Positions 1-64,000 of a stretch of DNA of 64,000 nucleotides are shown here, piece by piece (position 1 is the first letter of the stretch; every line of letters starts with the position of its first letter). The stretch comes from Thermodesulfatator indicus DSM 15286 (GTDB lineage Bacteria; Desulfobacterota; Thermodesulfobacteria; Thermodesulfobacteriales; Thermodesulfatatoraceae): assembly GCF_000217795.1 (NCBI RefSeq), contig NC_015681.1, positions 1,479,244 through 1,543,243 on the forward strand, written 5' to 3'. Both the position numbers and the translations under genes were made by a program. Under the pieces are notes generated by a model, which ran no database searches, was not told the origin of the DNA, and saw only the letters and a list, made by a program, of their open reading frames with translations.

Positions 1-1
1 T

Positions 2-2287
2 TTAGAAAAAGGCAGCCGTGAGAAAAAACTTGAAGCCATTTTAGATTATCTGGAATATCTCCAGGGTATTATTCTTAGTCCTGAAAAATTTAAACCGAGA
101 GAGGATATTTATTTTAAGCGTCATATTGCTGCCAATATTCCTTCCATGTATGGGCGCTACCATGAAAAGAAATTCGACGCTTTAGGACTTACTTTTAGAC
201 TTGAAGCCTTAGGTAATGCTCTTTTTGAAGACTTAGTAGCTGATCTTGAAATACCTTTTATTACCAGGTCAACGTTTTTCAAAATATTAAAAATTCTCAG
301 GTATTTTAGACGAGCTCTCCATATAGAAGGAATAAGTTCTAAAAAATTCAATACTTACCTGGGGTTACTTGAGGCCTCTCTTGAGGTAAGACGTTTTACT
401 TACACGCAATATTTAGATATTTTTCGGGGGCTCCTTGAAGGTGTTCGTGACATAACCAAAGTTTACTATATAAGTCCTCATCGAGAGAATTTGGCCATTA
501 TTTTGCGTCAGTTTGGTCGAAAACATCTTTTGCCCAAATACCTAACCGGCCATGAAAATCTATCTGATGAAGAACTGTTTCATCGAGTTTCGGAGAGATT
601 TTTACGTGACTTGATAGCTCAATCATTTGCATTACAGGCCCTTGATAATTTTGTTTCTCGTCTTTATCGAACACTTCTTGAGCAGAGAGAAAAGCTTTCT
701 CAAGAAGACTTAGACCTCTTGATGACCTATGATCCAGGAAGAGCCATTTGTTCCCTTCATAAACCCAATAGATTAACCCAAGACCTTATTCATCTAGGTA
801 ACAAGGGCTATAATCTCTTTTTGCTTTCTACTTTAGGACTATCTGTCCCGTCAGGATTTATAATTACTACCGAAGTTTTCCGCTGTTACCGGGTAATTAA
901 GCGCTATAAGGCTACTTATGAAGACTTTTTAGAACAAATTCATCGTGCACTTTCACAGCTCGAACACCAGGTAGGGCGCAAGTTTGGAGACCCTAAGAAT
1001 CCTTTATTAATTTCCGTTAGAAGCGGAGCTGCTATTTCTATGCCTGGTATGATGGCTACGGTTTTAAATGTGGGGAACAACATTTCTATCGTTGAGGGGC
1101 TTGCTCAAAAAACTGGCAATCTTTGGTTTGCCTGGGACACTTATAGACGTTTTTTACAGAGTTGGGCTATGGCCCACGGTCTTGAGCGAGAAACGTTCAA
1201 CCGTCTTATGAGAGAACATAAGTCTTTGTATGGAGTTAAGAAAAAGCGCGAGTTCACTGGAGAACAAATGCGAGAACTCGCTTTAAAATATCGTCAAGTC
1301 ATCAAAGATAAGGGGATTCCTATTGTAGAAGACCCTTGGGAGCAACTGCTTATTTCTATAGAATTGGTTTTTTCTTCCTGGAATGCTGAAAAAGCCAGGG
1401 CCTATCGTCATATTATGGGTATTTCTGACTATTGGGGCACAGCAGTTTGTATCCAGGCCATGACTTTTGGAAATATTTCTTTAAAAGCGGGTACTGGAGT
1501 AGCTTTTACGGCACCACCATTTGGTAAGCTTTCTCGCGTAGCTCTCTGGGGAGATTATACTCCTGGTAACCAAGGAGAAGATATAGTTTCTGGTTTGGTT
1601 ACTACTTATCCCATTTCTATTGAACAAAAGAAGCGTGAAGGTCGAACCGGAGAACCTTCTCTTGAAGAAGCTTTTCCAGATATTTATCGAGCCCTTTTTG
1701 AGATCGCTCAGGACCTTATTTACGGCAAAAAATGGTCTCATCAAGAAATAGAATTTACCTTTGAAGGTCCTGAAGCCGACAAACTCTTCATCCTTCAGAG
1801 CAGAGACATGGTGACCAAAGAAGAGAGACCCCGTGTAAACGTCTTTGTAGTTACCGAAGACCTGAAAAAGGCTTTTGTTGGCAGAGGTATAGGGGTTTCT
1901 GGAGGGGCTCTTTCTGGACGCGTTGTTTTTACTCTGGAAGATATTCGGGAGTTTAGAGAGGAAAATCCCAGGACTCCTTTAATTTTATTGCGTTTTGATA
2001 CTGTTCCAGATGACATAAAAGAAATAAGCGCGGCCGATGGTTTGCTTACTGCTAGAGGTGGGCAAACTTCTCATGCCGCTATTGTGGCTTCTCGCTTAGG
2101 AAAGACCTGCGTAGTAGGTTATGAAAACATGGTCATTTATGAAGACAGAGGTTACGCTCGTCTTGACGGCCATATAGTCAACAAGGGAGACTGGATAAGC
2201 ATTGACGGTGTCACCGGACGTATTTATCTAGGGCGGCATAAAGTGCGTGAGGCCACCAGCTTCCCCGAAATGAGTGCTGTTTTTTAA
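2..2287 (+). CDS. PPDK-like PEP/ATP-binding phosphotransferase, 5' end outside window
   Basis: The frame is open to the left edge, so the true start lies outside; about 761 residues are visible. The middle carries the pyruvate,phosphate dikinase ATP-grasp signatures GNKGYNL and VRSGAAISMPGMMAT. Near the C-terminus is the swivelling phosphohistidine domain with GGQTSHAAIVAS, whose His carries the phosphoryl group in this family. The protein ends about 70 residues later, so it lacks the C-terminal PEP/pyruvate TIM-barrel of true PPDK and PEP synthase. It therefore resembles the two-domain group in which ATP-grasp and His domains phosphorylate some other acceptor. The reaction cannot be told from sequence. 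It lies 75 bp upstream of the glycolytic/gluconeogenic cluster in the same direction, which suggests a role in central carbon metabolism or its control (inference). Confidence 0.8.
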   Translation, partial: LEKGSREKKLEAILDYLEYLQGIILSPEKFKPREDIYFKRHIAANIPSMYGRYHEKKFDALGLTFRLEALGNALFEDLVADLEIPFITRSTFFKILKILRYFRRALHIEGISSKKFNTYLGLLEASLEVRRFTYTQYLDIFRGLLEGVRDITKVYYISPHRENLAIILRQFGRKHLLPKYLTGHENLSDEELFHRVSERFLRDLIAQSFALQALDNFVSRLYRTLLEQREKLSQEDLDLLMTYDPGRAICSLHKPNRLTQDLIHLGNKGYNLFLLSTLGLSVPSGFIITTEVFRCYRVIKRYKATYEDFLEQIHRALSQLEHQVGRKFGDPKNPLLISVRSGAAISMPGMMATVLNVGNNISIVEGLAQKTGNLWFAWDTYRRFLQSWAMAHGLERETFNRLMREHKSLYGVKKKREFTGEQMRELALKYRQVIKDKGIPIVEDPWEQLLISIELVFSSWNAEKARAYRHIMGISDYWGTAVCIQAMTFGNISLKAGTGVAFTAPPFGKLSRVALWGDYTPGNQGEDIVSGLVTTYPISIEQKKREGRTGEPSLEEAFPDIYRALFEIAQDLIYGKKWSHQEIEFTFEGPEADKLFILQSRDMVTKEERPRVNVFVVTEDLKKAFVGRGIGVSGGALSGRVVFTLEDIREFREENPRTPLILLRFDTVPDDIKEISAADGLLTARGGQTSHAAIVASRLGKTCVVGYENMVIYEDRGYARLDGHIVNKGDWISIDGVTGRIYLGRHKVREATSFPEMSAVF

Positions 2288-2362
2288 TTAGTCTTTTTTT
2301 CTTGCGATAACCTTTATTTTTGGGCTAAAACTAGAGCAACCAGCTATGATAAGGAGGAGGTA

Positions 2363-3628
2363 ATGCGGATAGAAATTACCGAACCTTTACCGATGAAATT
2401 GGGCATAAATGGTTTAGGCCGTATTGGCAAGTTAACCTTATGGCATCATGTAGCTAGAAAATCTTTCAAGGAAATAGTGGTCAACCTGGGCCGCCAGGCC
2501 GGCACATCTTTACAGGACGTAGCTAATTATATTGAAAAAGATTCTACTTACGGTTGGCTACCGGTTTATCTACACGGATATCGCTCAGGTCGTGTGATAG
2601 AAAACCTTAACGAAGCCGAAGGCACTATGACTGTTGACGGTGTGCCGGTAAGGATTTTGCGAGAGCATCGCAATCCCGCTGATATTGGCTGGAAGAAATA
2701 CGACGTGCGCCTGGTAATTGATTCAACCGGGCGTTTCCGAGATCCTACCACTGATCCTGAAGCCTCTGGCGGGGCCCTGAGGGGGCATCTGGCGGCAGGT
2801 GCTGAAAAGGTCATACTTTCTGCTCCTTTTAAAATAAAGGACAAAGAACTCGGTATGCCAGAAGATGCTGTAACAGTGGTTTATGGCATAAACGAAGGAG
2901 ATTTTTTACCGGAAAAACATCAGGTTATTAGTGCCGCTTCTTGTACCACTACTTGTCTGGCCTACATGATAAAACCTTTACTAGATTATTTTGGGGCAGA
3001 TAGAATCCTTTCTGCATCAATGGTTACAGTGCATGCGGCTACTTCTTCTCAAGCAGTTCTTGACCGGGTTCCCAAAGCCGGAGCAACAGATCTTCGCAAA
3101 ATAAGAAGTATTTTCAACAATATTATTTTGACTACTACAGGAGCAGCTAAAGCCCTTTCTCTGGTTATCCCTGAAATGAAAAAGATCGGCTTTATTGCCG
3201 AAAGTGTAAGGGTACCAACCAGTACGGGTAGTTTGATTATCTTGGTTATAAACATTCAAGAAGAAAGTCTTGAAAATCGAGTTACCAGAAATGTAATTAA
3301 CAAAATTTACGAAGAGGCCGCCAAAGGGCCTTATCATCCTTATTTGATGTTTACTATGGAACAGAATGTTTCGGCTGACATTATTGGCTACCCTAAAGCA
3401 GCAGCTATCATTGAAGGAGAAGAAACTCATACCAGAACCGGCCTGGTAAAAGTAGACTTAACCAAAGCATGCGGGCCAGATGGTCAAAAAATTGAGGGCC
3501 TAACATGTGCTCAGATAGAAATTCCTGTTACCCAGGCGGTTATCTACGGATGGTATGATAACGAACTGGGCTCCTATACATATATGCTGGGAGAATTGAC
3601 CCTCCACATAGCCCAACAAATACTTTAG
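2363..3628 (+). CDS. gap: Glyceraldehyde-3-phosphate dehydrogenase, long variant
   Basis: Interconverts glyceraldehyde 3-phosphate and 1,3-bisphosphoglycerate in the cytoplasm. The Rossmann motif GINGLGRIGK lies at residues 14-23, the catalytic Cys194 in SAASCTTTC, and the active-site His in MVTVHAATSSQ; WYDNELGSYTYM closes the protein as in other type I enzymes. At 421 residues it is clearly longer than the usual 330-340, with extra sequence after the first beta-alpha unit. Where typical NAD enzymes read Asn-Asp after the second strand, this one reads N41-L42-G43-R44, so the usual NAD-ribose Asp is absent; NADP or dual use is possible (inference). The start is set by a strong Shine-Dalgarno, AAGGAGGAGG. 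pgk follows 11 bp later and tpiA after that, so they are probably one operon. Confidence 0.93.
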   Translation: MRIEITEPLPMKLGINGLGRIGKLTLWHHVARKSFKEIVVNLGRQAGTSLQDVANYIEKDSTYGWLPVYLHGYRSGRVIENLNEAEGTMTVDGVPVRILREHRNPADIGWKKYDVRLVIDSTGRFRDPTTDPEASGGALRGHLAAGAEKVILSAPFKIKDKELGMPEDAVTVVYGINEGDFLPEKHQVISAASCTTTCLAYMIKPLLDYFGADRILSASMVTVHAATSSQAVLDRVPKAGATDLRKIRSIFNNIILTTTGAAKALSLVIPEMKKIGFIAESVRVPTSTGSLIILVINIQEESLENRVTRNVINKIYEEAAKGPYHPYLMFTMEQNVSADIIGYPKAAAIIEGEETHTRTGLVKVDLTKACGPDGQKIEGLTCAQIEIPVTQAVIYGWYDNELGSYTYMLGELTLHIAQQIL

Positions 3629-3639
3629 GAGGCCCTCCA

Positions 3640-4818
3640 ATGAAAACCATAGAACAATTGTCTATTTCCGAAAAAAGAGTCTTTATAAGGGTCGATTATA
3701 ACGTTCCTTTAGAGAATGGGCAGGTAGCTGATGATACTCGTTTAAGAGCCACTTTAGCTACTTTAAAATATGCCCTTTCTAAAAAGGCCAAAATTATTTT
3801 GGCCTCTCACCTGGGACGGCCCAAGGGCAAAAGGGTACTGGAACTTTCTCTGGCACCAGTGGCCAAAAAGCTTAGCGAGTTACTAGGCCAGGAGGTAAAG
3901 TTTGCCCCTGATTGTATTGGTGAAGAAGTAGAAAGAATGGTTTTTTCTCTAGCGCCAGGGGAGATCTTGTTGCTTGAAAATTTGCGGTTCTATGAGGGAG
4001 AAACAAAGAACGACCCTGAATTTGCCAAAGCCCTGGCCAAGCTTGCGGAAGTTTATGTTAACGATGCCTTTGCTGTTTGTCATCGAGCCCATGCTTCTGT
4101 GGTAGGTGTACCTTCTTATGTAAGTGAATGCGGAGCGGGTTTTTTACTGGCGCGAGAGATTAAATATCTTTCTGCTCTTCTTGAAAAGCCTAAAAAGCCA
4201 GTTGCTCTAGTAATCGGAGGGGCCAAAGTTTCTACCAAGGTCGGGGTTTTAATGAATCTTTTGCCCAGGTTGGACAAATTGATTGTAGGCGGGGCTATGG
4301 CCAATACTTTTTTGGTGGCTGATGGGCATACAGTTGGAACTTCTTTTTATGAAGAAGAATTTGTAGAAGAAGCCAAAAAGATTCTCACTACTGCTCAGGA
4401 GCAGGGGGTAAAGGTTTATTTGCCTGTTGATCTAGTAGTAGCTGATGATAAAGAGGCTACTGAAGCGGAAAACGTGAGTATTTTTGAGGTGCCTGCGGAT
4501 AAGGCTGCTTTTGACATAGGAAAAGAAACAAGAAAACTATTTGCCGAAGCCTTAGCTGGAGTAGCCACTATTGTATGGAATGGGCCACTTGGACTTTTTG
4601 AAAATGAGCTCTTTGCTAAAGGTACGATAAAAGTGGCCCGCAAGTCTGCGGCGCAAAACGCTATAACTATGGCTGGCGGTGGTGACACCTTAAGGGCCTT
4701 AAAAATGGCTGGCGTGGCCAGGGCTTTTTCTTATCTTTCTACAGGAGGAGGAGCCTTTTTAGAATTTTTAGAGGGCAAAAAGCTTCCAGGAATTGAAGTT
4801 CTCGAGAAAAAATCTTAG
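3640..4818 (+). CDS. pgk: Phosphoglycerate kinase
   Basis: Transfers phosphate between 1,3-bisphosphoglycerate and ADP; second enzyme of the gap-pgk-tpiA set. The N-terminal substrate motif RVDYNVPL, the LASHLGRPKG loop, LLLENLRFYEGE and the C-terminal nucleotide-site motif MAGGGDTLRAL are all present. At 392 residues it has normal bacterial length. It starts 11 bp after gap, preceded by TTTAGGAGG, and ends 10 bp before tpiA, so the three genes are tightly packed. No anomalies seen. Confidence 0.97.
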   Translation: MKTIEQLSISEKRVFIRVDYNVPLENGQVADDTRLRATLATLKYALSKKAKIILASHLGRPKGKRVLELSLAPVAKKLSELLGQEVKFAPDCIGEEVERMVFSLAPGEILLLENLRFYEGETKNDPEFAKALAKLAEVYVNDAFAVCHRAHASVVGVPSYVSECGAGFLLAREIKYLSALLEKPKKPVALVIGGAKVSTKVGVLMNLLPRLDKLIVGGAMANTFLVADGHTVGTSFYEEEFVEEAKKILTTAQEQGVKVYLPVDLVVADDKEATEAENVSIFEVPADKAAFDIGKETRKLFAEALAGVATIVWNGPLGLFENELFAKGTIKVARKSAAQNAITMAGGGDTLRALKMAGVARAFSYLSTGGGAFLEFLEGKKLPGIEVLEKKS

Positions 4819-4828
4819 GAGGGATGTT

Positions 4829-5593
4829 ATGAAACGCAGACCACTCATTGCGGGAAACTGGAAAATGCATAAAACCGTGCCAGAGACGTTGGCTTATATT
4901 GAAGCCTTTAAATCTTTGGTGGCTGGGGTAGAAGATAGAGATATAATGCTTGCGCCACCTTTCACCTCTCTTGATGCGGCTGAACGGGCCTTAGAAGGTA
5001 CAAATATTTATCTTGGGGCCCAAAACTGCCACTGGGCTGATGAAGGGGCGTTTACTGGTGAAATCTCACCTAAAATGCTTGCCGATATAGGCGTAACATA
5101 TGTGATTATAGGTCATTCTGAACGCCGTCATATTTTTGGCGAAACCGATAAAGTTATTCGTCAAAAGATAGAAGCGGTATTGAAATATGACCTTATTCCG
5201 ATTTTGTGTATCGGAGAGACTTTAGAAGAAAGGGAAGCGGGAAAAACCCTAAAAGTCCTTGAAACCCAGCTCAAAGAAGGGCTTAAAGGCTTTTCAGTGG
5301 CGGACTTAAAGTCTTTGGTAGTGGCTTACGAGCCTGTGTGGGCTATAGGGACAGGCAAAACCGCAACTCCTGAACAGGCCGAAGAGGCCCATGCCTTTGT
5401 CAGAAAGATTTTGGCAGAAATGTTTAATCAGGAATTTGCTGATAATTTAAGAATTCTTTACGGGGGTAGCGTAAAGCCAGAAAATGTTGTAGGACTTATG
5501 GCACGTCCGGATATAGATGGGGCTTTAGTTGGAGGGGCCTCTCTTAAGCCAGACGTTTTTGCTAAGATAGTTTGTTTCGGGAGGATGGAATAA
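4829..5593 (+). CDS. tpiA: Triosephosphate isomerase
   Basis: Interconverts dihydroxyacetone phosphate and glyceraldehyde 3-phosphate. The product begins with KRRPLIAGNWKMHK (substrate Asn and Lys), has the catalytic His in VIIGHSERR, the catalytic Glu in VVAYEPVWAIGTG (also the flexible loop 6) and the phosphate-binding GGSVKPEN near the end. I chose ATG 4829 over an in-frame ATG at 4793: GGAGGG stands directly before 4829, the protein then has the normal length of 254, and the extension would overlap pgk. Translation ends 1 bp before secG. Confidence 0.97.
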   Translation: MKRRPLIAGNWKMHKTVPETLAYIEAFKSLVAGVEDRDIMLAPPFTSLDAAERALEGTNIYLGAQNCHWADEGAFTGEISPKMLADIGVTYVIIGHSERRHIFGETDKVIRQKIEAVLKYDLIPILCIGETLEEREAGKTLKVLETQLKEGLKGFSVADLKSLVVAYEPVWAIGTGKTATPEQAEEAHAFVRKILAEMFNQEFADNLRILYGGSVKPENVVGLMARPDIDGALVGGASLKPDVFAKIVCFGRME

Positions 5594-5594
5594 G

Positions 5595-5945
5595 ATGTTT
5601 ACGGTTTTAGTAGTTGTTCACATAATTGTATGTATTTTCTTGGTAGGCGTAGTTTTAGTAAATGTTAGCAAAGGTTCAGAGGTAGGGGCAGTTTTTACGG
5701 GAAGCCAGGCTATTTTTGGGGGAGCTGGCCCTGGCACTTTTTTGAATAAAGTGACCACAGTACTAGCTATTCTATTTTTCTGTACTTCTCTTTCTTTGAC
5801 TTATATTTCCACTAAGCGCACCACAACTATCATGGAAAAGGTGCCTCAGATAAATATTCCTGCTCCAGAAAGCGCGCCAACTCCTAAATTGCCAGAAAAT
5901 TCTAATAAGATTCCTGTCCCTCAAAATCATTCTACGTCAAAGTAA
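5595..5945 (+). CDS. secG: Preprotein translocase subunit SecG
   Basis: Small membrane subunit of the SecYEG channel. Two hydrophobic helices (about residues 3-22 and 50-70) flank a Gly-rich loop with the family motif FGGAGPGTFLNKVT. The C-terminus is a Pro/Ser-rich tail. It follows tpiA by 1 bp; the tpiA-secG order is common in bacteria. An intrinsic terminator lies about 45 bp after the stop, closing the glycolytic operon. Confidence 0.93.
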   Translation: MFTVLVVVHIIVCIFLVGVVLVNVSKGSEVGAVFTGSQAIFGGAGPGTFLNKVTTVLAILFFCTSLSLTYISTKRTTTIMEKVPQINIPAPESAPTPKLPENSNKIPVPQNHSTSK

Positions 5946-5989
5946 ATAAATCCTATTTCCCGGTTATACATCGAGATAAGTCTTGGGGA

Positions 5990-6020
5990 AGGTTTGGGGG
6001 CGAAGCCCTCAAACCTTTTA
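5990..6020 (+). terminator. Intrinsic terminator after secG
   Basis: AGGTTTGGGGG (5990-6000) pairs with CCCTCAAACCT (6006-6016), with one G-T wobble, around a 5-nt loop, followed by a short T run. It closes gap-pgk-tpiA-secG. Confidence 0.8.
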
Positions 6021-6046
6021 TGTTTAAAGTATTTTGCCAGGCGAAG

Positions 6047-6178
6047 TAGCCCTTTTCTGTGGCTGAGAGGAGGCCGTTAGGCCGAGGAAGCAGTCTCGTC
6101 AATGAGATTGCTTCGCTTCGCTCGCAATGACTCTCTCCCAGTGTCTCTGCGAGCCAATATGGGCGAAGCAGTCTCTTA
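6047..6178. repeat. Interspersed GCAGTCTC / CACTGCGAG-type repeat cluster
   Basis: Contains GAAGCAGTCTCGTCAATGAG, GCTTCGCTCGCAATGAC and CGAAGCAGTCTCTT, units of the intergenic family seen again at 34.3, 38.5, 39.7 and 49.6 kb. The segment between the secG terminator and hemA (about 220 bp) holds only these units and no open frame. Confidence 0.75.
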
Positions 6179-6238
6179 AATAAGATGTTTTAGTTTTATC
6201 GGAGGCTTTTAAGCAGTCAAAATAGTCTAGTTAAATAT

Positions 6239-7594
6239 TTAGTGTTTCTTGGATTTTTCTTTTTCGTTTTCAGGAAGATAAACGGGAGGGTGTTTAATCT
6301 CTAAAGGCCGGTCTCCATCAAGATTAAATATTTTGCGGGTAAAATCCACTACCAGTTGGCCGTCTTTATGATAGCGGTTTTTTAAATAAATAATTGGATC
6401 ATGTAAAAGTTTATTCACCAATGATTTTGTCAAAATCTCAATAGCTTCTCGGTCCTCATCTGAAAGTTTTGTTTTTAGATGAGAAAGCGTTTTTTCCAGT
6501 TCTTTTTTTCTGATCTCTTCAGCTTTTTGGCGAAGGGCAACGATGGTAGGATAAATTTCCAATTGTTCAAGCCAGTTAGTAAATTTAATTACCTCTTCTT
6601 CAATAATGCGTTCGGCTTTGATAGCTTCTTTACGACGAAAGGCTAAGTTTTCCTCGATAACGGTTTTTAGATCGTCGATATCATAAACAAAGACGTTTTC
6701 AATATCATTTACCGCTGGGTCTATATCTCTTGGGACAGCGATATCAATAAAAAATAGCGGTCGCATTTTACGTGGCCGCATAAGTTTTTTAACCTGGTTT
6801 TTATCGATAATATAATGGGGAGCTCCGGTGGAAGAAATGACAATGTCAACTTTGAGGAGATAATCTTCTAGTTCATCAAGGCTTATAGCTTCTCCTTTAA
6901 AGTGTTTAGCCAGCTCTATAGCTCGAGAAAGGGTTCGGTTGGCCACTACTAGATTTTCTACTCCGTGAGATAGTAAGTGTTGGGCGGCTAGCTCAGCCAT
7001 CTCTCCAGCCCCTATGAGCATGGCTTGCTTGCCTCTTAGCTCGCCAAATATCTTTTTAGCCAGTTCAACAGCTGCGTAACTTACAGAAACGGCATGGCTC
7101 CCTATACCCGTTTCAGAACGAATTCTTTTGGCCACAGAGAAGGTTTTATGAAGAAGGCGGTTAAGGATTACTCCGGTAGCTCGCCGTTCAGCGGCCTGGC
7201 GGTAAGCGTCTTTTAATTGGCCAAGAATCTGAGGTTCGCCAAGAACCAGGGAATCAAGCCCTGAAGCTACTTTAAAAATATGTCTTACTGCCTCCTGGTT
7301 ATAGAAATAGTAAAGATGTTGGTCAAACAGGTTTACTTCTACGTGGTTGGCTTTACCCCAGACCTCTTTAATCATAGAAGGTGCAGCCTCAGGGTTTCTA
7401 GTAACCAGGATAATTTCTACCCGATTGCAAGTAGAAAGAAAAAGAACTTCTCTAATAACAGGAACTTGTAAAAACAGGTTTAAAGGGTCAACTTCTTTTT
7501 TGGCAAAGGCCAGTTTTTCTCTAATTTCTACCGGTGCAGTGCGATGATTAAGGCCAATAATGATTATATGATCTTTAGTGCTGTTACCTGACAT
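6239..7594 (-). CDS. hemA: Glutamyl-tRNA reductase
   Basis: NADPH-dependent reduction of glutamyl-tRNA to glutamate-1-semialdehyde, first step of C5 tetrapyrrole synthesis; the product feeds haem, sirohaem and corrinoids. The N-terminus has GLNHRTAPVEIREKLAF, the nucleophile Cys56 in LSTCNRVEI, then GEPQILGQLKDAY, the Rossmann domain with MLIGAGEMAELAA, and a C-terminal helical dimerisation domain. The 451-residue length is slightly above the usual 420 because of a Lys/Glu-rich tail. Its first 11 bp overlap the end of the cytochrome c assembly gene, so the two are co-transcribed. Confidence 0.96.
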   Translation of the reverse strand: MSGNSTKDHIIIIGLNHRTAPVEIREKLAFAKKEVDPLNLFLQVPVIREVLFLSTCNRVEIILVTRNPEAAPSMIKEVWGKANHVEVNLFDQHLYYFYNQEAVRHIFKVASGLDSLVLGEPQILGQLKDAYRQAAERRATGVILNRLLHKTFSVAKRIRSETGIGSHAVSVSYAAVELAKKIFGELRGKQAMLIGAGEMAELAAQHLLSHGVENLVVANRTLSRAIELAKHFKGEAISLDELEDYLLKVDIVISSTGAPHYIIDKNQVKKLMRPRKMRPLFFIDIAVPRDIDPAVNDIENVFVYDIDDLKTVIEENLAFRRKEAIKAERIIEEEVIKFTNWLEQLEIYPTIVALRQKAEEIRKKELEKTLSHLKTKLSDEDREAIEILTKSLVNKLLHDPIIYLKNRYHKDGQLVVDFTRKIFNLDGDRPLEIKHPPVYLPENEKEKSKKH

Positions 7595-8405
7595 AAGAAT
7601 GATGCCCAGATATATAAAGATTTATCACGAAAAAAGAAATTAGCCAGGCCCCGAATCCAATTATGGAAAGCCAAGCAGATTTTCGCCCGCGCCAGCCTAC
7701 TACCAACCTTTCGTGTATAAGAGCGGCGTAAATGAGCCACATAATAAGGGACCAGGTTTCTTTAGGGTCCCAGCTCCAGTAATCTCCCCAGGCCTTCTCT
7801 GCCCAGGCTGCTCCAGTTATTATCCCTATGGTTAGTAAAGGGAAGCCGATTTTAAGTGATAACTCATTTACACGGTCAAGGGTATCAAGGGAAGGGAGAC
7901 GTTTAAACCAGCCTCCTAGCTTTTTCTTTTTTATTTGGCGTTCTTGAATCAGGTAGAGAACACCACTGGCTGCGGCTAAGATAAAAAAACCGTAAGAAAT
8001 TATAGAAATAGCCGCATGTATAGGGAGCCATAAACTTTTCAAGACCGGTGGTAACGGCAAGATTTCTTTAGGGCACAAAGAAGAGTAAAGCATTAGTAAG
8101 GTGGCAATAGGGGTAACCATAGCCCCTAAAATTTTGGCCTGTTTGATTTTTCTTATCACTACAAGATAGGCGAGAACAACCCCCCAACTAGTAAAAGAAG
8201 TGGCTTCAAATAAGCTGGTAATAGGGGGATGGCCAGATTCAAACCAGCGAAGAATAATACTCAGGGTATGAAAGGTAAAACCAAGAATAAGAGTATATAA
8301 AGCCCCTTTAGCAGCTTCATTCTTTTGGGTGTAAGCATAAATAAAAAAACCCACCGTAGAAATCGCGTAAATAATTAGGGCTAGCTTAAAAAAAAGGATA
8401 TTCAT
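7584..8405 (-). CDS. Cytochrome c assembly protein, CcsA/ResC/HemX family
   Basis: Polytopic membrane protein of 273 residues. About eight hydrophobic helices are visible, and the family's Trp-rich haem-handling motif WGDYWSWDPKETWSL lies near residue 210, with conserved His in the adjoining helices. Members either deliver haem for c-type cytochrome maturation (CcsA/ResC) or, as HemX, influence HemA levels. Being upstream of and overlapping hemA, as in the hemX-hemA pairs of many bacteria, either role is possible. The usual partner CcsB/ResB is not in the window. Confidence 0.85.
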   Translation of the reverse strand: MNILFFKLALIIYAISTVGFFIYAYTQKNEAAKGALYTLILGFTFHTLSIILRWFESGHPPITSLFEATSFTSWGVVLAYLVVIRKIKQAKILGAMVTPIATLLMLYSSLCPKEILPLPPVLKSLWLPIHAAISIISYGFFILAAASGVLYLIQERQIKKKKLGGWFKRLPSLDTLDRVNELSLKIGFPLLTIGIITGAAWAEKAWGDYWSWDPKETWSLIMWLIYAALIHERLVVGWRGRKSAWLSIIGFGAWLISFFVINLYISGHHSYVR

Positions 8406-8520
8406 GGCTTTACAGTGCCATAATTATTATAACTTGTGAAGAGCTGTTCTACTGTCTAAGTGCTTAGTATTTCACGAAATGGCCGCAAAATTAAAGAATA
8501 AAAAAAAGAAAATTAGAAAA

Positions 8521-9369
8521 TCAGAGGAATATATGCGCCAATTCTTGAGCTTCTTTTTCAGTTTGACTTATCATTTGGTTTACAGCATCAGCGGCTAAGT
8601 TGAATTTTTCTTTGGCAAGTTCAATAATGATTTCTCGTTCTATTTGAGAAGTTTCTTTATTGTATTTCAGGAAGGAAGAAAGGAAAATTCCGGGTTCTAC
8701 TTCAGGGAAGTGGTGTTTTGCTATGGCCTCTGTAAGATAAGCGGGGAGTTCCCATTCTTCAGCCATAAGATGGCCTACATTTTGATGATCATAACCTAAA
8801 GTCTTTTTTTCTATTTCTAGAATTTCTATTTCGGGATCATTATTCCAGGTATCAATTACTGGACAATATTTTTCATGGAATGTATTTAGAATAACAGGGA
8901 TAGCAATGTCTTGAAGTAAACCAGCACTAAAGGCTTCTACATTATAATGAGGATGCAGGGCATGGGCGATTTTTCGGGCCAATGTTCCTCTTTTGGCAGC
9001 AGTTAGCCAGAACAGTTTGTAGTCAAGGCAGGGAGTATTGATAGGAGGTAAGGCTTCTTTAACGGCTAGAGGGAGAAGGAGTGATTCAAGCCTTGCCCTA
9101 CCTAGTAAAGCTACAGCATGTTCTATATTGTTTACTTGTCGCGGAAGGCCAAAGGCGGCTGAATTTACCGTGCGTAAAACCTTAAGATGAAGGCCAGGAT
9201 CAGCGGCTACCCTTTGAGCTATATCTTTTACAGAAGTTTTGGGGTCTCGAATGGCCTCAAGGGCCAAAAGGGCGGCTCTTGGTAAATAAGGTAGTTCAAA
9301 ATTTTTTAACTTTTTACGTAATTCCTCCCGCGGGTTTTTCTTCTTTTTTAAAAAATTTAAAAGTCCCAT
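8521..9369 (-). CDS. HDOD-domain signalling protein
   Basis: A 282-residue soluble protein. After a basic N-terminus (LKKKKNPREELRKKL), an HDOD domain spans roughly residues 25-220, with LPRAALLALEAI, DPGLHLKVLRTVNSAAFG and the helix IEHAVALLGRARLESLLL. HDOD proteins are degenerate HD-family scaffolds in bacterial signalling, without the metal-binding HD pair. It starts in the TAATG overlap with the end of the potassium channel gene, so translation is probably coupled. The target is unknown. Confidence 0.85.
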   Translation of the reverse strand: MGLLNFLKKKKNPREELRKKLKNFELPYLPRAALLALEAIRDPKTSVKDIAQRVAADPGLHLKVLRTVNSAAFGLPRQVNNIEHAVALLGRARLESLLLPLAVKEALPPINTPCLDYKLFWLTAAKRGTLARKIAHALHPHYNVEAFSAGLLQDIAIPVILNTFHEKYCPVIDTWNNDPEIEILEIEKKTLGYDHQNVGHLMAEEWELPAYLTEAIAKHHFPEVEPGIFLSSFLKYNKETSQIEREIIIELAKEKFNLAADAVNQMISQTEKEAQELAHIFL

Positions 9370-10283
9370 TAGTCAGCTCTCCTCGCAATACGGTTAGTAA
9401 AAATGGCCAGAAGTCCGCCTAACATAACATAGCCTGTTATTACTTCTAGAATGGCTATTACCTGGCCTAAAAGGGAGTTGGGAATGACATCGCCATAACC
9501 AAGAGTAGTAAGGGTTACAATGCTGTAATAAAGAGGTGAAAGAGGAGTAGGGTATTTCCCATAATCTACTCCTACCAAATGATATAAATAGGCGAAAAAT
9601 AAGGCCTGAAAAACAATCAAAAGGCACCATCTTCCAAGGCTTCGGCCACAATCAGAGGTCAACCACCATAAAAAATAGAGAATACGAGCTAGACGGCCCT
9701 GTTGGCGGAATTCTTCAAGATAATTTTCATCTATAATGTGACGCCTTACTAAATAAGCTCCTGAAAAGTTTATATCTCTGATGTCAGTACCTATCCAGAT
9801 GGCCTTTTTGTAGCCTTTTATCATGCGCAGATGAGCTCCTCTTAAGTCCGCGTCTTTAAAAATAGCGCCTTCTACTCGACTTAAGTTGAGATGGGCTTCT
9901 TTAAATTTGGCGCCGGAGAAATCGGCTTCGCGCAGGTCAGCTTCTCTTAAGCGAGCTAAAGAAAAATCAGCACATTTAGCATCAGCCCCTTTTAGAGTGG
10001 CTTTGGTGAAAGAGGCATGTCTGAATTTGGCGTTAAAAAGTCGAGCTTTTTTAAGATTAGCCATACCAAAACCAGCAGCTTCAGCGTCAACCCCTTCAAG
10101 ATTAGCACCTTCGAGGTCAGCCCCGGTAAAATCAGCCCCTTTAAGATTGGCACCGGTAAAAAGGGCTCTCTTTAGGTTGGCCCGGAAGAATTTGGCGCCG
10201 GCCAGGTCTTCCCCGCTGAAATCATGGCCTTCCAAGTCCCTCCCGCTAAAATCCAGTTGTTTTAGATTACTTTGTGTTTTCAT
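9369..10283 (-). CDS. Pentapeptide-repeat protein fused to a two-helix potassium channel
   Basis: The N-terminal half (about residues 10-165) is a run of A(D/N)LXX pentapeptide repeats such as ANLKGADFTGADLEGANLEG, expected to form a quadrilateral beta-helix. The C-terminal quarter has two membrane helices around a pore loop with the selectivity filter TTLGYGDVIP, as in KcsA-type channels. So this is a cytoplasmic repeat sensor or scaffold domain joined to a potassium channel in 304 residues. No RCK/TrkA-N domain is present; the pentapeptide domain takes the place of the usual regulatory module. It is co-transcribed with the HDOD gene (1-bp stop/start overlap). Confidence 0.85.
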   Translation of the reverse strand: MKTQSNLKQLDFSGRDLEGHDFSGEDLAGAKFFRANLKRALFTGANLKGADFTGADLEGANLEGVDAEAAGFGMANLKKARLFNAKFRHASFTKATLKGADAKCADFSLARLREADLREADFSGAKFKEAHLNLSRVEGAIFKDADLRGAHLRMIKGYKKAIWIGTDIRDINFSGAYLVRRHIIDENYLEEFRQQGRLARILYFLWWLTSDCGRSLGRWCLLIVFQALFFAYLYHLVGVDYGKYPTPLSPLYYSIVTLTTLGYGDVIPNSLLGQVIAILEVITGYVMLGGLLAIFTNRIARRAD

Positions 10284-10381
10284 ATTTCTTTCTCAAAATT
10301 ATCTAGTATCTATTTTTTAAAAATCGTATATTTTCCTAAAAAACTTTTCAGAAAATAGTTGAATTTAGATTATTTTTTTGT

Positions 10382-10419
10382 TCAACTTGGTTGACCTTTA
10401 AAAATAGTTATGTTAACCC
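10382..10419. promoter_or_regulatory. Candidate operator/promoter region upstream of porC
   Basis: The 181-bp divergent gap between the channel and porC holds a short perfect dyad TCAAC-TTG-GTTGA (10382-10394). It overlaps a -35-like TTGACC (10391), and GTTAACC follows about 20 bp on as a near-inverse of GGTTGAC. No well-spaced -10 could be assigned, so this is only a candidate. Confidence 0.25.
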
Positions 10420-10464
10420 AGTTCCAAACCTAGAATTTTTATATATAAGAAAAGGAGAGCGGTC

Positions 10465-11016
10465 ATGATAGAGGTAAGGCTCCATGGTAGGGGTGGACAG
10501 GGAGCAGTGACTTCTGCTGAATTGATAGCTATTTCTGCTATCAATCAGGGTAATTACGCCCAGGCATTTCCCAGTTTTGGTCCTGAGCGCCGAGGTGCAC
10601 CGGTTATGGCCTTCGTACGCATTAGTGATCAGCGCATTCGTACCCGTGAAAAGGTCTATAATCCTGATATTGTTGTCGTTCTTGATCCTTCTCTTCCTAC
10701 TATTGTGAATGTTACCGATGGTCTTAAAAAAGACGGGTGGGTTGTCTTAAATTCAGCTAAAGATGAAAAGACTTTACGAGAAATTTTAGGGGGTTTTAAG
10801 GGAAAGCTCGCGGTGGTTGACGCCACCAAAATCGCCATAGAAGAGCTTGGCCTGCCTATCACTAACACCACCATGTTGGGAGCCTTTTTAAAGGCTACCG
10901 GCTTAGTGGATCAAGAGTATCTTGAAGAAGCCCTTGAGCATCGTTTTGGCCGTCTGGCTGAAAAAAACAAAGCGGCCATGGCTCGGGCCATTAAAGAAAC
11001 TAAAATTTACGCCTAA
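10465..11016 (+). CDS. porC: 2-oxoacid:ferredoxin oxidoreductase, gamma subunit
   Basis: Gamma subunit (183 aa) of a pyruvate-type ferredoxin oxidoreductase, which links acetyl-CoA plus CO2 to pyruvate with reduced ferredoxin. The family signature RLHGRGGQGAVTSAELIA starts at residue 4, followed by SFGPERRGAPVMAFVRIS. It is the first gene of a gamma-delta-alpha-beta operon, the order of four-subunit thermophile and archaeal enzymes. GGAGAG precedes the ATG. 2-oxoisovalerate or other keto-acid substrates cannot be excluded. Confidence 0.93.
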   Translation: MIEVRLHGRGGQGAVTSAELIAISAINQGNYAQAFPSFGPERRGAPVMAFVRISDQRIRTREKVYNPDIVVVLDPSLPTIVNVTDGLKKDGWVVLNSAKDEKTLREILGGFKGKLAVVDATKIAIEELGLPITNTTMLGAFLKATGLVDQEYLEEALEHRFGRLAEKNKAAMARAIKETKIYA

Positions 11017-11026
11017 GGAGTTGGTT

Positions 11027-11323
11027 ATGGGTAAAGATAAAGGGATGATGCCCTGGCAGGAGGTTCCCTTTGGGCTTTACATTTTTGAGCCCGGGAACAG
11101 TGCTGAATTTAAAACAGGAAACTGGCGCTCCATGCGTCCTGTTCTTGACCGAGATAAGTGTATTAAGTGTGGTACTTGTTACATCATGTGCCCTGATATG
11201 TGTTATGACCAGCGCGATGAAGAAGGTTATTACCTGGTAAATCTTTATTACTGTAAGGGCTGCGGGATATGTATGGCCACTTGTCCCAAAGAGGCTATAA
11301 CCATGGTTTTGGAGGAGGTTTAA
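11027..11323 (+). CDS. porD: 2-oxoacid:ferredoxin oxidoreductase, delta (ferredoxin) subunit
   Basis: Small 98-residue subunit with two [4Fe-4S] motifs, CIKCGTCYIMCPDMC and CKGCGICMATCP, which pass electrons to external ferredoxin. I placed the start at ATG 11027, preceded by AAGGAG, rather than at an in-frame ATG 105 bp upstream inside porC; this gives the normal delta-subunit length. It ends 3 bp before porA. Confidence 0.93.
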   Translation: MGKDKGMMPWQEVPFGLYIFEPGNSAEFKTGNWRSMRPVLDRDKCIKCGTCYIMCPDMCYDQRDEEGYYLVNLYYCKGCGICMATCPKEAITMVLEEV

Positions 11324-11326
11324 GTC

Positions 11327-12505
11327 ATGGGAAAAAGAATAGCGAAAGAGGTATCTATAGCCATTGCCGATGCCGTTAAGCTGGCCCGGGCCGAGGTTAT
11401 TGCGGCCTATCCTATTACCCCGCAGACCCACATCGTAGAGCACTTGAGTGAACTGGTGGCCAATGGTGAGCTTGATGCTGAATATGTTACTGTTGAGTCC
11501 GAGCATTCAGCTATGAGTGTGGCCATAGGGGCTGTAGCTACCGGAGCTCGCACCTTTACCTCTACAGCAGCTCAGGGGCTGGCCCTAATGCACGAAATGC
11601 TCTTTATTGCTTCGGCCATGAGGCTTCCGGTAGTAATGGTCGTAGCTAACCGCGCTCTTTCTGCTCCTATTAGTATCTGGAATGACCATAGTGACATTAT
11701 GGCTAACCGAGATATTGGCTGGATTCAGGTTTGGGCGGAAAACGGTCAGGAAGCCGTTGATCTTACTATCCAGGCCTTTCGTATAGCCGAAGATAAAAAC
11801 GTCATGTTCCCCATGATAGTCAACATTGATGGTTTCACTCTCTCTCACGTTATTGAGCCCATAATCCTTCCTGACCAGGAAGAAGTTGACGCCTTTTTAC
11901 CGGCTTTTAAGCCTAAATACAAGCTTGATCCTAGGAAGCCCATCACCATGGGGGCAGTAGGAGTTCCTGAAATCTACTTTGAGGCCAAAAAGGCCCAGGA
12001 CGAGGCCTTTAGAAATACGCCTAGAGTAATAAAACGGGTGTGGAAAGATTGGGCTAATCGCTTCGGCCGGGAATACAATCCCATTGAAACTTATCGTATG
12101 GAAGACGCTGAAGTGGCTTTACTTATTATGGGTAGTCTAGCGGAAACGGCTATGACAGCGGTAGATAAGATGCGTGACGAAGGCAAAAAAGTTGGTCTGG
12201 TGCGTATTAGGCTCTGGCGGCCGTTCCCTGTGCAAGAATTCAGGCGTGCGGTTTCTAAGGTGCCGGTGTTGGCGGTGATTGACCGGGCTATGCCTCCTGG
12301 CGCAGTTAACGGTCCGGTGGCTACGGAAGTTAAGGCTGCTCTTTACAACGCCGGGCGCAAACCCAGGGTGGTTAACTTTATCGCCGGCCTTGGCGGAAGA
12401 GATGTAACCGTTGAGGACTTTGAAGAAATGGCAGACAAGGCTGCTTTTTACCGCAAAAAACGACCTAAAGAATTATACGAAACGATAGGGGTGCGTGAGT
12501 CATGA
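11327..12505 (+). CDS. porA: 2-oxoacid:ferredoxin oxidoreductase, alpha subunit
   Basis: 392-residue alpha subunit. The N-terminal pyrimidine-binding domain has AAYPITPQTHIVEHL, VESEHSAMSVAIGA and TSTAAQGLALMHEML; the C-terminal transketolase-like domain has MGSLAETA and VIDRAMPPGA. In the four-subunit enzymes it forms the active site with beta and binds the keto acid and CoA. PITPQT and the general similarity favour pyruvate over longer substrates (family knowledge). Its stop overlaps the porB start (ATGA). Confidence 0.94.
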   Translation: MGKRIAKEVSIAIADAVKLARAEVIAAYPITPQTHIVEHLSELVANGELDAEYVTVESEHSAMSVAIGAVATGARTFTSTAAQGLALMHEMLFIASAMRLPVVMVVANRALSAPISIWNDHSDIMANRDIGWIQVWAENGQEAVDLTIQAFRIAEDKNVMFPMIVNIDGFTLSHVIEPIILPDQEEVDAFLPAFKPKYKLDPRKPITMGAVGVPEIYFEAKKAQDEAFRNTPRVIKRVWKDWANRFGREYNPIETYRMEDAEVALLIMGSLAETAMTAVDKMRDEGKKVGLVRIRLWRPFPVQEFRRAVSKVPVLAVIDRAMPPGAVNGPVATEVKAALYNAGRKPRVVNFIAGLGGRDVTVEDFEEMADKAAFYRKKRPKELYETIGVRES

Positions 12506-13440
12506 TATCAGAATTCAGCAAATTCAAAGGTTTTTCCTTAAAAAATTTACCGGAAGTGGAGCCAATTGCTCCGGGTCACAGGGGATGTCAGGGCTGTGGC
12601 GAAATTTTGGCCCTGCGTATGGCCATGAAGGCTTTAGGTACAGACGTAATTGTGGCCAACGCCACGGGATGTATGGAAATTATTACCTCGCCCTTTCCCC
12701 ATACTTCCTGGCGGGTTCCCTGGATTCACACTGCTTTTGAAAATACCGCCGCCGTGGCTTCAGGAATAGAAGCGGCGCTTAAAGTACTCAAAAGACGTGG
12801 GCGCTTTCCAAAAAGCCGTCACGTAGATGTAGTAGCTGTGGCTGGTGATGGTGGTACGGCAGATATTGGCCTTCAGGCGTTATCTGGGGCTCTTGAGCGA
12901 GGCCATGATTTTGTTTATATCTGTTTGGATAATGAAGCTTATATGAATACTGGGGTTCAACGTTCAAGTGCTACTCCTTACGGTGCTATGACTACCACCA
13001 GCCCCCCAGGTGAACGCAGTTTCGGCCAGATGACCTGGAAAAAGAATGTGCCTCAAATTGCCGTGGCCCATGGTATCCCTTATGTGGCTACGGCTAGTCC
13101 GGCCTTTTTTCTGGACCTTATGAACAAAGTCAAAAGAGCGGCTTTGGTAAAAGGCCCTGCTTACGTGCATATTTATTCCCCGTGTCCAACAGGTTGGGGT
13201 TCTCGCGGGGAAGACTCCATTAAAATAGCGCGTTTAGCGGTAGATACCAAAGTCTTTCCTCTTTACGAGGTAATTGAAGGGAAGTACTACATCACCCGAA
13301 AAATTACCAAACCTAAACCAGTAGAAGAATATTTGAAGACTCAGCGGCGTTTTCGTCATCTCACCCCTGAGGTGATTGCGGAGATTCAACGCCGTGTAGA
13401 TGCTGAGTACGAACGCCTATTAAAATTGGCCGAGATATAG
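12502..13440 (+). CDS. porB: 2-oxoacid:ferredoxin oxidoreductase, beta (TPP) subunit
   Basis: 312-residue beta subunit. The [4Fe-4S] and thiamine diphosphate site are recognisable: GCQGCGEILALRMAM, ANATGCMEI, and the TPP/Mg motif VAGDGGTADIG ending in NEAYMNTGVQ. The last conserved Cys lies in YSPCPTGWG. It starts in the porA stop (4-bp overlap) and is followed at once by a perfect 12-bp terminator. Confidence 0.95.
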   Translation: MISEFSKFKGFSLKNLPEVEPIAPGHRGCQGCGEILALRMAMKALGTDVIVANATGCMEIITSPFPHTSWRVPWIHTAFENTAAVASGIEAALKVLKRRGRFPKSRHVDVVAVAGDGGTADIGLQALSGALERGHDFVYICLDNEAYMNTGVQRSSATPYGAMTTTSPPGERSFGQMTWKKNVPQIAVAHGIPYVATASPAFFLDLMNKVKRAALVKGPAYVHIYSPCPTGWGSRGEDSIKIARLAVDTKVFPLYEVIEGKYYITRKITKPKPVEEYLKTQRRFRHLTPEVIAEIQRRVDAEYERLLKLAEI

Positions 13441-13443
13441 CCG

Positions 13444-13476
13444 ATTAGGGGAGCCAAGGTCGGCTCCCCTAATTTT
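13444..13476 (+). terminator. Intrinsic terminator of the por operon
   Basis: ATTAGGGGAGCC (13444-13455) and GGCTCCCCTAAT (13462-13473) form a perfect 12-bp stem with a 6-nt loop, then TTTA. It is 3 bp after the porB stop. Confidence 0.88.
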
Positions 13477-13528
13477 AAGCCTTGACAGAACCTAACTAGC
13501 TCGTTATTTAATTTAAGAGCTTTTGAGA

Positions 13529-13604
13529 GCGGGAGTAGCTCAGTTGGTAGAGCGCCACCTTGCCAAGGTGGATGTCGCGGGTTCAAGTCCCGTCTCCCGC
13601 TCCA
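13529..13604 (+). tRNA. tRNA-Gly (GCC)
   Basis: The 7-bp acceptor GCGGGAG/CTCCCGC, the D-arm GCTCAGTTGGTAGAGC, the anticodon stem CCACC/GGTGG with anticodon GCC at 13562-13564, and the T-arm GTTCAAGTC are all present. Discriminator T and an encoded CCA end the gene at 13604. A T-rich tract follows. Confidence 0.98.
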
Positions 13605-13695
13605 TTTTTTATTTTTAACCCTCCCTCGCCATTTCCGCTTGTTTTTATATCAGGCTGTTTATACTTACATAGGGCATTTTATCATTTTTGATCTT

Positions 13696-13744
13696 AAATA
13701 CCTCCTTGCTTGGGATATCCTTTCCAAAAAGCAAGGAGGTATTT
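13696..13744 (+). promoter_or_regulatory. Perfect 16-bp hairpin burying the cooS ribosome binding site
   Basis: AAATACCTCCTTGCTT (13696-13711) is exactly complementary to AAGCAAGGAGGTATTT (13729-13744); the ATG of cooS is the next base, 13745. The Shine-Dalgarno AAGGAGGT is entirely inside the 3' arm, so in the folded RNA it is paired. The 17-nt loop contains the self-complementary GGATATCC, which could allow loop-loop pairing. No T tract follows, so it is not a simple terminator. It may be an RNA switch, a thermosensor, a target for a protein that binds RNA, or a DNA operator. Confidence 0.75.
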
Positions 13745-15649
13745 ATGCCGAAAGAAAAAAGAGAACTTAAAGACCTAAGTATAGACCCGGCTGTTCTTGA
13801 TATCCTTTCCCTGGCCAAACAAAAAAATTACGAAACTGTATGGGATCGGCTTGAGCGGCAATCACCCCACTGTAAGTTCGGTAGCAGTGGACTCTGCTGC
13901 CGTAATTGTGTTATGGGGCCATGCCGTATTACAGAAAAGACCCCCAAAGGGGTTTGTGGGGCTGATGCCGCGACTATTGTGGCCAGAAACCTGATCAGGG
14001 CCTTGGCCGCAGGGGCGGCGGCCCACTCAGACCATGGCCGGGCGGTGGCGGTTTTATTTAACGAGGTGGCCCAGGGGAAAAACAAAGATTACCAGATTGC
14101 CGATGAGGCCAAGCTTAAATCTATAGCTGAAAAATTCCATATACATACTTCGCAGGACATTACTTCTATAGCCAAAGAAGTGGCCCGAGTGGCCTTAGAA
14201 GATTTTGGTAAGCAAGACGAGAAGGCCCTTAATTTTTTAGAGGCCTACGCTCCGCAAAAAAGAAAAGAGACATGGCAAAAGGTTGAAGAGGCTCTTTTCT
14301 CCCAAACTGGCAAAAAGATGGGTATTTTGCCTCGGAATATAGATCGGGAAATAACCGAGTGTATGCACCGTACTCATATGGGAGTAGATAACCAGGCCCT
14401 TTCTTTATTGGTCCAAGGAGTGAGGACAGCCCTGGCTGATGGCTGGGGAGGCTCCCTTATTGCCACTGAGCTTCAAGATGTGCTTTTTGGTACCCCTGAT
14501 AAGAAAGTTATTAAAGCCAACTTGGGGGTTCTGAAAGAAGATCAGGTAAATATCATTGTTCACGGCCACGAACCGATTCTTTCCGAACAGGTAGTAGCCG
14601 CAGCCATGAGCCCGGAAATGCAGGAAAAGGCCAAAGAAGTAGGAGCCCAGGGTATAAATGTGGCTGGTATTTGTTGTACGGCCAATGAAGTGCTTATGAG
14701 GCTAGGGGTTCCAGTGGCCGGGAACATGATTCATCAGGAACTGGCCATAATGACCGGGGTGGTAGAGGCTATGGTGGTGGATGTGCAGTGTATTTTCCCC
14801 TCGCTAGGGCCTCTGGCCAAATGCTTTCACACTAAGTTTATTTCTACCAGTGACCGGGCGGCTTTTCCTGAGGCTGTTCATATTCAATTTGATGAGCATC
14901 ACGCCCGCGAAGTGGCCCAAAAGATAGTGGAAACTGCGATAGAGGCCTTCAAAGAGCGCGATCCGCAAAAAGTTCACATACCCCAAGAGGTAGAGGAAGC
15001 TGTGGTAGGTTTTAGTGTTGAAGAAATAATTAAAATTCTGGGTGGCAGCCCCAAACCTTTGGTTGACGCTATTTTGGCGGGAAAAATCAAGGGCGTGGTA
15101 GGTATTGTCGGCTGTAATAACCCCAAAATAAAACATGACGCCTTTCATATAAGCTTAACCAAAGAGTTGATCAAAAAAGATATCCTTGTTATCGGCACAG
15201 GTTGTTGGGCTATTGCCGCGGCCAAGGCTGGCTTCATGAAACTTGACGCTCAGGCTTTAGCCGGAGAGGGCTTAAAAGAGGTGTGTAAGGCCCTTGATAT
15301 TCCGCCGGTTTTGCACATGGGCTCCTGTGTGGATTGTTCACGCATGCTGGTGTTGGCGGCAGCCCTGGCGGATTATCTCAAGGTAGATATTTCCGACCTA
15401 CCTCTGGTTGGCTCTGCTCCAGAATGGACGACAGAAAAGGCCGTATCTATCGGCACTTACTTTGTAGCTTCGGGGGTGCCTGTTCATCTCTGGCCTATGC
15501 CGCCCATAGGGGGAAGCGAAGAGGTAGTCGGTATTCTCACCGAAGGGGTTAAGGATCTGCTTGGCGGTTATTTCTTCATAGAAGAAGATCCGGTTAAAAC
15601 GGCCTCCCGAATGGAGAGAATCATTATGGAAAAACGTAAAGCTTTTTAA
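13745..15649 (+). CDS. cooS: Ni-Fe carbon monoxide dehydrogenase, catalytic subunit
   Basis: Catalyses CO + H2O = CO2 + 2 e- + 2 H+ at a Ni-Fe-S C-cluster. The N-terminal cluster Cys are visible: C43, C51, C52, C55, C60 and C71 in CKFGSSGLCC, CVMGPC and GVCGAD. Later C-cluster motifs include NVAGICCTANEVLMR, VDVQCIFPSL, VVGIVGCNNPK, VIGTGCWAIAA and HMGSCVDCSRM. Length 634, typical of monofunctional CooS. I set the start at ATG 13745 (AAGGAGGT upstream) rather than at an upstream in-frame ATG at 13688, because the latter would run through the hairpin. No cooF, cooC or acsB is adjacent; the partner may be a general ferredoxin. A PAS-LytTR regulator follows. Confidence 0.95.
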   Translation: MPKEKRELKDLSIDPAVLDILSLAKQKNYETVWDRLERQSPHCKFGSSGLCCRNCVMGPCRITEKTPKGVCGADAATIVARNLIRALAAGAAAHSDHGRAVAVLFNEVAQGKNKDYQIADEAKLKSIAEKFHIHTSQDITSIAKEVARVALEDFGKQDEKALNFLEAYAPQKRKETWQKVEEALFSQTGKKMGILPRNIDREITECMHRTHMGVDNQALSLLVQGVRTALADGWGGSLIATELQDVLFGTPDKKVIKANLGVLKEDQVNIIVHGHEPILSEQVVAAAMSPEMQEKAKEVGAQGINVAGICCTANEVLMRLGVPVAGNMIHQELAIMTGVVEAMVVDVQCIFPSLGPLAKCFHTKFISTSDRAAFPEAVHIQFDEHHAREVAQKIVETAIEAFKERDPQKVHIPQEVEEAVVGFSVEEIIKILGGSPKPLVDAILAGKIKGVVGIVGCNNPKIKHDAFHISLTKELIKKDILVIGTGCWAIAAAKAGFMKLDAQALAGEGLKEVCKALDIPPVLHMGSCVDCSRMLVLAAALADYLKVDISDLPLVGSAPEWTTEKAVSIGTYFVASGVPVHLWPMPPIGGSEEVVGILTEGVKDLLGGYFFIEEDPVKTASRMERIIMEKRKAF

Positions 15650-15658
15650 GCTGCTCTT

Positions 15659-15700
15659 TGGCCGGGAAGATGTTATCTTTGAAGTAAAACTTCCCGGCCA
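15659..15700 (+). terminator. Hairpin between cooS and the PAS-LytTR gene
   Basis: TGGCCGGGAAG (15659-15669) and CTTCCCGGCCA (15690-15700) form a perfect 11-bp stem with a 20-nt loop. It begins 9 bp after the cooS stop and ends 3 bp before the next ATG. There is no T run, so it may be a weak terminator, an attenuator or an mRNA-stabilising stem. Confidence 0.5.
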
Positions 15701-15703
15701 GAT

Positions 15704-16393
15704 ATGATTCATATTATTGCAGAACTTTTTAGAAATTTTGATGTAGGCTTAGTTATATTTGACGACGAATTCAATATCATTTGTGTAAATGATTTTATAA
15801 AGAAGAAGTTTTCCTTCCCGGTTTTTCAAAATTCCAATCTTTTAGCCTTTCACGATGAGCAGGCTAAAGAAAAAATTAGAAAGATGAAAGAAGAGGCTGC
15901 CTCTAAAGGGCAAAGCCACAGTTACATATTGAAAATTTTTAATGTGGAACATGGTGACGAAATTTTCCTTTTAGGGAAGGTCTTTTTGTTAGAAGGAGAT
16001 TGTGAATACAGGTTTTTAGCTGTTCTTTTTGATATCACGTTTTTGACTACGGACAGGAAACATAAAATTTTAAAAATTCCTGTATATGATGGCGAGGACA
16101 TTTTATTTCTGGAAACAAAAGATATTGAATTCTTTAAAGCCGCTGGTAACTATACGGAGATTTTCTGCCAAGATAAAATCTATCTATGCCCTTTGTCCTT
16201 AGCCAAGATAGAAAAATTTTTAGATGAACGCCAATTCTTTCGTATTCACCGCAGCTACATTGTGAACCTAACCTTTATTGAAAGGCTTATCAGAGAAGGG
16301 ACACGCCATTATCTCCTTTTGAGGAGCAAGCAAATTTTGCCAATAAGTAAAGGGAAGAGCAAGGCCTTTCTTAAGATCTTCGGGCTTAAATAA
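15704..16393 (+). CDS. PAS-LytTR transcription regulator resembling the CO sensor RcoM
   Basis: 229 residues. An N-terminal PAS-like domain (about 1-115, with DVGLVIFDDEFNIICVND) is joined by FDITFLTT to a LytTR DNA-binding domain (about 125-229: KIPVYDGEDILFLETKDIEF, GNYTEIF, FFRIHRSYIVNL). The order, the linker and the start KIPVY of the LytTR domain match what I recall of RcoM, the haem-PAS regulator of CO metabolism in Burkholderia. His50 in LLAFHDEQAKEKI sits where RcoM has its proximal haem ligand; a Met matching its distal ligand is not evident, H83 and C100 being other candidates. The position right after cooS supports CO sensing. That haem is bound is an inference. No clear Shine-Dalgarno precedes the ATG. 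Confidence 0.8.
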   Translation: MIHIIAELFRNFDVGLVIFDDEFNIICVNDFIKKKFSFPVFQNSNLLAFHDEQAKEKIRKMKEEAASKGQSHSYILKIFNVEHGDEIFLLGKVFLLEGDCEYRFLAVLFDITFLTTDRKHKILKIPVYDGEDILFLETKDIEFFKAAGNYTEIFCQDKIYLCPLSLAKIEKFLDERQFFRIHRSYIVNLTFIERLIREGTRHYLLLRSKQILPISKGKSKAFLKIFGLK

Positions 16394-16409
16394 TTGGGAA
16401 GGCTTTTGA

Positions 16410-16496
16410 TGGTGCCGAGGGCGGGACTCGAACCCGCACGGGCTTGCGCCCACTGCCCCCTCAAGACAGCGTGTCTACCAATTCCACCACCTCGGC
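16410..16496 (-). tRNA. tRNA-Leu (GAG)
   Basis: On the minus strand the acceptor GCCGAGG/CCTCGGC, a class II variable arm (GGGCGCAAGCCC region), the T-arm GTTCGAGTC, discriminator A and an encoded CCA are present. The anticodon stem CTGTC/GGCAG holds anticodon GAG at 16460-16462. Length 87. Confidence 0.97.
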
Positions 16497-16612
16497 ACGC
16501 TCTTTTTATTTAAAGCCTATCGAGCCTTTCGTCAAGAGTAATTTGATTTTGACGTGGAGCTTATTTTTGAGCGACATTTTTCAGAATATTAGCTCTCCAG
16601 TGTAAAAGTTTT

Positions 16613-16621
16613 GCCTGTCCC
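16613..16621 (-). repeat. GGGACAGGC motif copy (intergenic, upstream of lon)
   Basis: One exact copy of the RAYT-associated 9-mer, in the gap between tRNA-Leu and lon, in the context TTTTGCCTGTCCCC. Confidence 0.7.
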
Positions 16622-16693
16622 CAATTTGAATCTTTTTTCATAATGTTTAACTTCCCAATTAGATAGGAAAACTTTGATGAATGGAGAGTGCCT

Positions 16694-19090
16694 ATGGGTA
16701 CCGAAAAGGAATTGAAAGCTAAAGAAGCGCTACCGGTAAAGAAAGAAGAAAATTCTGAAGCCGAAGAATACAAAGAACTGCCGATTATACCCAGTGACGC
16801 CGTACTTTTCCCGCACATGGTCATGCCCTTTATGGTGCATGAGCCGGGACTTTTGCGTCTCATAGACGATGCGCTTTCTGGTGACCGCATGGTGGCGATA
16901 GTAGCGGTAAAGGAACCCAAAAAAGAACATAAAGAACTCTACGATATAGGCACCGCCGCCGTCATTTTAAAGGCCACCCGCCTTGAGCCTGACCAGATCA
17001 GAGTAGTGGTTCAAGGTGTTTCACGTATTGAGCTTGAAGACATCGTTTCTGACAAACCTTACCTTAAAGGCAAAGTCAAAATCCTTGACGACTACCTTGC
17101 CCACGACGTAGAAGTTGAGGCCCTTATGGTTAGCATCCGCCAGCTTTTCGCCAAAGCCCTTGAGTTTTTGCCTCAACTTCCTCAGGAAATTAAGACTCTC
17201 GCCCTTGGTATTGAAGAACCTGGGGCTTTAGCTGATCTGGTGGCTAGCCATTTAAATGTTTCTCACCAGGAAAAGCAGGAAGTTCTTGAAACCCTTGACG
17301 TAAAAGAACGCCTCAAAAAAATTCACCAGCTCCTCGTCAAACAAATAGAAATTCTTGAGCTCGGCCAGAAGATACAGGACGAAGTGCGCGGCCGCATGGA
17401 AAAGGCCCAGCGTGAGTATTACCTGCGCGAACAGCTAAAAGTAATCCGCAAAGAACTTGGTGAGGCCGAAGGCATTGAGGCCGAAATAGAAGAACTAAGA
17501 GAAAAACTGGCCAAAAAGAAGCTTCCTGACTACGTGCGTGAGGAGGCAGAAAAAGAACTAAAGCGTCTCGCTCGCATTCACCCAACTTCGGCCGAATACA
17601 CGGTTATCAGAAACTATCTTGACTGGATCCTTGAATTACCTTGGGAAGAAAGCACCGAAGACCATATAGACCTTAAACTTGCCAAGAAGATCCTTGACGA
17701 AGACCACTACAACCTTGAAAAGGTTAAAAAGCGCATTCTTGAATACCTGGCCGTGCGCAAGCTAAAACCAGACGCCAAAGGGCCGATTCTCTGCTTTGTG
17801 GGTCCACCTGGCGTGGGTAAAACTTCCCTTGGGCGCTCTATTGCCAAGGCGCTTGGGCGCAAGTTTTGGCGCATTTCCCTTGGCGGCGTACGCGACGAGG
17901 CGGAGATTCGCGGCCACCGCCGCACTTACGTAGGGGCCATGCCTGGCCGCATTATCCAGGCTCTAAGGCGCGTAGGAGTTAATAACCCCGTGCTCATGCT
18001 TGACGAGATAGACAAAATTGGAGCGGATTTCCGCGGAGACCCAGCCGCAGCGCTCCTTGAAGTGCTTGACCCTGAACAGAACAAGAATTTCTCTGACCAC
18101 TACCTTGAAATTCCCTTTGACCTTTCCAAGGTAATTTTTATTGCCACGGCTAACGTGCTTGACACGATACCAGCTCCCCTTCTTGACCGCATGGAAGTTA
18201 TTGAGATTCCCGGCTACACCGAGGAAGACAAACTGAAAATAGCCAAACATTACCTTGTGCCGCGCCAGCTTGAGGCCCACGGCCTAACCAAAGAACAGCT
18301 CAAGTTTACTGACCGGGCGCTTCTTCAGATCATCCGCTACTACACCCGTGAGGCGGGCGTGCGAAACCTTGAGCGTGAGATAGGGGCCGTTTGTCGGGCG
18401 GTAGCCAGGGAGTTTGCCGAAGGGCGCACTGAGCCGGTAAAAGTGCGGGTAAAAGACGTAGAAAAATATCTCGGCCCGCCTAAGTATCTCCCTGAAGTGG
18501 CCGAAAGAGTTAAAGTGCCTGGCGTGGCTATAGGCCTTGCTTGGACGCCTGTTGGTGGTGAAATTCTCTTTATTGAAGCCACCAAGATGAAAGGCTCTGG
18601 CCGTTTGATTCTTACCGGAAAACTTGGTGACGTCATGCGCGAGTCCGCTGAAGCAGCGCTTTCTTACGTGCGCTCGCGGGCCAAAGACTTCGGCATTGAC
18701 GAAGATATCTTTTCCAAAATAGACATTCACGTGCACGTGCCTTCAGGGGCGGTGCCTAAAGACGGCCCCAGTGCCGGTATCACCATCCTGGCCGCGCTCG
18801 TAAGCTTACTTACCGAGCGCACTGTGCGCCACGATGTGGCCATGACCGGTGAAATCACCCTGAGAGGCACCGTGCTTCCCGTGGGCGGTATTAAAGAAAA
18901 GGTGCTGGCCGCTAAAAGTGCTGGCATAAAAGAGATAATTCTTCCCAAACTTAACGAAAAAGACCTGGTAGAAGTGCCCAAGGAAGTGCGGGAAAAACTG
19001 GTTTTTCACCCGGTTTCCCGGGTGGAAGAAGCGCTTCCCATCGTTTTTGGCGTTAAAAAATTAAAAGACCTAAAGGGGGCTAAAAAATGA
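16694..19090 (+). CDS. lon: ATP-dependent protease Lon
   Basis: Cytoplasmic AAA+ serine protease. The N-terminal substrate domain runs from about residue 30 (ELPIIPSDAVLFPHMVMPF) to 230, followed by a coiled coil, the AAA+ module with Walker A GPPGVGKT (370-377) and LMLDEIDKIG, and the C-terminal protease with catalytic Ser693 in PKDGPSAG and Lys734 in VGGIKEK. Length 798. I chose ATG 16694, 7 nt after GGAG, over GTG 16688. The gene is visibly richer in G+C than its neighbours to the left. Its last bases overlap ku (ATGA), making lon the first gene of a lon-ku-ligase operon. Confidence 0.97.
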   Translation: MGTEKELKAKEALPVKKEENSEAEEYKELPIIPSDAVLFPHMVMPFMVHEPGLLRLIDDALSGDRMVAIVAVKEPKKEHKELYDIGTAAVILKATRLEPDQIRVVVQGVSRIELEDIVSDKPYLKGKVKILDDYLAHDVEVEALMVSIRQLFAKALEFLPQLPQEIKTLALGIEEPGALADLVASHLNVSHQEKQEVLETLDVKERLKKIHQLLVKQIEILELGQKIQDEVRGRMEKAQREYYLREQLKVIRKELGEAEGIEAEIEELREKLAKKKLPDYVREEAEKELKRLARIHPTSAEYTVIRNYLDWILELPWEESTEDHIDLKLAKKILDEDHYNLEKVKKRILEYLAVRKLKPDAKGPILCFVGPPGVGKTSLGRSIAKALGRKFWRISLGGVRDEAEIRGHRRTYVGAMPGRIIQALRRVGVNNPVLMLDEIDKIGADFRGDPAAALLEVLDPEQNKNFSDHYLEIPFDLSKVIFIATANVLDTIPAPLLDRMEVIEIPGYTEEDKLKIAKHYLVPRQLEAHGLTKEQLKFTDRALLQIIRYYTREAGVRNLEREIGAVCRAVAREFAEGRTEPVKVRVKDVEKYLGPPKYLPEVAERVKVPGVAIGLAWTPVGGEILFIEATKMKGSGRLILTGKLGDVMRESAEAALSYVRSRAKDFGIDEDIFSKIDIHVHVPSGAVPKDGPSAGITILAALVSLLTERTVRHDVAMTGEITLRGTVLPVGGIKEKVLAAKSAGIKEIILPKLNEKDLVEVPKEVREKLVFHPVSRVEEALPIVFGVKKLKDLKGAKK

Positions 19091-19869
19091 AGGCTAGCTG
19101 GTCAGGTTTTTTGCGTATCGGCCTGGTGACTATACCGGTTAAGCTTTACCCGGCGGTGGTGAAACGGGCTATTTCGTTTCACCTTATCCACAAAGACTGT
19201 GGCAGCCGCATCAAATATTTAAAGTATTGCCCCAGGTGCGACAGAGTCCTTGAAGACGAAGAGATTGTGCGGGCCTACTTTCTTGATAAGGACCATTACG
19301 TGGTCATCACCGACGAAGAGCTCGCCAGTCTCAAACTGGCCTCAACAGACACCATTGAAGTCAAATACTTTGTGGACGAAAAAGAAGTGGCCCCCATTTA
19401 TTACGCTGACGCCCATTATCTTTTGCCTGAGGGCGAAGGAGGCAAAGAGGCCTTTGCCATTTTTTATAAGGTCATGGAAGAAAAAGGCCGGGCCGCCGTG
19501 GGCCAGGCGGTGATCCGCCAGCGAGAATATCCTTTTTTGATCAAGCCCTATCAGGGTAAATTTTTGGCCTCAACCCTTCATTACTATCAGGATGTTATTA
19601 AGGCCGAAGATTTAAAAGTTGAAATTGACGAAAAGAAGCTTGACCCCCGCTACCTTGACCTGGCCGCACGCCTGGTGGACTCCCTCACCGAGCCGTTTAA
19701 ACCTGAAGAGCTGGTGGATCATTTTGCCGAGGCGGTGTTAAAGCTTGTAGAGGCCAAGGCCCGTGGTGAGAAGTTTGAACTTAAAGCAGCCGAAGAAAAG
19801 GCCAAGGTTATTAGCTTTATGGAGGCCCTTAAGGCTAGCCTAGAAAAGGCGGAGAAAAAGGCGGCCTGA
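19087..19869 (+). CDS. ku: Non-homologous end-joining protein Ku
   Basis: Bacterial Ku (260 aa), a homodimeric ring that binds DNA double-strand ends and recruits the ligase. The core is recognisable from WSGFLRIGLVTIPVKLYPA, ISFHLIHKDCGSRIKYLKYC and the cysteine pair CPRC, through YYADAHYLLPEGEGG and EKGRAAVGQAVIRQREY, to the C-terminal helical arm. The C-terminus is Lys/Glu-rich. Coupled at both ends: 4-bp overlap with lon, 1-bp overlap with the ligase. Confidence 0.95.
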   Translation: MKASWSGFLRIGLVTIPVKLYPAVVKRAISFHLIHKDCGSRIKYLKYCPRCDRVLEDEEIVRAYFLDKDHYVVITDEELASLKLASTDTIEVKYFVDEKEVAPIYYADAHYLLPEGEGGKEAFAIFYKVMEEKGRAAVGQAVIRQREYPFLIKPYQGKFLASTLHYYQDVIKAEDLKVEIDEKKLDPRYLDLAARLVDSLTEPFKPEELVDHFAEAVLKLVEAKARGEKFELKAAEEKAKVISFMEALKASLEKAEKKAA

Positions 19870-20777
19870 TGTTACCGGCTTATATTAAGCCCATGCTGGC
19901 CAAGCTCTCAAGCCCCTTTGATTCCCCACGCTTTCTTTACGAAATCAAGTGGGACGGCACAAGGTGCCTTATTTTCATAGAAAACGGAAAGGTGCGTTTG
20001 CAAAACCGCCGCCTTAACGACATTACCTATCGCTACCCGGAGTTCTGGGACCTACCAAAGCTCGTTCCCGGTGACGGGATTATTTTTGACGGCGAAATCG
20101 TGGTCTTAAAAGACGGCCGGCCTGAATTTCGCCTGTTACAGGAAAGAGAACACGTAAAGAGTCCGCTGAAAATCAAAATGCTCTCCGAGCGTCTGCCCGC
20201 CACCTACATGGCCTTTGACCTGCTTTACTTTGAAGGAAAGCCTATTTTGGATAAGCCTTTGCGTGAGCGCAAGGCCCTCTTGAAAGAACTGCTTCCCGAA
20301 AGTCCTTTTGTGGCGGAGTCTCAGTATATTCTGGAAAAGGGTGTGGCCTTTTTTGAACAAGTGGTAGCCCAGGGTTTTGAAGGGGTTATGGCCAAGGACT
20401 TAGAAAGCCCGTATCTTCCGGGCAAAAGGGTTGACTTCTGGCTCAAGTTCAAGCCCCGCGGAAAAAGAACCTGCGTCATCGTGGGCTATTTGTTGCGGCC
20501 AGACGGCACGCTAAAAAGCCTTTTGATAGCTGAGCCCACAGAAAAAGGGCTTGTCTATCGCGGAAAAGTGGCCAGCGGCTTAAACACTCATCTTTCGGCG
20601 GAGCTTTTAATACGGCTTAAAGGGCTTGAAGATAAAAAGCCGGAAAATTTAAAGGGAAGAGGGTTCCCCAAAGGGGCCCGCTGGGTAAAGCCGGAGATTT
20701 ACTGTGAAGTTTCTTTTCAGGAGATAACCAACCACGGCCAGTTTCGGGCCCCGGTGCTTGAAAAAGTATTTCTATAA
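19869..20777 (+). CDS. ATP-dependent DNA ligase of the LigD ligase-domain type
   Basis: 302-residue ligase with adenylation and OB domains only. Motif I is EIKWDGTR with nucleophile Lys27. Motif III-like FDGEIVVL, motif IV FEGVMAK and motif V FWLKFKP follow, and the OB domain ends in ARWVKPEIYCEVSFQEIT. The polymerase and phosphoesterase modules of full LigD are absent here and not encoded nearby, so gap filling would need another protein. Adjacent to ku, it very likely seals NHEJ ends. Its last 6 bp overlap the convergent mdh. Confidence 0.93.
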   Translation: MLPAYIKPMLAKLSSPFDSPRFLYEIKWDGTRCLIFIENGKVRLQNRRLNDITYRYPEFWDLPKLVPGDGIIFDGEIVVLKDGRPEFRLLQEREHVKSPLKIKMLSERLPATYMAFDLLYFEGKPILDKPLRERKALLKELLPESPFVAESQYILEKGVAFFEQVVAQGFEGVMAKDLESPYLPGKRVDFWLKFKPRGKRTCVIVGYLLRPDGTLKSLLIAEPTEKGLVYRGKVASGLNTHLSAELLIRLKGLEDKKPENLKGRGFPKGARWVKPEIYCEVSFQEITNHGQFRAPVLEKVFL

Positions 20778-21701
20778 GCCGATTTTTTCTATTTGCTTAC
20801 GCACCTCAGCTACTGAGAGCAAAAAGGTCTCTTTTTCCTCGGGGGTTAGCGGAAACTCAAGGACTTTTTCAAGGCCACGGGCGCCAAGTACTACAGGCAC
20901 GCCAACAAATACGTCTTTTACGCCAAACTCGCCCTCAAGCCAGACAGAGCAGGTGAGCACACGTTTTTCGTCGCGCAAAATGGCCTCGGCCATCTCTATT
21001 GCTGAAAGCCCAGGGGTGGTAAAGGCGCTTCCTGTTTTCAGATACGAGACAATCTCTGCCCCGCCTTTTTGCGTGCGTTCTACGATTTCGTTAATTTTTT
21101 CTTCGGGAAGAAGGTCTCTAATCGGGATACCGGCCACATTGGCCAGCCTTATCAGCGGGAGCATATGGTCACCGTGAATACCCATGACTAACGCCTGGAC
21201 ATCTTTTGGCGAAACTCCCAGGGCTTCGGCAATGAAGTAGCGGTAACGGGCAGAATCAAGCACGCCGGCCATGCCAAGCACTCGTTCTCTAGGAAAACCT
21301 GACACCTTAAAGGCCGTATAGACCATGGCGTCTATGGGATTAGTCACCACGATGAGGCAGCAGTTTGGCGCGTGGGGGACAATGTTTTCCACGCAGGATT
21401 TGACGATTTCCAGATTTACCTGGAGCAGGTCATCACGGCTCATACCAGGCTTGCGAGGCCGGCCAGCGGTGATAATGACCACGTCCGCATCTTTTAAAGC
21501 CGCCCAGTCCTCAGTGCCTGTTATGCGATTGCTAAAGCCATAAACCGGTGCACTCTGAGCAATATCTAAGGCTTTACCTCTGGCCAGCCCTTCAACGATA
21601 TCTACCAGAACGACTTCTTCGGCTACATTTTTCACCACGGCCCAGTGCGCTGCGGCCGTTCCTACGGCTCCTGCCCCAATGATACCAAGTTTTCTTTTCA
21701 T
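20772..21701 (-). CDS. mdh: Malate dehydrogenase
   Basis: NAD-dependent malate/oxaloacetate interconversion, part of the (often incomplete or reductive) citric acid route in such organisms. LDH-like fold: GIIGAGAVGTAAAHWA at the nucleotide site, acidic VLVDIVEG for NAD, the substrate loop AGRPRKPGMSRDDLL with the Arg residue that specifies malate rather than lactate, VVTNPIDAMVY, and catalytic His in GIHGDHMLPL. Length 309. AAGGAGGGTC precedes the ATG. It lies 12 bp after the editing-domain gene, probably co-transcribed, and overlaps the ligase tail to tail. Confidence 0.94.
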   Translation of the reverse strand: MKRKLGIIGAGAVGTAAAHWAVVKNVAEEVVLVDIVEGLARGKALDIAQSAPVYGFSNRITGTEDWAALKDADVVIITAGRPRKPGMSRDDLLQVNLEIVKSCVENIVPHAPNCCLIVVTNPIDAMVYTAFKVSGFPRERVLGMAGVLDSARYRYFIAEALGVSPKDVQALVMGIHGDHMLPLIRLANVAGIPIRDLLPEEKINEIVERTQKGGAEIVSYLKTGSAFTTPGLSAIEMAEAILRDEKRVLTCSVWLEGEFGVKDVFVGVPVVLGARGLEKVLEFPLTPEEKETFLLSVAEVRKQIEKIGL

Positions 21702-21713
21702 TTGACCCTCCTT

Positions 21714-22124
21714 TTAAATTTCTTTGAATACCTTGGCCAGAGACTCTCCAGCCACGTGCATTTTCCATTCGTTTAACCAGCCAAAGGGTGTCTCATAAAT
21801 ATTAAAACCAGTTCTTTTAAGTTTTTCTTTGGCTTTCTCTATGATAGCGTAGCTTTCTTCAGGTGAAGCCTTACTGCTGGAAAGATGATTAAATGAATGG
21901 AGAACTACGGCTTTAGTGTCAAACTTGCGCGCCAGCCATTTTATGTTTTTAATCAGCTTTTCTACGACTTTTTTTTCACGAGCTGGGTCTTCGGCCTCTA
22001 CCTGATAAAAAACCACCACCGTTTTTGAAAGACTAGTTTCTTTAGGAGTGTCTTCTCCAGAATCAAGAACTTTTTGATAAGGCTTCCAGGAAAATTCTAA
22101 AGCGTAAAACATTATGATTTTCAT
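21714..22124 (-). CDS. Freestanding archaeal-type threonyl-tRNA editing-domain protein
   Basis: 136 residues. The overall pattern fits the N-terminal editing domain of archaeal threonyl-tRNA synthetases (a D-aminoacyl deacylase-like fold): TVVVFYQVEAEDPAREKKV, KAVVLHSFNHLSSSKASPEE and the C-terminal YETPFGWLNEWKMHVAGESL. In archaea this domain hydrolyses Ser-tRNA(Thr). Here it stands alone, with no synthetase domain attached and no thrS nearby. A trans-editing role is an inference. It is the first gene of a pair with mdh, 12 bp apart. Confidence 0.75.
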   Translation of the reverse strand: MKIIMFYALEFSWKPYQKVLDSGEDTPKETSLSKTVVVFYQVEAEDPAREKKVVEKLIKNIKWLARKFDTKAVVLHSFNHLSSSKASPEESYAIIEKAKEKLKRTGFNIYETPFGWLNEWKMHVAGESLAKVFKEI

Positions 22125-22153
22125 GGAGAGATAACTTAACCGCTAGAGACTGG

Positions 22154-22181
22154 TTGACAAGCGAAAAAGATAGGATACATT
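22154..22181 (+). promoter_or_regulatory. Sigma-70-type promoter of tRNA-Phe
   Basis: TTGACA (22154-22159), a 16-bp spacer and TACATT (22176-22181) end 9 bp before the mature 5' end of tRNA-Phe. Confidence 0.6.
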
Positions 22182-22190
22182 ATTGACCTA

Positions 22191-22263
<73 letters not shown>

Positions 22264-22269
22264 CCTTGG

Positions 22270-22503
22270 TTAAGAAAGTAGTTTCTTGATTTCTTCCACA
22301 CTTAATACCTTGCCCTGTGAAATTACCTGGCCGTTTACAACCAAACCGGGAGTTTGAATTACGCCCATAAGGGCTATGCGTTTTAAGTCGGTTATTTTTT
22401 CTACTTGGGCAGGAATAGAGGCTTCTTCGACAGCTTGTTGGACATTTTGATAAAGGGTTTCACATCTTGGACAACCTGGACCTAATACTTGAATGAGTTT
22501 CAT
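22270..22503 (-). CDS. Small thioredoxin-like redox protein (TM0996/MTH895 family)
   Basis: 77 residues with a thioredoxin fold and the active site GPGCPRC (C11, C14), followed by TPGLVVNGQVISQGKV with the usual cis-Pro. These mini-thioredoxins commonly accompany YraQ/ArsP-type permeases and ArsR regulators, as here. I chose the ATG at 22503, preceded by GGAGGTGTAAC, over an upstream in-frame start within the permease remnant. The partner reduction system is unknown. Confidence 0.88.
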   Translation of the reverse strand: MKLIQVLGPGCPRCETLYQNVQQAVEEASIPAQVEKITDLKRIALMGVIQTPGLVVNGQVISQGKVLSVEEIKKLLS

Positions 22504-22513
22504 GTTACACCTC

Positions 22514-23795
22514 CTAGAAAAATTTTCCGAAAATAAAGCCACTAAAAGTGGCTATCAAAACTACTAAAGAAACAAAGGCCATGGTCTTTTTAGTCCCGAG
22601 TATAGAACGAATGACAAGCATATTTGGTAAGGAAACAGCTGGGCCAGAAAGCAAAAGAGCAAGAGCAGATCCTTTCCCCATGCCTGCTCCTAAAAGCCCC
22701 TGGATGATGGGAATTTCCGTCAAAGTGGCGAAATACATAAAAGCTCCTACTATTGAAGCAAAAAAATTGGCCAGGATGGAATTCCTTCCTACCAGTTCGG
22801 CTACATAATGTGAAGGGATAAAACCTTCGTGGCCTGGCCTCCCTAGAAAGAACTCTGCGGCCAAAACCCCGAAAAAGAGTAAGGGCAAAATTTGCCTGGC
22901 AAGAAGATAAGAGGCTTCAAACCATTCTCGGGCTTCTCCTCCGGTAAAAAGAGGGACAGGCAAAAAATTATAGTGCCTACTAAAAAGGCAAATTTTACCC
23001 CGGACAAGAAAAGAGCGCTTAGCAAAACCCCGGCTAAAAGACCCGCCAGCTAGAAAAAGTTCATTTTAAAGAGAAAACGCAGTTCAATTAGTAAAAACAA
23101 AAAGGCCAGAAAAACTAGCTTCCATTTAAAGGTATATATCTGGCCAAATATTCCTTCTCCTTTACCCCAGGTGGCAAAGATAAGTATGGCTACCAGTGTG
23201 GCCAGAAAGACAATAGTTTGCCAGAAAGGTCTTGGTGGCTTTTCTTCTTGTAAAACAAAAGAAGCGGCTCGGGCCTTTTCTTCTTTTCTGAAAAGAAAGG
23301 CCATTGAAGGGCCGATAGCAATACTGCTTCCGATAGTGGCAACAGCTCTAGCTATTCCCAGCTCAAAGCCGAGAATACGTGCCGTTAAAATTATGGCCAG
23401 AACATTTATAGCCGGCCCGGAATAAGGTAGTAGCCGGGCCAAGGCCTGCTTCATTGAGATAAAAGATAAATACTGGCAAAAAGTGGAAGCACCGTGCAGG
23501 AACAAACGGCAAGTATAGCTCCAGCTACCGAAGCTACGGCGTAAGATAACGTTTTAGAAGCCTGAGGTCCTAGATACCTCATGACTGACTCTTTAGATAG
23601 AAAACAACCTATAGCTCCAGCAATGAAAAAGGCCGGAATAAGGCAAAAGATTACGTGTTCACGGGCATACCAGTGCGCCAGAAGAACGCCTTCGCTTACT
23701 CCCTTCAAAAAACGGTCGGGGACAGGCAAAAAATAAAAAACGACAAAAATAGCCAACCCCAGCAAAATGTTTAAAACTTCACGGCGCCAGTTCAA
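22514..23795 (-). pseudogene. Broken YraQ/ArsP-type permease (two frameshifts, one stop)
   Basis: Polytopic permease with the family signature AVCSCTVLPLFASIY and later SGPAINVLAIILTARI, LLSGPAVSLPNMLVIRSILG. The reading frame is damaged three times. It shifts near 23456-23470, just after the CSCTVLP helix. A TAG interrupts the frame at about 23050, with LAGLLAGVLLSALFLSGVKF continuing in frame. A second shift lies at a run of six A (22962-22967), where one extra base would give IIFLPVPLFTGGEA. The start is probably the TTG at 23795, 8 nt after GGAGG. The family exports toxic metal(loid) or organoarsenical species in some members; the substrate is not predictable. Two GGGACAGGC motifs lie inside it, one at the second shift. 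Confidence 0.8.
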
Positions 23796-23796
23796 T

Positions 23797-24135
23797 TTAA
23801 AGGTCCTCCCAAAGATAGCGTTTATCTGCTTTTTTGAGGGCTTTTTCCAAGCCAGGAAGGATGTTTTCTTCAGCAAGCATTGCCAGAACAGTTTTTATGA
23901 GTTTTTCCGCCTTTTCATCAGCCGGGGCTAAACGATAGATCTGATAATTGCCACGCTTTTCAAAGGAAATGAGACCTGCCTCCACAAGACGTTGTAAATG
24001 CCTGGAGATAGTGGGCTGAGCAAAGCCAATTACTTCGGCCATCTCGCACACACAGCACGGCCTAAGAGAAAGAAGGGCCAAAAGTTTAAGACGAGTGCCA
24101 TCGGCTAAAGCCTTAAGACGTTTTTCCAATAACAT
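23797..24135 (-). CDS. ArsR/SmtB-family metalloregulator
   Basis: 112-residue winged-helix repressor. The ArsR-type metal(loid) site CCVC (C28-V-C30) lies at the start of helix alpha-3, then the recognition helix AQPTISRHLQRL and the wing FEKRGNYQIYRL. It heads an operon with the broken permease and the thioredoxin-like gene. A perfect dyad overlaps its promoter, so it is probably self-repressing and released by As(III)/Sb(III) or a similar thiophile (inference from the CVC motif). Confidence 0.92.
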   Translation of the reverse strand: MLLEKRLKALADGTRLKLLALLSLRPCCVCEMAEVIGFAQPTISRHLQRLVEAGLISFEKRGNYQIYRLAPADEKAEKLIKTVLAMLAEENILPGLEKALKKADKRYLWEDL

Positions 24136-24145
24136 AGTTTATATG

Positions 24146-24172
24146 TGTATAGCAAAATAGCTATATAGTCAA
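24146..24172 (-). promoter_or_regulatory. Promoter and operator of the arsR operon
   Basis: On the minus strand TTGACT (24172-24167) and TATACA (24151-24146) are 15 bp apart, ending just upstream of arsR. The spacer contains a perfect dyad TATAGC-N6-GCTATA (24148-24165), a typical placement for an ArsR-family operator. The short spacer makes the -10 assignment provisional. Confidence 0.6.
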
Positions 24173-24181
24173 GAATTTTTA

Positions 24182-24217
24182 GGGACAGGCAAAATAAGAT
24201 AGGCAAAATAAGATAGG
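24182..24217. repeat. GGGACAGGC copy followed by a tandem AGGCAAAATAAGAT
   Basis: GGGACAGGC (24182-24190) is followed by AAAATAAGAT and then a second AGGCAAAATAAGAT, a local 14-bp tandem duplication. It lies in the 170-bp gap between arsR and the next gene; nothing else is seen there. Confidence 0.65.
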
Positions 24218-24307
24218 CCGGCCAATTTCTGGAATTTCTGGAGTAATGTAACGTTGTTTATTAACGTTTTAGGAGTGTTAGGAGAGAACTCTTTTAGAGG
24301 TTAAAAA

Positions 24308-24916
24308 TTATTTCTCTTCAAAGATGAAATCACAATGTTTTTTACCGAAGGCAATGGTGTTTTCCCAAGAATCGCCTCGGTGAAACTTTATCTCTGGGAA
24401 GGCTTCAGAGAGAAAAGCTCTGTCTATTTCGCAAAAAATTTTGGTGAGCTCAGGAGTGCCTACTTCGGTGAAGAATTCGTGAAAAATGCAGCGTTTTATA
24501 ATGAAGTGGCATTTATCCTTACTTTTAGTGAGATATTCAAAAGTATTAATTTTTAAAGCCCCTTCTTTTTCCATTATATCGTTAAAAGCCAAAATTTTTT
24601 CCATAGGGGTTTTTCCAGTTAAATCTAGTTTTTCCAGATAACTTTTTTGTTCAGCGCAACCGAGGGGGATAAGCAATTTTTTGATGATTTCGTAAGCCTT
24701 GTCTTTCCCGTTGCGTTTTTGAAGTTCCTGGTAAAGGGCTACTATTATAGGTAGTTGTTTTACAAATTGGGTTTCTTCATCTGAGCGTCCAGCCCATCTG
24801 GTTTGTTTTAAAATGGCATTCTGTTTTAAGGTGGCCTTGAATACCAGCCATAACCAGCTAGGGCCCACCTCTCTACTAAGAACAGACTGAATAATCTTTA
24901 AGTCTTGTATCCTCAT
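24308..24916 (-). CDS. ATC-hydrolase-like protein (L-2-amino-thiazoline-4-carboxylate hydrolase family)
   Basis: 202 residues, soluble. The C-terminal half has the pattern I associate with this family: KDKCHFIIKRCIFHEFFTE, GTPELTKIFCEIDRAF, then FHRGDSWENTIAFGKKHCDF. Several conserved Cys and His could bind metal. The founding enzyme opens a thiazoline ring in cysteine synthesis from ATC, but most homologues in anaerobes are untested. No operon partners; a 230-bp gap without genes lies upstream. Assignment is by recalled motif pattern, so moderate. Confidence 0.5.
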   Translation of the reverse strand: MRIQDLKIIQSVLSREVGPSWLWLVFKATLKQNAILKQTRWAGRSDEETQFVKQLPIIVALYQELQKRNGKDKAYEIIKKLLIPLGCAEQKSYLEKLDLTGKTPMEKILAFNDIMEKEGALKINTFEYLTKSKDKCHFIIKRCIFHEFFTEVGTPELTKIFCEIDRAFLSEAFPEIKFHRGDSWENTIAFGKKHCDFIFEEK

Positions 24917-25146
24917 AGCAGATTCTCTTAAGTTATTTTCGGAAAACTATTCAAAAAATTAACACACTTTAAAAAGGTATCCTAAATATCATACGAAAAC
25001 CAAGATTTCCGGCCCGTTAAGCATTGGAAAGTATTAAGGGTGAAACTTATTGTTTGCCCGATGGGTTAAACTTTATAAGAAGCTTTTTTGGTACTCCAGA
25101 TTATCAATAAACTGGAAATTAGGACGAAAAGTGAATTCAGGCGCAT

Positions 25147-25647
25147 TTATTTTGCTATTAGAGCTTTGCCAGCTATCATAAAATAAGTGTGGTTACAAAG
25201 ACGGGCTATTTTCTGGTTGAGAAGGCCAAGGGTTTCGGCAAACTTCCTGGTTTCTTTGTCTGCGGGCACAGGAGCCAGGCCTACTTCATTTGAAACAATC
25301 ACCAAGGGGAAAGAAAAGCTTTCTATATTTTTAACCAGGGCTTCTACATAAAAATCAACGTCTTTCTGGTGATAAAAGAGATTTCCCAACCAGACTGTTA
25401 GACAGTCAATAAGGACAACGCCACCAGAGGATATCTCTTTAAGAGCTTCTGGAAGCTCAATCGGGGCCTCAATGGTATGCCAGGCATGGCCTCGTTCGCG
25501 ACGATGGCGTTCAATTTTTTTAGCCATTTCTTCGTCAAAGGCTTGGGCGGTGGCCAGAAAAATACGCGGTTCTGAAAATTGGCTGGCTAATTTTAAGGCA
25601 AAGGCGCTTTTTCCACTTTTTATGCCACCAAGAATCAATATCTTCAT
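25147..25647 (-). CDS. cobU: Adenosylcobinamide kinase / guanylyltransferase
   Basis: Phosphorylates adenosylcobinamide and attaches GMP in nucleotide-loop assembly of cobamides. P-loop GGIKSGKS (residues 7-14), the RHRRERG segment with the His expected to carry GMP, VVLIDCLTVWLGN and VSNEVGLAPVP are all present. 166 residues. It is the last gene of the riboswitch-headed operon acsE-RACo-cobU, linking corrinoid use to corrinoid maturation. A GGGACAGGC motif sits in the gap to RACo. Confidence 0.92.
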   Translation of the reverse strand: MKILILGGIKSGKSAFALKLASQFSEPRIFLATAQAFDEEMAKKIERHRRERGHAWHTIEAPIELPEALKEISSGGVVLIDCLTVWLGNLFYHQKDVDFYVEALVKNIESFSFPLVIVSNEVGLAPVPADKETRKFAETLGLLNQKIARLCNHTYFMIAGKALIAK

Positions 25648-25659
25648 AGCTTTGTATGA

Positions 25660-25668
25660 GGGACAGGC
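25660..25668 (+). repeat. GGGACAGGC motif copy (cobU-RACo gap)
   Basis: Exact 9-mer copy in the 36-bp gap between two genes of one operon, context GAGGGACAGGCAAAA. Confidence 0.65.
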
Positions 25669-25683
25669 AAAAGCCCGCCCCGT

Positions 25684-27561
25684 TTATTTTTGCAGTAGCT
25701 CCTTTACTGTAGGAAACAGATCTAAATTAGTATGTGGTAAGAAAAGGGCCGAAACATAATAGTCCATGTATCCAGGATGAGCAGAAAGTTCAAAGTGGGT
25801 CATCATCTGAGCCACCCGTTCCATTTCTTTTAGGGCCTCTTTGGACAAGGCCGCCATCCTGGCCCCTATAAGAGAGCTATTCCCCACAAAGTAAAAATTT
25901 TCCCGGGGTAAATCAGGCAAAAGGCCGATGATTATAGCCTGTTCAAGGTCAAGAAAGCTTCCAAAGTTTCCGGCAAGGATTACGCGCTCAACCATAGTGA
26001 TATCAAGCCCTACAGACTCGAGCAAAGTCTGATAACCTGAAAACATGGCCCCTTTAGCCCGGATCAAGTTGTCAATGTCTGCTTCGGTAAAAACAATGTC
26101 TTCCCCGATGGCCGATTCTTCTTTCCAGACGAGCACGTACTCCCAGCCTTCTCGGCCCTGTCTTATCCTGGGGCTTTCAAGATCGCGGCGGAATTTACCT
26201 GACTGGTCAATAATGCCCTCAATAAAGAGATTGGCGAGAAGTGAAATAATACCCGAGCCACAGATACCCTTGGGCTTTTTATTGCCGATGGTAAGAATCA
26301 TGGGTTCAAGGGTAACAGGGTCTATATGAACGGCTTCAATAGCCCCGGTAGTGGCTCGCATGCCGTATTTAATACCGCCTCCTTCAAAGGCAGGACCTGC
26401 GGAGCAAGCGGCACAGGCCAGAAAATCCTGATTGCCAACAACGATTTCGCCATTGGTTCCAATATCAATGAAAAGCGTAAGAGGTGCTTCTTTGGCCATA
26501 CCTGTGGCCACTACTCCGGCGGTAATATCACCGCCCACATAGCTGGCTACACAAGGGGCCAGAGAAAGTAAAGTGTGCTTCCCTCCGGGTAAACCGAGCT
26601 CTTTAGCCGGGATAAATGGAAAACGCGAAGCTACCGGTACATAAGGACTTTCGCGCAGAAATCTTGGTTCAAGAAAGAGCAAAAAGTGGCTCATCACCGT
26701 GTTTCCTGCTATTGAGTAATGACTGATCTCCTCAAGTTCTACTTTGTGTTTTTCACACAGCTCCTTAGCCAGTTTAGCCAGACATTCTATAACTTTTTCG
26801 TGAAGGATTTTTAAGCCGTCTTTTTTACGAGCAAATTCAATGCGGCTGATAACGTCTTCGCCGTAGCTTATTTGCGGGTTATAGTCCGAAGTTTCCCCAA
26901 GAACTTCGCCATTGGTAAGGTCAATCAGCTGGGCGCATATAGTAGTAGTGCCAACGTCAACGGCTAGGGCAAAATGCCTTTTCTTAGTGTTTCCGGCCTC
27001 TATTCCCAGTAGCTTGGGAGGTTTTTCTTCAAGTACCACCGAAGTTACGGCAAAGTCTTTTTCGCGGAGCTTGTATGGTAAATCGTGTAAAACACGCCAG
27101 TTAACTTCTAGCTTATTTTCTCCGAGTTTTTGCAGTAAAGCGGTTTCAAGCCGGGCCAGATCCGGCATGTTATTTTCAAGACTTGGTGGTTCAAGCTCTA
27201 AGTAAAGTTTTTTGATAGCCGGGTCCAGGGAAACTTGAGCCGCCTTACGGGCCTCAAGCCAGGCTGAAGCTACTTTTTTTGCCGGGCGCAAAAGGGCTCG
27301 CCGGTCAACCTCGCTTTCTACCGGAATACGGACAATAACATCACTTCGCGGATAAAGAGTACACGCCTTATAACCACCTTCGGGGAGGGGCTCACCCTCT
27401 ACCTCCCCTCCCTCAACAAACACACGGCATTTGCCACAAACTCCCGCTCCACCACAGGAGGCATTTATGTGAAGCCCGGCCTTCATGGCCGCCCGAATTA
27501 TCGTTTCGTCTTCAGGTATTTCTACGGTAACGTTTGCCGGAAGAAAAGTTACTTTGGGCAT
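25684..27561 (-). CDS. Reductive activator of corrinoid protein (ferredoxin + ASKHA, DUF4445)
   Basis: 625 residues. An N-terminal plant-type [2Fe-2S] domain has C36, C42, C45 and C67 (SCGGAGVCGKC...KAC), then a linker and a large ASKHA-fold ATPase domain with ALAVDVGTTTICAQLIDL, YSIAGNTVMSHFL, LFIDIGTNGEIVVG and ERVILAGNFGSFL. RACo-type proteins use ATP and electrons to bring Co(II) corrinoid Fe-S protein back to Co(I). It follows acsE by 9 bp, as in acetyl-CoA pathway clusters. The partner CFeSP genes (acsC/acsD) are not in this window. Confidence 0.9.
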   Translation of the reverse strand: MPKVTFLPANVTVEIPEDETIIRAAMKAGLHINASCGGAGVCGKCRVFVEGGEVEGEPLPEGGYKACTLYPRSDVIVRIPVESEVDRRALLRPAKKVASAWLEARKAAQVSLDPAIKKLYLELEPPSLENNMPDLARLETALLQKLGENKLEVNWRVLHDLPYKLREKDFAVTSVVLEEKPPKLLGIEAGNTKKRHFALAVDVGTTTICAQLIDLTNGEVLGETSDYNPQISYGEDVISRIEFARKKDGLKILHEKVIECLAKLAKELCEKHKVELEEISHYSIAGNTVMSHFLLFLEPRFLRESPYVPVASRFPFIPAKELGLPGGKHTLLSLAPCVASYVGGDITAGVVATGMAKEAPLTLFIDIGTNGEIVVGNQDFLACAACSAGPAFEGGGIKYGMRATTGAIEAVHIDPVTLEPMILTIGNKKPKGICGSGIISLLANLFIEGIIDQSGKFRRDLESPRIRQGREGWEYVLVWKEESAIGEDIVFTEADIDNLIRAKGAMFSGYQTLLESVGLDITMVERVILAGNFGSFLDLEQAIIIGLLPDLPRENFYFVGNSSLIGARMAALSKEALKEMERVAQMMTHFELSAHPGYMDYYVSALFLPHTNLDLFPTVKELLQK

Positions 27562-27570
27562 AAGCCCCTC

Positions 27571-28467
27571 CTAAAGTTCAAGCCAGGATTCAGAAAAGAT
27601 GGTCTTCCCAAGAAGCACCCTCGCCGTCTTGTATATCTCAAGCTCCTTGGGCGAAAGCTTACTTGGATCCGGCTCGTCTCCGTCCATCATGTCGTGTACC
27701 AGCTTTACCCAATCTGGATGCTTGCCTTTGGCTATCTCCACCAGCTCTTTGTCGTAAATGTTCAAAATCGCCGAGTAAATGTTGTACTTCATGAGCATCA
27801 TTAAATACACCCGGTCAAGATAACAGCGCAGGTGATGCGGTACTCCGTTTGAGACGTTTGAAAGCCCTATGGTGCTCTTGCATCCGGGGGCAATGTCTGG
27901 AAGCATGGCAAGGAAATTTAAGCCTTCAAGAATCTGGTCGGCCCCAAGGGTGATGGGGGTGCCGATGGGGTCAACCCAGATCTTTTCGTTGGGGATACCA
28001 GCCTCGTTTAAGGCCATGATAAGGTCAACGGCCATGGCCGCCCGCTCGTTGGCGTCTCGTGGCATACCCTCTGGCCCCCAGAGAAGGGCTACGACATCGC
28101 AACCCACTTCCGCAGCAAAGGGAATTAGCTTTTCCATGCGCTCAGGCTGGGCCGAGATAGAGTTCATGAGCACGCGCGAGGGATTCTTTGAGGCCTTAAT
28201 GCCAGCGATCATGGCCTCAGGGTTGGTGGTGTCAAGGGAAATGGGAGTGTCAACCACTTCTTCTACCACTTTGACGATCCAGGCGGCTAGATCCGGGCCG
28301 TCTTTTTTGGCCGGACCGATGTTTAAGTCAAGGTAATCGGCGCCTAGTTCGGTTTCTTCCTTGGCCATCTCCTGGATAGGGCCGGGGTTTCTATCCCGCA
28401 TGGCCTGACCGGTGCGTTTCCCCATAATGTTAATGGACTCTGCAATACAAACTACCGTCTGACTCAT
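27571..28467 (-). CDS. acsE: Methyltetrahydrofolate:corrinoid protein methyltransferase
   Basis: 298-residue TIM-barrel enzyme of the pterin-binding family; moves the methyl group of methyl-THF to the corrinoid iron-sulfur protein in the Wood-Ljungdahl pathway. Seen: ESINIMGKRTGQAM, GADYLDLNIGP (pterin Asp), ISLDTTNPEAMIAG, LMNSISAQPERM, IWVDPIGTPI and TIGLSNVSNGVP. The length and end fit AcsE rather than the longer MetH pterin module. AAGGAGGGATTTT precedes the ATG. It is the first gene after the cobalamin riboswitch. Confidence 0.9.
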   Translation of the reverse strand: MSQTVVCIAESINIMGKRTGQAMRDRNPGPIQEMAKEETELGADYLDLNIGPAKKDGPDLAAWIVKVVEEVVDTPISLDTTNPEAMIAGIKASKNPSRVLMNSISAQPERMEKLIPFAAEVGCDVVALLWGPEGMPRDANERAAMAVDLIMALNEAGIPNEKIWVDPIGTPITLGADQILEGLNFLAMLPDIAPGCKSTIGLSNVSNGVPHHLRCYLDRVYLMMLMKYNIYSAILNIYDKELVEIAKGKHPDWVKLVHDMMDGDEPDPSKLSPKELEIYKTARVLLGKTIFSESWLEL

Positions 28468-28500
28468 AAAATCCCTCCTTTAATTTAGTTTTTAGCAGGA

Positions 28501-28560
28501 GGCTTTCGAGGAGGCGCAAAAGGGACAGTAATCCCTTGCAGGGCCTTAAGCCTCGAAGCC
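28501..28560 (-). promoter_or_regulatory. Probable expression platform of the cobalamin riboswitch
   Basis: Between the aptamer and acsE, an imperfect hairpin pairs GGCTTTCGAGG (28501-28511) with CCTCGAAGCC (28551-28560), with an inner AGGGA/TCCCT stem. No poly-U follows on the minus strand, so control of translation or a longer alternative fold is more likely than simple termination. Confidence 0.45.
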
Positions 28561-28574
28561 CTACAATTTTAAGC

Positions 28575-28770
28575 CCTGGGCCGGTCTCCCGGCTTCCGGA
28601 TCATCCTACTCGCCGCGCCTTCCCAGGGCCTTCGGCCTTATGGCCTTAAGCCCCAGTGGCTAGTCGCCCAAATGGGCCTAGCGGCTTTCGTCCCCGGTTA
28701 CGGTTGCGGGCCAGCGCCGGACTTTCACCGGACTTCCCGATTATCCCATCAAAGGCACCCAGAGCCTAAC
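28575..28770 (-). ncRNA. Cobalamin (B12) riboswitch
   Basis: On the minus strand: GGTGCC at the 5' side, then GGGAAGTCCGGTGAAAGTCC, GCTGGCCCGCAACCGTAA, a variable stem, and the B12 box AGCCGGGAGACCGGCC at 28594-28579. These are the conserved core elements of the class I cobalamin aptamer in the right order. It lies about 110 bp upstream of acsE, so it should control the acsE-RACo-cobU operon by adenosylcobalamin or a related cobamide. Confidence 0.95.
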
Positions 28771-28812
28771 TTAAAAAAATTAAATCACAACTAGTTTATT
28801 AGTCAACAAAAA

Positions 28813-28867
28813 GGGACAGGCAAAAAATTTCACTTCAGCCGAAAATGTTCCGATAAGAGGGACAGGC
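28813..28867 (+). repeat. Paired GGGACAGGC motifs upstream of RAYT-1
   Basis: Two direct copies, 28813-28821 and 28859-28867, 46 bp apart, with CCGATAAGA before the second and AAAAATTTT after it. The same arrangement (43 bp apart, CCGATATGA, AAAAATTTT) stands upstream of the second transposase, so this is a conserved leader. Confidence 0.85.
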
Positions 28868-28892
28868 GAAAAAATTTTCAGGAGGTATGATC

Positions 28893-29735
28893 ATGCCAAG
28901 AATCCCTCGTTTACTTACCAACCACCCCAAGGCGGCTTATCATGTTATCTCGCGCACCGCTTTACCTGGCCACAATGTGCTTGGGCCCGAAGAAAAAGAC
29001 TACCTGCTTGACCTTATACGCTGGCTCTCACAGGTTTATTTTGTTCGAGTCTATGGCTTTGCCATCATGGGTAACCACTTCCACCTCCTCTGCCGCATGC
29101 TGCCTGAGGATCAGTTCTCTGACGAAGAAGTTGCCCGCCGCATCAAGCTCTATTACCAAGGGAAACGTAAGGTTTTCATTTATGAAGAACTAATCGCCAA
29201 GTGGCGCAAACGTCTGGCCAGCCTTTCCCGCTACGTGCAGGATATAAAGCAAAGGTTCTCACGCTGGTATAACCGAAAGCATGACCGGAAGGGTTATTTC
29301 TGGAATGACCGCTTTAAGTCCGTAATTATTGAGACTGGTGAGGCTCTGCTTAATTGCCTGGCCTACATAGAACTAAACCCGGTACGAGCGGGGATTGTGG
29401 AAAAGCCGGAAGACTATCGCTGGTGCTCGTTAGGATACAGGGCAAGAGTGGGGACAGGCGAAAAATTCTTGTCGCTTGACCTAGGCCTTACGTCTTACGC
29501 CAACAAGTCAGAAAAGGAGCGTTTCAGGCAATACCGGGAATTTGTTTACGGAAAAGGTGGGATCGGGGAACCTGAAAATTTCAGCAAAGCCAAAGAATTT
29601 ACTTATAGGTCACGCTACTTCACGGAAAGCCTCATTATTGGCTCAAAAAAATTTATAGACGAAGCTGGCCAAAGGTTAAAAAAGTTTATTTCCAAAAAGA
29701 GAGAAAAAATTATTACTAACTTTGAAATTTTTTAA
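28893..29735 (+). mobile_element. REP-associated tyrosine transposase (Y1/HUH family), copy 1
   Basis: 280-residue single-domain Y1 nuclease related to IS200/IS605 TnpA and the RAYT proteins that act on REP sequences. HUH motif NHFHLL (H62, H64) lies after YGFAIMG; the catalytic Tyr is in RYVQDIKQRF; LNCLAYIELNPVRAGIV and PEDYRWCSLGYRA are family signatures. I chose ATG 28893, 6 nt after GGAGGT, because it matches the start MPRIPR of copy 2. A GGGACAGGC copy (29451-29459) is part of the coding sequence, encoding GTGEK. No inverted terminal repeats of an IS were found. Confidence 0.92.
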
Positions 29736-29766
29736 AAAGCTCCTTGACAGGGAGCAATTAGGTCTT

Positions 29767-30777
29767 TCAACTTGGAGAACGGTCCTTTATAAAGTGAAAT
29801 ACCATTAGACCTATAAGAAATACAGCGGCTATTACTTTAAACCAGGAAAGCTCTTCTTTTTCTGTTTGCGGTGGGCGGAAAGTAAATTTAGTAAGAGAAA
29901 AATCCAAAAGAATGCCTGCCAGCAAAGAAATACCCACCAAAGATAAGGCGTAAACAAGAAAAGTTTTTCCGCCAAAAAGCTTACGTATAATAACCAAAGA
30001 GGTGGTATTGGTAGCAGGCCCGCTCATTAAAAAGACCAATAAACTCCCAGGAGAAAAACCCTGTAAATAAAAAGAGTAAGCCAAAGGTAAAGAGCCTGTA
30101 GAACACATGTAAAGAGGGATTCCTGCTACCAACATAAATAAATATTGGATAGGGCCAGGAGGAATTTTTTGGCCTAAAAAACCAGGAGGTAGCAGAGTAA
30201 CGAGTAAAGCGGCTAGCAAAAGTCCCAACAGAAGGGGTCTGTTGAGGTCAAGCATTAATTCTATAAAAGCAAAACGCAATACAGCCAAAGGAGTTTTTGT
30301 TGTTTTTTCACTAGGACAGCAAGCATTTTTAAAACCTTTTTCTAGCGAGACAGCTGGCTCTTTAAGGAGAAAAAAAGAAATAGTTCCAGCTATAATTCCT
30401 GCTGCTAAAGCGGCTAAGGCATAAACTAACGCAAAAGACACCCCAAAAAGCCCAAAAGTAATAAAAAGGGCGTCAATACTGGTTTGGGGTGTGGCCACTA
30501 AAAAGGCTACTACAGCAGGAAGTCCAGCACCGTGTCTAGCCAGCAAAATGGCTACGGGGATCACGCTACAAGAACAAAGTGGAAGAGGGACTCCTAAGGC
30601 TGCAGCTTTAAATATAGATCCAAAATTTCGGGCCCCTAGATGTTTAGAGAGTTTTTCTTTGGGCAAGAGTATTTTGATAAACCCAGCTATTAATAAACCA
30701 AACAGAAAATAAGGAGCTATATCAGCGGTGATGAAAAAGAGGTTTTTTAAATAAAGAGTTAACCAGTTATTCATCAT
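29767..30777 (-). CDS. YraQ/SO_0444-type permease
   Basis: 336 residues, about eight to ten membrane helices. The family motif PLCSCSVIPVA and the second-half MCSTGSLPLAYSF and FLMSGPATNTTSLVI are intact, in contrast to the broken relative at 22.5-23.8 kb. SO_0444-type members are linked to efflux of metal ions; a central ACCPSEK segment with two Cys may be a cytoplasmic binding loop. It starts with tandem ATG codons. Monocistronic, divergent from the chemoreceptor across a gap that holds a REPIN hairpin. Confidence 0.85.
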   Translation of the reverse strand: MMNNWLTLYLKNLFFITADIAPYFLFGLLIAGFIKILLPKEKLSKHLGARNFGSIFKAAALGVPLPLCSCSVIPVAILLARHGAGLPAVVAFLVATPQTSIDALFITFGLFGVSFALVYALAALAAGIIAGTISFFLLKEPAVSLEKGFKNACCPSEKTTKTPLAVLRFAFIELMLDLNRPLLLGLLLAALLVTLLPPGFLGQKIPPGPIQYLFMLVAGIPLYMCSTGSLPLAYSFYLQGFSPGSLLVFLMSGPATNTTSLVIIRKLFGGKTFLVYALSLVGISLLAGILLDFSLTKFTFRPPQTEKEELSWFKVIAAVFLIGLMVFHFIKDRSPS

Positions 30778-30923
30778 GACTAAATTTTAGATCACCACAG
30801 CCGCTTATGAGCTCTTGTTTTTCTTCGGCGACTTTTTTCTAAAAATATTAACAGAACAAACTGTTTTATCCGAATTTCTATTTTTCTATAGATTAACTAG
30901 GAAATTAAATAAAAACAACTTAG

Positions 30924-30967
30924 GAACTTAGGGACAGGCGAAATTAGTTTCGCCTGTCCCTAAGTTC
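30924..30967. repeat. REPIN: perfect 20-bp inverted pair of the GGGACAGGC repeat
   Basis: GAACTTAGGGACAGGCGAAA (30924-30943) and its exact reverse complement (30948-30967) surround a 4-nt loop TTAG. It is the only place in the window where two motifs are arranged head to head, the form expected of a RAYT substrate. It lies between the divergent starts of the permease and the chemoreceptor. Confidence 0.92.
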
Positions 30968-31047
30968 GCTTTTACAAAATTTTAAGTCACCGAATTATCA
31001 TGCCGAAAAAATACTTGAGCAACTTAATAAAGTTTTAGGAGGACATT

Positions 31048-32955
31048 ATGAACCCTATTTATCTCTGGCGAAATCTTTCTTTACGCTGGAAGATTTTGCT
31101 ACCTTTTATTGGAGGAGTTTTGCTTTTTTCAGCGGTAACTTTATGGCATTCTTTTAGAACCACCTAGGGCTTAATCTCACACACAGCAAGAGACGATATT
31201 TCTCACGCTTTTTCTTCTCTGGAAAAGCTTATCAAGCAGGCAGAGGCTAACGAAAAAATTCTGGTAAGTGTGGTGGCTAATATGCCTGAAGTTCAGGCTG
31301 CTCTTAACGTTGGTAATAGGAAGCTTCTTTTATCAAGTGTTATGCCTCTGGTAGAGAAGGCTCAAAAAGCCAGCGGTTTTCCGTTTTTTCTACATTTTCA
31401 CACACCAGAAGGGCGTTCTTTTCTCCGTACCTGGAAACCCAATAAATATGGCGATGACTTAACTGGCTTCCGCCAGATGGTGGTGGACATTATTAAAACC
31501 CAAAAGCCTGCCAGCGGTATTGAAGCCGGCCGTGGTGGTTTAACCGTGCGAGCCATTGCCCCTATTTTTTACGAAGGTCAATATGTGGGGAGTGTGGAAG
31601 CCGCTATTCCTTTGAAGGAAATATTAGCCCTAGCTAAAGAGGACCATCAAAATTGGGGAGTATTGGTCACCCCTGAAGCCGCTTCGGTGATGACCAGGCT
31701 TAAAAATCCAGCTCGTGTGGGAAATATGGTTCTGGTGTCTCAAGTGGGCGAACTTAATCTTAATAGCCTAGAAAAGGCCGTTTCCCACGTGGGAATAGAA
31801 AACAAAGTGACTTTTCACGGAAATCTAGGTATAGGTTTAAAACCTCTAAAGGATTACCATGGCCAAATAATCGGGGCCTTTGTTCAAGAGAGGGACTTAA
31901 GTCGTTATCTCCAACTAATTGCGGCCAAAAAGAAAGAAACCGGAATTATAATATTTGCTGCCTTTTTGCTCACGCTGGCCGTAGCCGTTGCCATTGGTTG
32001 GGAGATGCATCGTTATCTTGATAAAGCGGTTAAACGCATGGAAGACATTGCTGAAGGTGAAGGGGATCTGACTCAGACTTTAGACGCTTCAGGGAAAGAC
32101 GAAATAGGCCTTCTTGCCCGGGCTTTTAACGCCTTTCTTGAAAAGCTACGCCGCCTGGTAAAACGTATTAAGGCGGAAACTAATTCTATCTCGCGAGCCT
32201 CTAAACAACTAGATGAAGCTTTGTCTAAGTTAGAAGAAGGAGTCAATCTGCTTGAAGGACATGCTTCTTCAATTTCTGGTGTTAGTGAAGGTTTACGCTA
32301 CCGTGCCGACGAAGTGCAACAGATGATAAAAGAGATGGAAAGTGCGGTAACGGAAATATCCCAGCAGACTACCAACGCGGCTCAGGTAGCGGCTGAAGCT
32401 AGAGAAAAAGTAGAAGAAGTAGTAAAAGTTATTGAAAAACTCGGGCAGGGCTCTCAAGAAATCGGCGAAGTAGTAAACTTTATTAACTCAATAGCTGATC
32501 AGACCAATCTTTTAGCTCTAAACGCCACTATTGAAGCCGCTAGAGCCGGAGAAGCCGGTAAAGGTTTTGCGGTGGTGGCTAACGAAATAAAAGAACTAGC
32601 CAGACAAACGGGATCAGCCACCGAAGATATTGCCCAAAAAGTAAAGAGAATTCAGGAGTCGTCTGGCCAGGTGATAGACTCAGTTCAAGATGTCTCTGAA
32701 GTGATATCTCAGATAACTGAAATTTCGAATAACATTGCTTCAGCAGTTGAAGAGCAGACGGCTACTGTTTCTGGCATTTCTGATAATATGGGAAATGTTT
32801 CTGAAGAAGCCCAAAACCTAGCCAATCTGGTACCTGAGATGGAAAAGGCCGTAAAACTGGCTCAGGAAAGTATGGAACAGGTAAAACATGAGGGCGTAAA
32901 GTTAGCCAAACTTTCAGCCAAAATGAAAGAATTAGTGGATCAATTTAAGGTTTAA
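31048..32955 (+). pseudogene. Methyl-accepting chemotaxis protein interrupted by TAG at codon 40
   Basis: A frame from ATG 31048 (AGGAGGACATT upstream) to 32955 is open except for one TAG at 31165-31167. Before it lies membrane helix 1 (WKILLPFIGGVLLFSAVTLW). After it come a periplasmic Cache-like sensor with [18 protein letters not shown], helix 2 ([19 protein letters not shown]), HAMP (ITGEGEGD-type region around [16 protein letters not shown]), and the signalling hairpin tip [20 protein letters not shown]. Intact length would be 635. An internal start at 31270 would give a product without helix 1. The stop is one substitution from AAG, CAG or GAG. Confidence 0.85.
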
Positions 32956-32999
32956 TTTGTTACCTTCTATGTTCGGGGAATAAGTTTACTTGTCCGTAG

Positions 33000-33125
33000 C
33001 TTTGAGAATGTTCCGGCCTCTACCGAGACCTCGCAGTGGCGAAAATGACGAGAAGAAGGATGAGCAAGCTAATTGGTCGATGACTGATAGCGTCGCGGGA
33101 AGGGTTCTCTAACAGTGACGTGGTC
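33000..33125. repeat. Degenerate copy of the CTCGCAGTGAC repeat family
   Basis: CCTCGCAGTGGCGAAAATGA and AACAGTGACG resemble the intergenic family. The 174-bp gap between the chemoreceptor and the nitroreductase has nothing else recognisable. Confidence 0.4.
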
Positions 33126-33129
33126 GTTA

Positions 33130-34209
33130 CTAGACTAGCAAAAAGTCTTCCACTTCTTTGCGCAAAGCCGTGGCCGAGGGGAGCGGGGCTTTTCCAAAAC
33201 GAAGTAACATTAAAGGTTTATCAATACCCAATTTTTCAAAACCTCGTTCAATCTTGCGCATAAAAAACTGGTGCCTGGCCGAAAAATCAAGATATCGTCC
33301 TCTACGCCAGCGAATCATAAAAAGAGGGGCCGCAGCCATGGGTTGTACGGCAAGCCCCTTTTCGGTTAAGGCTAACCACAGGCGTTCTGCCGTACGGCCA
33401 GCTTCAAAATAGGCCCTTGGCCCTAGCTCATCGGTAAAAAAGGCAAACACCCCCTCAGACGAAAGTACCAGCTTGCGGGCATAATCTGCCATGTGGCGAG
33501 AAACTCCCAGGCGCAAAAAGGTCTTCATAACCGGCCACGGGCGGGTAAAACGCAAAAAATTTTCTCCGGCCTTGCCGGCCTCAAGGGTGGCCACGGGCAT
33601 GCCGTCACGGGAAGTAAGGATTTCTTCTTCTGTCCAGCGTATGGTGTCGTGTAAGAACTCGTGCAGGTCTTTTCGTTCCACGCGAATCAGGTCAGCAAAA
33701 TACACAATGTCGGCTATAGCTTTCAATTCTTTACCGCGTAAGACTTTTACTTTTACAGGTAAGTCAGCCACAAGCTTGGTGATTTCGGCCATTTCTTTGT
33801 CTGAGAGATTCACTTTTTCATAAAATTTGCGGTTGGTGTGGCGCTTCATAATGGGAGTTTTGGCAAGAGGCGTTTTGAATTCAAACTCTCCGTCAGGCCA
33901 GTCAATCTTAAGGGTGCCAATTTTTATGAGGCTGTTTTCTTTGCTGAAATCAAAAATAAATTTGTGCTTGATGTTTTCTCTACTTAAAAGATAACTTGCG
34001 TTTTCAAAGGCAGCGCCTACCGCGAAGATAGAGGCGTTTTGTTCATAATTAAAAAATGACTGGTCAACTCGTGGGTCAAAAAGAAAGTCTATTTCTTTTT
34101 CGTTCTTTATCCTGAACCGCCACGGCTGAAGATTATCCCCTGAGGGGGCCGCCACCGCCGCTTTAAGCAGAGTTTTGAGTTTGGGGTCTAATGGTAGTAT
34201 TTTTAACAT
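33130..34209 (-). CDS. Nitroreductase-family FMN protein, long form
   Basis: 359 residues. The N-terminal FMN motif AAVAAPSGDNLQPWRF is typical of the nitroreductase superfamily; PIMKRHTNRKFYEK and the C-terminal AAPLFMIRWRRGRYLDF continue the fold. It is longer than simple nitroreductases and resembles the Acg-like or iodotyrosine-dehalogenase-like members with a split fold. The substrate is unknown. Monocistronic. Confidence 0.75.
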   Translation of the reverse strand: MLKILPLDPKLKTLLKAAVAAPSGDNLQPWRFRIKNEKEIDFLFDPRVDQSFFNYEQNASIFAVGAAFENASYLLSRENIKHKFIFDFSKENSLIKIGTLKIDWPDGEFEFKTPLAKTPIMKRHTNRKFYEKVNLSDKEMAEITKLVADLPVKVKVLRGKELKAIADIVYFADLIRVERKDLHEFLHDTIRWTEEEILTSRDGMPVATLEAGKAGENFLRFTRPWPVMKTFLRLGVSRHMADYARKLVLSSEGVFAFFTDELGPRAYFEAGRTAERLWLALTEKGLAVQPMAAAPLFMIRWRRGRYLDFSARHQFFMRKIERGFEKLGIDKPLMLLRFGKAPLPSATALRKEVEDFLLV

Positions 34210-34334
34210 GGCTATCTCCTAACCGATTTCATTTTAATTATCGGATAAATGTTCTGCTTCTACAATCTTAGATTTGTTTGCCTCTAAGAGTGAAGAGATA
34301 CCTGGAGCCATCTACCAGCGGCCAAAGACCACCT

Positions 34335-34518
34335 TGTCACGGCGAGGAGTCAACCTCCTATTCTGTCATGTGAGATGTCCCCCTTCTGTCACTGCGAGGA
34401 GGCCCGTAGGGTCGACGAAGCAGTCTCTTCTGCCATCGGCCATCTGCCAACAGCCGTTCACCATTTAGTCACGGCGAGCCCTTCCCTTAAGGTCACTGCG
34501 AGCGGAGCGAAGCAGCCT
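34335..34518 (+). repeat. Compound intergenic repeat, left border of the PEP-CTERM cassette
   Basis: Contains GAGGAGTCAACCTCCTATTC, TGTCACTGCGAGGAGGCCCG, TCGACGAAGCAGTCTC, a GGCCATCTGCCAACAGCC unit and CACTGCGAGCGGAGCGAAGC. About 95 bp (34335-34430) reappear almost unchanged in reverse orientation at 38586-38684. Confidence 0.85.
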
Positions 34519-34524
34519 CTAAAA

Positions 34525-34658
34525 GTGAAAAGTTTTTCCACTGTTACGGTATTTTATACTTTAGTAAAGTTTATAAAACCATTGCTTCCCAATAGATTTA
34601 ACAAAACCCAAAAAGAAAAAGTGAAAAAATTTTCCCTCGGTGTGAAAAGTTTTTCCAC
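34525..34658. promoter_or_regulatory. Three 17-bp quasi-palindromes upstream of a sigma-54 promoter
   Basis: GTGAAAAGTTTTTCCAC occurs twice exactly (34525-34541 and 34642-34658), with a third variant GTGAAAAAATTTTCCCT at 34621-34637. They end 49-185 bp upstream of the -24 element, the usual range for enhancer-binding-protein sites. Which activator binds is unknown; PrsR-type regulators control PEP-CTERM genes in other bacteria. Confidence 0.65.
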
Positions 34659-34706
34659 TTTTCCTAAAAGTCCATTTCGTAACTTATGATTTTATCGTTA
34701 ACTAGA

Positions 34707-34723
34707 TTGGCACAATGATTGCA
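34707..34723 (+). promoter_or_regulatory. Sigma-54 (RpoN) promoter of the PEP-CTERM gene
   Basis: TTGGCAC-AATGA-TTGCA matches the -24/-12 consensus (TGGCAC-N5-TTGCA) exactly, GG and GC elements 12 bp apart. The transcript would begin near 34735, about 100 bp before the start codon. Confidence 0.9.
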
Positions 34724-34836
34724 TATTCTCAATGTAAAAGAATTTTTGGGAGTGAGGAGGTGGGAAATGAGGTTAATATGAGGTTTAAGATAGAAATTGA
34801 TCCAATTTTTAAATAAAAATCAAAAAGGAGGAAAAA

Positions 34837-35733
34837 ATGAAAAAGTTTTGGATGTTAATGCTAGTTACATCTTTTTTGTTAGTCGCTTCGGGAAGCTACG
34901 CACAGTTTGTCTATTTTGATTTAAATACTTTAGGAATATCAGGAAATGATGATGGCGTTACGGGATACCATGAACAATGGGGTTTTTATGCTAAGAGCGA
35001 AAATACAGTAAATCTAGGAATAGATGGACAATTTTCTGTGGGAGATACTTTTACCAATATTGGTATGTTAAAAGTTGGTTCTTTACTAGACTTTAACGGT
35101 GGGGCAATTAGTGACGATGAAGGATTAAATACGAATTATGAACTTACCACCGCCTGGACAGACTTATCTGGTTCTGTAACGGCTGTAACACCAATACTAG
35201 CTTCTCCTTATACAGAATACGTAACTTTATCTTATGATCCCGGTACTGTTCTCACCTTTTATATAGACGATACCCCGGACTTTGATAGCTCTCACGACTG
35301 GAGCAGTGGATTTACTAACTTTAGTTCAGCTACAGACGGCATCCCTATATTGGATTTTACTATCACCGGAGGAACGGGCTCCATACTTCAAGAAGATACA
35401 AACAATGACGGGTTTCCCGATAGAGTTATAACTTCCTCAGCCACCCTTTATGGTGAGGTTACACAAGTGTATGTAGATAATTTTCTATTTTTTAAAGATT
35501 ATGGAGATTTTTATGACATTCTCCAGCAAGGGAAAATTATTCTTGCCTTCGCTGACGAAAATGCTGATAATTTTTATTATAACTTAGATAATTATCCTCC
35601 TTATGTTAAAACTGTAGCTGATCACAATGGAAGTATCGATTATGCTATCCCTGAACCAGCTACTATTATTTTAGTTGGCTCTGCTCTATTAGGTATAGCC
35701 ACTGTTATTAGAAGAAAGACTGCCAACAATTAA
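34837..35733 (+). CDS. Secreted PEP-CTERM sorting-signal protein
   Basis: 298 residues. An N-terminal signal peptide (KKFWMLMLVTSFLLVASGSYA) is followed by a Thr/Ser/Asp/Gly-rich, beta-type mature region, and the C-terminus is the exosortase signal: PEPAT, a hydrophobic helix, then RRK. Such proteins are exported, cleaved and modified by an exosortase (EpsH) and usually belong to the extracellular matrix. It uses many AAT, TAT and GAT codons, unlike the housekeeping genes here. AAAGGAGG precedes the ATG, and a sigma-54 promoter lies upstream. No exosortase gene is in the window. Confidence 0.93.
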   Translation: MKKFWMLMLVTSFLLVASGSYAQFVYFDLNTLGISGNDDGVTGYHEQWGFYAKSENTVNLGIDGQFSVGDTFTNIGMLKVGSLLDFNGGAISDDEGLNTNYELTTAWTDLSGSVTAVTPILASPYTEYVTLSYDPGTVLTFYIDDTPDFDSSHDWSSGFTNFSSATDGIPILDFTITGGTGSILQEDTNNDGFPDRVITSSATLYGEVTQVYVDNFLFFKDYGDFYDILQQGKIILAFADENADNFYYNLDNYPPYVKTVADHNGSIDYAIPEPATIILVGSALLGIATVIRRKTANN

Positions 35734-37283
35734 GCAACTTTTCTATCTAAAGAGGGAGAATGGTTTAACGTCAGGCCATTCTCCCTCTTTAGTTTTTCTT
35801 CTAACCTTTCAATTATTTTCCGGTATTTTCTTAGAAATAAGAATTTTCTTAGCCAAGTAATTCCTGTAAATCTTTGTATCTTTCGGATTAAAATAAAAAG
35901 TCTCCAGATAGGTTGACGAGGAGCAAAAATTTTTATTAGGGCACTTCCTAACATCAAAACAAACGGCGGTGTATTTTCATCTTCGTCATACATAAAAAAG
36001 TTATCATTATGTAGAGCCATCCATTTGGTATAAATTTTTACCTCGTTAAGGCTTATTTCTTCTGGTTCATAATGATAAGGCTTTAAAAAATTGTCTTCAG
36101 GCTTTTTAGAAATAAATTTGGTAACAGGGGCTTGATTATATACTCGTAAACCAATACCTATGTTTATCAAGTCCCACTTAGAAGCGGCCTTAATTAAGGT
36201 TTCGTATGTTTCTTTAAGGGTAAATATGCTTTCTTTAGGAGCCCCTACTAATAAATACCAGGTTGTAGGTATTTTATATCTTTTTAAAAGATCTCCGGCT
36301 TTTATTATATCTTTTTTGGTAAAATTTTTCCCAAGAGTTTTTAAAGTGATGTTACTTCCTGATTCTGCTCCTAGGTCAACATCCATAAAACCGGCCTCTT
36401 TCATAAGCTCTATAAGTTCCTCATCTACTGCCCCCGGGTTTAAGCCCATGGTTCGCAATTTTAATTTTAAGTTTCTTTTTTTAAGCTCTTTTAATATGTT
36501 TTTACAGTGATTAATGGGTATGTTAAAAGTACTATCTGTAAACTCAACATGAGTAATCCCTGTCTCTTTTACGAGAAACTCTATTTCATCAACTACTTTT
36601 TTGGGATTTTTAAGACGATAGAATTTGCCTTCAATAGCATTATAGGTACAATAGCTACACGATAAAGAACATCCTCTTTTAGTTTGAATCTGAAGTGGAG
36701 AGTTAAATTTTCTATATTTATCAACATTTATGTATTTAGTTGGATTTACAAAAGGTATCTCATCTAAACAGGGTACCCGCCATGGCTCATTGGCGGCTAT
36801 TATTTTTCCATTTTTTACAATATGCAAACCCTTTATCTGTTTTAAGGTTTCTTCATTTTGTATGTTTTCCACAAAGGCCAAAAAACTTAATTCTCCATCA
36901 CCTTTAATAGCAAAATTGAGACCTAAATAATCAAGAATTTCAACGGGATTTATACTTACCGCAGGTCCTCCTATTACAATAGGGCCTTTGTAAACCTTTT
37001 TGAGTGGTTCTATTACCTCCTTTTTAACATCGGCTATCAAAAATTGCGTATTAAAACCTGCTCCATTATCAATATTTCTAATACTTACGCCAACAACATC
37101 AGGTTGAAACTCTTTAATCATACTGGAAATTTCCCGGGCGGGATTTCTACTAAAACAAAGATCCAGAACTTTTACATCGTGGCCAGCCTTCTCGGTAACC
37201 GCCGCTATGTGGCACAAGCCGAAAGGAATGACCGGCCAAGGCTGTTTAAATCTATTTGAGTTGATGAGTAAAATTTTGGCCAT
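35730..37283 (-). CDS. B12-binding-domain radical SAM protein
   Basis: 517 residues. A cobalamin-binding-like Rossmann domain (1-170: ILLINSNRFKQPWPVIPFG, PDVVGVSIRN, VIGGPAVSINP) precedes a radical SAM barrel with the cluster motif GCSLSCSYC, then DLGAESGSNITLKTLGK and a basic C-terminal tail. Class B-type enzymes of this layout carry out methylations or rearrangements with methyl- or adenosylcobalamin; the reaction here is unknown. It converges on the PEP-CTERM gene (4-bp overlap) and the last residues are encoded by the arms of that gene's terminator. AT-rich like its neighbours. Confidence 0.88.
   Translation of the reverse strand: MAKILLINSNRFKQPWPVIPFGLCHIAAVTEKAGHDVKVLDLCFSRNPAREISSMIKEFQPDVVGVSIRNIDNGAGFNTQFLIADVKKEVIEPLKKVYKGPIVIGGPAVSINPVEILDYLGLNFAIKGDGELSFLAFVENIQNEETLKQIKGLHIVKNGKIIAANEPWRVPCLDEIPFVNPTKYINVDKYRKFNSPLQIQTKRGCSLSCSYCTYNAIEGKFYRLKNPKKVVDEIEFLVKETGITHVEFTDSTFNIPINHCKNILKELKKRNLKLKLRTMGLNPGAVDEELIELMKEAGFMDVDLGAESGSNITLKTLGKNFTKKDIIKAGDLLKRYKIPTTWYLLVGAPKESIFTLKETYETLIKAASKWDLINIGIGLRVYNQAPVTKFISKKPEDNFLKPYHYEPEEISLNEVKIYTKWMALHNDNFFMYDEDENTPPFVLMLGSALIKIFAPRQPIWRLFILIRKIQRFTGITWLRKFLFLRKYRKIIERLEEKLKRENGLTLNHSPSLDRKVA
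35747..35797 (+). terminator. Strong terminator of the PEP-CTERM gene, inside the convergent gene
   Basis: CTAAAGAGGGAGAATGG (35747-35763) pairs perfectly over 17 bp with CCATTCTCCCTCTTTAG (35776-35792), followed by TTTTT. It is also coding sequence for the C-terminus of the radical SAM protein on the minus strand. Confidence 0.93.
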
Positions 37284-37658
37284 AATTTCCTCCGTTATAC
37301 TATATCTGGTAAAGCCTCATAAAATATCATTTTTGTAGCTTCTTAAGATTTCTTCCCCCAAGCACAAGCAGCGATATCGCGCACAGACCAGGAGAAAAAT
37401 AGTGATAAAGTGAGCTTTCAAAATAGTTTTTAAGATAAGTCTCATCATAAAAAATTTTCGTCTATTCTAAAAAATAACTTTAATACAAAAGTCTTTTTAA
37501 CTGAAACAAACTTTTGACACTTTTAATGTTTCTTTTTTGGTTTCTTTGGTTTATCATCAAAATCAATTTAAGAGAAAACATCTTTTCAAAGCTCAAATGG
37601 CGTCTATAAAAGTATTAAATTCTAAATCTTTTTGAGAAAGAAATTTATTACTGTTTAA
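37284..37658. other. AT-rich divergent intergenic region without a gene
   Basis: About 375 bp between the radical SAM start and the FeeM frame. It is very AT-rich with frequent stops in all frames. A TTGACA at about 37514 has no well-spaced -10 partner. No sigma-54 motif, hairpin or conserved RNA could be recognised. Confidence 0.5.
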
Positions 37659-37733
37659 ATAACGGTTAAAACTATCAAAAACGAAAAGTTCTGGTGGCAA
37701 AAAAGGCGGCTTTTACTTTCTAAAGTTCCCGAT

Positions 37734-38519
37734 GTGCTTCGATCTCGGGAATACAGGGCTAAATTTGCCTCATCAAGAGAGGATTTTTTAAAGGCCTTCA
37801 GTCTGGTTTACAGACGTTATCTTAACTACCGACTGATAAAAACTAACGAAAAGGAACTTTTTTATACCCCTTATCAAGCCCTTCCTGATAGCCGGGTTTG
37901 TATATCCTACCATAAATTAACCGGCCAGATTACCAGCACCGCTACAGTGGTGCTTGACTCCGAGCTAGGGCTTCCCAGTGATAGCACCTATAAAGCCGAA
38001 CTTGATGCTCTAAGGGCAAAGGGGCGTAAACTGGCTGAAATTACCTGTCTGGCCGCAGAGCGAGACCTTTGTTATAGAAACGGCATCCTTTTCGTCTTTC
38101 GTCTGCTTTATCGCTACGCCCGTCTTAAAGGGGCTACTGATTTTGTCATCTCTATTCATCCCAAACATCGGGATTTTTATGAAAAAATTTTTCTATTTGA
38201 ACCGATAGGAGAAGTAAAATACTACCAAAATCTTTACAACGCCCCGGCCGTCCTTGAAAAACTTGATTTAACCACGGTCAAGGAGCGTTTTTATAAAGTT
38301 TATGGAGAATTTCCTGAGGGGAAGCTTTTTGCCGACTTTCTTATCATCATAGATTATCTTGACGATATACCAGAGCTGGCCAAAGTGCGTAATATGAAGG
38401 CCCGGGACTTTTGGCATTTTTTTATGGATTATTGGGCGCTTTTTCCCTCTTTTCTCCCTCATTTCCAGAAATTCTTTTCTATTAAATTTGACATGATCGT
38501 GTGCGAAGAAGTGGCTTGA
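37734..38519 (+). CDS. FeeM-type long-chain N-acyl amino acid synthase, copy 1
   Basis: 261 residues from GTG 37734. The GNAT-related FeeM core is clear: FSLVYRRYL, the RVCISY strand, STATVVLDSELGLPSDSTY, LRAKGRKLAEITCLAAE and ISIHPKHRDFYEKIF. Such enzymes join an acyl chain from acyl-ACP to an amino acid; relatives accompany PEP-CTERM/exosortase systems. Codons upstream of GTG 37734 still encode KFWWQKRRLLLSKVPD, which aligns with RRRRRLNLSKVPE of copy 2, so the real protein starts further upstream. The frame is open only to 37659 and has no ATG, GTG or TTG there, so the start is lost or unusual. Confidence 0.78.
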   Translation: MLRSREYRAKFASSREDFLKAFSLVYRRYLNYRLIKTNEKELFYTPYQALPDSRVCISYHKLTGQITSTATVVLDSELGLPSDSTYKAELDALRAKGRKLAEITCLAAERDLCYRNGILFVFRLLYRYARLKGATDFVISIHPKHRDFYEKIFLFEPIGEVKYYQNLYNAPAVLEKLDLTTVKERFYKVYGEFPEGKLFADFLIIIDYLDDIPELAKVRNMKARDFWHFFMDYWALFPSFLPHFQKFFSIKFDMIVCEEVA

Positions 38520-38712
38520 GACGGCTTCGCTCCTCTCGCCGTGACCTGATAGTAGATGGCTGAAAGCAGATGGCCGGTTATTTCTTGAGACTGCTTCGTC
38601 GACACTACGGGCCTCCTCGCAGTGACAGAAGGGGGGGGTGACACCTCACATGACAGAATAGGAGGTTGACTCCTCGCAGTGACGAGTGAGGGATTGCTCC
38701 TCGCAGTGACAA
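38519..38712 (-). repeat. Compound intergenic repeat, right border of the PEP-CTERM cassette
   Basis: Reverse-oriented copy of the 34.3-kb element: TTCGTCGACACTACGGGCCT, CCTCGCAGTGACAGAAGG, GGAGGTTGACTCCTCGCAG, plus the AGATGGCTGAAAGCAGATGG unit. Three CTCCTCGCAGTGAC units follow in a row at the right end. Confidence 0.85.
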
Positions 38713-38755
38713 GGGAAGTGTATTGGCGAGCTCTGTCAAGAGCCTATCTCTCTTA

Positions 38756-39637
38756 CTATGAAACCGCTTGCAGTGGATAGTTTACTCGATAATCAAGCTC
38801 GTCAAGATAAATAGAAGCCAGATATTTGGCCAATTTATTGTCCATCTTTTGGAAGGCATTGGTTCTTTCTAGATAAAAATGTTTAAAAACTTCTGGTTTC
38901 ATGTTGTATTTTTGGGTAAGAATCCAGGTGTCTTCGGGAAGCGCGATGTTGAAGAAAAAATCAATAACTATTTGGCCCTCCCAAAAGGAACGATAAGCCT
39001 CTTCGTATCTTTTTTGGACACCAGTCAGTTCCAGCCGTTCCAAGTAAGCAGGAGCATTTTCTAAATGGGGATAGTAACGCAGCGGGCCTACTCTTTCAAA
39101 AAGAAGAACCAGTTCATAAAAAGTAGTGTGCTTGGGATGAACGGAAATAACCAGGTCTGTAGCGCCTTTGCTAATGGCGTATTTATAAAGAATACGAAAT
39201 ATGTAAAAAAGCCCGTTTCGGCTGTAAATATCTGTTTTGGCAGCCAGACAGGTAAATTCAGCCGGTTTTCGCCCTTCTTTTCTTAAACGGTCAATTATGT
39301 CCTTATAAAGTGAATCACTCGGAAGACCTACTTCTGAATCTATGACCAGAGTGGCGGTGCTGGTGACTTCTCCCGTCTCCAGAGAGCGGGCTATACAGAC
39401 CCGGCTATCAGGCAAGGCTTGATAGGGTGTGAAAAAGAGGCACTCTTTGGAAGTAGGAATTAAGCCAACTTCATGATACCGGTCATAAAGAAGCGAAAAA
39501 GCCTCTTCAAATTCTTCTAACTTGGAACAAAAATCAACCTTAACAATCCGTTGCTTTAAACACTCAGGCACCTTGGAAAGATTAAGCCGCCTTCGTCTCC
39601 GCCATATTTCTTTTTTTTCTTTACTTAAGTTTCTCAT
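38756..39637 (-). CDS. FeeM-type long-chain N-acyl amino acid synthase, copy 2
   Basis: 293 residues from ATG 39637; a paralogue of copy 1 with FFTPYQALPDSRVCIARS, STATLVIDSEVGLPSDSLY, LRKEGRKPAEFTCLAAK and ISVHPKHTTFYELVLLF shared almost position for position. The N-terminus is strongly basic (EIWRRRRRLNLSK). An in-frame extension to 39952 exists but only translates repeat DNA, so I rejected it. The gene is flanked by two copies of the intergenic repeat in direct orientation, which fits duplication through the repeats. Product and acyl donor are unknown. Confidence 0.8.
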   Translation of the reverse strand: MRNLSKEKKEIWRRRRRLNLSKVPECLKQRIVKVDFCSKLEEFEEAFSLLYDRYHEVGLIPTSKECLFFTPYQALPDSRVCIARSLETGEVTSTATLVIDSEVGLPSDSLYKDIIDRLRKEGRKPAEFTCLAAKTDIYSRNGLFYIFRILYKYAISKGATDLVISVHPKHTTFYELVLLFERVGPLRYYPHLENAPAYLERLELTGVQKRYEEAYRSFWEGQIVIDFFFNIALPEDTWILTQKYNMKPEVFKHFYLERTNAFQKMDNKLAKYLASIYLDELDYRVNYPLQAVS

Positions 39638-39727
39638 ATTTCTTTTATCGGCAGTGCAATAAAAAATCTTAAATGGGAGTACGAGCTTTTTATTAATAAG
39701 GTCATTAAAGAGGCGACAAGATACACA

Positions 39728-39935
39728 GTCATTGCGAGCCACGAAGTGGCGAAGCAATCTCCCTGATACTCGGTAGAGACTGCTTCGTCGGCCCTGCGGG
39801 CCTCCTCGCAGTGACAGAAGGGTGGTGGATCCTCGCAGTGACGAGTGAGGGGTTAGCTCCTCGCAGTGACGAAATGGAGATGCTCCTGGTAGTGACATGG
39901 TAGTAATTGGCCGTTGGCAGATAGCTGTTGCTAAA
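39728..39935 (-). repeat. Compound intergenic repeat upstream of the second FeeM gene
   Basis: Holds CATTGCGAGCCACGAAGTGG with CGAAGCAATCTC, then CTGCTTCGTCGGCCCTGCGG, CCTCCTCGCAGTGACAGAAG, two more CCTCGCAGTGACGA units, and GGCCGTTGGCAGATAGCTG. It is in the same orientation as the 38.5-kb copy. The rest of the 408-bp gap to the creatininase gene has no recognisable feature. Confidence 0.85.
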
Positions 39936-40045
39936 GCGCTGGTTCTATTCACTTTTCACTTTTATTTGTAGCCTTTTAAAAGGTCGAATTAGTTTAGCAA
40001 ACAGGTTGTTTTACAAAAGTTTTTAGATGGACTAAACTTTTTTCT

Positions 40046-40774
40046 ATGTTGTTAACAGATATAACCATGGGAGAATTTGAAAAGGGCCTTACAATAACCC
40101 GGACTATTATTCTACCTTTTGGTTCAATAGAAGAACATGGTCCTCATCTTCCTTTAGGAACAGATACTCTGCAAATGTATGAGATTGCCAGGCTGGTGAC
40201 TAAAAAGCGTCCGGTGTTTGTGGGGCCACCGGTTTTTTACGGACTTTGCCGCAGCACTAAAGAACACCCGGGGACTATTTCTATTTCCGGTCAAACGCTG
40301 CGGGCACTGGTGCTAGATATGCTCTTTTCCTACCATCGCCACGGGCTTAAAAACTTTTTATTGCTCTCTGGGCACGCTGGTGGTACTCATATGGCCTTCA
40401 TCATAGATGCCGCTGAGGAGTTTTTGGAAAAGACTAAAGATACCAGAGTCGCTGTGGCTTCTATCCTAGATTTATTGAATATGGGCGCAGCTGATACCTT
40501 AGAAACCCCCGGAGACTCACACGCCGGCGAATTTGAAACATCACTTATGCTTTATTTTTTCCCAGAATTAGTTAAAGGCACAGCCCCTGAGGAATATCCT
40601 TCTTTTCCAAAACCATTTCTCGTGCGGAATAAAAGAAAATTCTGGCCAGGTGGTGTTTGGGGAAATCCAGATAAGGCCTCCACTGACAAAGGCAAAATAT
40701 TTGCAGAAAAGTTGTCAGACTTTATAATAAAATTGATAGAAAAATTAGAAAATTTTGAGGAGGATAAAAAATGA
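40046..40774 (+). CDS. Creatininase-family amidohydrolase
   Basis: 242 residues. The metal-binding pattern of the family is present: PFGSIEEHGPHLPLGTD near the N-terminus (Glu, His and Asp ligands), HPGTISISG, LLSGHAGGTH and GDSHAGEFETS. Family members cleave cyclic amides or formamides, and MftE-type relatives are peptidases, so the substrate is not predictable. No clear Shine-Dalgarno. Its stop overlaps the start of the TlpA-like gene by 4 bp. Confidence 0.85.
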   Translation: MLLTDITMGEFEKGLTITRTIILPFGSIEEHGPHLPLGTDTLQMYEIARLVTKKRPVFVGPPVFYGLCRSTKEHPGTISISGQTLRALVLDMLFSYHRHGLKNFLLLSGHAGGTHMAFIIDAAEEFLEKTKDTRVAVASILDLLNMGAADTLETPGDSHAGEFETSLMLYFFPELVKGTAPEEYPSFPKPFLVRNKRKFWPGGVWGNPDKASTDKGKIFAEKLSDFIIKLIEKLENFEEDKK

Positions 40775-41262
40775 AAAAGTTGTTTACTTTGGCCTTAGTG
40801 GCTTTTTGGATATTAGCTGCCCACCCCCTTCAGGCCAAACAAAATATACCTTGGAATACCAAAATCCAGCCCTTTAGCTGCCCGGTAAAAGGGGACACCC
40901 TTAAAAATTTCAAGGGTAAAGTACTTTTAGTAAACTTTTTTGCCACATACTGCGCTCCCTGTCAGGTCGAGTTGCTGGAATTTGGTGATCTTTATCGTAA
41001 ATATAATGCCAAAGGTTTTGAAATTATTACTTTTATGGTTGATAGGGGAGGAGAAGTAATCCTTCCTCATATTATTAATTCTAAAAGGATTCACTATTGT
41101 GTGGCTATAGCTGACGAAAATATACTAAATGTCTTTAACTGGCCGGACATTTTACCCACTACTTTTTTAATTGATAAAAACGGAAACATTGTAAAAAAGT
41201 TTGTTGGATATGCTGGCAAAAAAGAACTGGAAAAAGAAATAGAAAATCTTCTTAATAATTAG
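40771..41262 (+). CDS. TlpA/ResA-like exported thioredoxin
   Basis: 163 residues with a cleavable signal peptide (about 1-22, KKLFTLALVAFWILAAHPLQA) and a thioredoxin fold. Active site CAPC at C61-C64, then the cis-Pro in WPDILPTTFLIDKNG. Such proteins reduce disulfides outside the cytoplasmic membrane, for example apocytochrome c thiols. GAGGAGGATAAAA precedes the ATG. Translationally coupled to the creatininase gene; tail-to-tail overlap of 4 bp with selD. Confidence 0.9.
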   Translation: MKKLFTLALVAFWILAAHPLQAKQNIPWNTKIQPFSCPVKGDTLKNFKGKVLLVNFFATYCAPCQVELLEFGDLYRKYNAKGFEIITFMVDRGGEVILPHIINSKRIHYCVAIADENILNVFNWPDILPTTFLIDKNGNIVKKFVGYAGKKELEKEIENLLNN

Positions 41263-42296
41263 GGAGTAACTATCACTTTGGCGGCTCCTTCTTCCACATG
41301 ACCTATACGAGCCGCCTCAAAAATACCTTTCTCCAGCAATTTAGTGTAAAATTCATCAGCTTTATTTTCGGGTACGCTTATTAAAAGTCCACCAGAGGTT
41401 TGGGCATCGTAAAGAACCGAAAGCAAAGCTTCTTCTATCTCTCCTCTAATTTCTACGCCATTTTGGCAAAAGCACACGTTGGCGTAGTCCCCTTCAGGGA
41501 TAATGCCCATGCGGGCAAATTCAAGGGCCTCTTTTATGATGGGAACACTTCTTGCCCGAATTACTAAAGTTACTCTGCTTGCTTGAGCCATTTCCAAGGC
41601 ATGGCCTAAAAGCCCAAAACCGGTGATATCGGTAGCCGCTGAGACGCCCACTTCCATCATAGCCTGAGAGGCTTCTTTATTTAAAGCGGCCATGATTTCT
41701 ATTATTCTTTTTTCAATATTTTTATCGCCAAGACCTCCTTTAAGAGCTGTAACCAAAATACCCGTGCCAAGCGGCTTGGTTAGAAAAAGGACGTCTCCAG
41801 GTTTAGCACCGCTGTTGCCCACATATTTTTCGGGATGAACTAGCCCTACCACGGATAGACCGTATTTTATTTCCTGGTCGTCAACGCTATGGCCCCCAGC
41901 CAAAACTGCTTCGGCTTCTTTTATTTTTTCAATTCCGCCACGTAAAATTTCTTTCAAAATCTTTTTATCTTCTTTACGAGGAAAACAGACGATATTAAGA
42001 GCAAGAATAGGCTTCCCTCCCATGGCGTAAACATCTGAAAGAGAATTAGCCGCTGCTATTTGACCAAACCAATAAGGATCGTCTACAATAGGAGTAAAAA
42101 AGTCAAGGGTGCAGATTAGAGCAAGGTCATCGGTTAAACGATAGATGGCCGCATCAGAGGCGCCCTCAAAACCTACGAGGAGATTTGGTTTTTTTAAAAC
42201 TGGTAAATCCTTTAAAATTTCCGCCAGCTCCGCTGGGGGAAGCTTTGAGGCTCACCCAGCTGCACGAACTTTATGAGTAAGTTTTATATTTATCAT
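41259..42296 (-). CDS. selD: Selenophosphate synthase, itself a selenoprotein (Sec at codon 15)
   Basis: Makes selenophosphate from selenide and ATP for Sec-tRNA and selenouridine. From ATG 42296 the frame reads MINIKLTHKVRAAG, then TGA (42254-42252), then ASKLPPAEL. This is the SelD active-site loop with the catalytic residue encoded by TGA, and the Lys of KLPP follows. Downstream the protein is normal: VSAATDITGFGLLGHALEMA and GGHSVDDQEIKYGLSVVG. Total 345 residues including selenocysteine. A hairpin follows the TGA directly. A caller that stops at TGA would start wrongly at 42023. No selA, selB or selC is in the window. Confidence 0.95.
42221..42240 (-). promoter_or_regulatory. Candidate bacterial SECIS hairpin in selD
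   Basis: On the minus strand CCCCCAGC-GGA-GCTGGCGG folds with one mismatch and a 3-nt apex, starting about 12 nt after the Sec TGA. The location is that expected for a bacterial SECIS element read by SelB. Confidence 0.65.
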
Positions 42297-42384
42297 GTTT
42301 TAAAATATAACAGAAAAAAAGAGTTGATAAATGTTTTAGTCTTAATAAAGGATAGCCGAAAACTAAAATATGGAAGGAAAAGAT

Positions 42385-44799
42385 ATGATCTTTGAAGAAG
42401 CCGCGGAGACAAGCCTAGAAATTGTTTCCCCCAAGAAAGAATCTAATCTTTCTGCTCCTGTTAATTTTCTAAAAATTATTAATAACCTTTTTGCCTCCCA
42501 GTATCATCTCCCTTTAGACAAATTCCTAAAAGGGCTTGTAGAAACTTTTAAGCTTGAAGGGGCAGCGGTCTATTACAATCACTTAGACTATCGCTGGCAA
42601 TTGGTGGCCACTCTGGCTTCTCAATATGTTCCTTCTGTTAAGAAAGAACGCTTCCCTGACATAATTGAATATCAGGAAGCCTGGCCAGCTATTGAAACCA
42701 GTCTTTCAGAGGGTGAGCGGGTTATGCTCACCGAAGAAGAAGTAGAGGCTTTGGGCTTTTTTGATACCCACAAACATCATGTTTTTTGTTTCCCTCTTCT
42801 TGAGGGTAAGTGGTGGTCAGGCCTTTTAATAGTAGATTTTGGCGCAAGAAAGCCTTCTTCTGAGGAATTGATAATTCTAGACGAAATGGCCGAGACCCTT
42901 TCTTTGGCCATAAAAAGGCAAAAACGTGAACGGGAATATCTTGATGTTTCGAGAGTTTTTCAGGAACTACTGAATAATATTCCATATTTAGTAATTCTTG
43001 CTGATTTTCAGGGAAGATGGTTGCTTACCAATAAGAAGTGTCTCCAATTCTTTAATTTAAAACGAGGTCTTCCTAGTCAAACTTTCGAACATCTAAAACA
43101 AATTAGGCCTCAATACCAAGAAGTTCTCGATAGATTTCAAAAATTAATAAAAAATTTATCTGATCAAGGATCTCCAGTTAAAGAAATTTTCAAATTGAAA
43201 ACAAATGATAGAATTCAGTGGTGGGAATTTTTGTTAATCCCTTTCAAGTGTGATTCTGAAAAACGTATCCTTATCCTGGGGCGTGACATCACTTCTTTTA
43301 AAGCTGCTCAGGAACGCCTTCTTACCATTCTTGAGAACCTTCCGGCCATGGTTTATATCGTTCATCCTGAAACCCATACTATTCTTTATCACAATTCCCT
43401 TTTTAAGGAATTTTTTGGCCGGAGTTTTATAAATCAGAGGCCTTGCTATAAACTTCTGTTCGGAAAAAACAAAGTTTGTGAATTCTGTTCTTTAAAAAAT
43501 CCAGTACTTGGGCATCGTGAGCAGAGAGAAATATTTGATGAGGAGCACAATTGTTGGCTAAGAATACATGAAGTCTATATTCACTGGTTAGATAAAGATT
43601 TAGTTCGCCTGGGCATGATCGAAGATATTACCGAAATAAAACAACAAAAAGAAAGGGTAATCAAAGCTCAAAAGGCAGAAGTAGTTAGTAAAATGTCAGC
43701 TACTATAGCACATGAATTTAACAATATTTTAGCGGTAATTACCGGTTATCTTGATTTGATAAAACTTAAAGCCCAAGAAAATCCCAAAATAATTGAATAC
43801 GCAGAAAAAATTCTCCAAGCTGTAGAAAGTGGTAGTTCTTTAATAAAGCAATTTTTAATCCTTTCAGGAAAAAGTGCCGATATAGACAGTAAGGACAGGC
43901 GGTATGACTTAAATCTTTTTATTAAAGAACAACAAGAGTTGTTCCAGAAATTATTGGGAGAAAATATTTATCTCAAAATAGATCTGTGCGAGGTTCCTCT
44001 TAATGTCGATCTATCACGCGATGAACTTCAGCATATACTTACTAATTTGCTTCTTAACGCCAAAGAGGCCATGTCTGAAGGGGGCGAGATTTTTATAACT
44101 ACCAAGAAAGTAGAAACATCAAGAGGCCCCGCAGCGTTATTAAGAGTAAAAGATTCTGGAATAGGAATAGCAAAAAAAGATCTTGCTCATATTTTTGAAC
44201 CCTTTTATACTACGAAACCCTCAGGAAGGGGTACAGGGTTAGGTCTAAACGTTGTCCTTTCCCTGATACACCGCTGTGGTGGGGAAATAAAGGTAGAAAG
44301 CGAGCCTGGAGAGGGCACAACCTTTGAACTTATTTTACCTCTAAGTATGAATATAGAAACAGTTTGTTTGACTGGAGAGAAAGACCATCTCTCCGAAAAA
44401 GAAAAAAGAGGCCCGGTGGTGAGTAAGAAGACCATTTTAGTAGTGGAAGATGAGGCTCACATCAGAGAAATGCTGGTGGAAATGCTGGCGCATCAGGATT
44501 TTGAGGTAATCCCTGCTGAAAATGGAGAAGACGCTCTTAATAAAATCAAACAGCGTGACTATAAAGTAGACCTCATTATTACTGACGTAGTTATGCCTAA
44601 GATGGACGGAGTCAGGCTTTATCGTGAGGTGCAAAAAATTATTCCAGAAGTACCTGTCATTTTTATTTCAGGATACGCAGAACATATCCTTGAACGCTAC
44701 GGTTTTGATGAAAAGTCTTTTCGTATAATCAAGAAGCCCTTCACCTTTAAAGAGCTTTTAGACGAAGTAGATAAAGTTTTTAACCGCCTTTCTCTTTAG
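42385..44799 (+). CDS. Hybrid sensor histidine kinase with C-terminal receiver
   Basis: About 805 residues, no membrane helix, so probably cytosolic. Order: GAF-like domain (to about 185), two PAS domains (about 190-310 and 315-430; the second has CYKLLFGKNKVCEFCSLK with three Cys), HisKA with phospho-His in ATIAHEFNNILAVITGYL, HATPase with LLLNAKEAMSEGG and GRGTGLGLNVV, then a receiver with phospho-Asp in LIITDVVMPKMDG and KKPF. Kinase and receiver on one chain suggest a phosphorelay or self-control. ATG 42385 has GGAAGGA at a good distance; an ATG at 42370 in the same frame has no such site. Confidence 0.88.
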   Translation: MIFEEAAETSLEIVSPKKESNLSAPVNFLKIINNLFASQYHLPLDKFLKGLVETFKLEGAAVYYNHLDYRWQLVATLASQYVPSVKKERFPDIIEYQEAWPAIETSLSEGERVMLTEEEVEALGFFDTHKHHVFCFPLLEGKWWSGLLIVDFGARKPSSEELIILDEMAETLSLAIKRQKREREYLDVSRVFQELLNNIPYLVILADFQGRWLLTNKKCLQFFNLKRGLPSQTFEHLKQIRPQYQEVLDRFQKLIKNLSDQGSPVKEIFKLKTNDRIQWWEFLLIPFKCDSEKRILILGRDITSFKAAQERLLTILENLPAMVYIVHPETHTILYHNSLFKEFFGRSFINQRPCYKLLFGKNKVCEFCSLKNPVLGHREQREIFDEEHNCWLRIHEVYIHWLDKDLVRLGMIEDITEIKQQKERVIKAQKAEVVSKMSATIAHEFNNILAVITGYLDLIKLKAQENPKIIEYAEKILQAVESGSSLIKQFLILSGKSADIDSKDRRYDLNLFIKEQQELFQKLLGENIYLKIDLCEVPLNVDLSRDELQHILTNLLLNAKEAMSEGGEIFITTKKVETSRGPAALLRVKDSGIGIAKKDLAHIFEPFYTTKPSGRGTGLGLNVVLSLIHRCGGEIKVESEPGEGTTFELILPLSMNIETVCLTGEKDHLSEKEKRGPVVSKKTILVVEDEAHIREMLVEMLAHQDFEVIPAENGEDALNKIKQRDYKVDLIITDVVMPKMDGVRLYREVQKIIPEVPVIFISGYAEHILERYGFDEKSFRIIKKPFTFKELLDEVDKVFNRLSL

Positions 44800-45148
44800 T
44801 GACCATCAATTCCGTCCGGCTAATATAGCCCCCTTTAACAGATTTCCGGTTGGCCAGGACGTCTGAAAGTTTGGCTATGCGCTCTGTTTTTACGTACTGT
44901 TGGGCCTTTGAAAGAAAGCGCTGGGCTTCCTTTACTTTTCCATCAACAAGATAATCTCTTGCCCTTTTGAGAATAGCCCTCTCTCGTTCGCTTCTCCAAG
45001 AGGAGGCGTCAGTAAAACCAAAAACCGAGGGTAATTTTAAAACTTTTTTTTCGCCACAAGCCGGGCAGGGTGGCCAGGGGTCGTTCATCTTTAAAATCCT
45101 TTCAAACACATGTCCGCAAATTTCACAGCGGAATTCGTATATGGGCAT
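44780..45148 (-). CDS. FmdB-family zinc-ribbon regulator
   Basis: 122 residues. The N-terminal zinc ribbon MPIYEFRCEICGHVFE has C8, C11, C28 and C31; the remainder is a basic helical region. FmdB proteins are putative transcription regulators named after the formamidase and formylmethanofuran loci; most are uncharacterised. The 3' end overlaps the kinase gene by 20 bp, convergently. A DnaJ-like zinc-binding role is an alternative. Confidence 0.85.
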   Translation of the reverse strand: MPIYEFRCEICGHVFERILKMNDPWPPCPACGEKKVLKLPSVFGFTDASSWRSERERAILKRARDYLVDGKVKEAQRFLSKAQQYVKTERIAKLSDVLANRKSVKGGYISRTELMVTKEKGG

Positions 45149-45195
45149 GGTTTTTCCCCTTGCTCATTTAGTTCAAATAGGTAAATCATAAATTA

Positions 45196-45987
45196 ATGAG
45201 CACACCCAATCCCGTAGAAATTATTAAAAAACTTCCGCGCACAAATTGCAAGGAATGCGGTTATCCCACCTGTCTTGCCTTTGCCATGGCTGTAGTTACC
45301 GGCGCTTGTGAGCCATCTAAATGTCCCTATTTTTTTCCTGAAGACTGGCCTGAAGTAAAACAAAAAGGACCTTTGAAAGAAGATTACGCCTGGCGTATTC
45401 TTGAGGAAGTAAAAAAGAAAGTCCAGAACATAAATCTAAAGGAAATCGCGCCAAGATTAGGGGCGTCTCTTGAAGATGACCGCTTAAAGTTACCTTTCCT
45501 GGATACCGAAGTTCTTATAGACGCCACCCAGGCCGTAAGGATTGACAGCCAAGAGCTCGATCCGCGGGACCAGATACTCCTTTACAACTATTTGATTTTT
45601 GCCGGCAAGACTCCTTTAAAAGGAGAATTTGTGGGGCTTGAGAGTTTCCCCAGTTCTCTTTCAAAAACCGCAACCCTTCGCCACTACGCTGAAGAAAAGC
45701 TGGCCCAAAACTTTTCAGGAAGGCTAAAAGCTCTTGAGAAGTCTTTTAAGTTTTTCAATGTTGAGAATGTCCAAGAATGTCCGGCGGATCTTTGTGCCGT
45801 AATTTATGTGTTACCTAAAGTTCCCTTAAAAATTCACTTCTTTGAAGCCGAGCCTGAAGAGAACCTTTCACCAGAAGTGAAAATCCTCTTTGATGCTAAC
45901 GCTACGGATTATCTTGACCTGGAGTCTTTGGTATTCTGCGCCGAACGCCTGGTAGAGAGACTGATAGAACTGGCAGAGGAGGGATAA
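45196..45987 (+). CDS. Fe-S cluster domain protein with DUF3786
   Basis: 263 residues. The N-terminal CFeSP-type [4Fe-4S] motif has C18, C21, C26 and C43 (NCKECGYPTCLAFAMAV...CEPSKC), as in the corrinoid iron-sulfur protein gamma subunit. A DUF3786-type domain follows, with LDPRDQILLYNYLIFAG and PLKGEFVGLESFP. In anaerobes such proteins often adjoin corrinoid or CO2-fixation genes; function not established. It ends directly at the reverse gyrase GTG (TAAGTG), so the two are probably coupled. Confidence 0.85.
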   Translation: MSTPNPVEIIKKLPRTNCKECGYPTCLAFAMAVVTGACEPSKCPYFFPEDWPEVKQKGPLKEDYAWRILEEVKKKVQNINLKEIAPRLGASLEDDRLKLPFLDTEVLIDATQAVRIDSQELDPRDQILLYNYLIFAGKTPLKGEFVGLESFPSSLSKTATLRHYAEEKLAQNFSGRLKALEKSFKFFNVENVQECPADLCAVIYVLPKVPLKIHFFEAEPEENLSPEVKILFDANATDYLDLESLVFCAERLVERLIELAEEG

Positions 45988-48900
45988 GTGCTTTTTCTTG
46001 TAGCCCACGCCTGCCCCAACTGTGGTGGCACTATAAGTGATGAACGTCTAAACCGCGGGCTCCCTTGCTCTAAATGTTTGCCTGTCCCCACCGAACAGGA
46101 TGTCTGCCAGGCGTTAGAAGAAAAGGGCCAGTTGAAAAGACTTTCTCTTTTTTGTAACGCCTTGTCTGAACTAGATAAATTTCGCCATTACTTTCAAAAA
46201 GCCGTTGGTTTCTGGCCTTCCTCTCTTCAAGAAACCTGGATAAAGCGCCTGCTTTTGCGTGAATCGTTTGCCATCCTTGCCCCCACAGGCACAGGGAAAA
46301 CTACCTTTGGTCTTTTGACTTCTCTTTATTTTGCCGGGAAGGTGTTAATTCTGGTGCCAACCCGCCTTCTGGCCCAGCAAATTGGGGAAAGGCTAGAAGA
46401 ATTTTCCCAAAAAACCGGTATAAAACGCCAAATTTTGGCCTATCTTGGCAAAAAAAAGGATAAAGAGACTTTTGCTTCTCAAAATTTTGATATTCTCGTT
46501 TGCACCACGGCCTTTTTTTATAAACACCTTGATGAGTTATTAGACCTTGATTTTGAATTTGTTTTTATTGATGACGTTGATTCTTTTTTAAAGCGTTCGG
46601 CGCACATAGATAAACTTTTTAAACTTTTGGGCTTTAGTGAACGAGAGATTGCCCTGGCCTTAAAGCCTCAAAAAACCGAAAAAGACTTTGAAAAGCTTGA
46701 AGCTATTCGCAAAAGGCATGCAGGGAAAAAGATTCTTCTAATGTCTTCAGCCACCCTGCGGCCACGCACCACTCGGGTTCTTCTTTTTCGTTATCTTTTG
46801 GGCTTTGAGGTGCAGCGGGCGGTAAGCTCTTTACGAAATGTCGTAGATGCTTATAAAGATATGTCTTCTTCTGATTTGGCTGGTCTGCTCCAAAAAGCCG
46901 CTGAACTGGTAAAGATTCTCGGGCCAGGTGGGCTTTTATTCCTTTCCCAAAGTTACGGCAAAGACCAGGTGGAAAACGTAGTTGAATTTTTAAGGGCCAA
47001 GGGTTTTAAAGTTTTGAGCTATCTTGAGCTTTCTCCCAAGGAAATCATGGCCCAGATGGAAACCGGCGATTTTGATGTAGCTGTAGGCCTGGCTCACCTA
47101 GCCAATCCTTTGGTGAGAGGCATTGATTTGCCCTATATCTTGCGCTACGCCTTGTTTTTAGGGGTGCCCAAACATGTTATCCCCACAAAGGTGGATCTCC
47201 TTCCAAGGAGCCTTTTCAATGTATTGGCCAATATTATTGGCATCCTTGACGAAGAAGAACGCCTAAAGGCCATGGCGGACCTGCAATATCTTCGCCGTTA
47301 CCTGACTTTGACCCAAGAAAACTTGCCTAAGTACCCCCGCATTTTAGAACGACTTAAAGAGATAAAGGCTTTTGTTGACAACAAGTTCAAAGACGAGGCC
47401 TTTTTAGAGCGGCTTTCAAAAAGCGAAGACGTGTTTTTGGTAAAAGAGGGCGAAGAGTTGTTCCTGGTGGTAGGAGACACAGCCACTTACATTCAGGCCT
47501 CAGGAAGGGTTTCTCGTTTGACGGCTCATGGTTTGCTAAAAGGTCTTTCGGTGGTGCTGGTGGAAGACCTGCGGGCCTTTCGTAGCCTCGAAAGGCGGTT
47601 GCGTTTCCAGCTGGGAGAAGAATTTTCCTTCGTACCGCTTGAGAACTTAGACCTTAAGGAACTTAGCTGTGAGCTTACCGAAGTGCGCCAATTAAAGCGA
47701 AACGCTAAAGGGGCCTCAAGGGACTTTATTAAGACGGCTCTTGTGGTGGTTGAATCTCCGCACAAGGCCAAAACTATAGCTTCCTTTTTTGGGAAACCTG
47801 CGGTGCGTAAGGTGGGAGAGGCTTTTGTCTATGAAATACCAGCTGAAGACAAAGTTTTAATGATTACCGCTTCTTTAGGCCATGTATTTAATCTTTCAAG
47901 AAGGCGAGGTTTTTTTGGCGTATTTAAAGAAAACAGCCGATTTGTCCCTATGTTTGATAGCATAAAAATTTGTGAGCCTACTAAAGAACAATTGGTTGAC
48001 CCTGAGGAAGTAAAAACCCGTTGCCCTGAGGGCAGGATTTACGATAAGCGCGAGCTTCTAGAAAGCCTGAGGAAGCTTGCCTTTGAAATAGAAGAAGTTT
48101 ACATCGGAAGCGACCCGGACGCTGAAGGTGAAAAAATAGCCTATGATCTTCTCATAGAAATGAGGCCCTTTAATTCCAACATTAGGCGTCTTGAATTTCA
48201 CGAAGTAACGTCCAGGGCCTTTCGTGAGGCCATTAAAAACCCTGAAGAATTTAACCTAAACCGGGTTAAGGCCCAGCTTACGAGAAGAGTGGTGGACCGC
48301 TGGGTGGGCTTTGTGCTTTCCAGGAAGCTCTGGGAGGCCTTTGGCCGTAAACGGCTTTCGGCTGGGAGAGTGCAAACACCGGTGCTTGGCTGGGTTATTG
48401 AAAGGGCTGATGAGGCCAAGCAAAAAAAGGCCCTTATCTCTTTTAAGCTTTTTAACGAAACTTTTAACCTTACGATAGAAGACTTAAAGCTTGCCAGGCG
48501 TGTTTTTGAAGCCTTAGACGAGCTTTCCTGGGAAATTTTAGAGCAAAAAGAAGAAGAGAAAAATCCGTTTCCGCCTTATACCACGGATACTGTGCTTCAG
48601 GACGCCAGCCAGAGGCTTAAATTTTCTACTAGAGAGACCATGAATCTTTTGCAAGATCTCTTTGAAAACGGCCTTATAACTTACCACCGCACAGATTCAA
48701 CGCGTATTTCAGAGGCAGGTCGCTACCAAGTAGCTAAGCCTTACATTACCGAGAAATTTGGTGAAGATTACTTTTATCCTCGGGCCTGGGGAGAGGGTGG
48801 GGCTCATGAGGGTATTCGCCCTACCAGGCCGCGAGATGTTCACGAAATAAGACTTATGCTAGCTAACGGGCTTCTTACCTTGGCTGAACCAGAAAGGGCT

Positions 48901-49497
48901 CTCAAGCTTTATGACCTTATTTTCAAGCGTTTTATGGCTAGCCAGATGCGCCCGGCTTTGGTGGAGAAAACAATTATTCGCTTTAGCTTACCTTTTTATA
49001 ACTGGGAAGAGGAAATAATTACCCAAATCTTAAGGGATGGTTTTGAGAAGCTTTATCCTACTTTTAAAGTGGTGAGTTTATCTCCCCAAGCCGGACTTCA
49101 AGAAAAGGGGTATAAGCTGGTACCCAAGGTTGAGCTCTTTACCGAAGGCACTCTGGTTCAGGAGATGAAAAGGCGTGGCCTTGGCCGACCTTCAACTTAC
49201 GCTGAAATTGTTACTACGCTTATTCAACGCAAATATGTTAAAGTGCTGCCAGGTGGTAGGCTTACTCCTACACGCCTCGGTCGCGAAGTGTACGAGTTTT
49301 TAAGGAAAAATTATCCCCAATACACCGATGAGGCTCTCACCCGCGAACTTGAAGAAGCCATGGACTTAATTGAAGAAGGAAAGCTTGATTATCAAAAGGT
49401 GTTAGCCGAAGCTTATCGTATCAGGCGTTTGCTCAGCGGAGAGCCAGAAGAACACGCTTTTGAAGAAAGACTTACCACTTATCAACGTGACTTTTAG
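45988..49497 (+). CDS. rgy: Reverse gyrase
   Basis: 1169 residues; introduces positive supercoils with ATP, a hallmark of hyperthermophiles and extreme thermophiles. An N-terminal zinc finger (CPNCGG...CSKC) is followed by the helicase module with Walker A APTGTGKTT (about 98-106), FIDDVDSFLK and SSATLRPRT. The type IA topoisomerase module starts at VVVESPHKAKTIASFF (about 586), with SDPDAEGEKIAYDL and catalytic Tyr899 in LITYHRTDSTRIS. GTG start with GAGGAGGG upstream. One GGGACAGGC motif (46080-46088, minus sense) is inside the gene, encoding LPVP just after the zinc finger. Complete single-chain form. Confidence 0.97.
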   Translation: MLFLVAHACPNCGGTISDERLNRGLPCSKCLPVPTEQDVCQALEEKGQLKRLSLFCNALSELDKFRHYFQKAVGFWPSSLQETWIKRLLLRESFAILAPTGTGKTTFGLLTSLYFAGKVLILVPTRLLAQQIGERLEEFSQKTGIKRQILAYLGKKKDKETFASQNFDILVCTTAFFYKHLDELLDLDFEFVFIDDVDSFLKRSAHIDKLFKLLGFSEREIALALKPQKTEKDFEKLEAIRKRHAGKKILLMSSATLRPRTTRVLLFRYLLGFEVQRAVSSLRNVVDAYKDMSSSDLAGLLQKAAELVKILGPGGLLFLSQSYGKDQVENVVEFLRAKGFKVLSYLELSPKEIMAQMETGDFDVAVGLAHLANPLVRGIDLPYILRYALFLGVPKHVIPTKVDLLPRSLFNVLANIIGILDEEERLKAMADLQYLRRYLTLTQENLPKYPRILERLKEIKAFVDNKFKDEAFLERLSKSEDVFLVKEGEELFLVVGDTATYIQASGRVSRLTAHGLLKGLSVVLVEDLRAFRSLERRLRFQLGEEFSFVPLENLDLKELSCELTEVRQLKRNAKGASRDFIKTALVVVESPHKAKTIASFFGKPAVRKVGEAFVYEIPAEDKVLMITASLGHVFNLSRRRGFFGVFKENSRFVPMFDSIKICEPTKEQLVDPEEVKTRCPEGRIYDKRELLESLRKLAFEIEEVYIGSDPDAEGEKIAYDLLIEMRPFNSNIRRLEFHEVTSRAFREAIKNPEEFNLNRVKAQLTRRVVDRWVGFVLSRKLWEAFGRKRLSAGRVQTPVLGWVIERADEAKQKKALISFKLFNETFNLTIEDLKLARRVFEALDELSWEILEQKEEEKNPFPPYTTDTVLQDASQRLKFSTRETMNLLQDLFENGLITYHRTDSTRISEAGRYQVAKPYITEKFGEDYFYPRAWGEGGAHEGIRPTRPRDVHEIRLMLANGLLTLAEPERALKLYDLIFKRFMASQMRPALVEKTIIRFSLPFYNWEEEIITQILRDGFEKLYPTFKVVSLSPQAGLQEKGYKLVPKVELFTEGTLVQEMKRRGLGRPSTYAEIVTTLIQRKYVKVLPGGRLTPTRLGREVYEFLRKNYPQYTDEALTRELEEAMDLIEEGKLDYQKVLAEAYRIRRLLSGEPEEHAFEERLTTYQRDF

Positions 49498-49593
49498 ACT
49501 ATCGCCAGGGGGCAAATCTCCAAAGTTCTCTATTACCTATCGCTAATGTTGAAAGTAGATGGTTTCCTCTGGTTACAATGACCGTTTTGCTAG

Positions 49594-49721
49594 GTCACGG
49601 CGAGCCTTTACTTTCCCTGTCACTACGAGCTTTACTTCCCCGTCACTGCGAGCTTTACTTCTCCGTCACTGCGAGCTTTACTTCCCCTGTCACTGCGAGC
49701 CCGTATGGGCGAAGCAGTCTT
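49594..49721 (+). repeat. Tandem GTCACTGCGAGCTTTACTTCCCC array
   Basis: Five head-to-tail units starting at 49594, 49619, 49642, 49665 and 49689, each 23-25 bp, beginning GTCACTGCGAG. The last runs into CCCGTATGGGCGAAGCAGTC. This is a local tandem expansion of the intergenic family and fills most of the 236-bp gap after reverse gyrase. No unique spacers, so not CRISPR. Confidence 0.88.
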
Positions 49722-49733
49722 AAGCAAGATAAA

Positions 49734-50342
49734 TTATTTTTTAGCCTTTTTAAGTAACTCTTCACCCACTTCTACTATTGCGGCGGCTAAGTCTTTTAAT
49801 TTTACGCGTCGTCGGCGGGCTTCTTGTTGCATAAAACGCATGGCCTCGCCTTCTTTCATATTGTAAGCGTCCATTAAAAAGCCCTTGGCGCGCTCTATTA
49901 TTTTGCGGGCCTCAAGTTCTTCCCTTAGATTTTTAATTTCTACCTCGCGCGAATTTAGTTCGCGTCCTATAGTTAAGGCTACTTCAAGAGAAGATAATAA
50001 CTCGTCTATTGAAATGGGTTTTAGGAGATAACCAAGTACTTTTGCTTTGCAGGCTCTTCTTAGAAAATCTGGGTCAGTATAAGCGGTGAGGATAATTATG
50101 GGAAGGAAGCCATTTTGGTTTATTTGGTAAGCAGCTTCAAGACCGTCCATTTCTGGCATGCGAATATCCATGATAATAACATCAGGTTTCAGGAGCTTAG
50201 CAAGTTCAAGGGCCTCTTTGCCTGTTTGAGCAGGGCCTAGAGCCTCATAACCGCGTCTTTTTAGAGCTTCTAGGAGGGAAGAACTAAAGTATTCGTCATC
50301 TTCGGCAACCAGGACTTTAATCTTTTCTTTTGTTTCAGACAT
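49734..50342 (-). CDS. Response regulator with ANTAR RNA-binding output domain
   Basis: 202 residues. Receiver with phospho-Asp59 in VIIMDIRMPEMDG, then a short coiled coil and a C-terminal ANTAR domain (ARKIIERAKGFLMDAYNM, ARRRRVKLKDLA). ANTAR proteins bind twin hexaloop hairpins in mRNA leaders and prevent termination. No kinase adjoins; the hybrid kinase at 42.4 kb is one possible partner (inference). No obvious twin hairpin was found in the window. Confidence 0.92.
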   Translation of the reverse strand: MSETKEKIKVLVAEDDEYFSSSLLEALKRRGYEALGPAQTGKEALELAKLLKPDVIIMDIRMPEMDGLEAAYQINQNGFLPIIILTAYTDPDFLRRACKAKVLGYLLKPISIDELLSSLEVALTIGRELNSREVEIKNLREELEARKIIERAKGFLMDAYNMKEGEAMRFMQQEARRRRVKLKDLAAAIVEVGEELLKKAKK

Positions 50343-50503
50343 TACTTTTAAAATTATTCTGGTCTTTTTTAAAATTTTTAACTTAAAAATAGATTTTAAT
50401 AAAGATTTTTTTGAGTACTAAAGTAATTTTCCTTAGATTTTCCACTCTGGTTTTTTAGAAATCAGTAGATCGTACACGGAAAAAACAGTTTTTTTATTTT
50501 TAT

Positions 50504-51355
50504 TTATATAAAATTTGCTAGATTTTTTATCTTTTTGCTTTTTTTCTCTCGTTTGAGCCCAAGAAAATTTTTTAACCTTGCAGCCACATTTTCTATAAAA
50601 CTCTTGCTTCCAATAGCTAGTCCTTCTGTAAAATATCTGATTCTTTGTCTAAGAATTTCGTCTGTCCCTTGGCCTGGCTCACCAAGCCCACCTTTGCCAT
50701 AAACAAACTCCCGCAAAAGCTCCAATTTTTCTTTCTCGGTTTTGCCTTCATACCGCGGAAGTCCTAAGTCAAGCGAGAGAAAAGTTTTGCCTGTCCCTCT
50801 TCTTGCTCTGTATCCCAGCGAGCACCAGCGGTAGTCTTCCGGCTTTTCCACAATCCCCGCCCGAACCGGGTTTAGCTCTATATAAGCCAGGCAGTTGAGC
50901 AGAGCCTCCCCGGTTTCAATGATTACGGACTTGAACCTGTCAGCCCAGAAATAACCTTTGCGGTCAACGCGTTTGTTATACCAGCGGGAGAATCTTTGCT
51001 TGATGTCCTGGACGTAGCGTGAAAGGTTCCCAAGCCTTTGTCTCCATTTTTTGAGCATCTCTTCGTAGAAGAAAATTTTGCGTTTCTCGCCGTAGTAGAG
51101 CTTGATACGGCGTTTTACTTCTTCGTCAGAGAACTGGTCTTCAGGGAGCATGCGGCAGAGGAGATGGAAATGGTTACCCATAATGGCGAAGCCATAAACT
51201 TCGACGAAATAGACCTGCGAGAGCCAACTAATAAGATGGAGTAAGTGTTCTTTTTCTTCATCGCCGAGGACATCGTGGCCGGGCAAGGCGGTGCGGGAAA
51301 TTACATGATAAGCGGCTCGTGGATCATTCATGAAGAAACGAGGGATACGTGGCAT
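50504..51355 (-). mobile_element. REP-associated tyrosine transposase (Y1/HUH family), copy 2
   Basis: 283 residues, close relative of copy 1 at 28.9 kb: same start MPRIPR, HUH motif GNHFHLL, catalytic-Tyr segment RYVQDIKQRFSRWYN and the LNCLAYIELNPVRAGIV block. The C-termini differ. It also contains an internal GGGACAGGC (minus sense, 50789-50797) at the same site, encoding GTGK. AAGGAGGT precedes the ATG. Likely duplicated together with the leader. Confidence 0.92.
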
Positions 51356-51379
51356 AAGAGACCTCCTTAAAATTTTTTT

Positions 51380-51431
51380 GCCTGTCCCTCATATCGGTAT
51401 ATTTTGTCGGGACTAAAATTTTGCCTGTCCC
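51380..51431 (-). repeat. Paired GGGACAGGC motifs upstream of RAYT-2
   Basis: Minus-strand copies at 51388-51380 and 51431-51423, 43 bp apart, with CCGATATGA between them and AAAAAATTTT after the second, matching the leader of RAYT-1. Confidence 0.85.
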
Positions 51432-51506
51432 TCACGAATTGATTTATACCTCTTGAGAAAGTGGCTTCTTGCGCTAAGCTTTGGCGAGATATTGAGGAGG
51501 CAGGAG

Positions 51507-52349
51507 ATGTATTTTCAAGACGTTATCAAGACCTTAAATGAATTTTGGGCGGAAAAGGGCTGCCTGATTTTACAACCCTACGATATAGAAGTAGGGGCGG
51601 GGACTTTTCACCCGGCCACTTTTTTACGTTCCCTGGGGCCAGAACCATGGAAGGCCGCTTATGTCCAGCCTTCCCGCCGTCCCACTGATGGCCGCTACGG
51701 TGAAAACCCAAATCGCCTGCAACACTATTACCAATACCAGGTGGTAATCAAACCTTCTCCTGACGATATTCAGGAACTTTATCTCAAAAGCCTTGAGGCC
51801 TTTGGCCTTGATCTTCGCAACCACGACGTGCGCTTTGTAGAAGATGACTGGGAGTCTCCCACCCTTGGTGCCTGGGGTCTTGGCTGGGAGGTATGGCTTG
51901 ATGGCATGGAAATAACCCAGTTTACCTATTTTCAACAAGTAGGCGGCTTTGACTGTGATCCTGTTACCGTTGAGATAACTTATGGTCTTGAACGGCTGAC
52001 AATGTATCTTCAGGGGATTGATAACGTATTTGAGCTTGCCTGGAATGAGAGCGTCAAATATGGCGATGTTCACCACCGCGGCGAAGTGGAATACTCAATT
52101 TATAACTTTGAACTAGCGGACGTGGCCATGTTGAGGAATCTCTTTGATGCCTGGGAGAGGGAAGGCCTGCGTGTCCTTGAAGCAGGGCTTGCTTTACCTG
52201 GCTATGATTGTTGTATCAAGTGTTCGCATATCTTTAATCTGCTTGACGCGCGCAAGGCTCTGTCTGTGGCTGAACGTACTACTTACATTGCCAGAGTGCG
52301 GGCCTTGGCCAAAAAGTCAGCCGAAGCGTGGTTAAAAAATTCCAGATAG
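51507..52349 (+). CDS. glyQ: Glycyl-tRNA synthetase alpha subunit
   Basis: Catalytic subunit of the heterotetrameric bacterial GlyRS. Starts [18 protein letters not shown], then [38 protein letters not shown] and [12 protein letters not shown]. 280 residues. I chose ATG 51507, preceded by GGAGGCAGGAG, over an upstream in-frame start at 51453 that lacks conserved sequence. glyS follows 10 bp later. Confidence 0.96.
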
Positions 52350-52359
52350 GGTGAGAGAA

Positions 52360-54438
52360 ATGGCCAAAGATCTACTTTTTGAAATAGGAACCGAAGAGAT
52401 ACCGGCAAGGTTTATTGAACCAGCCTTAAAAGCCATTAAAAACTTAGCCGCTGAGGAACTCCAGAAGCTTTCTCTTTCCTTTGGCGGAATAAAAACTCTG
52501 GCTACCCCAAGGAGGCTTACCCTTTACGTGGCTGAACTTGCGGAAAGGCAACCTGACCGTGTAGAAGAAATTTTAGGTCCTCCAAAGCAAGCGGCTTTTG
52601 ACGCTGACGGTAAACCCACTAAAGCGGCCCTCGGGTTTGCCAAGAGACATAACGTTTCGGTGGAGGAACTTTCGGTAAAAGAGACGCCTAAAGGTGAGTA
52701 TGTTTGTGTTACTAAGAAAATTCCTGGCGAAGAGACAATCAATCTTTTACCGACTCTTTTAGAAAAGCTGGTAAAGAGTATCCCTTTTCCCAAGACTATG
52801 CGTTGGGGCACGAAGAAGCTTCGCTTTGCCCGTCCCATAAGATGGTTTTTGGCTCTTTACGGCAAACAGGTGATTCCTTTTGAGCTTGCTGGCGTAAAAG
52901 CCGGAAACATCACCTTTGGTCATCGGTTTATGGCCCCTGAGCCTATAGAAATAGAAGACTTCGTTTCTTACGTGCGCAAGTTGAGAGAGGCTTTTGTGGT
53001 TGTGGAACCTGAAGAGCGTTTGGCCAAAACCAAAGACGAAGTCACCGACGCGGCCTTAGATATTTCAGCTGAGGTTTTAGAGGACGTAGAGCTTCTTCAT
53101 GAAAACGCCAACCTGGTAGAATTCCCTTACGCCACTTTAGGAAATTTTGAGCCCAAATTTCTTTCTTTGCCGAGGCCGGTTCTTATCACCGCCATGCGTG
53201 AGCACCAGCGTTATTTTTCCGTAGTTGACAAAGAAGGAAATCTTCTTCCCCATTTCATTGCGGTTAATAATACTAAGCCTGAAGACCCTTCGGCTTTGAT
53301 TGCTGGCCACGAGCGAGTTTTAAGAGCTCGTCTTGAGGACGCAAGTTTTTATTTTGAACGTGACAAAAAGATTCCTCTGGCTGAAAGGGTTAAAGAGCTT
53401 GCTCACGTGGGTTATCATGCTGAGCTTGGCTCTCTTTATGATAAGACCGAACGCCTAGCCAAGCTTTCCGCCTGGCTGGCTGAAAGGCTTGCCCCTGATA
53501 AAAAAGACCTGGCCCAAAGGGCGGCTTATCTCGCCAAGGCCGATCTAGTAACCGAGCTAGTTCAAGAGTTTCCAAGCCTTCAGGGGATAATGGGTAGGGA
53601 ATATGCCCTTTTAAGTGGTGAACCCCCAGAAGTAGCTCAGGCTATTTATGAGCATTATCTTCCGGTTAGCGCAGGTGGTGAGCTTCCTGAAAGCACCCTT
53701 GGGTCCATAGTGGCTCTGGCGGACAAGATGGACACCCTTTGTGCCTTTTTTGGTATTGGTGAACATCCGACAGGAGCGGCGGATCCATTTGGCTTGCGTC
53801 GTGCAGCTTATGGCCTAATTGAGATTATTTTGGCTAAAAATTTCAGTCTTTCTCTCAGCGAATTCATAAATGAAGCCTTAAGTCTTTTGCAGGAACGCCT
53901 TAAGTTCCCCCAAAAAGAAGTTTTGCTTGAGGTTAAACAGTTCATTGGCAAACGTTTTGAAGGAGCTTTGGCCAGCCGCGGCTATAGTGACGAAATGATA
54001 AAGGCGGTTATGGCGGCAGGCTTTGACGATCTGGTAGATACGCTTAAACGCCTTGAGGCCCTCAAAAAAGTTTACGAGAGTGAAGAATTTCCGGCGCTGG
54101 CGGTGGGGTTTAAACGGGTGATGAACATGGTGAAAAAGTTATCGGGAAGGCTTCCCTTTAGTGATAGTCTTTTAAAAGAAGAGCCAGAAAAGGGGCTATA
54201 TAAGGCCTATCTAGAAGTGAGAGAAGAGGCCCTACCTTTGGTTGAAAAGGGAGAATACGAAAAGGCCCTTCATAGTTTTATAAAGCTGAAGAGGCCAATA
54301 GACGAATTCTTTGACCAAGTGTTTGTTATGGTGGAGGAGGAAGACATCAGGCAAAACAGGCTTGCTTTACTCCAAAGAATAGCCGAGCTTTTTCTCTCAG
54401 TGGCTGACCTATCCTACCTTAGAGAGGAAGCGGCTTGA
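52360..54438 (+). CDS. glyS: Glycyl-tRNA synthetase beta subunit
   Basis: 692 residues; tRNA-binding subunit partner of GlyQ. The N-terminal LLFEIGTEEIPARFIEPAL, RWGTKKLRFARPIRW, TAMREHQRYFSV and the HD-like ADLVTELVQEFPSLQGIMGR are family marks, and a helical anticodon-binding region ends the protein. ATG 52360 gives AKDLLFEIG; a GTG at 52351 is less likely. Its end overlaps the convergent hypothetical gene by 30 bp. Confidence 0.95.
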   Translation: MAKDLLFEIGTEEIPARFIEPALKAIKNLAAEELQKLSLSFGGIKTLATPRRLTLYVAELAERQPDRVEEILGPPKQAAFDADGKPTKAALGFAKRHNVSVEELSVKETPKGEYVCVTKKIPGEETINLLPTLLEKLVKSIPFPKTMRWGTKKLRFARPIRWFLALYGKQVIPFELAGVKAGNITFGHRFMAPEPIEIEDFVSYVRKLREAFVVVEPEERLAKTKDEVTDAALDISAEVLEDVELLHENANLVEFPYATLGNFEPKFLSLPRPVLITAMREHQRYFSVVDKEGNLLPHFIAVNNTKPEDPSALIAGHERVLRARLEDASFYFERDKKIPLAERVKELAHVGYHAELGSLYDKTERLAKLSAWLAERLAPDKKDLAQRAAYLAKADLVTELVQEFPSLQGIMGREYALLSGEPPEVAQAIYEHYLPVSAGGELPESTLGSIVALADKMDTLCAFFGIGEHPTGAADPFGLRRAAYGLIEIILAKNFSLSLSEFINEALSLLQERLKFPQKEVLLEVKQFIGKRFEGALASRGYSDEMIKAVMAAGFDDLVDTLKRLEALKKVYESEEFPALAVGFKRVMNMVKKLSGRLPFSDSLLKEEPEKGLYKAYLEVREEALPLVEKGEYEKALHSFIKLKRPIDEFFDQVFVMVEEEDIRQNRLALLQRIAELFLSVADLSYLREEAA

Positions 54439-54864
54439 GATATGCTGAATATATTTGCGCAGATCAGGGGCTAGCTCTTTTTCCGGGTGAACACCCTTTT
54501 CCGCTAGCTCCTTGCGCAAGATTTCCAGGCTACTTCTGAAATAAGTAAGAAAATAATCAAACTCAGCAGGAGTTGGCGAGCGCTTAAGAAAATCTTCAAT
54601 GATCAACTCGGCCAGTTTAAGGAATACTTCTCGTTCTAATTCTTCTGCCTCTTCAGGTGAAACTCTCTTAAAAGTAGAAACCGAGGCCAAAAATAAAGTC
54701 TGGGCAAAACCCATTAAAGCATCTTGAATTTGATCGTTTGATAGATCTACATTTTGTTCTTCAAGTATTTTTTTAAGTTTATTTACAAGCAAATAGGCCT
54801 CGTCCCATATTTCACGGGCAAGGATATCTGGTGAGGCTTTAAATTGAGTTGAGTTTTCTTTCAT
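54409..54864 (-). CDS. Hypothetical helical protein
   Basis: About 151 residues, predicted mostly helical, soluble and charged; no motif recognised. It contains an acidic SPEEAEELEREVF stretch and ends KYIQHISSRFLSK. Starts TTG-ATG; I prefer the ATG. No Shine-Dalgarno is clear. Overlaps glyS convergently by 30 bp and has no partner gene, so only coding potential and length support it. Confidence 0.6.
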   Translation of the reverse strand: MKENSTQFKASPDILAREIWDEAYLLVNKLKKILEEQNVDLSNDQIQDALMGFAQTLFLASVSTFKRVSPEEAEELEREVFLKLAELIIEDFLKRSPTPAEFDYFLTYFRSSLEILRKELAEKGVHPEKELAPDLRKYIQHISSRFLSKVG

Positions 54865-55056
54865 CAAGTTTTTCTATATCAAGAGCTTCTTTTCATGTCA
54901 AAACTTTATGTGCTTTTAATGCTCAGATAGCTTTTTAATTCTTTTTTTTGAATAAATTTAAGCTACCCCCAGGTAATAGTTGAGTTAAAAAATTTAGCGT
55001 TTCAAATTCCTATTTGTTTAGTAGAATTTAGAATAAAAATTTTTAGAGCAGGAAAA

Positions 55057-55874
55057 ATGAAAAAGAAAACTCGAGTTTTGATATGGGATTTGCCAACAAG
55101 ATTATTTCATTGGGGACTAGCCTTAGGTTTTATTGGAGCAGCTGTTTTAGCTTTCTTTGCCGGAGAACATAACCCTTTATTTCCCTATCACGCTATTTTA
55201 GGCTTAATAATCGCTTTTATGGTTTTTTTAGAATTATATGGGGTTTGGTTGGGCCTAAACACGTTCGTTTAAAAACATTCATTTTCAGTCCCCAAAAAGT
55301 TATTGAATATTTTAAAGGGATATTGCGAGGCAGTGGACCAAAATATGTAGGGCATAATCCTGGTTCTGCTTATGCCAGCTTAGCTATGTTTGTTCTTATT
55401 ATTTTGCTGGCCATCACAGGAGTCATGATTGGCCTGGGAAATGAATCAGCTGAAGACTTACACGAGTTTCTGGCCTATATAATGCTTTTTGTTGTCCTAG
55501 CTCATATTTCTGGGGTGGTATTGTACAGTTTACGCCATAAAGAAAATATTGCGGCTAGTATGATCCATGGCAAGAAAACAGGAGATGAGAAAGAGGGCAT
55601 ATCATCTTCGCACCCGTTAACAGCTTTGGTTTTTCTTATTTTGACAGGGGGATGGGCCCTCGGGCTTATTGCTAATTATAATCCTGCAACAGTATCCACC
55701 CGTCTTCCTTTACTTGGAACTCAAATCCATCTTGGCGAAATTGAAGAAAAAGAGCACCAGTTTGAGGAAAGAAATAGAGAAGAACTTGAAAAAGATTATT
55801 ATGATGAGGACGATGAACATTATGATGACGAAGATCACGATATTCATGAAGAAGAACATGAAGATGATGATTAG
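55057..55874 (+). pseudogene. Cytochrome b561-family membrane protein, frame broken at a T7 run, acidic His-rich tail
   Basis: Frame 1 (55057-55272) begins with VLIWDLPTRLFHWGLALGF, the family's first helix with a haem His, then YHAILGLIIAFMVF. Frame 2 (to 55874) continues RIIWGLVGPKHVRLKTFIFS, a helix with ITGVMIGLGNE, DLHEFLAYIMLFVVLAHISG (haem His) and a fourth helix. The frames join at TTTTTTT (55223-55229); one more T restores RIIWG. After helix four is an extraordinary tail of Asp, Glu, His and Tyr (DEDDEHYDDEDHD and similar). Such b-type cytochromes pass electrons from hydrogenases or oxidoreductases to quinone. Whether broken, mis-sequenced or slippage-translated is open. Confidence 0.75.
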
Positions 55875-55968
55875 GGTTAAAAAATGTTAAAACTTGGTGA
55901 CAAGATAGAAAAGTTGTTATATAATTCCTTTTGCCTTCTGGCTGGGCATTAGTTCTTAAACTTAGCCC

Positions 55969-55997
55969 TTGACAAAAAGCAAAGAGGTCGTTATAAA
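55969..55997 (+). promoter_or_regulatory. Sigma-70 promoter of the str operon
   Basis: TTGACA (55969-55974), a 17-bp spacer, TATAAA (55992-55997), about 57 bp upstream of rpsL. A GC-rich imperfect hairpin (CGGCCCAC...GTGGG) follows in the leader. Confidence 0.88.
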
Positions 55998-56053
55998 TTT
56001 TCGGCCCACAAAGAAAGGCCGTGGGTTATATTTTTGTTTGGTGAGGTTTAAAT

Positions 56054-56913
<860 letters not shown>

Positions 56914-56933
56914 TAATTTAGATACCCATTTTC

Positions 56934-56985
56934 AAAGAATGGGGAGACTTTTATAAAAGTTTCCCCATTCTTTATGTTTAAATTT
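56934..56985 (+). terminator. Strong hairpin between rpsG and fusA
   Basis: A 19-bp stem (one G-T wobble) between 56934-56952 and 56955-56973, core GAATGGGGA / TCCCCATTC, followed by ATGTTTAAATTTTTG. It could attenuate transcription between rpsG and fusA or protect the upstream mRNA; fusA has no strong separate promoter that I can see. Confidence 0.75.
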
Positions 56986-57023
56986 TTGTTTGTGAATACA
57001 AGGTAATAAGGGGTTAAGAGAGG

Positions 57024-59111
57024 ATGAATAAGGAATCCTTGGCCAAACTTAAGAAAACGAGAAACATTGGTATTGTTGCGCATATTGACGCCGGAAAAAC
57101 TACAACTACTGAGCGTATCCTTTATTATACCGGCCGTACCCACAAGATTGGTGAAGTTCACGAAGGTACGGCTACTATGGACTATATGCCCCAGGAGCAG
57201 GAAAGGGGAATTACTATCACTTCTGCTTGCACTACTTGCTTCTGGCGGGATCACCGAATTAACATCATTGATACCCCTGGTCACGTGGACTTTACGGTAG
57301 AGGTTGAACGTGCTCTACGCGTACTTGACGGAGCCGTAGTTATCTTCTGTGCGGTTGGCGGTGTTGAACCTCAGTCTGAAACGGTTTGGCGCCAGGCTGA
57401 CAAGTATGGCGTTCCCCGTATCACTTTCGTTAACAAGATGGACCGTGTGGGGGCCAATTTTGAGGCTGTTCTTGAGCAAATGAAGTCTCGCTTGGGTGCT
57501 AATCCGGTGGCTATCCAGATCCCTTATGGAGCGGAAGAAGATTTCCGTGGAGTTATCGATCTGGTTGAGATGAAGGCCATCGTTTGGGATGAATCTACTC
57601 TTGGGGCACGCTTTCACGAAGAAGAAATCCCCGCTGAATTAAAAGACAAAGCTGAAGAGTTTCGTAATCGCATGCTTGAGGCTTTGGCTGATGTCAGCGA
57701 AGATATAATGATCAAATACCTTGAAGGTGAAGAAATTTCTCCTAAAGAAATTCGCGAAGCTCTTCGCGAAGGTGCCGTGAAGCTTCAGTTGGTGCCGGTT
57801 CTTTGTGGTTCTGCTTTTAAAAATAAAGGTGTTCAGCCTCTGCTCGACGCTATTATAGATTATCTACCTTCTCCTTTAGATATTCCACCGGTTAAAGGAG
57901 TTAATCCTGAAACTGGTGAAGTAGAAGAGCGTATTACCGACCCAGATGCTCCTCTTGCTGCTTTGGCTTTTAAGATTATGACTGACCCCTACGTGGGAAC
58001 TCTTACTTTCTTGCGTATTTATTCTGGAAAAATTGAAACGGGCATGAGCGTTTATAACGCGACTAAGGGCAAGCGTGAACGTATTGGCCGTTTGGTGCGT
58101 ATGCATGCCAATCGCCGTGAAGAAATTACCGAAGCAGAAGCTGGTGATATCGTGGCGGCCCTTGGTTTGAGAAATACCACTACTGGTGATACCCTTTGTG
58201 ATGAAAATCATCCAATAGAGCTTGAGTCTCTAGAGATCCCAGAGCCGGTTATTTCGGTGGCTATTGAGCCGAAAACCAAGGCTGACCAGGAAAAGCTTTC
58301 GGTTGCCCTTCAAAAAATTGCCCTTGAAGATCCGTCTTTCCGGGTGGTGACAGATCATGAGACCGGTCAGACCCTTATTTGGGGGATGGGCGAGCTTCAC
58401 CTGGAGATCATTGTTGACCGTCTTACCCGTGAGTTTAAAGTTCAGGCAAACGTTGGTAAACCTGAAGTAGCCTATCGTGAAACCATAACCGCTTCTGCTG
58501 AAGCTGAAGGGAAATATATCAAGCAGACAGGTGGTCGCGGTCAGTATGGTCACGTAAAAATCGTTATTGAACCAAATCCCGAAAAGGGCTTTGAGTTTAT
58601 ATCTGAAATTGTGGGAGGGGCTATTCCTAAAGAGTTTATACCTGCTGTAGAAAAAGGGGTTAAAGAGGCCATGGAGCAGGGTGTAGTGGCGGGTTATCCA
58701 ATGGTTGACGTTAAAGTTCGCCTTGTTGATGGTAGCTACCACGAAGTTGACTCTTCAGAAATTGCGTTTGCTATTGCTGGTTCCATGGCTTTTAAAGATG
58801 CGGCTCAGAAGGCTAAGCCTATTCTCCTTGAGCCCATTATGAAACTTGAGGTAGTCACTCCTGAAGAATATCTTGGTGATGTTTTGGGAGACATTTCTTC
58901 TCGTAGGGGTAAGGTCCAGGGGATGGAACAGCGTCCTGGCGTAAGGGTAATAAAAGCCCTTGTCCCCTTGGCAGAAATGTTTGGATATGCTACAGAACTT
59001 CGTTCTAAGACACAGGGCCGAGCAACCTTTACCATGCAGTTCTCGCACTATGAAAAATTGCCTGAGGCCCTGGCGGAAGAGATTGTCCGTAAGTCTAAGT
59101 TAGCAGCGTAA
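57024..59111 (+). CDS. fusA: Elongation factor G
   Basis: 695-residue translocation GTPase. G-motifs [27 protein letters not shown] and NKMDR; domain [15 protein letters not shown]-terminal [15 protein letters not shown] and [18 protein letters not shown]. Normal length and codons typical of the ribosomal block (CGT, GTT). Confidence 0.98.
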
Positions 59112-59124
59112 AGGAGGAGAGGAA

Positions 59125-60324
<1,200 letters not shown>

Positions 60325-60348
60325 TTTTAGGAGGCTTGAGGTCCGGTC

Positions 60349-60663
60349 ATGATAGTCCCGACCCAGAAAATACGAATAAAATTAAAGGCGTTTGATCATA
60401 AGATACTTGATCATTCAGTGGCAGAGATTGTGCGTACGGCACGTGATACCGGAGCAAGGGTAGTGGGTCCTATTCCGCTTCCGACTAAAATAAGTCGTTG
60501 GACGGTGCTTCGTTCACCGCATATTGACAAAAATTCGCGGGAGCAATTTGAGATTCGGACCCACAAGCGGCTGCTCGATATACTTGAGCCAACCCAGCAG
60601 ACTATTGACGCGTTGATGCAGCTTGAGCTCCCTGCCGGGGTTGAAGTGGAAATCAAGCTCTAA
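60349..60663 (+). CDS. rpsJ: Ribosomal protein S10
   Basis: 104 residues ([52 protein letters not shown]). First gene of the S10 operon; also the usual NusE partner in antitermination. 25 bp after tuf. Confidence 0.98.
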
Positions 60664-60675
60664 GGGGTGTGAGAG

Positions 60676-61317
60676 ATGTCTATGGTTCAAGGACTAATTG
60701 GAAAAAAATTAGGAATGACCCGTATATTTACCCCTTCAGGGGAAGCGGTTCCGGTGACGGTAATAGAGCTTGGCCCCTGTACGGTGGTGCAGGTAAAAAC
60801 ACAAGACCGTGATGGATATAATGCCGTGCAGTTGGGTTTTAAGCCCAAAAAGTTGACCAAGCTAAACAAACCCATGCAAGGGCATTTTACCAAAGCCGGG
60901 CTTGATCATGGCTTTTATGTATTGAAAGAATTTAAAGTAGATGACCCTGAAGCCTTTTCACCTGGGCAGGTTATCACTTTAGCCGATCTTTCTATTGAGC
61001 CTGGTAAAAAGATCAAGGTTACCGGAAAAAGTAAGGGTCGGGGGTTTACCGGAGCTATTAAGCGCTGGGGTTTTAGGCGTCAGCCTATGAGCCACGGTGC
61101 TAAACAGGTACACCGTAAGCCTGGTTCAAGTGGAGCCAGTGCTTTTCCAGGCCGGGTAATCAAGGGTAAAAAGATGCCTGGGCACTACGGTAACGAGACG
61201 GTTACTATCAGAAACTTAAGCATTGTTGACGTTAAACCTGAGAAGAATGTTATTTTAGTTAAAGGTGCGGTGCCTGGTTCGGTAAACAGCTACGTTTACG
61301 TATATTTTAACACGTAG
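60676..61317 (+). CDS. rplC: Ribosomal protein L3
   Basis: 213 residues; 50S assembly initiator. GLIGKKLGMTRIFTPSGEAV, then SKGRGFTGAIKRWGF and the loop PMSHGAKQVHRKPGSSG. Start ATG 60676 (another ATG two codons on is possible). Confidence 0.98.
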   Translation: MSMVQGLIGKKLGMTRIFTPSGEAVPVTVIELGPCTVVQVKTQDRDGYNAVQLGFKPKKLTKLNKPMQGHFTKAGLDHGFYVLKEFKVDDPEAFSPGQVITLADLSIEPGKKIKVTGKSKGRGFTGAIKRWGFRRQPMSHGAKQVHRKPGSSGASAFPGRVIKGKKMPGHYGNETVTIRNLSIVDVKPEKNVILVKGAVPGSVNSYVYVYFNT

Positions 61318-61330
61318 AGGAGAAAGTATT

Positions 61331-61954
61331 ATGGCCACGGTAGCGGTGGTTAATAATAAAAAAGAAAAGGTGGACGAAGTGAATCTTCGAGAAGATATTT
61401 TCAATGTGCCGGTTAAAGTAGGGCTTTTGCACCAAGTAGTTCGTTGGCAGATGGCCCGCTGGCGAGCAGGAACTGCTTGTACCAAAACTCGTGGTGAGGT
61501 GCGTGGTGGTGGGCGTAAGCCCTGGCGTCAGAAGGGAACAGGTCGTGCGCGTCAAGGGAGTATTAGAGCGCCTCATTGGGTTGGTGGTGGAGTGGTTTTT
61601 GGTCCTAAGCCTCGTGATTACGAATTTAAAGTTAACAAAAAGGAACGCCGTTTGGCTTTAAAGATGGCGCTTTCGGCTAGGGCTCAGGAAGGAAAGCTTC
61701 TAGTAGTAGATGATTTTGGTCTGGACGAGATTAAGACTAAAAAGTTTGTTGAGTTTCTAAAAGGGCTTGGGGCAGAAGATGCCTTGGTAGTACTTCCTGA
61801 GCGAGATGAGGTGGTTGAAAAGAGTGCTCGTAATTTGCCCACAGTAAAAGTGCTTACGGTAGATGGTTTAAATGTTTATGACATTTTGGACTACGAATAT
61901 TTGATTATAAAACGTGAGGCCTTGCCAAAAATCGAAGAGAGGCTTTCAAGATGA
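61331..61954 (+). CDS. rplD: Ribosomal protein L4
   Basis: 207 residues; exit-tunnel protein. The tunnel loop [20 protein letters not shown] and [20 protein letters not shown] are typical. The end overlaps rplW by 4 bp (ATGA). Confidence 0.98.
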
Positions 61955-62241
61955 AGGATCCAAGAACAATTATTCTAAAACCGGTTATCAGTGAAAAGGC
62001 CATGATGCTTAAAGAAAAGAACAATCAGGTGACTTTTTGGGTAGCACCTGACGCTAACAAAATAGAAATCAAAAAGGCGGTAGAAACTCTTTTTGATGTG
62101 AAGGTTGAAAAGGTGCAGACCATCAGAGTTAAAGGAAAGCCCAAGAGAATGGGGCGTTTTGAAGGGCGTCGTCCTTTACGTAAAAAGGCTATTGTACGTC
62201 TTGCCCCCGGGCACAATATAGAAATTTTTGAAGCAGTGTAA
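61951..62241 (+). CDS. rplW: Ribosomal protein L23
   Basis: 96 residues at the tunnel exit, docking site for SRP and trigger factor. [20 protein letters not shown] at the start and [17 protein letters not shown] loop. Confidence 0.97.
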
Positions 62242-62252
62242 GGGGTAGGGTT

Positions 62253-63080
62253 ATGCCGATTAAAAAGTGTAAGCCAACATCACCTGGCCGGCGTTTTATG
62301 AGTTTTGTAATAGACCCGGATTTGACGCCGGGTAAAGAGCCGGAGAAGTCTCTTCTTGAGCCTTTGAAGAAGACCGGCGGGCGTAATGTATATGGTCGGG
62401 TAACGGTTAGGTTTAGAGGTGGTGGACATAAACGTCTTTATCGTCGTATAGATTTTAAACGTAATAAAGATGGTATTCCGGCTAAAGTAGCGGCTATTGA
62501 ATATGACCCTAATCGTTCAGCTAATATTGCCCTTTTGCACTACGCGGACGGAGAAAAGCGTTATATTCTTGCACCACTTGGCCTTAAAGTGGGCGATATT
62601 TTAATGTCTGGGGAAAACGTAGAGGTAAAAGTGGGTAATTGTATGCCCCTTAAGAATATCCCGCTTGGTACTATTATTCACAATATTGAGTTAAGGCCAG
62701 GTAAAGGTGGACAGATGGCCAGAGCGGCGGGAACTTTTGCTCAGCTTATGGCCAAAGAAGGTGATTATGCCCACTTGAGATTACCTTCAGGTGAAATTAG
62801 AATGGTTCACCTTAACTGCCGGGCTACAATTGGTCAGGTAGGCAATATTGACCACGAGAACGTAACTTTAGGGAAGGCCGGGCGTTCCCGTTGGTTGGGT
62901 AGAAGGCCGCATGTGCGCGGTGTGGCTATGAACCCGGTGGATCACCCCATGGGTGGTGGTGAAGGTCGCACTCACGGTGGGCGTCATCCGTGCTCACCTT
63001 GGGGGCAGTTAGCCAAAGGGCTTAAAACTAGAGGTAAAAAACCCTCTGACAAATTTATTGTTAGAAGACGTAAGGGCTAG
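62253..63080 (+). CDS. rplB: Ribosomal protein L2
   Basis: 275 residues near the peptidyl-transferase centre. [31 protein letters not shown] and the conserved [20 protein letters not shown] with its functional His. Confidence 0.98.
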
Positions 63081-63092
63081 GAGAGGTGAGAT

Positions 63093-63380
63093 ATGCCTAG
63101 GTCAAAGAAGAAAGGGCCATTTGTTGATGAACATCTCTGGAAAAAGGTGCGTAAGGCCCTTGAGACTGGAGATAAAAAAGTTATCAAGACTTGGAGCCGA
63201 CGCTCAACTATTTTGCCTGAGTTTGTGGGCTTGACCTTCGCCGTGCACAATGGCCATAAATTTATTCCGGTTTATGTTACTGAGAACATGGTTGGCCACA
63301 AACTCGGTGAGTTTGCCCCTACGAGGACGTATAGGGGGCATGCTGCTGATAAAGGTAAAGTAAAAGGTAAGAAGAAATAG
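63093..63380 (+). CDS. rpsS: Ribosomal protein S19
   Basis: 95 residues of the 30S head: [51 protein letters not shown]. Confidence 0.98.
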
Positions 63381-63389
63381 GAGTGAGTT

Positions 63390-63731
63390 ATGGAAGCGCG
63401 GGCGCAAGCTAAATATGTACGTATATCACCGTATAAAGCGCGTTTAGTGGTAGATCTCATTCGCGGCAAATCTGTAGATGAGGCCTTGAAAATTTTGCAG
63501 TTTACCCCTAAAAAGGGAGCGCGTTTGGTGCGCAAAGTATTGGAATCGGCAGTGGCTAATGCAGAACATAATTATCAGATGGATCCAGACCAGCTTTATG
63601 TAAAAAGGGCGTATGTAGATGAAGGTCCGCGTCTTAAAAGATTTTGGCCGCGGGCTTTTGGTAGGGCTAGCCGGATTTTAAAGCGCACCAGCCACATTAC
63701 CGTGGTGGTAGAAGAAAAACCTGAGAAATAG
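63390..63731 (+). CDS. rplV: Ribosomal protein L22
   Basis: 113 residues of the exit tunnel: [32 protein letters not shown] and the loop [17 protein letters not shown]. Confidence 0.98.
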
Positions 63732-63746
63732 CAAGGAGGGCGAGCT

Positions 63747-64000
63747 TTGGGTCAGAAAGTAAATCCCATAGGATTGAGAATAGGGATAACCAGGACTTGG
63801 GATTCCCGCTGGTTTGCTAAAGGCGATTTTCCTAAGTTTGTACATGAAGATTACCGTATACGCCGTTTTATAAAAGACCGGCTTAAACATGCGGGGATTT
63901 CTAAAATAGAAATTGAGCGGGCGGCCAATAAAGTACGCATTATTATACACACAGCTCGCCCGGGTATTGTCATCGGTAAAAAAGGTGTTGAAATAGAAGC
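63747..64000 (+). CDS. rpsC: Ribosomal protein S3 (cut by right edge)
   Basis: Starts with TTG at 63747 after CAAGGAGGG. The product [20 protein letters not shown] is the typical S3 N-terminus, continuing to [17 protein letters not shown] (KH domain GKKG) where the window ends. No ATG or GTG fits, so the TTG start is real. Confidence 0.96.

Follow-up and report, generated by a model that had tools for sequence, protein, structure and literature searches.

The window analysed here is a stretch of 64,000 nucleotides from Thermodesulfatator indicus DSM 15286, whose genome is a single contig of 2,322,224 bases. In it, cooS, a gene for a monofunctional Ni-CO dehydrogenase, is followed 54 bp downstream by a gene for a PAS-LytTR transcription factor that resembles RcoM, and the pair is flanked by a tRNA-Gly and a tRNA-Leu gene. 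The features of the locus, in window coordinates, are:

13529..13604, plus strand: tRNA-Gly(GCC), upstream flank, outside the module (ARAGORN, Rfam)
13695..13745, plus strand: hairpin with 17-bp perfect arms and a 17-nt loop, carrying the cooS Shine-Dalgarno sequence in its 3′ arm; unconserved in relatives
13745..15649, plus strand: cooS, catalytic subunit of the monofunctional Ni-CO dehydrogenase, 634 aa (TIGR01702; metal-ligand residues invariant)
15659..15700, plus strand: hairpin just ahead of the rcoM start, with 11-bp arms and a 20-nt loop (ATGTTATCTTTGAAGTAAAA); the arms are entirely different between genera, pairing and loop are kept
15704..16393, plus strand: rcoM-like gene, PAS-LytTR transcription factor, 229 aa (ORF, Pfam, AlphaFold, PDB comparison, HHalign)
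15719..16045, plus strand: PAS sensor domain, residues 6-114 (AlphaFold model, PDB comparison)
15851..15853, plus strand: codon of His50, equivalent of the proximal haem ligand His74 of RcoM (alignments)
15932..15934, plus strand: codon of Lys77, in the column of RcoM Met104, the CO-replaceable distal ligand, with an uncertainty of one residue (alignments)
16067..16393, plus strand: LytTR DNA-binding domain, residues 122-229 (Pfam, PDB comparison)
16410..16496, minus strand: tRNA-Leu(GAG), downstream flank, outside the module (ARAGORN)

With 751 bits against TIGR01702, whose cut-off is 478, the product of cooS is a Ni-CODH catalytic subunit, and the Cys and His positions expected of such enzymes are invariant across the aligned CooS homologues; going by CODH-II, we assign these residues to the D, B and C clusters. 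The gene begins not at 13696, where the original prediction had the pair begin, but at the ATG at 13745, preceded by AAGGAGG; the open frame from the TTG at 13688 runs into the hairpin that carries the cooS ribosome-binding site. The genes 5′ of the pair presumably code for subunits of a pyruvate:ferredoxin oxidoreductase, and lon sits downstream. The host genome codes for a second CODH, 49% identical (G000:C1:2274635-2276395), which is probably a CODH/ACS subunit. Elsewhere in the window (9369-10283), inspection by eye suggested a protein in which pentapeptide repeats are joined to a potassium-channel pore (TTLTTLGYGDVIP).

The rcoM product is the sole LytTR protein of the host genome. Its C-terminal part matches the LytTR model PF04397 (residues 133-226, E = 1.9e-21), and its N-terminal part, for which no Pfam model gave a significant match, folds as a PAS domain in an AlphaFold model (pLDDT 80); a model of the PAS part alone, built without an alignment, reached a pLDDT of 50 and was set aside. 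Comparison with the PDB gave Z scores of about 12-13 to PAS chains (residues 6-112) and of 17 to a LytTR domain (residues 122-229). No haem-PAS structure was prominent among the structural matches listed, which has no bearing either way on haem. The architecture, an N-terminal PAS fused to a C-terminal LytTR domain with neither receiver nor membrane domain, is that of RcoM. Thus the gene pair, its 54-bp gap and the PAS-LytTR reading frame stood up to analysis, and the FDITFLTT linker and the KIPVY start of the LytTR domain are present as originally quoted.

A first family search covered 99 related genomes and yielded full-length matches in six relatives inside the host order and three beyond it; the single protein, when first run against named genomes, had given no match. 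Two phylum-wide searches of 395 genomes brought the full-length members to 21, cleanly apart from LytTR-only matches. In the column of RcoM Met104, 17 of these sequences, all from anaerobes, carry Lys (Lys-type), and we compared them with a set of seven classical, Met-type sequences made up of plasmid sequences and four genomes of the host phylum. The query of the first searches of the PDB and of plasmids was a Paraburkholderia xenovorans RcoM sequence, which is supported by plasmid homologues 79-82% identical to it over the whole length; the database plasmid sequence P0003 gave the same alignment. HHalign joined the Lys-type and Met-type sets over their full length with a probability of 99.9 (E = 5e-37). 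His50 fell on His74 in 32 of 32 MAFFT settings and is invariant in all 24 aligned sequences, where the only other invariant PAS columns are G15, V17 and N29. The placement of His50 at the proximal haem-ligand site, which the original prediction had proposed and for which it had suggested an alignment with RcoM PAS domains, is therefore borne out, as is the kinship to RcoM. The window protein shares with RcoM-1 and RcoM-2 of P. xenovorans the domain order, the proximal His, the linker, the KIPVY start and full-length profile homology, but it is only about 24% identical to them, has Lys77 for Met104 and is without the Cys94 loop; moreover, it is encoded beside cooS, whereas the plasmid RcoM of Paraburkholderia aromaticivorans, a close RcoM homologue, adjoins aerobic cox genes. 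Judged by its sequence, the protein is a genuine RcoM relative, and it is likely to bind haem through His50. No RcoM structure had been reported as of a 2022 review (PMC9670170), and when we searched a 2026 copy of the PDB by sequence, with an RcoM query, none came up.

The two sets differ at the position of the other haem ligand. In RcoM-1 this is Met104, the ligand that CO replaces (Bowman et al., 2016, as cited in PMC9670170). The column holds Lys in 17/17 Lys-type sequences, whose pairwise identity goes down to 23%, and Met in 7/7 Met-type sequences, and in a tree the two types fall cleanly into separate groups (support 99/97). Lys77 corresponds to Met104 in most alignments, while it comes to lie one residue off under some MAFFT settings and in an alignment of seven sequences; at neither register is there a Met, so the earlier remark that a distal Met is not apparent was right. 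Cys94 is the ferric ligand of RcoM-2, and the loop that bears it is absent from the window protein. Besides His50 and Lys77, the only conserved His, Met, Cys, Lys, Tyr or Arg of the Lys-type PAS domain is Met61. We rejected it as the distal ligand, as it lies 11 residues past His50 on the same helix, which makes it unlikely to reach the other face of the haem, and is missing in Met-type RcoM. The changed axial ligation that had been predicted thus gains a more specific form, in which Met104 would be replaced by an invariant Lys. That Lys77 is itself the distal ligand is a proposition to which we give slightly less than even odds. Somewhat less probable again is a haem bound by His50 in which Lys77 does not touch the iron, the haem being five-coordinate or water-bound and the Lys side chain lying on a propionate or stabilising CO, as the distal Arg does in FixL. 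In favour of this, Lys77 sits on the G strand (residues 74-79 in the AlphaFold model), near the site of that Arg, and its register is uncertain by one residue; against it, the column of Lys77 is that of a known ligand in 7/7 Met-type sequences, and the Lys type conserves no other residue fit to be the distal ligand. Taking Lys77 as the ligand, we tentatively propose, at somewhat less than even odds, a deep division of RcoM into two subtypes according to the ligand displaced by CO: a His/Lys form with which anaerobes, thermophiles among them, control Ni-CODH, and the known His/Met form, the ligand tuning affinity and redox behaviour to low-potential, hot settings. A Lys-type subfamily may, provisionally, be the new part of this finding; the literature that we searched, which covers the key RcoM papers in part, contained no description of one.

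The linkage of rcoM to cooS recurs well beyond T. indicus. The named loci are those of Thermodesulfatator autotrophicus S606, the nearest named relative, of Thermosulfurimonas dismutans S95 and of several MAGs. Of the 17 Lys-type loci, 15, spread over several families, have the two genes side by side, with cooS upstream of rcoM, as in the window genome, or downstream of it, in other families; one family has a cooF-like gene between them. The remaining two are G008, where rcoM is unlinked and cooS lies on a different contig, and G211, where only a cooS fragment was seen. The Lys-type gene of G211 (L089 7438-8538) adjoins genes that by eye resemble those of a type III CRISPR system (Cas6- and Cas10-like). 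In another genome (G010, L032 8076-9212), cooS is split near codon 603 by the gene of an IS630-like transposase (353 aa, DDE_3), and the downstream rcoM is intact. Of the 41 genomes sampled from the host order, 7 have a cooS with 67% or more identity to that of the window, exactly the seven that have rcoM (Fisher p about 4e-8, kinship not corrected for); the next-best cooS, 63% identical, belongs to G001, which is without rcoM. Met-type genes may stand in the same company, as in G248 and G364, where cooS, cooF-like and FNOR-like genes adjoin rcoM, so that both types occur beside cooS. As several families of the phylum have the pair, the two genes are found together far more often than by chance, and the recurrence that the original prediction had proposed to look for is there.

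This pattern bears on two further readings. The PAS domain might sense something else (NO, O2, the haem level or the redox state), with cooS regulated indirectly; RcoM reportedly binds NO as well, and two Lys-type genes do not stand beside cooS, but linkage in 15/17 loci and a conservation centred on the haem-ligand positions make this improbable. That an ordinary LytTR regulator with a haem-free PAS domain came to lie beside cooS by accident is a reading that we dismiss as highly improbable. The failure of the protein to match any PAS Pfam model speaks for it; co-occurrence and adjacency across families, the profile homology to RcoM and the invariance of His50 speak against it. The RcoM-like protein is likely to be a CO-responsive regulator of cooS.

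This role is supported by published RcoM genes that adjoin cooS in CO-grown anaerobes (PMC4703632, PMC6896113). An rcoM gene lies beside cooS in Geobacter sulfurreducens and its relatives, one of them the moderate thermophile Deferrisoma camini (PMC4703632), and rcoM-cooS clusters have been described in Rubrivivax gelatinosus (PMC4257681) and in Deferribacter autotrophicus, a thermophile able to grow on CO (PMC6896113). Such an arrangement in anaerobes, thermophiles included, is therefore already known, and the original prediction overstated its rarity and the novelty of an anaerobic, thermophilic RcoM. GSU2099 of G. sulfurreducens is like the window protein in its anaerobic cooS linkage and its length of about 230 aa (PMC4703632), and the D. 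autotrophicus RcoM in its cooS linkage and thermophily (PMC6896113); in both, however, rcoM precedes a cooS-cooC-cooF-FNOR operon, whereas in the window it follows a lone cooS. CooA resembles the proposed regulator in being a haem-based, CO-activated regulator of coo genes, but it has a CRP/FNR fold (a cNMP-binding domain with HTH_Crp), unrelated to the PAS-LytTR domains found here. The host genome codes for one clear CRP/FNR-family protein, which in our reading of its sequence is not a CooA, and this leaves the RcoM-like protein as the only candidate CO sensor found. CoxC also exerts CO-responsive LytTR control over CO oxidation genes; it differs in having a membrane MHYT sensor with copper and in repressing aerobic cox genes (PMC11347149).

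The target of RcoM-1 consists of three TTCNNGCA repeats, 12-13 bp apart (PMC11347149). Upstream of cooS, we found no statistically secure operator. An 8-bp direct repeat with a spacing of 11-14 bp beat 60 of 60 shuffles when all nine promoters were used; 3 of 60 shuffles were as good with one promoter per genus and 11 of 60 with near relatives removed, and other spacings scored similarly, so we rejected it as insecure. Perfect hairpins with arms of at least 9 bp and a loop of 17-23 nt number only four in the window; the one before cooS (17-bp arms) is the longest and the one before rcoM the second longest. The cooS leader hairpin is strong (z = -6.7), but no comparably stable fold exists in five relatives (T. 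autotrophicus and four others), and we discarded it as a conserved riboregulator. The hairpin ahead of rcoM occurs in five genomes of the order that have rcoM after cooS, with loops of 15-20 nt. Its positions at other loci are:

L027, about 3302-3348, minus strand: pre-rcoM hairpin
L028, about 8427-8475, minus strand: pre-rcoM hairpin
L031, about 9480-9525: pre-rcoM hairpin
L032, about 9336-9382: pre-rcoM hairpin

The arms, which differ widely in sequence between genera (GGCCGGGAAG, GGCTGAGGAAA, GACAGGGCAGA, AGCGGAAGCAGAG), are complementary throughout, and the loop follows a consensus close to ATGTTATNNTTT...AAA, in which the motif ATGTTAT..TTT is conserved. This motif resembles an extended -10 promoter (TGnTATAAT), of which Thermosulfurimonas has the exact sequence. 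G008 and G144, in which rcoM does not follow cooS, showed no such hairpin, and no Rfam match to the hairpin comes up to the curated threshold of its family. Most cooS genes at these loci have strong Shine-Dalgarno sequences; none was found before the rcoM ATG in L027, L028, L030, L031, L032 or the window. It is possible that rcoM is transcribed from inside the hairpin loop, and that in read-through mRNA from cooS the hairpin folds, such that this transcript is terminated or poorly translated.

Our main reading, to which we assign a probability of roughly 0.7, is that the window protein is a CO-activated haem-PAS-LytTR factor for the adjacent cooS, whichever residue serves as distal ligand; His/Lys ligation is less certain than this role. 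The protein would probably be dimeric, as RcoM is. Without CO, the reduced Fe(II) haem would have two protein ligands, His50, where the F helix begins, and Lys77, on the G strand. Incoming CO would take the place of Lys77 and move the PAS sheet, which would allow the LytTR domain to bind repeats upstream of cooS. CooS would then oxidise CO and pass the electrons to ferredoxin. T. indicus fixes CO2 via the Wood-Ljungdahl pathway (PMC12743299), and CO is therefore an intermediate inside the cell, besides being a possible vent gas. The CO that CooS oxidises might enter with vent fluid or escape from the autotrophic CODH/ACS, and with a monofunctional CooS set apart from that enzyme the cell could recover such internal CO.

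A heat-stable RcoM in which nature has altered the CO-displaced ligand would offer structural work a practical target, and the exchange of Met for Lys would amount to a natural experiment on how the ligand controls CO affinity. In hydrothermal autotrophs whose CO2 fixation runs through CO, the protein is also a clear candidate for control by CO.
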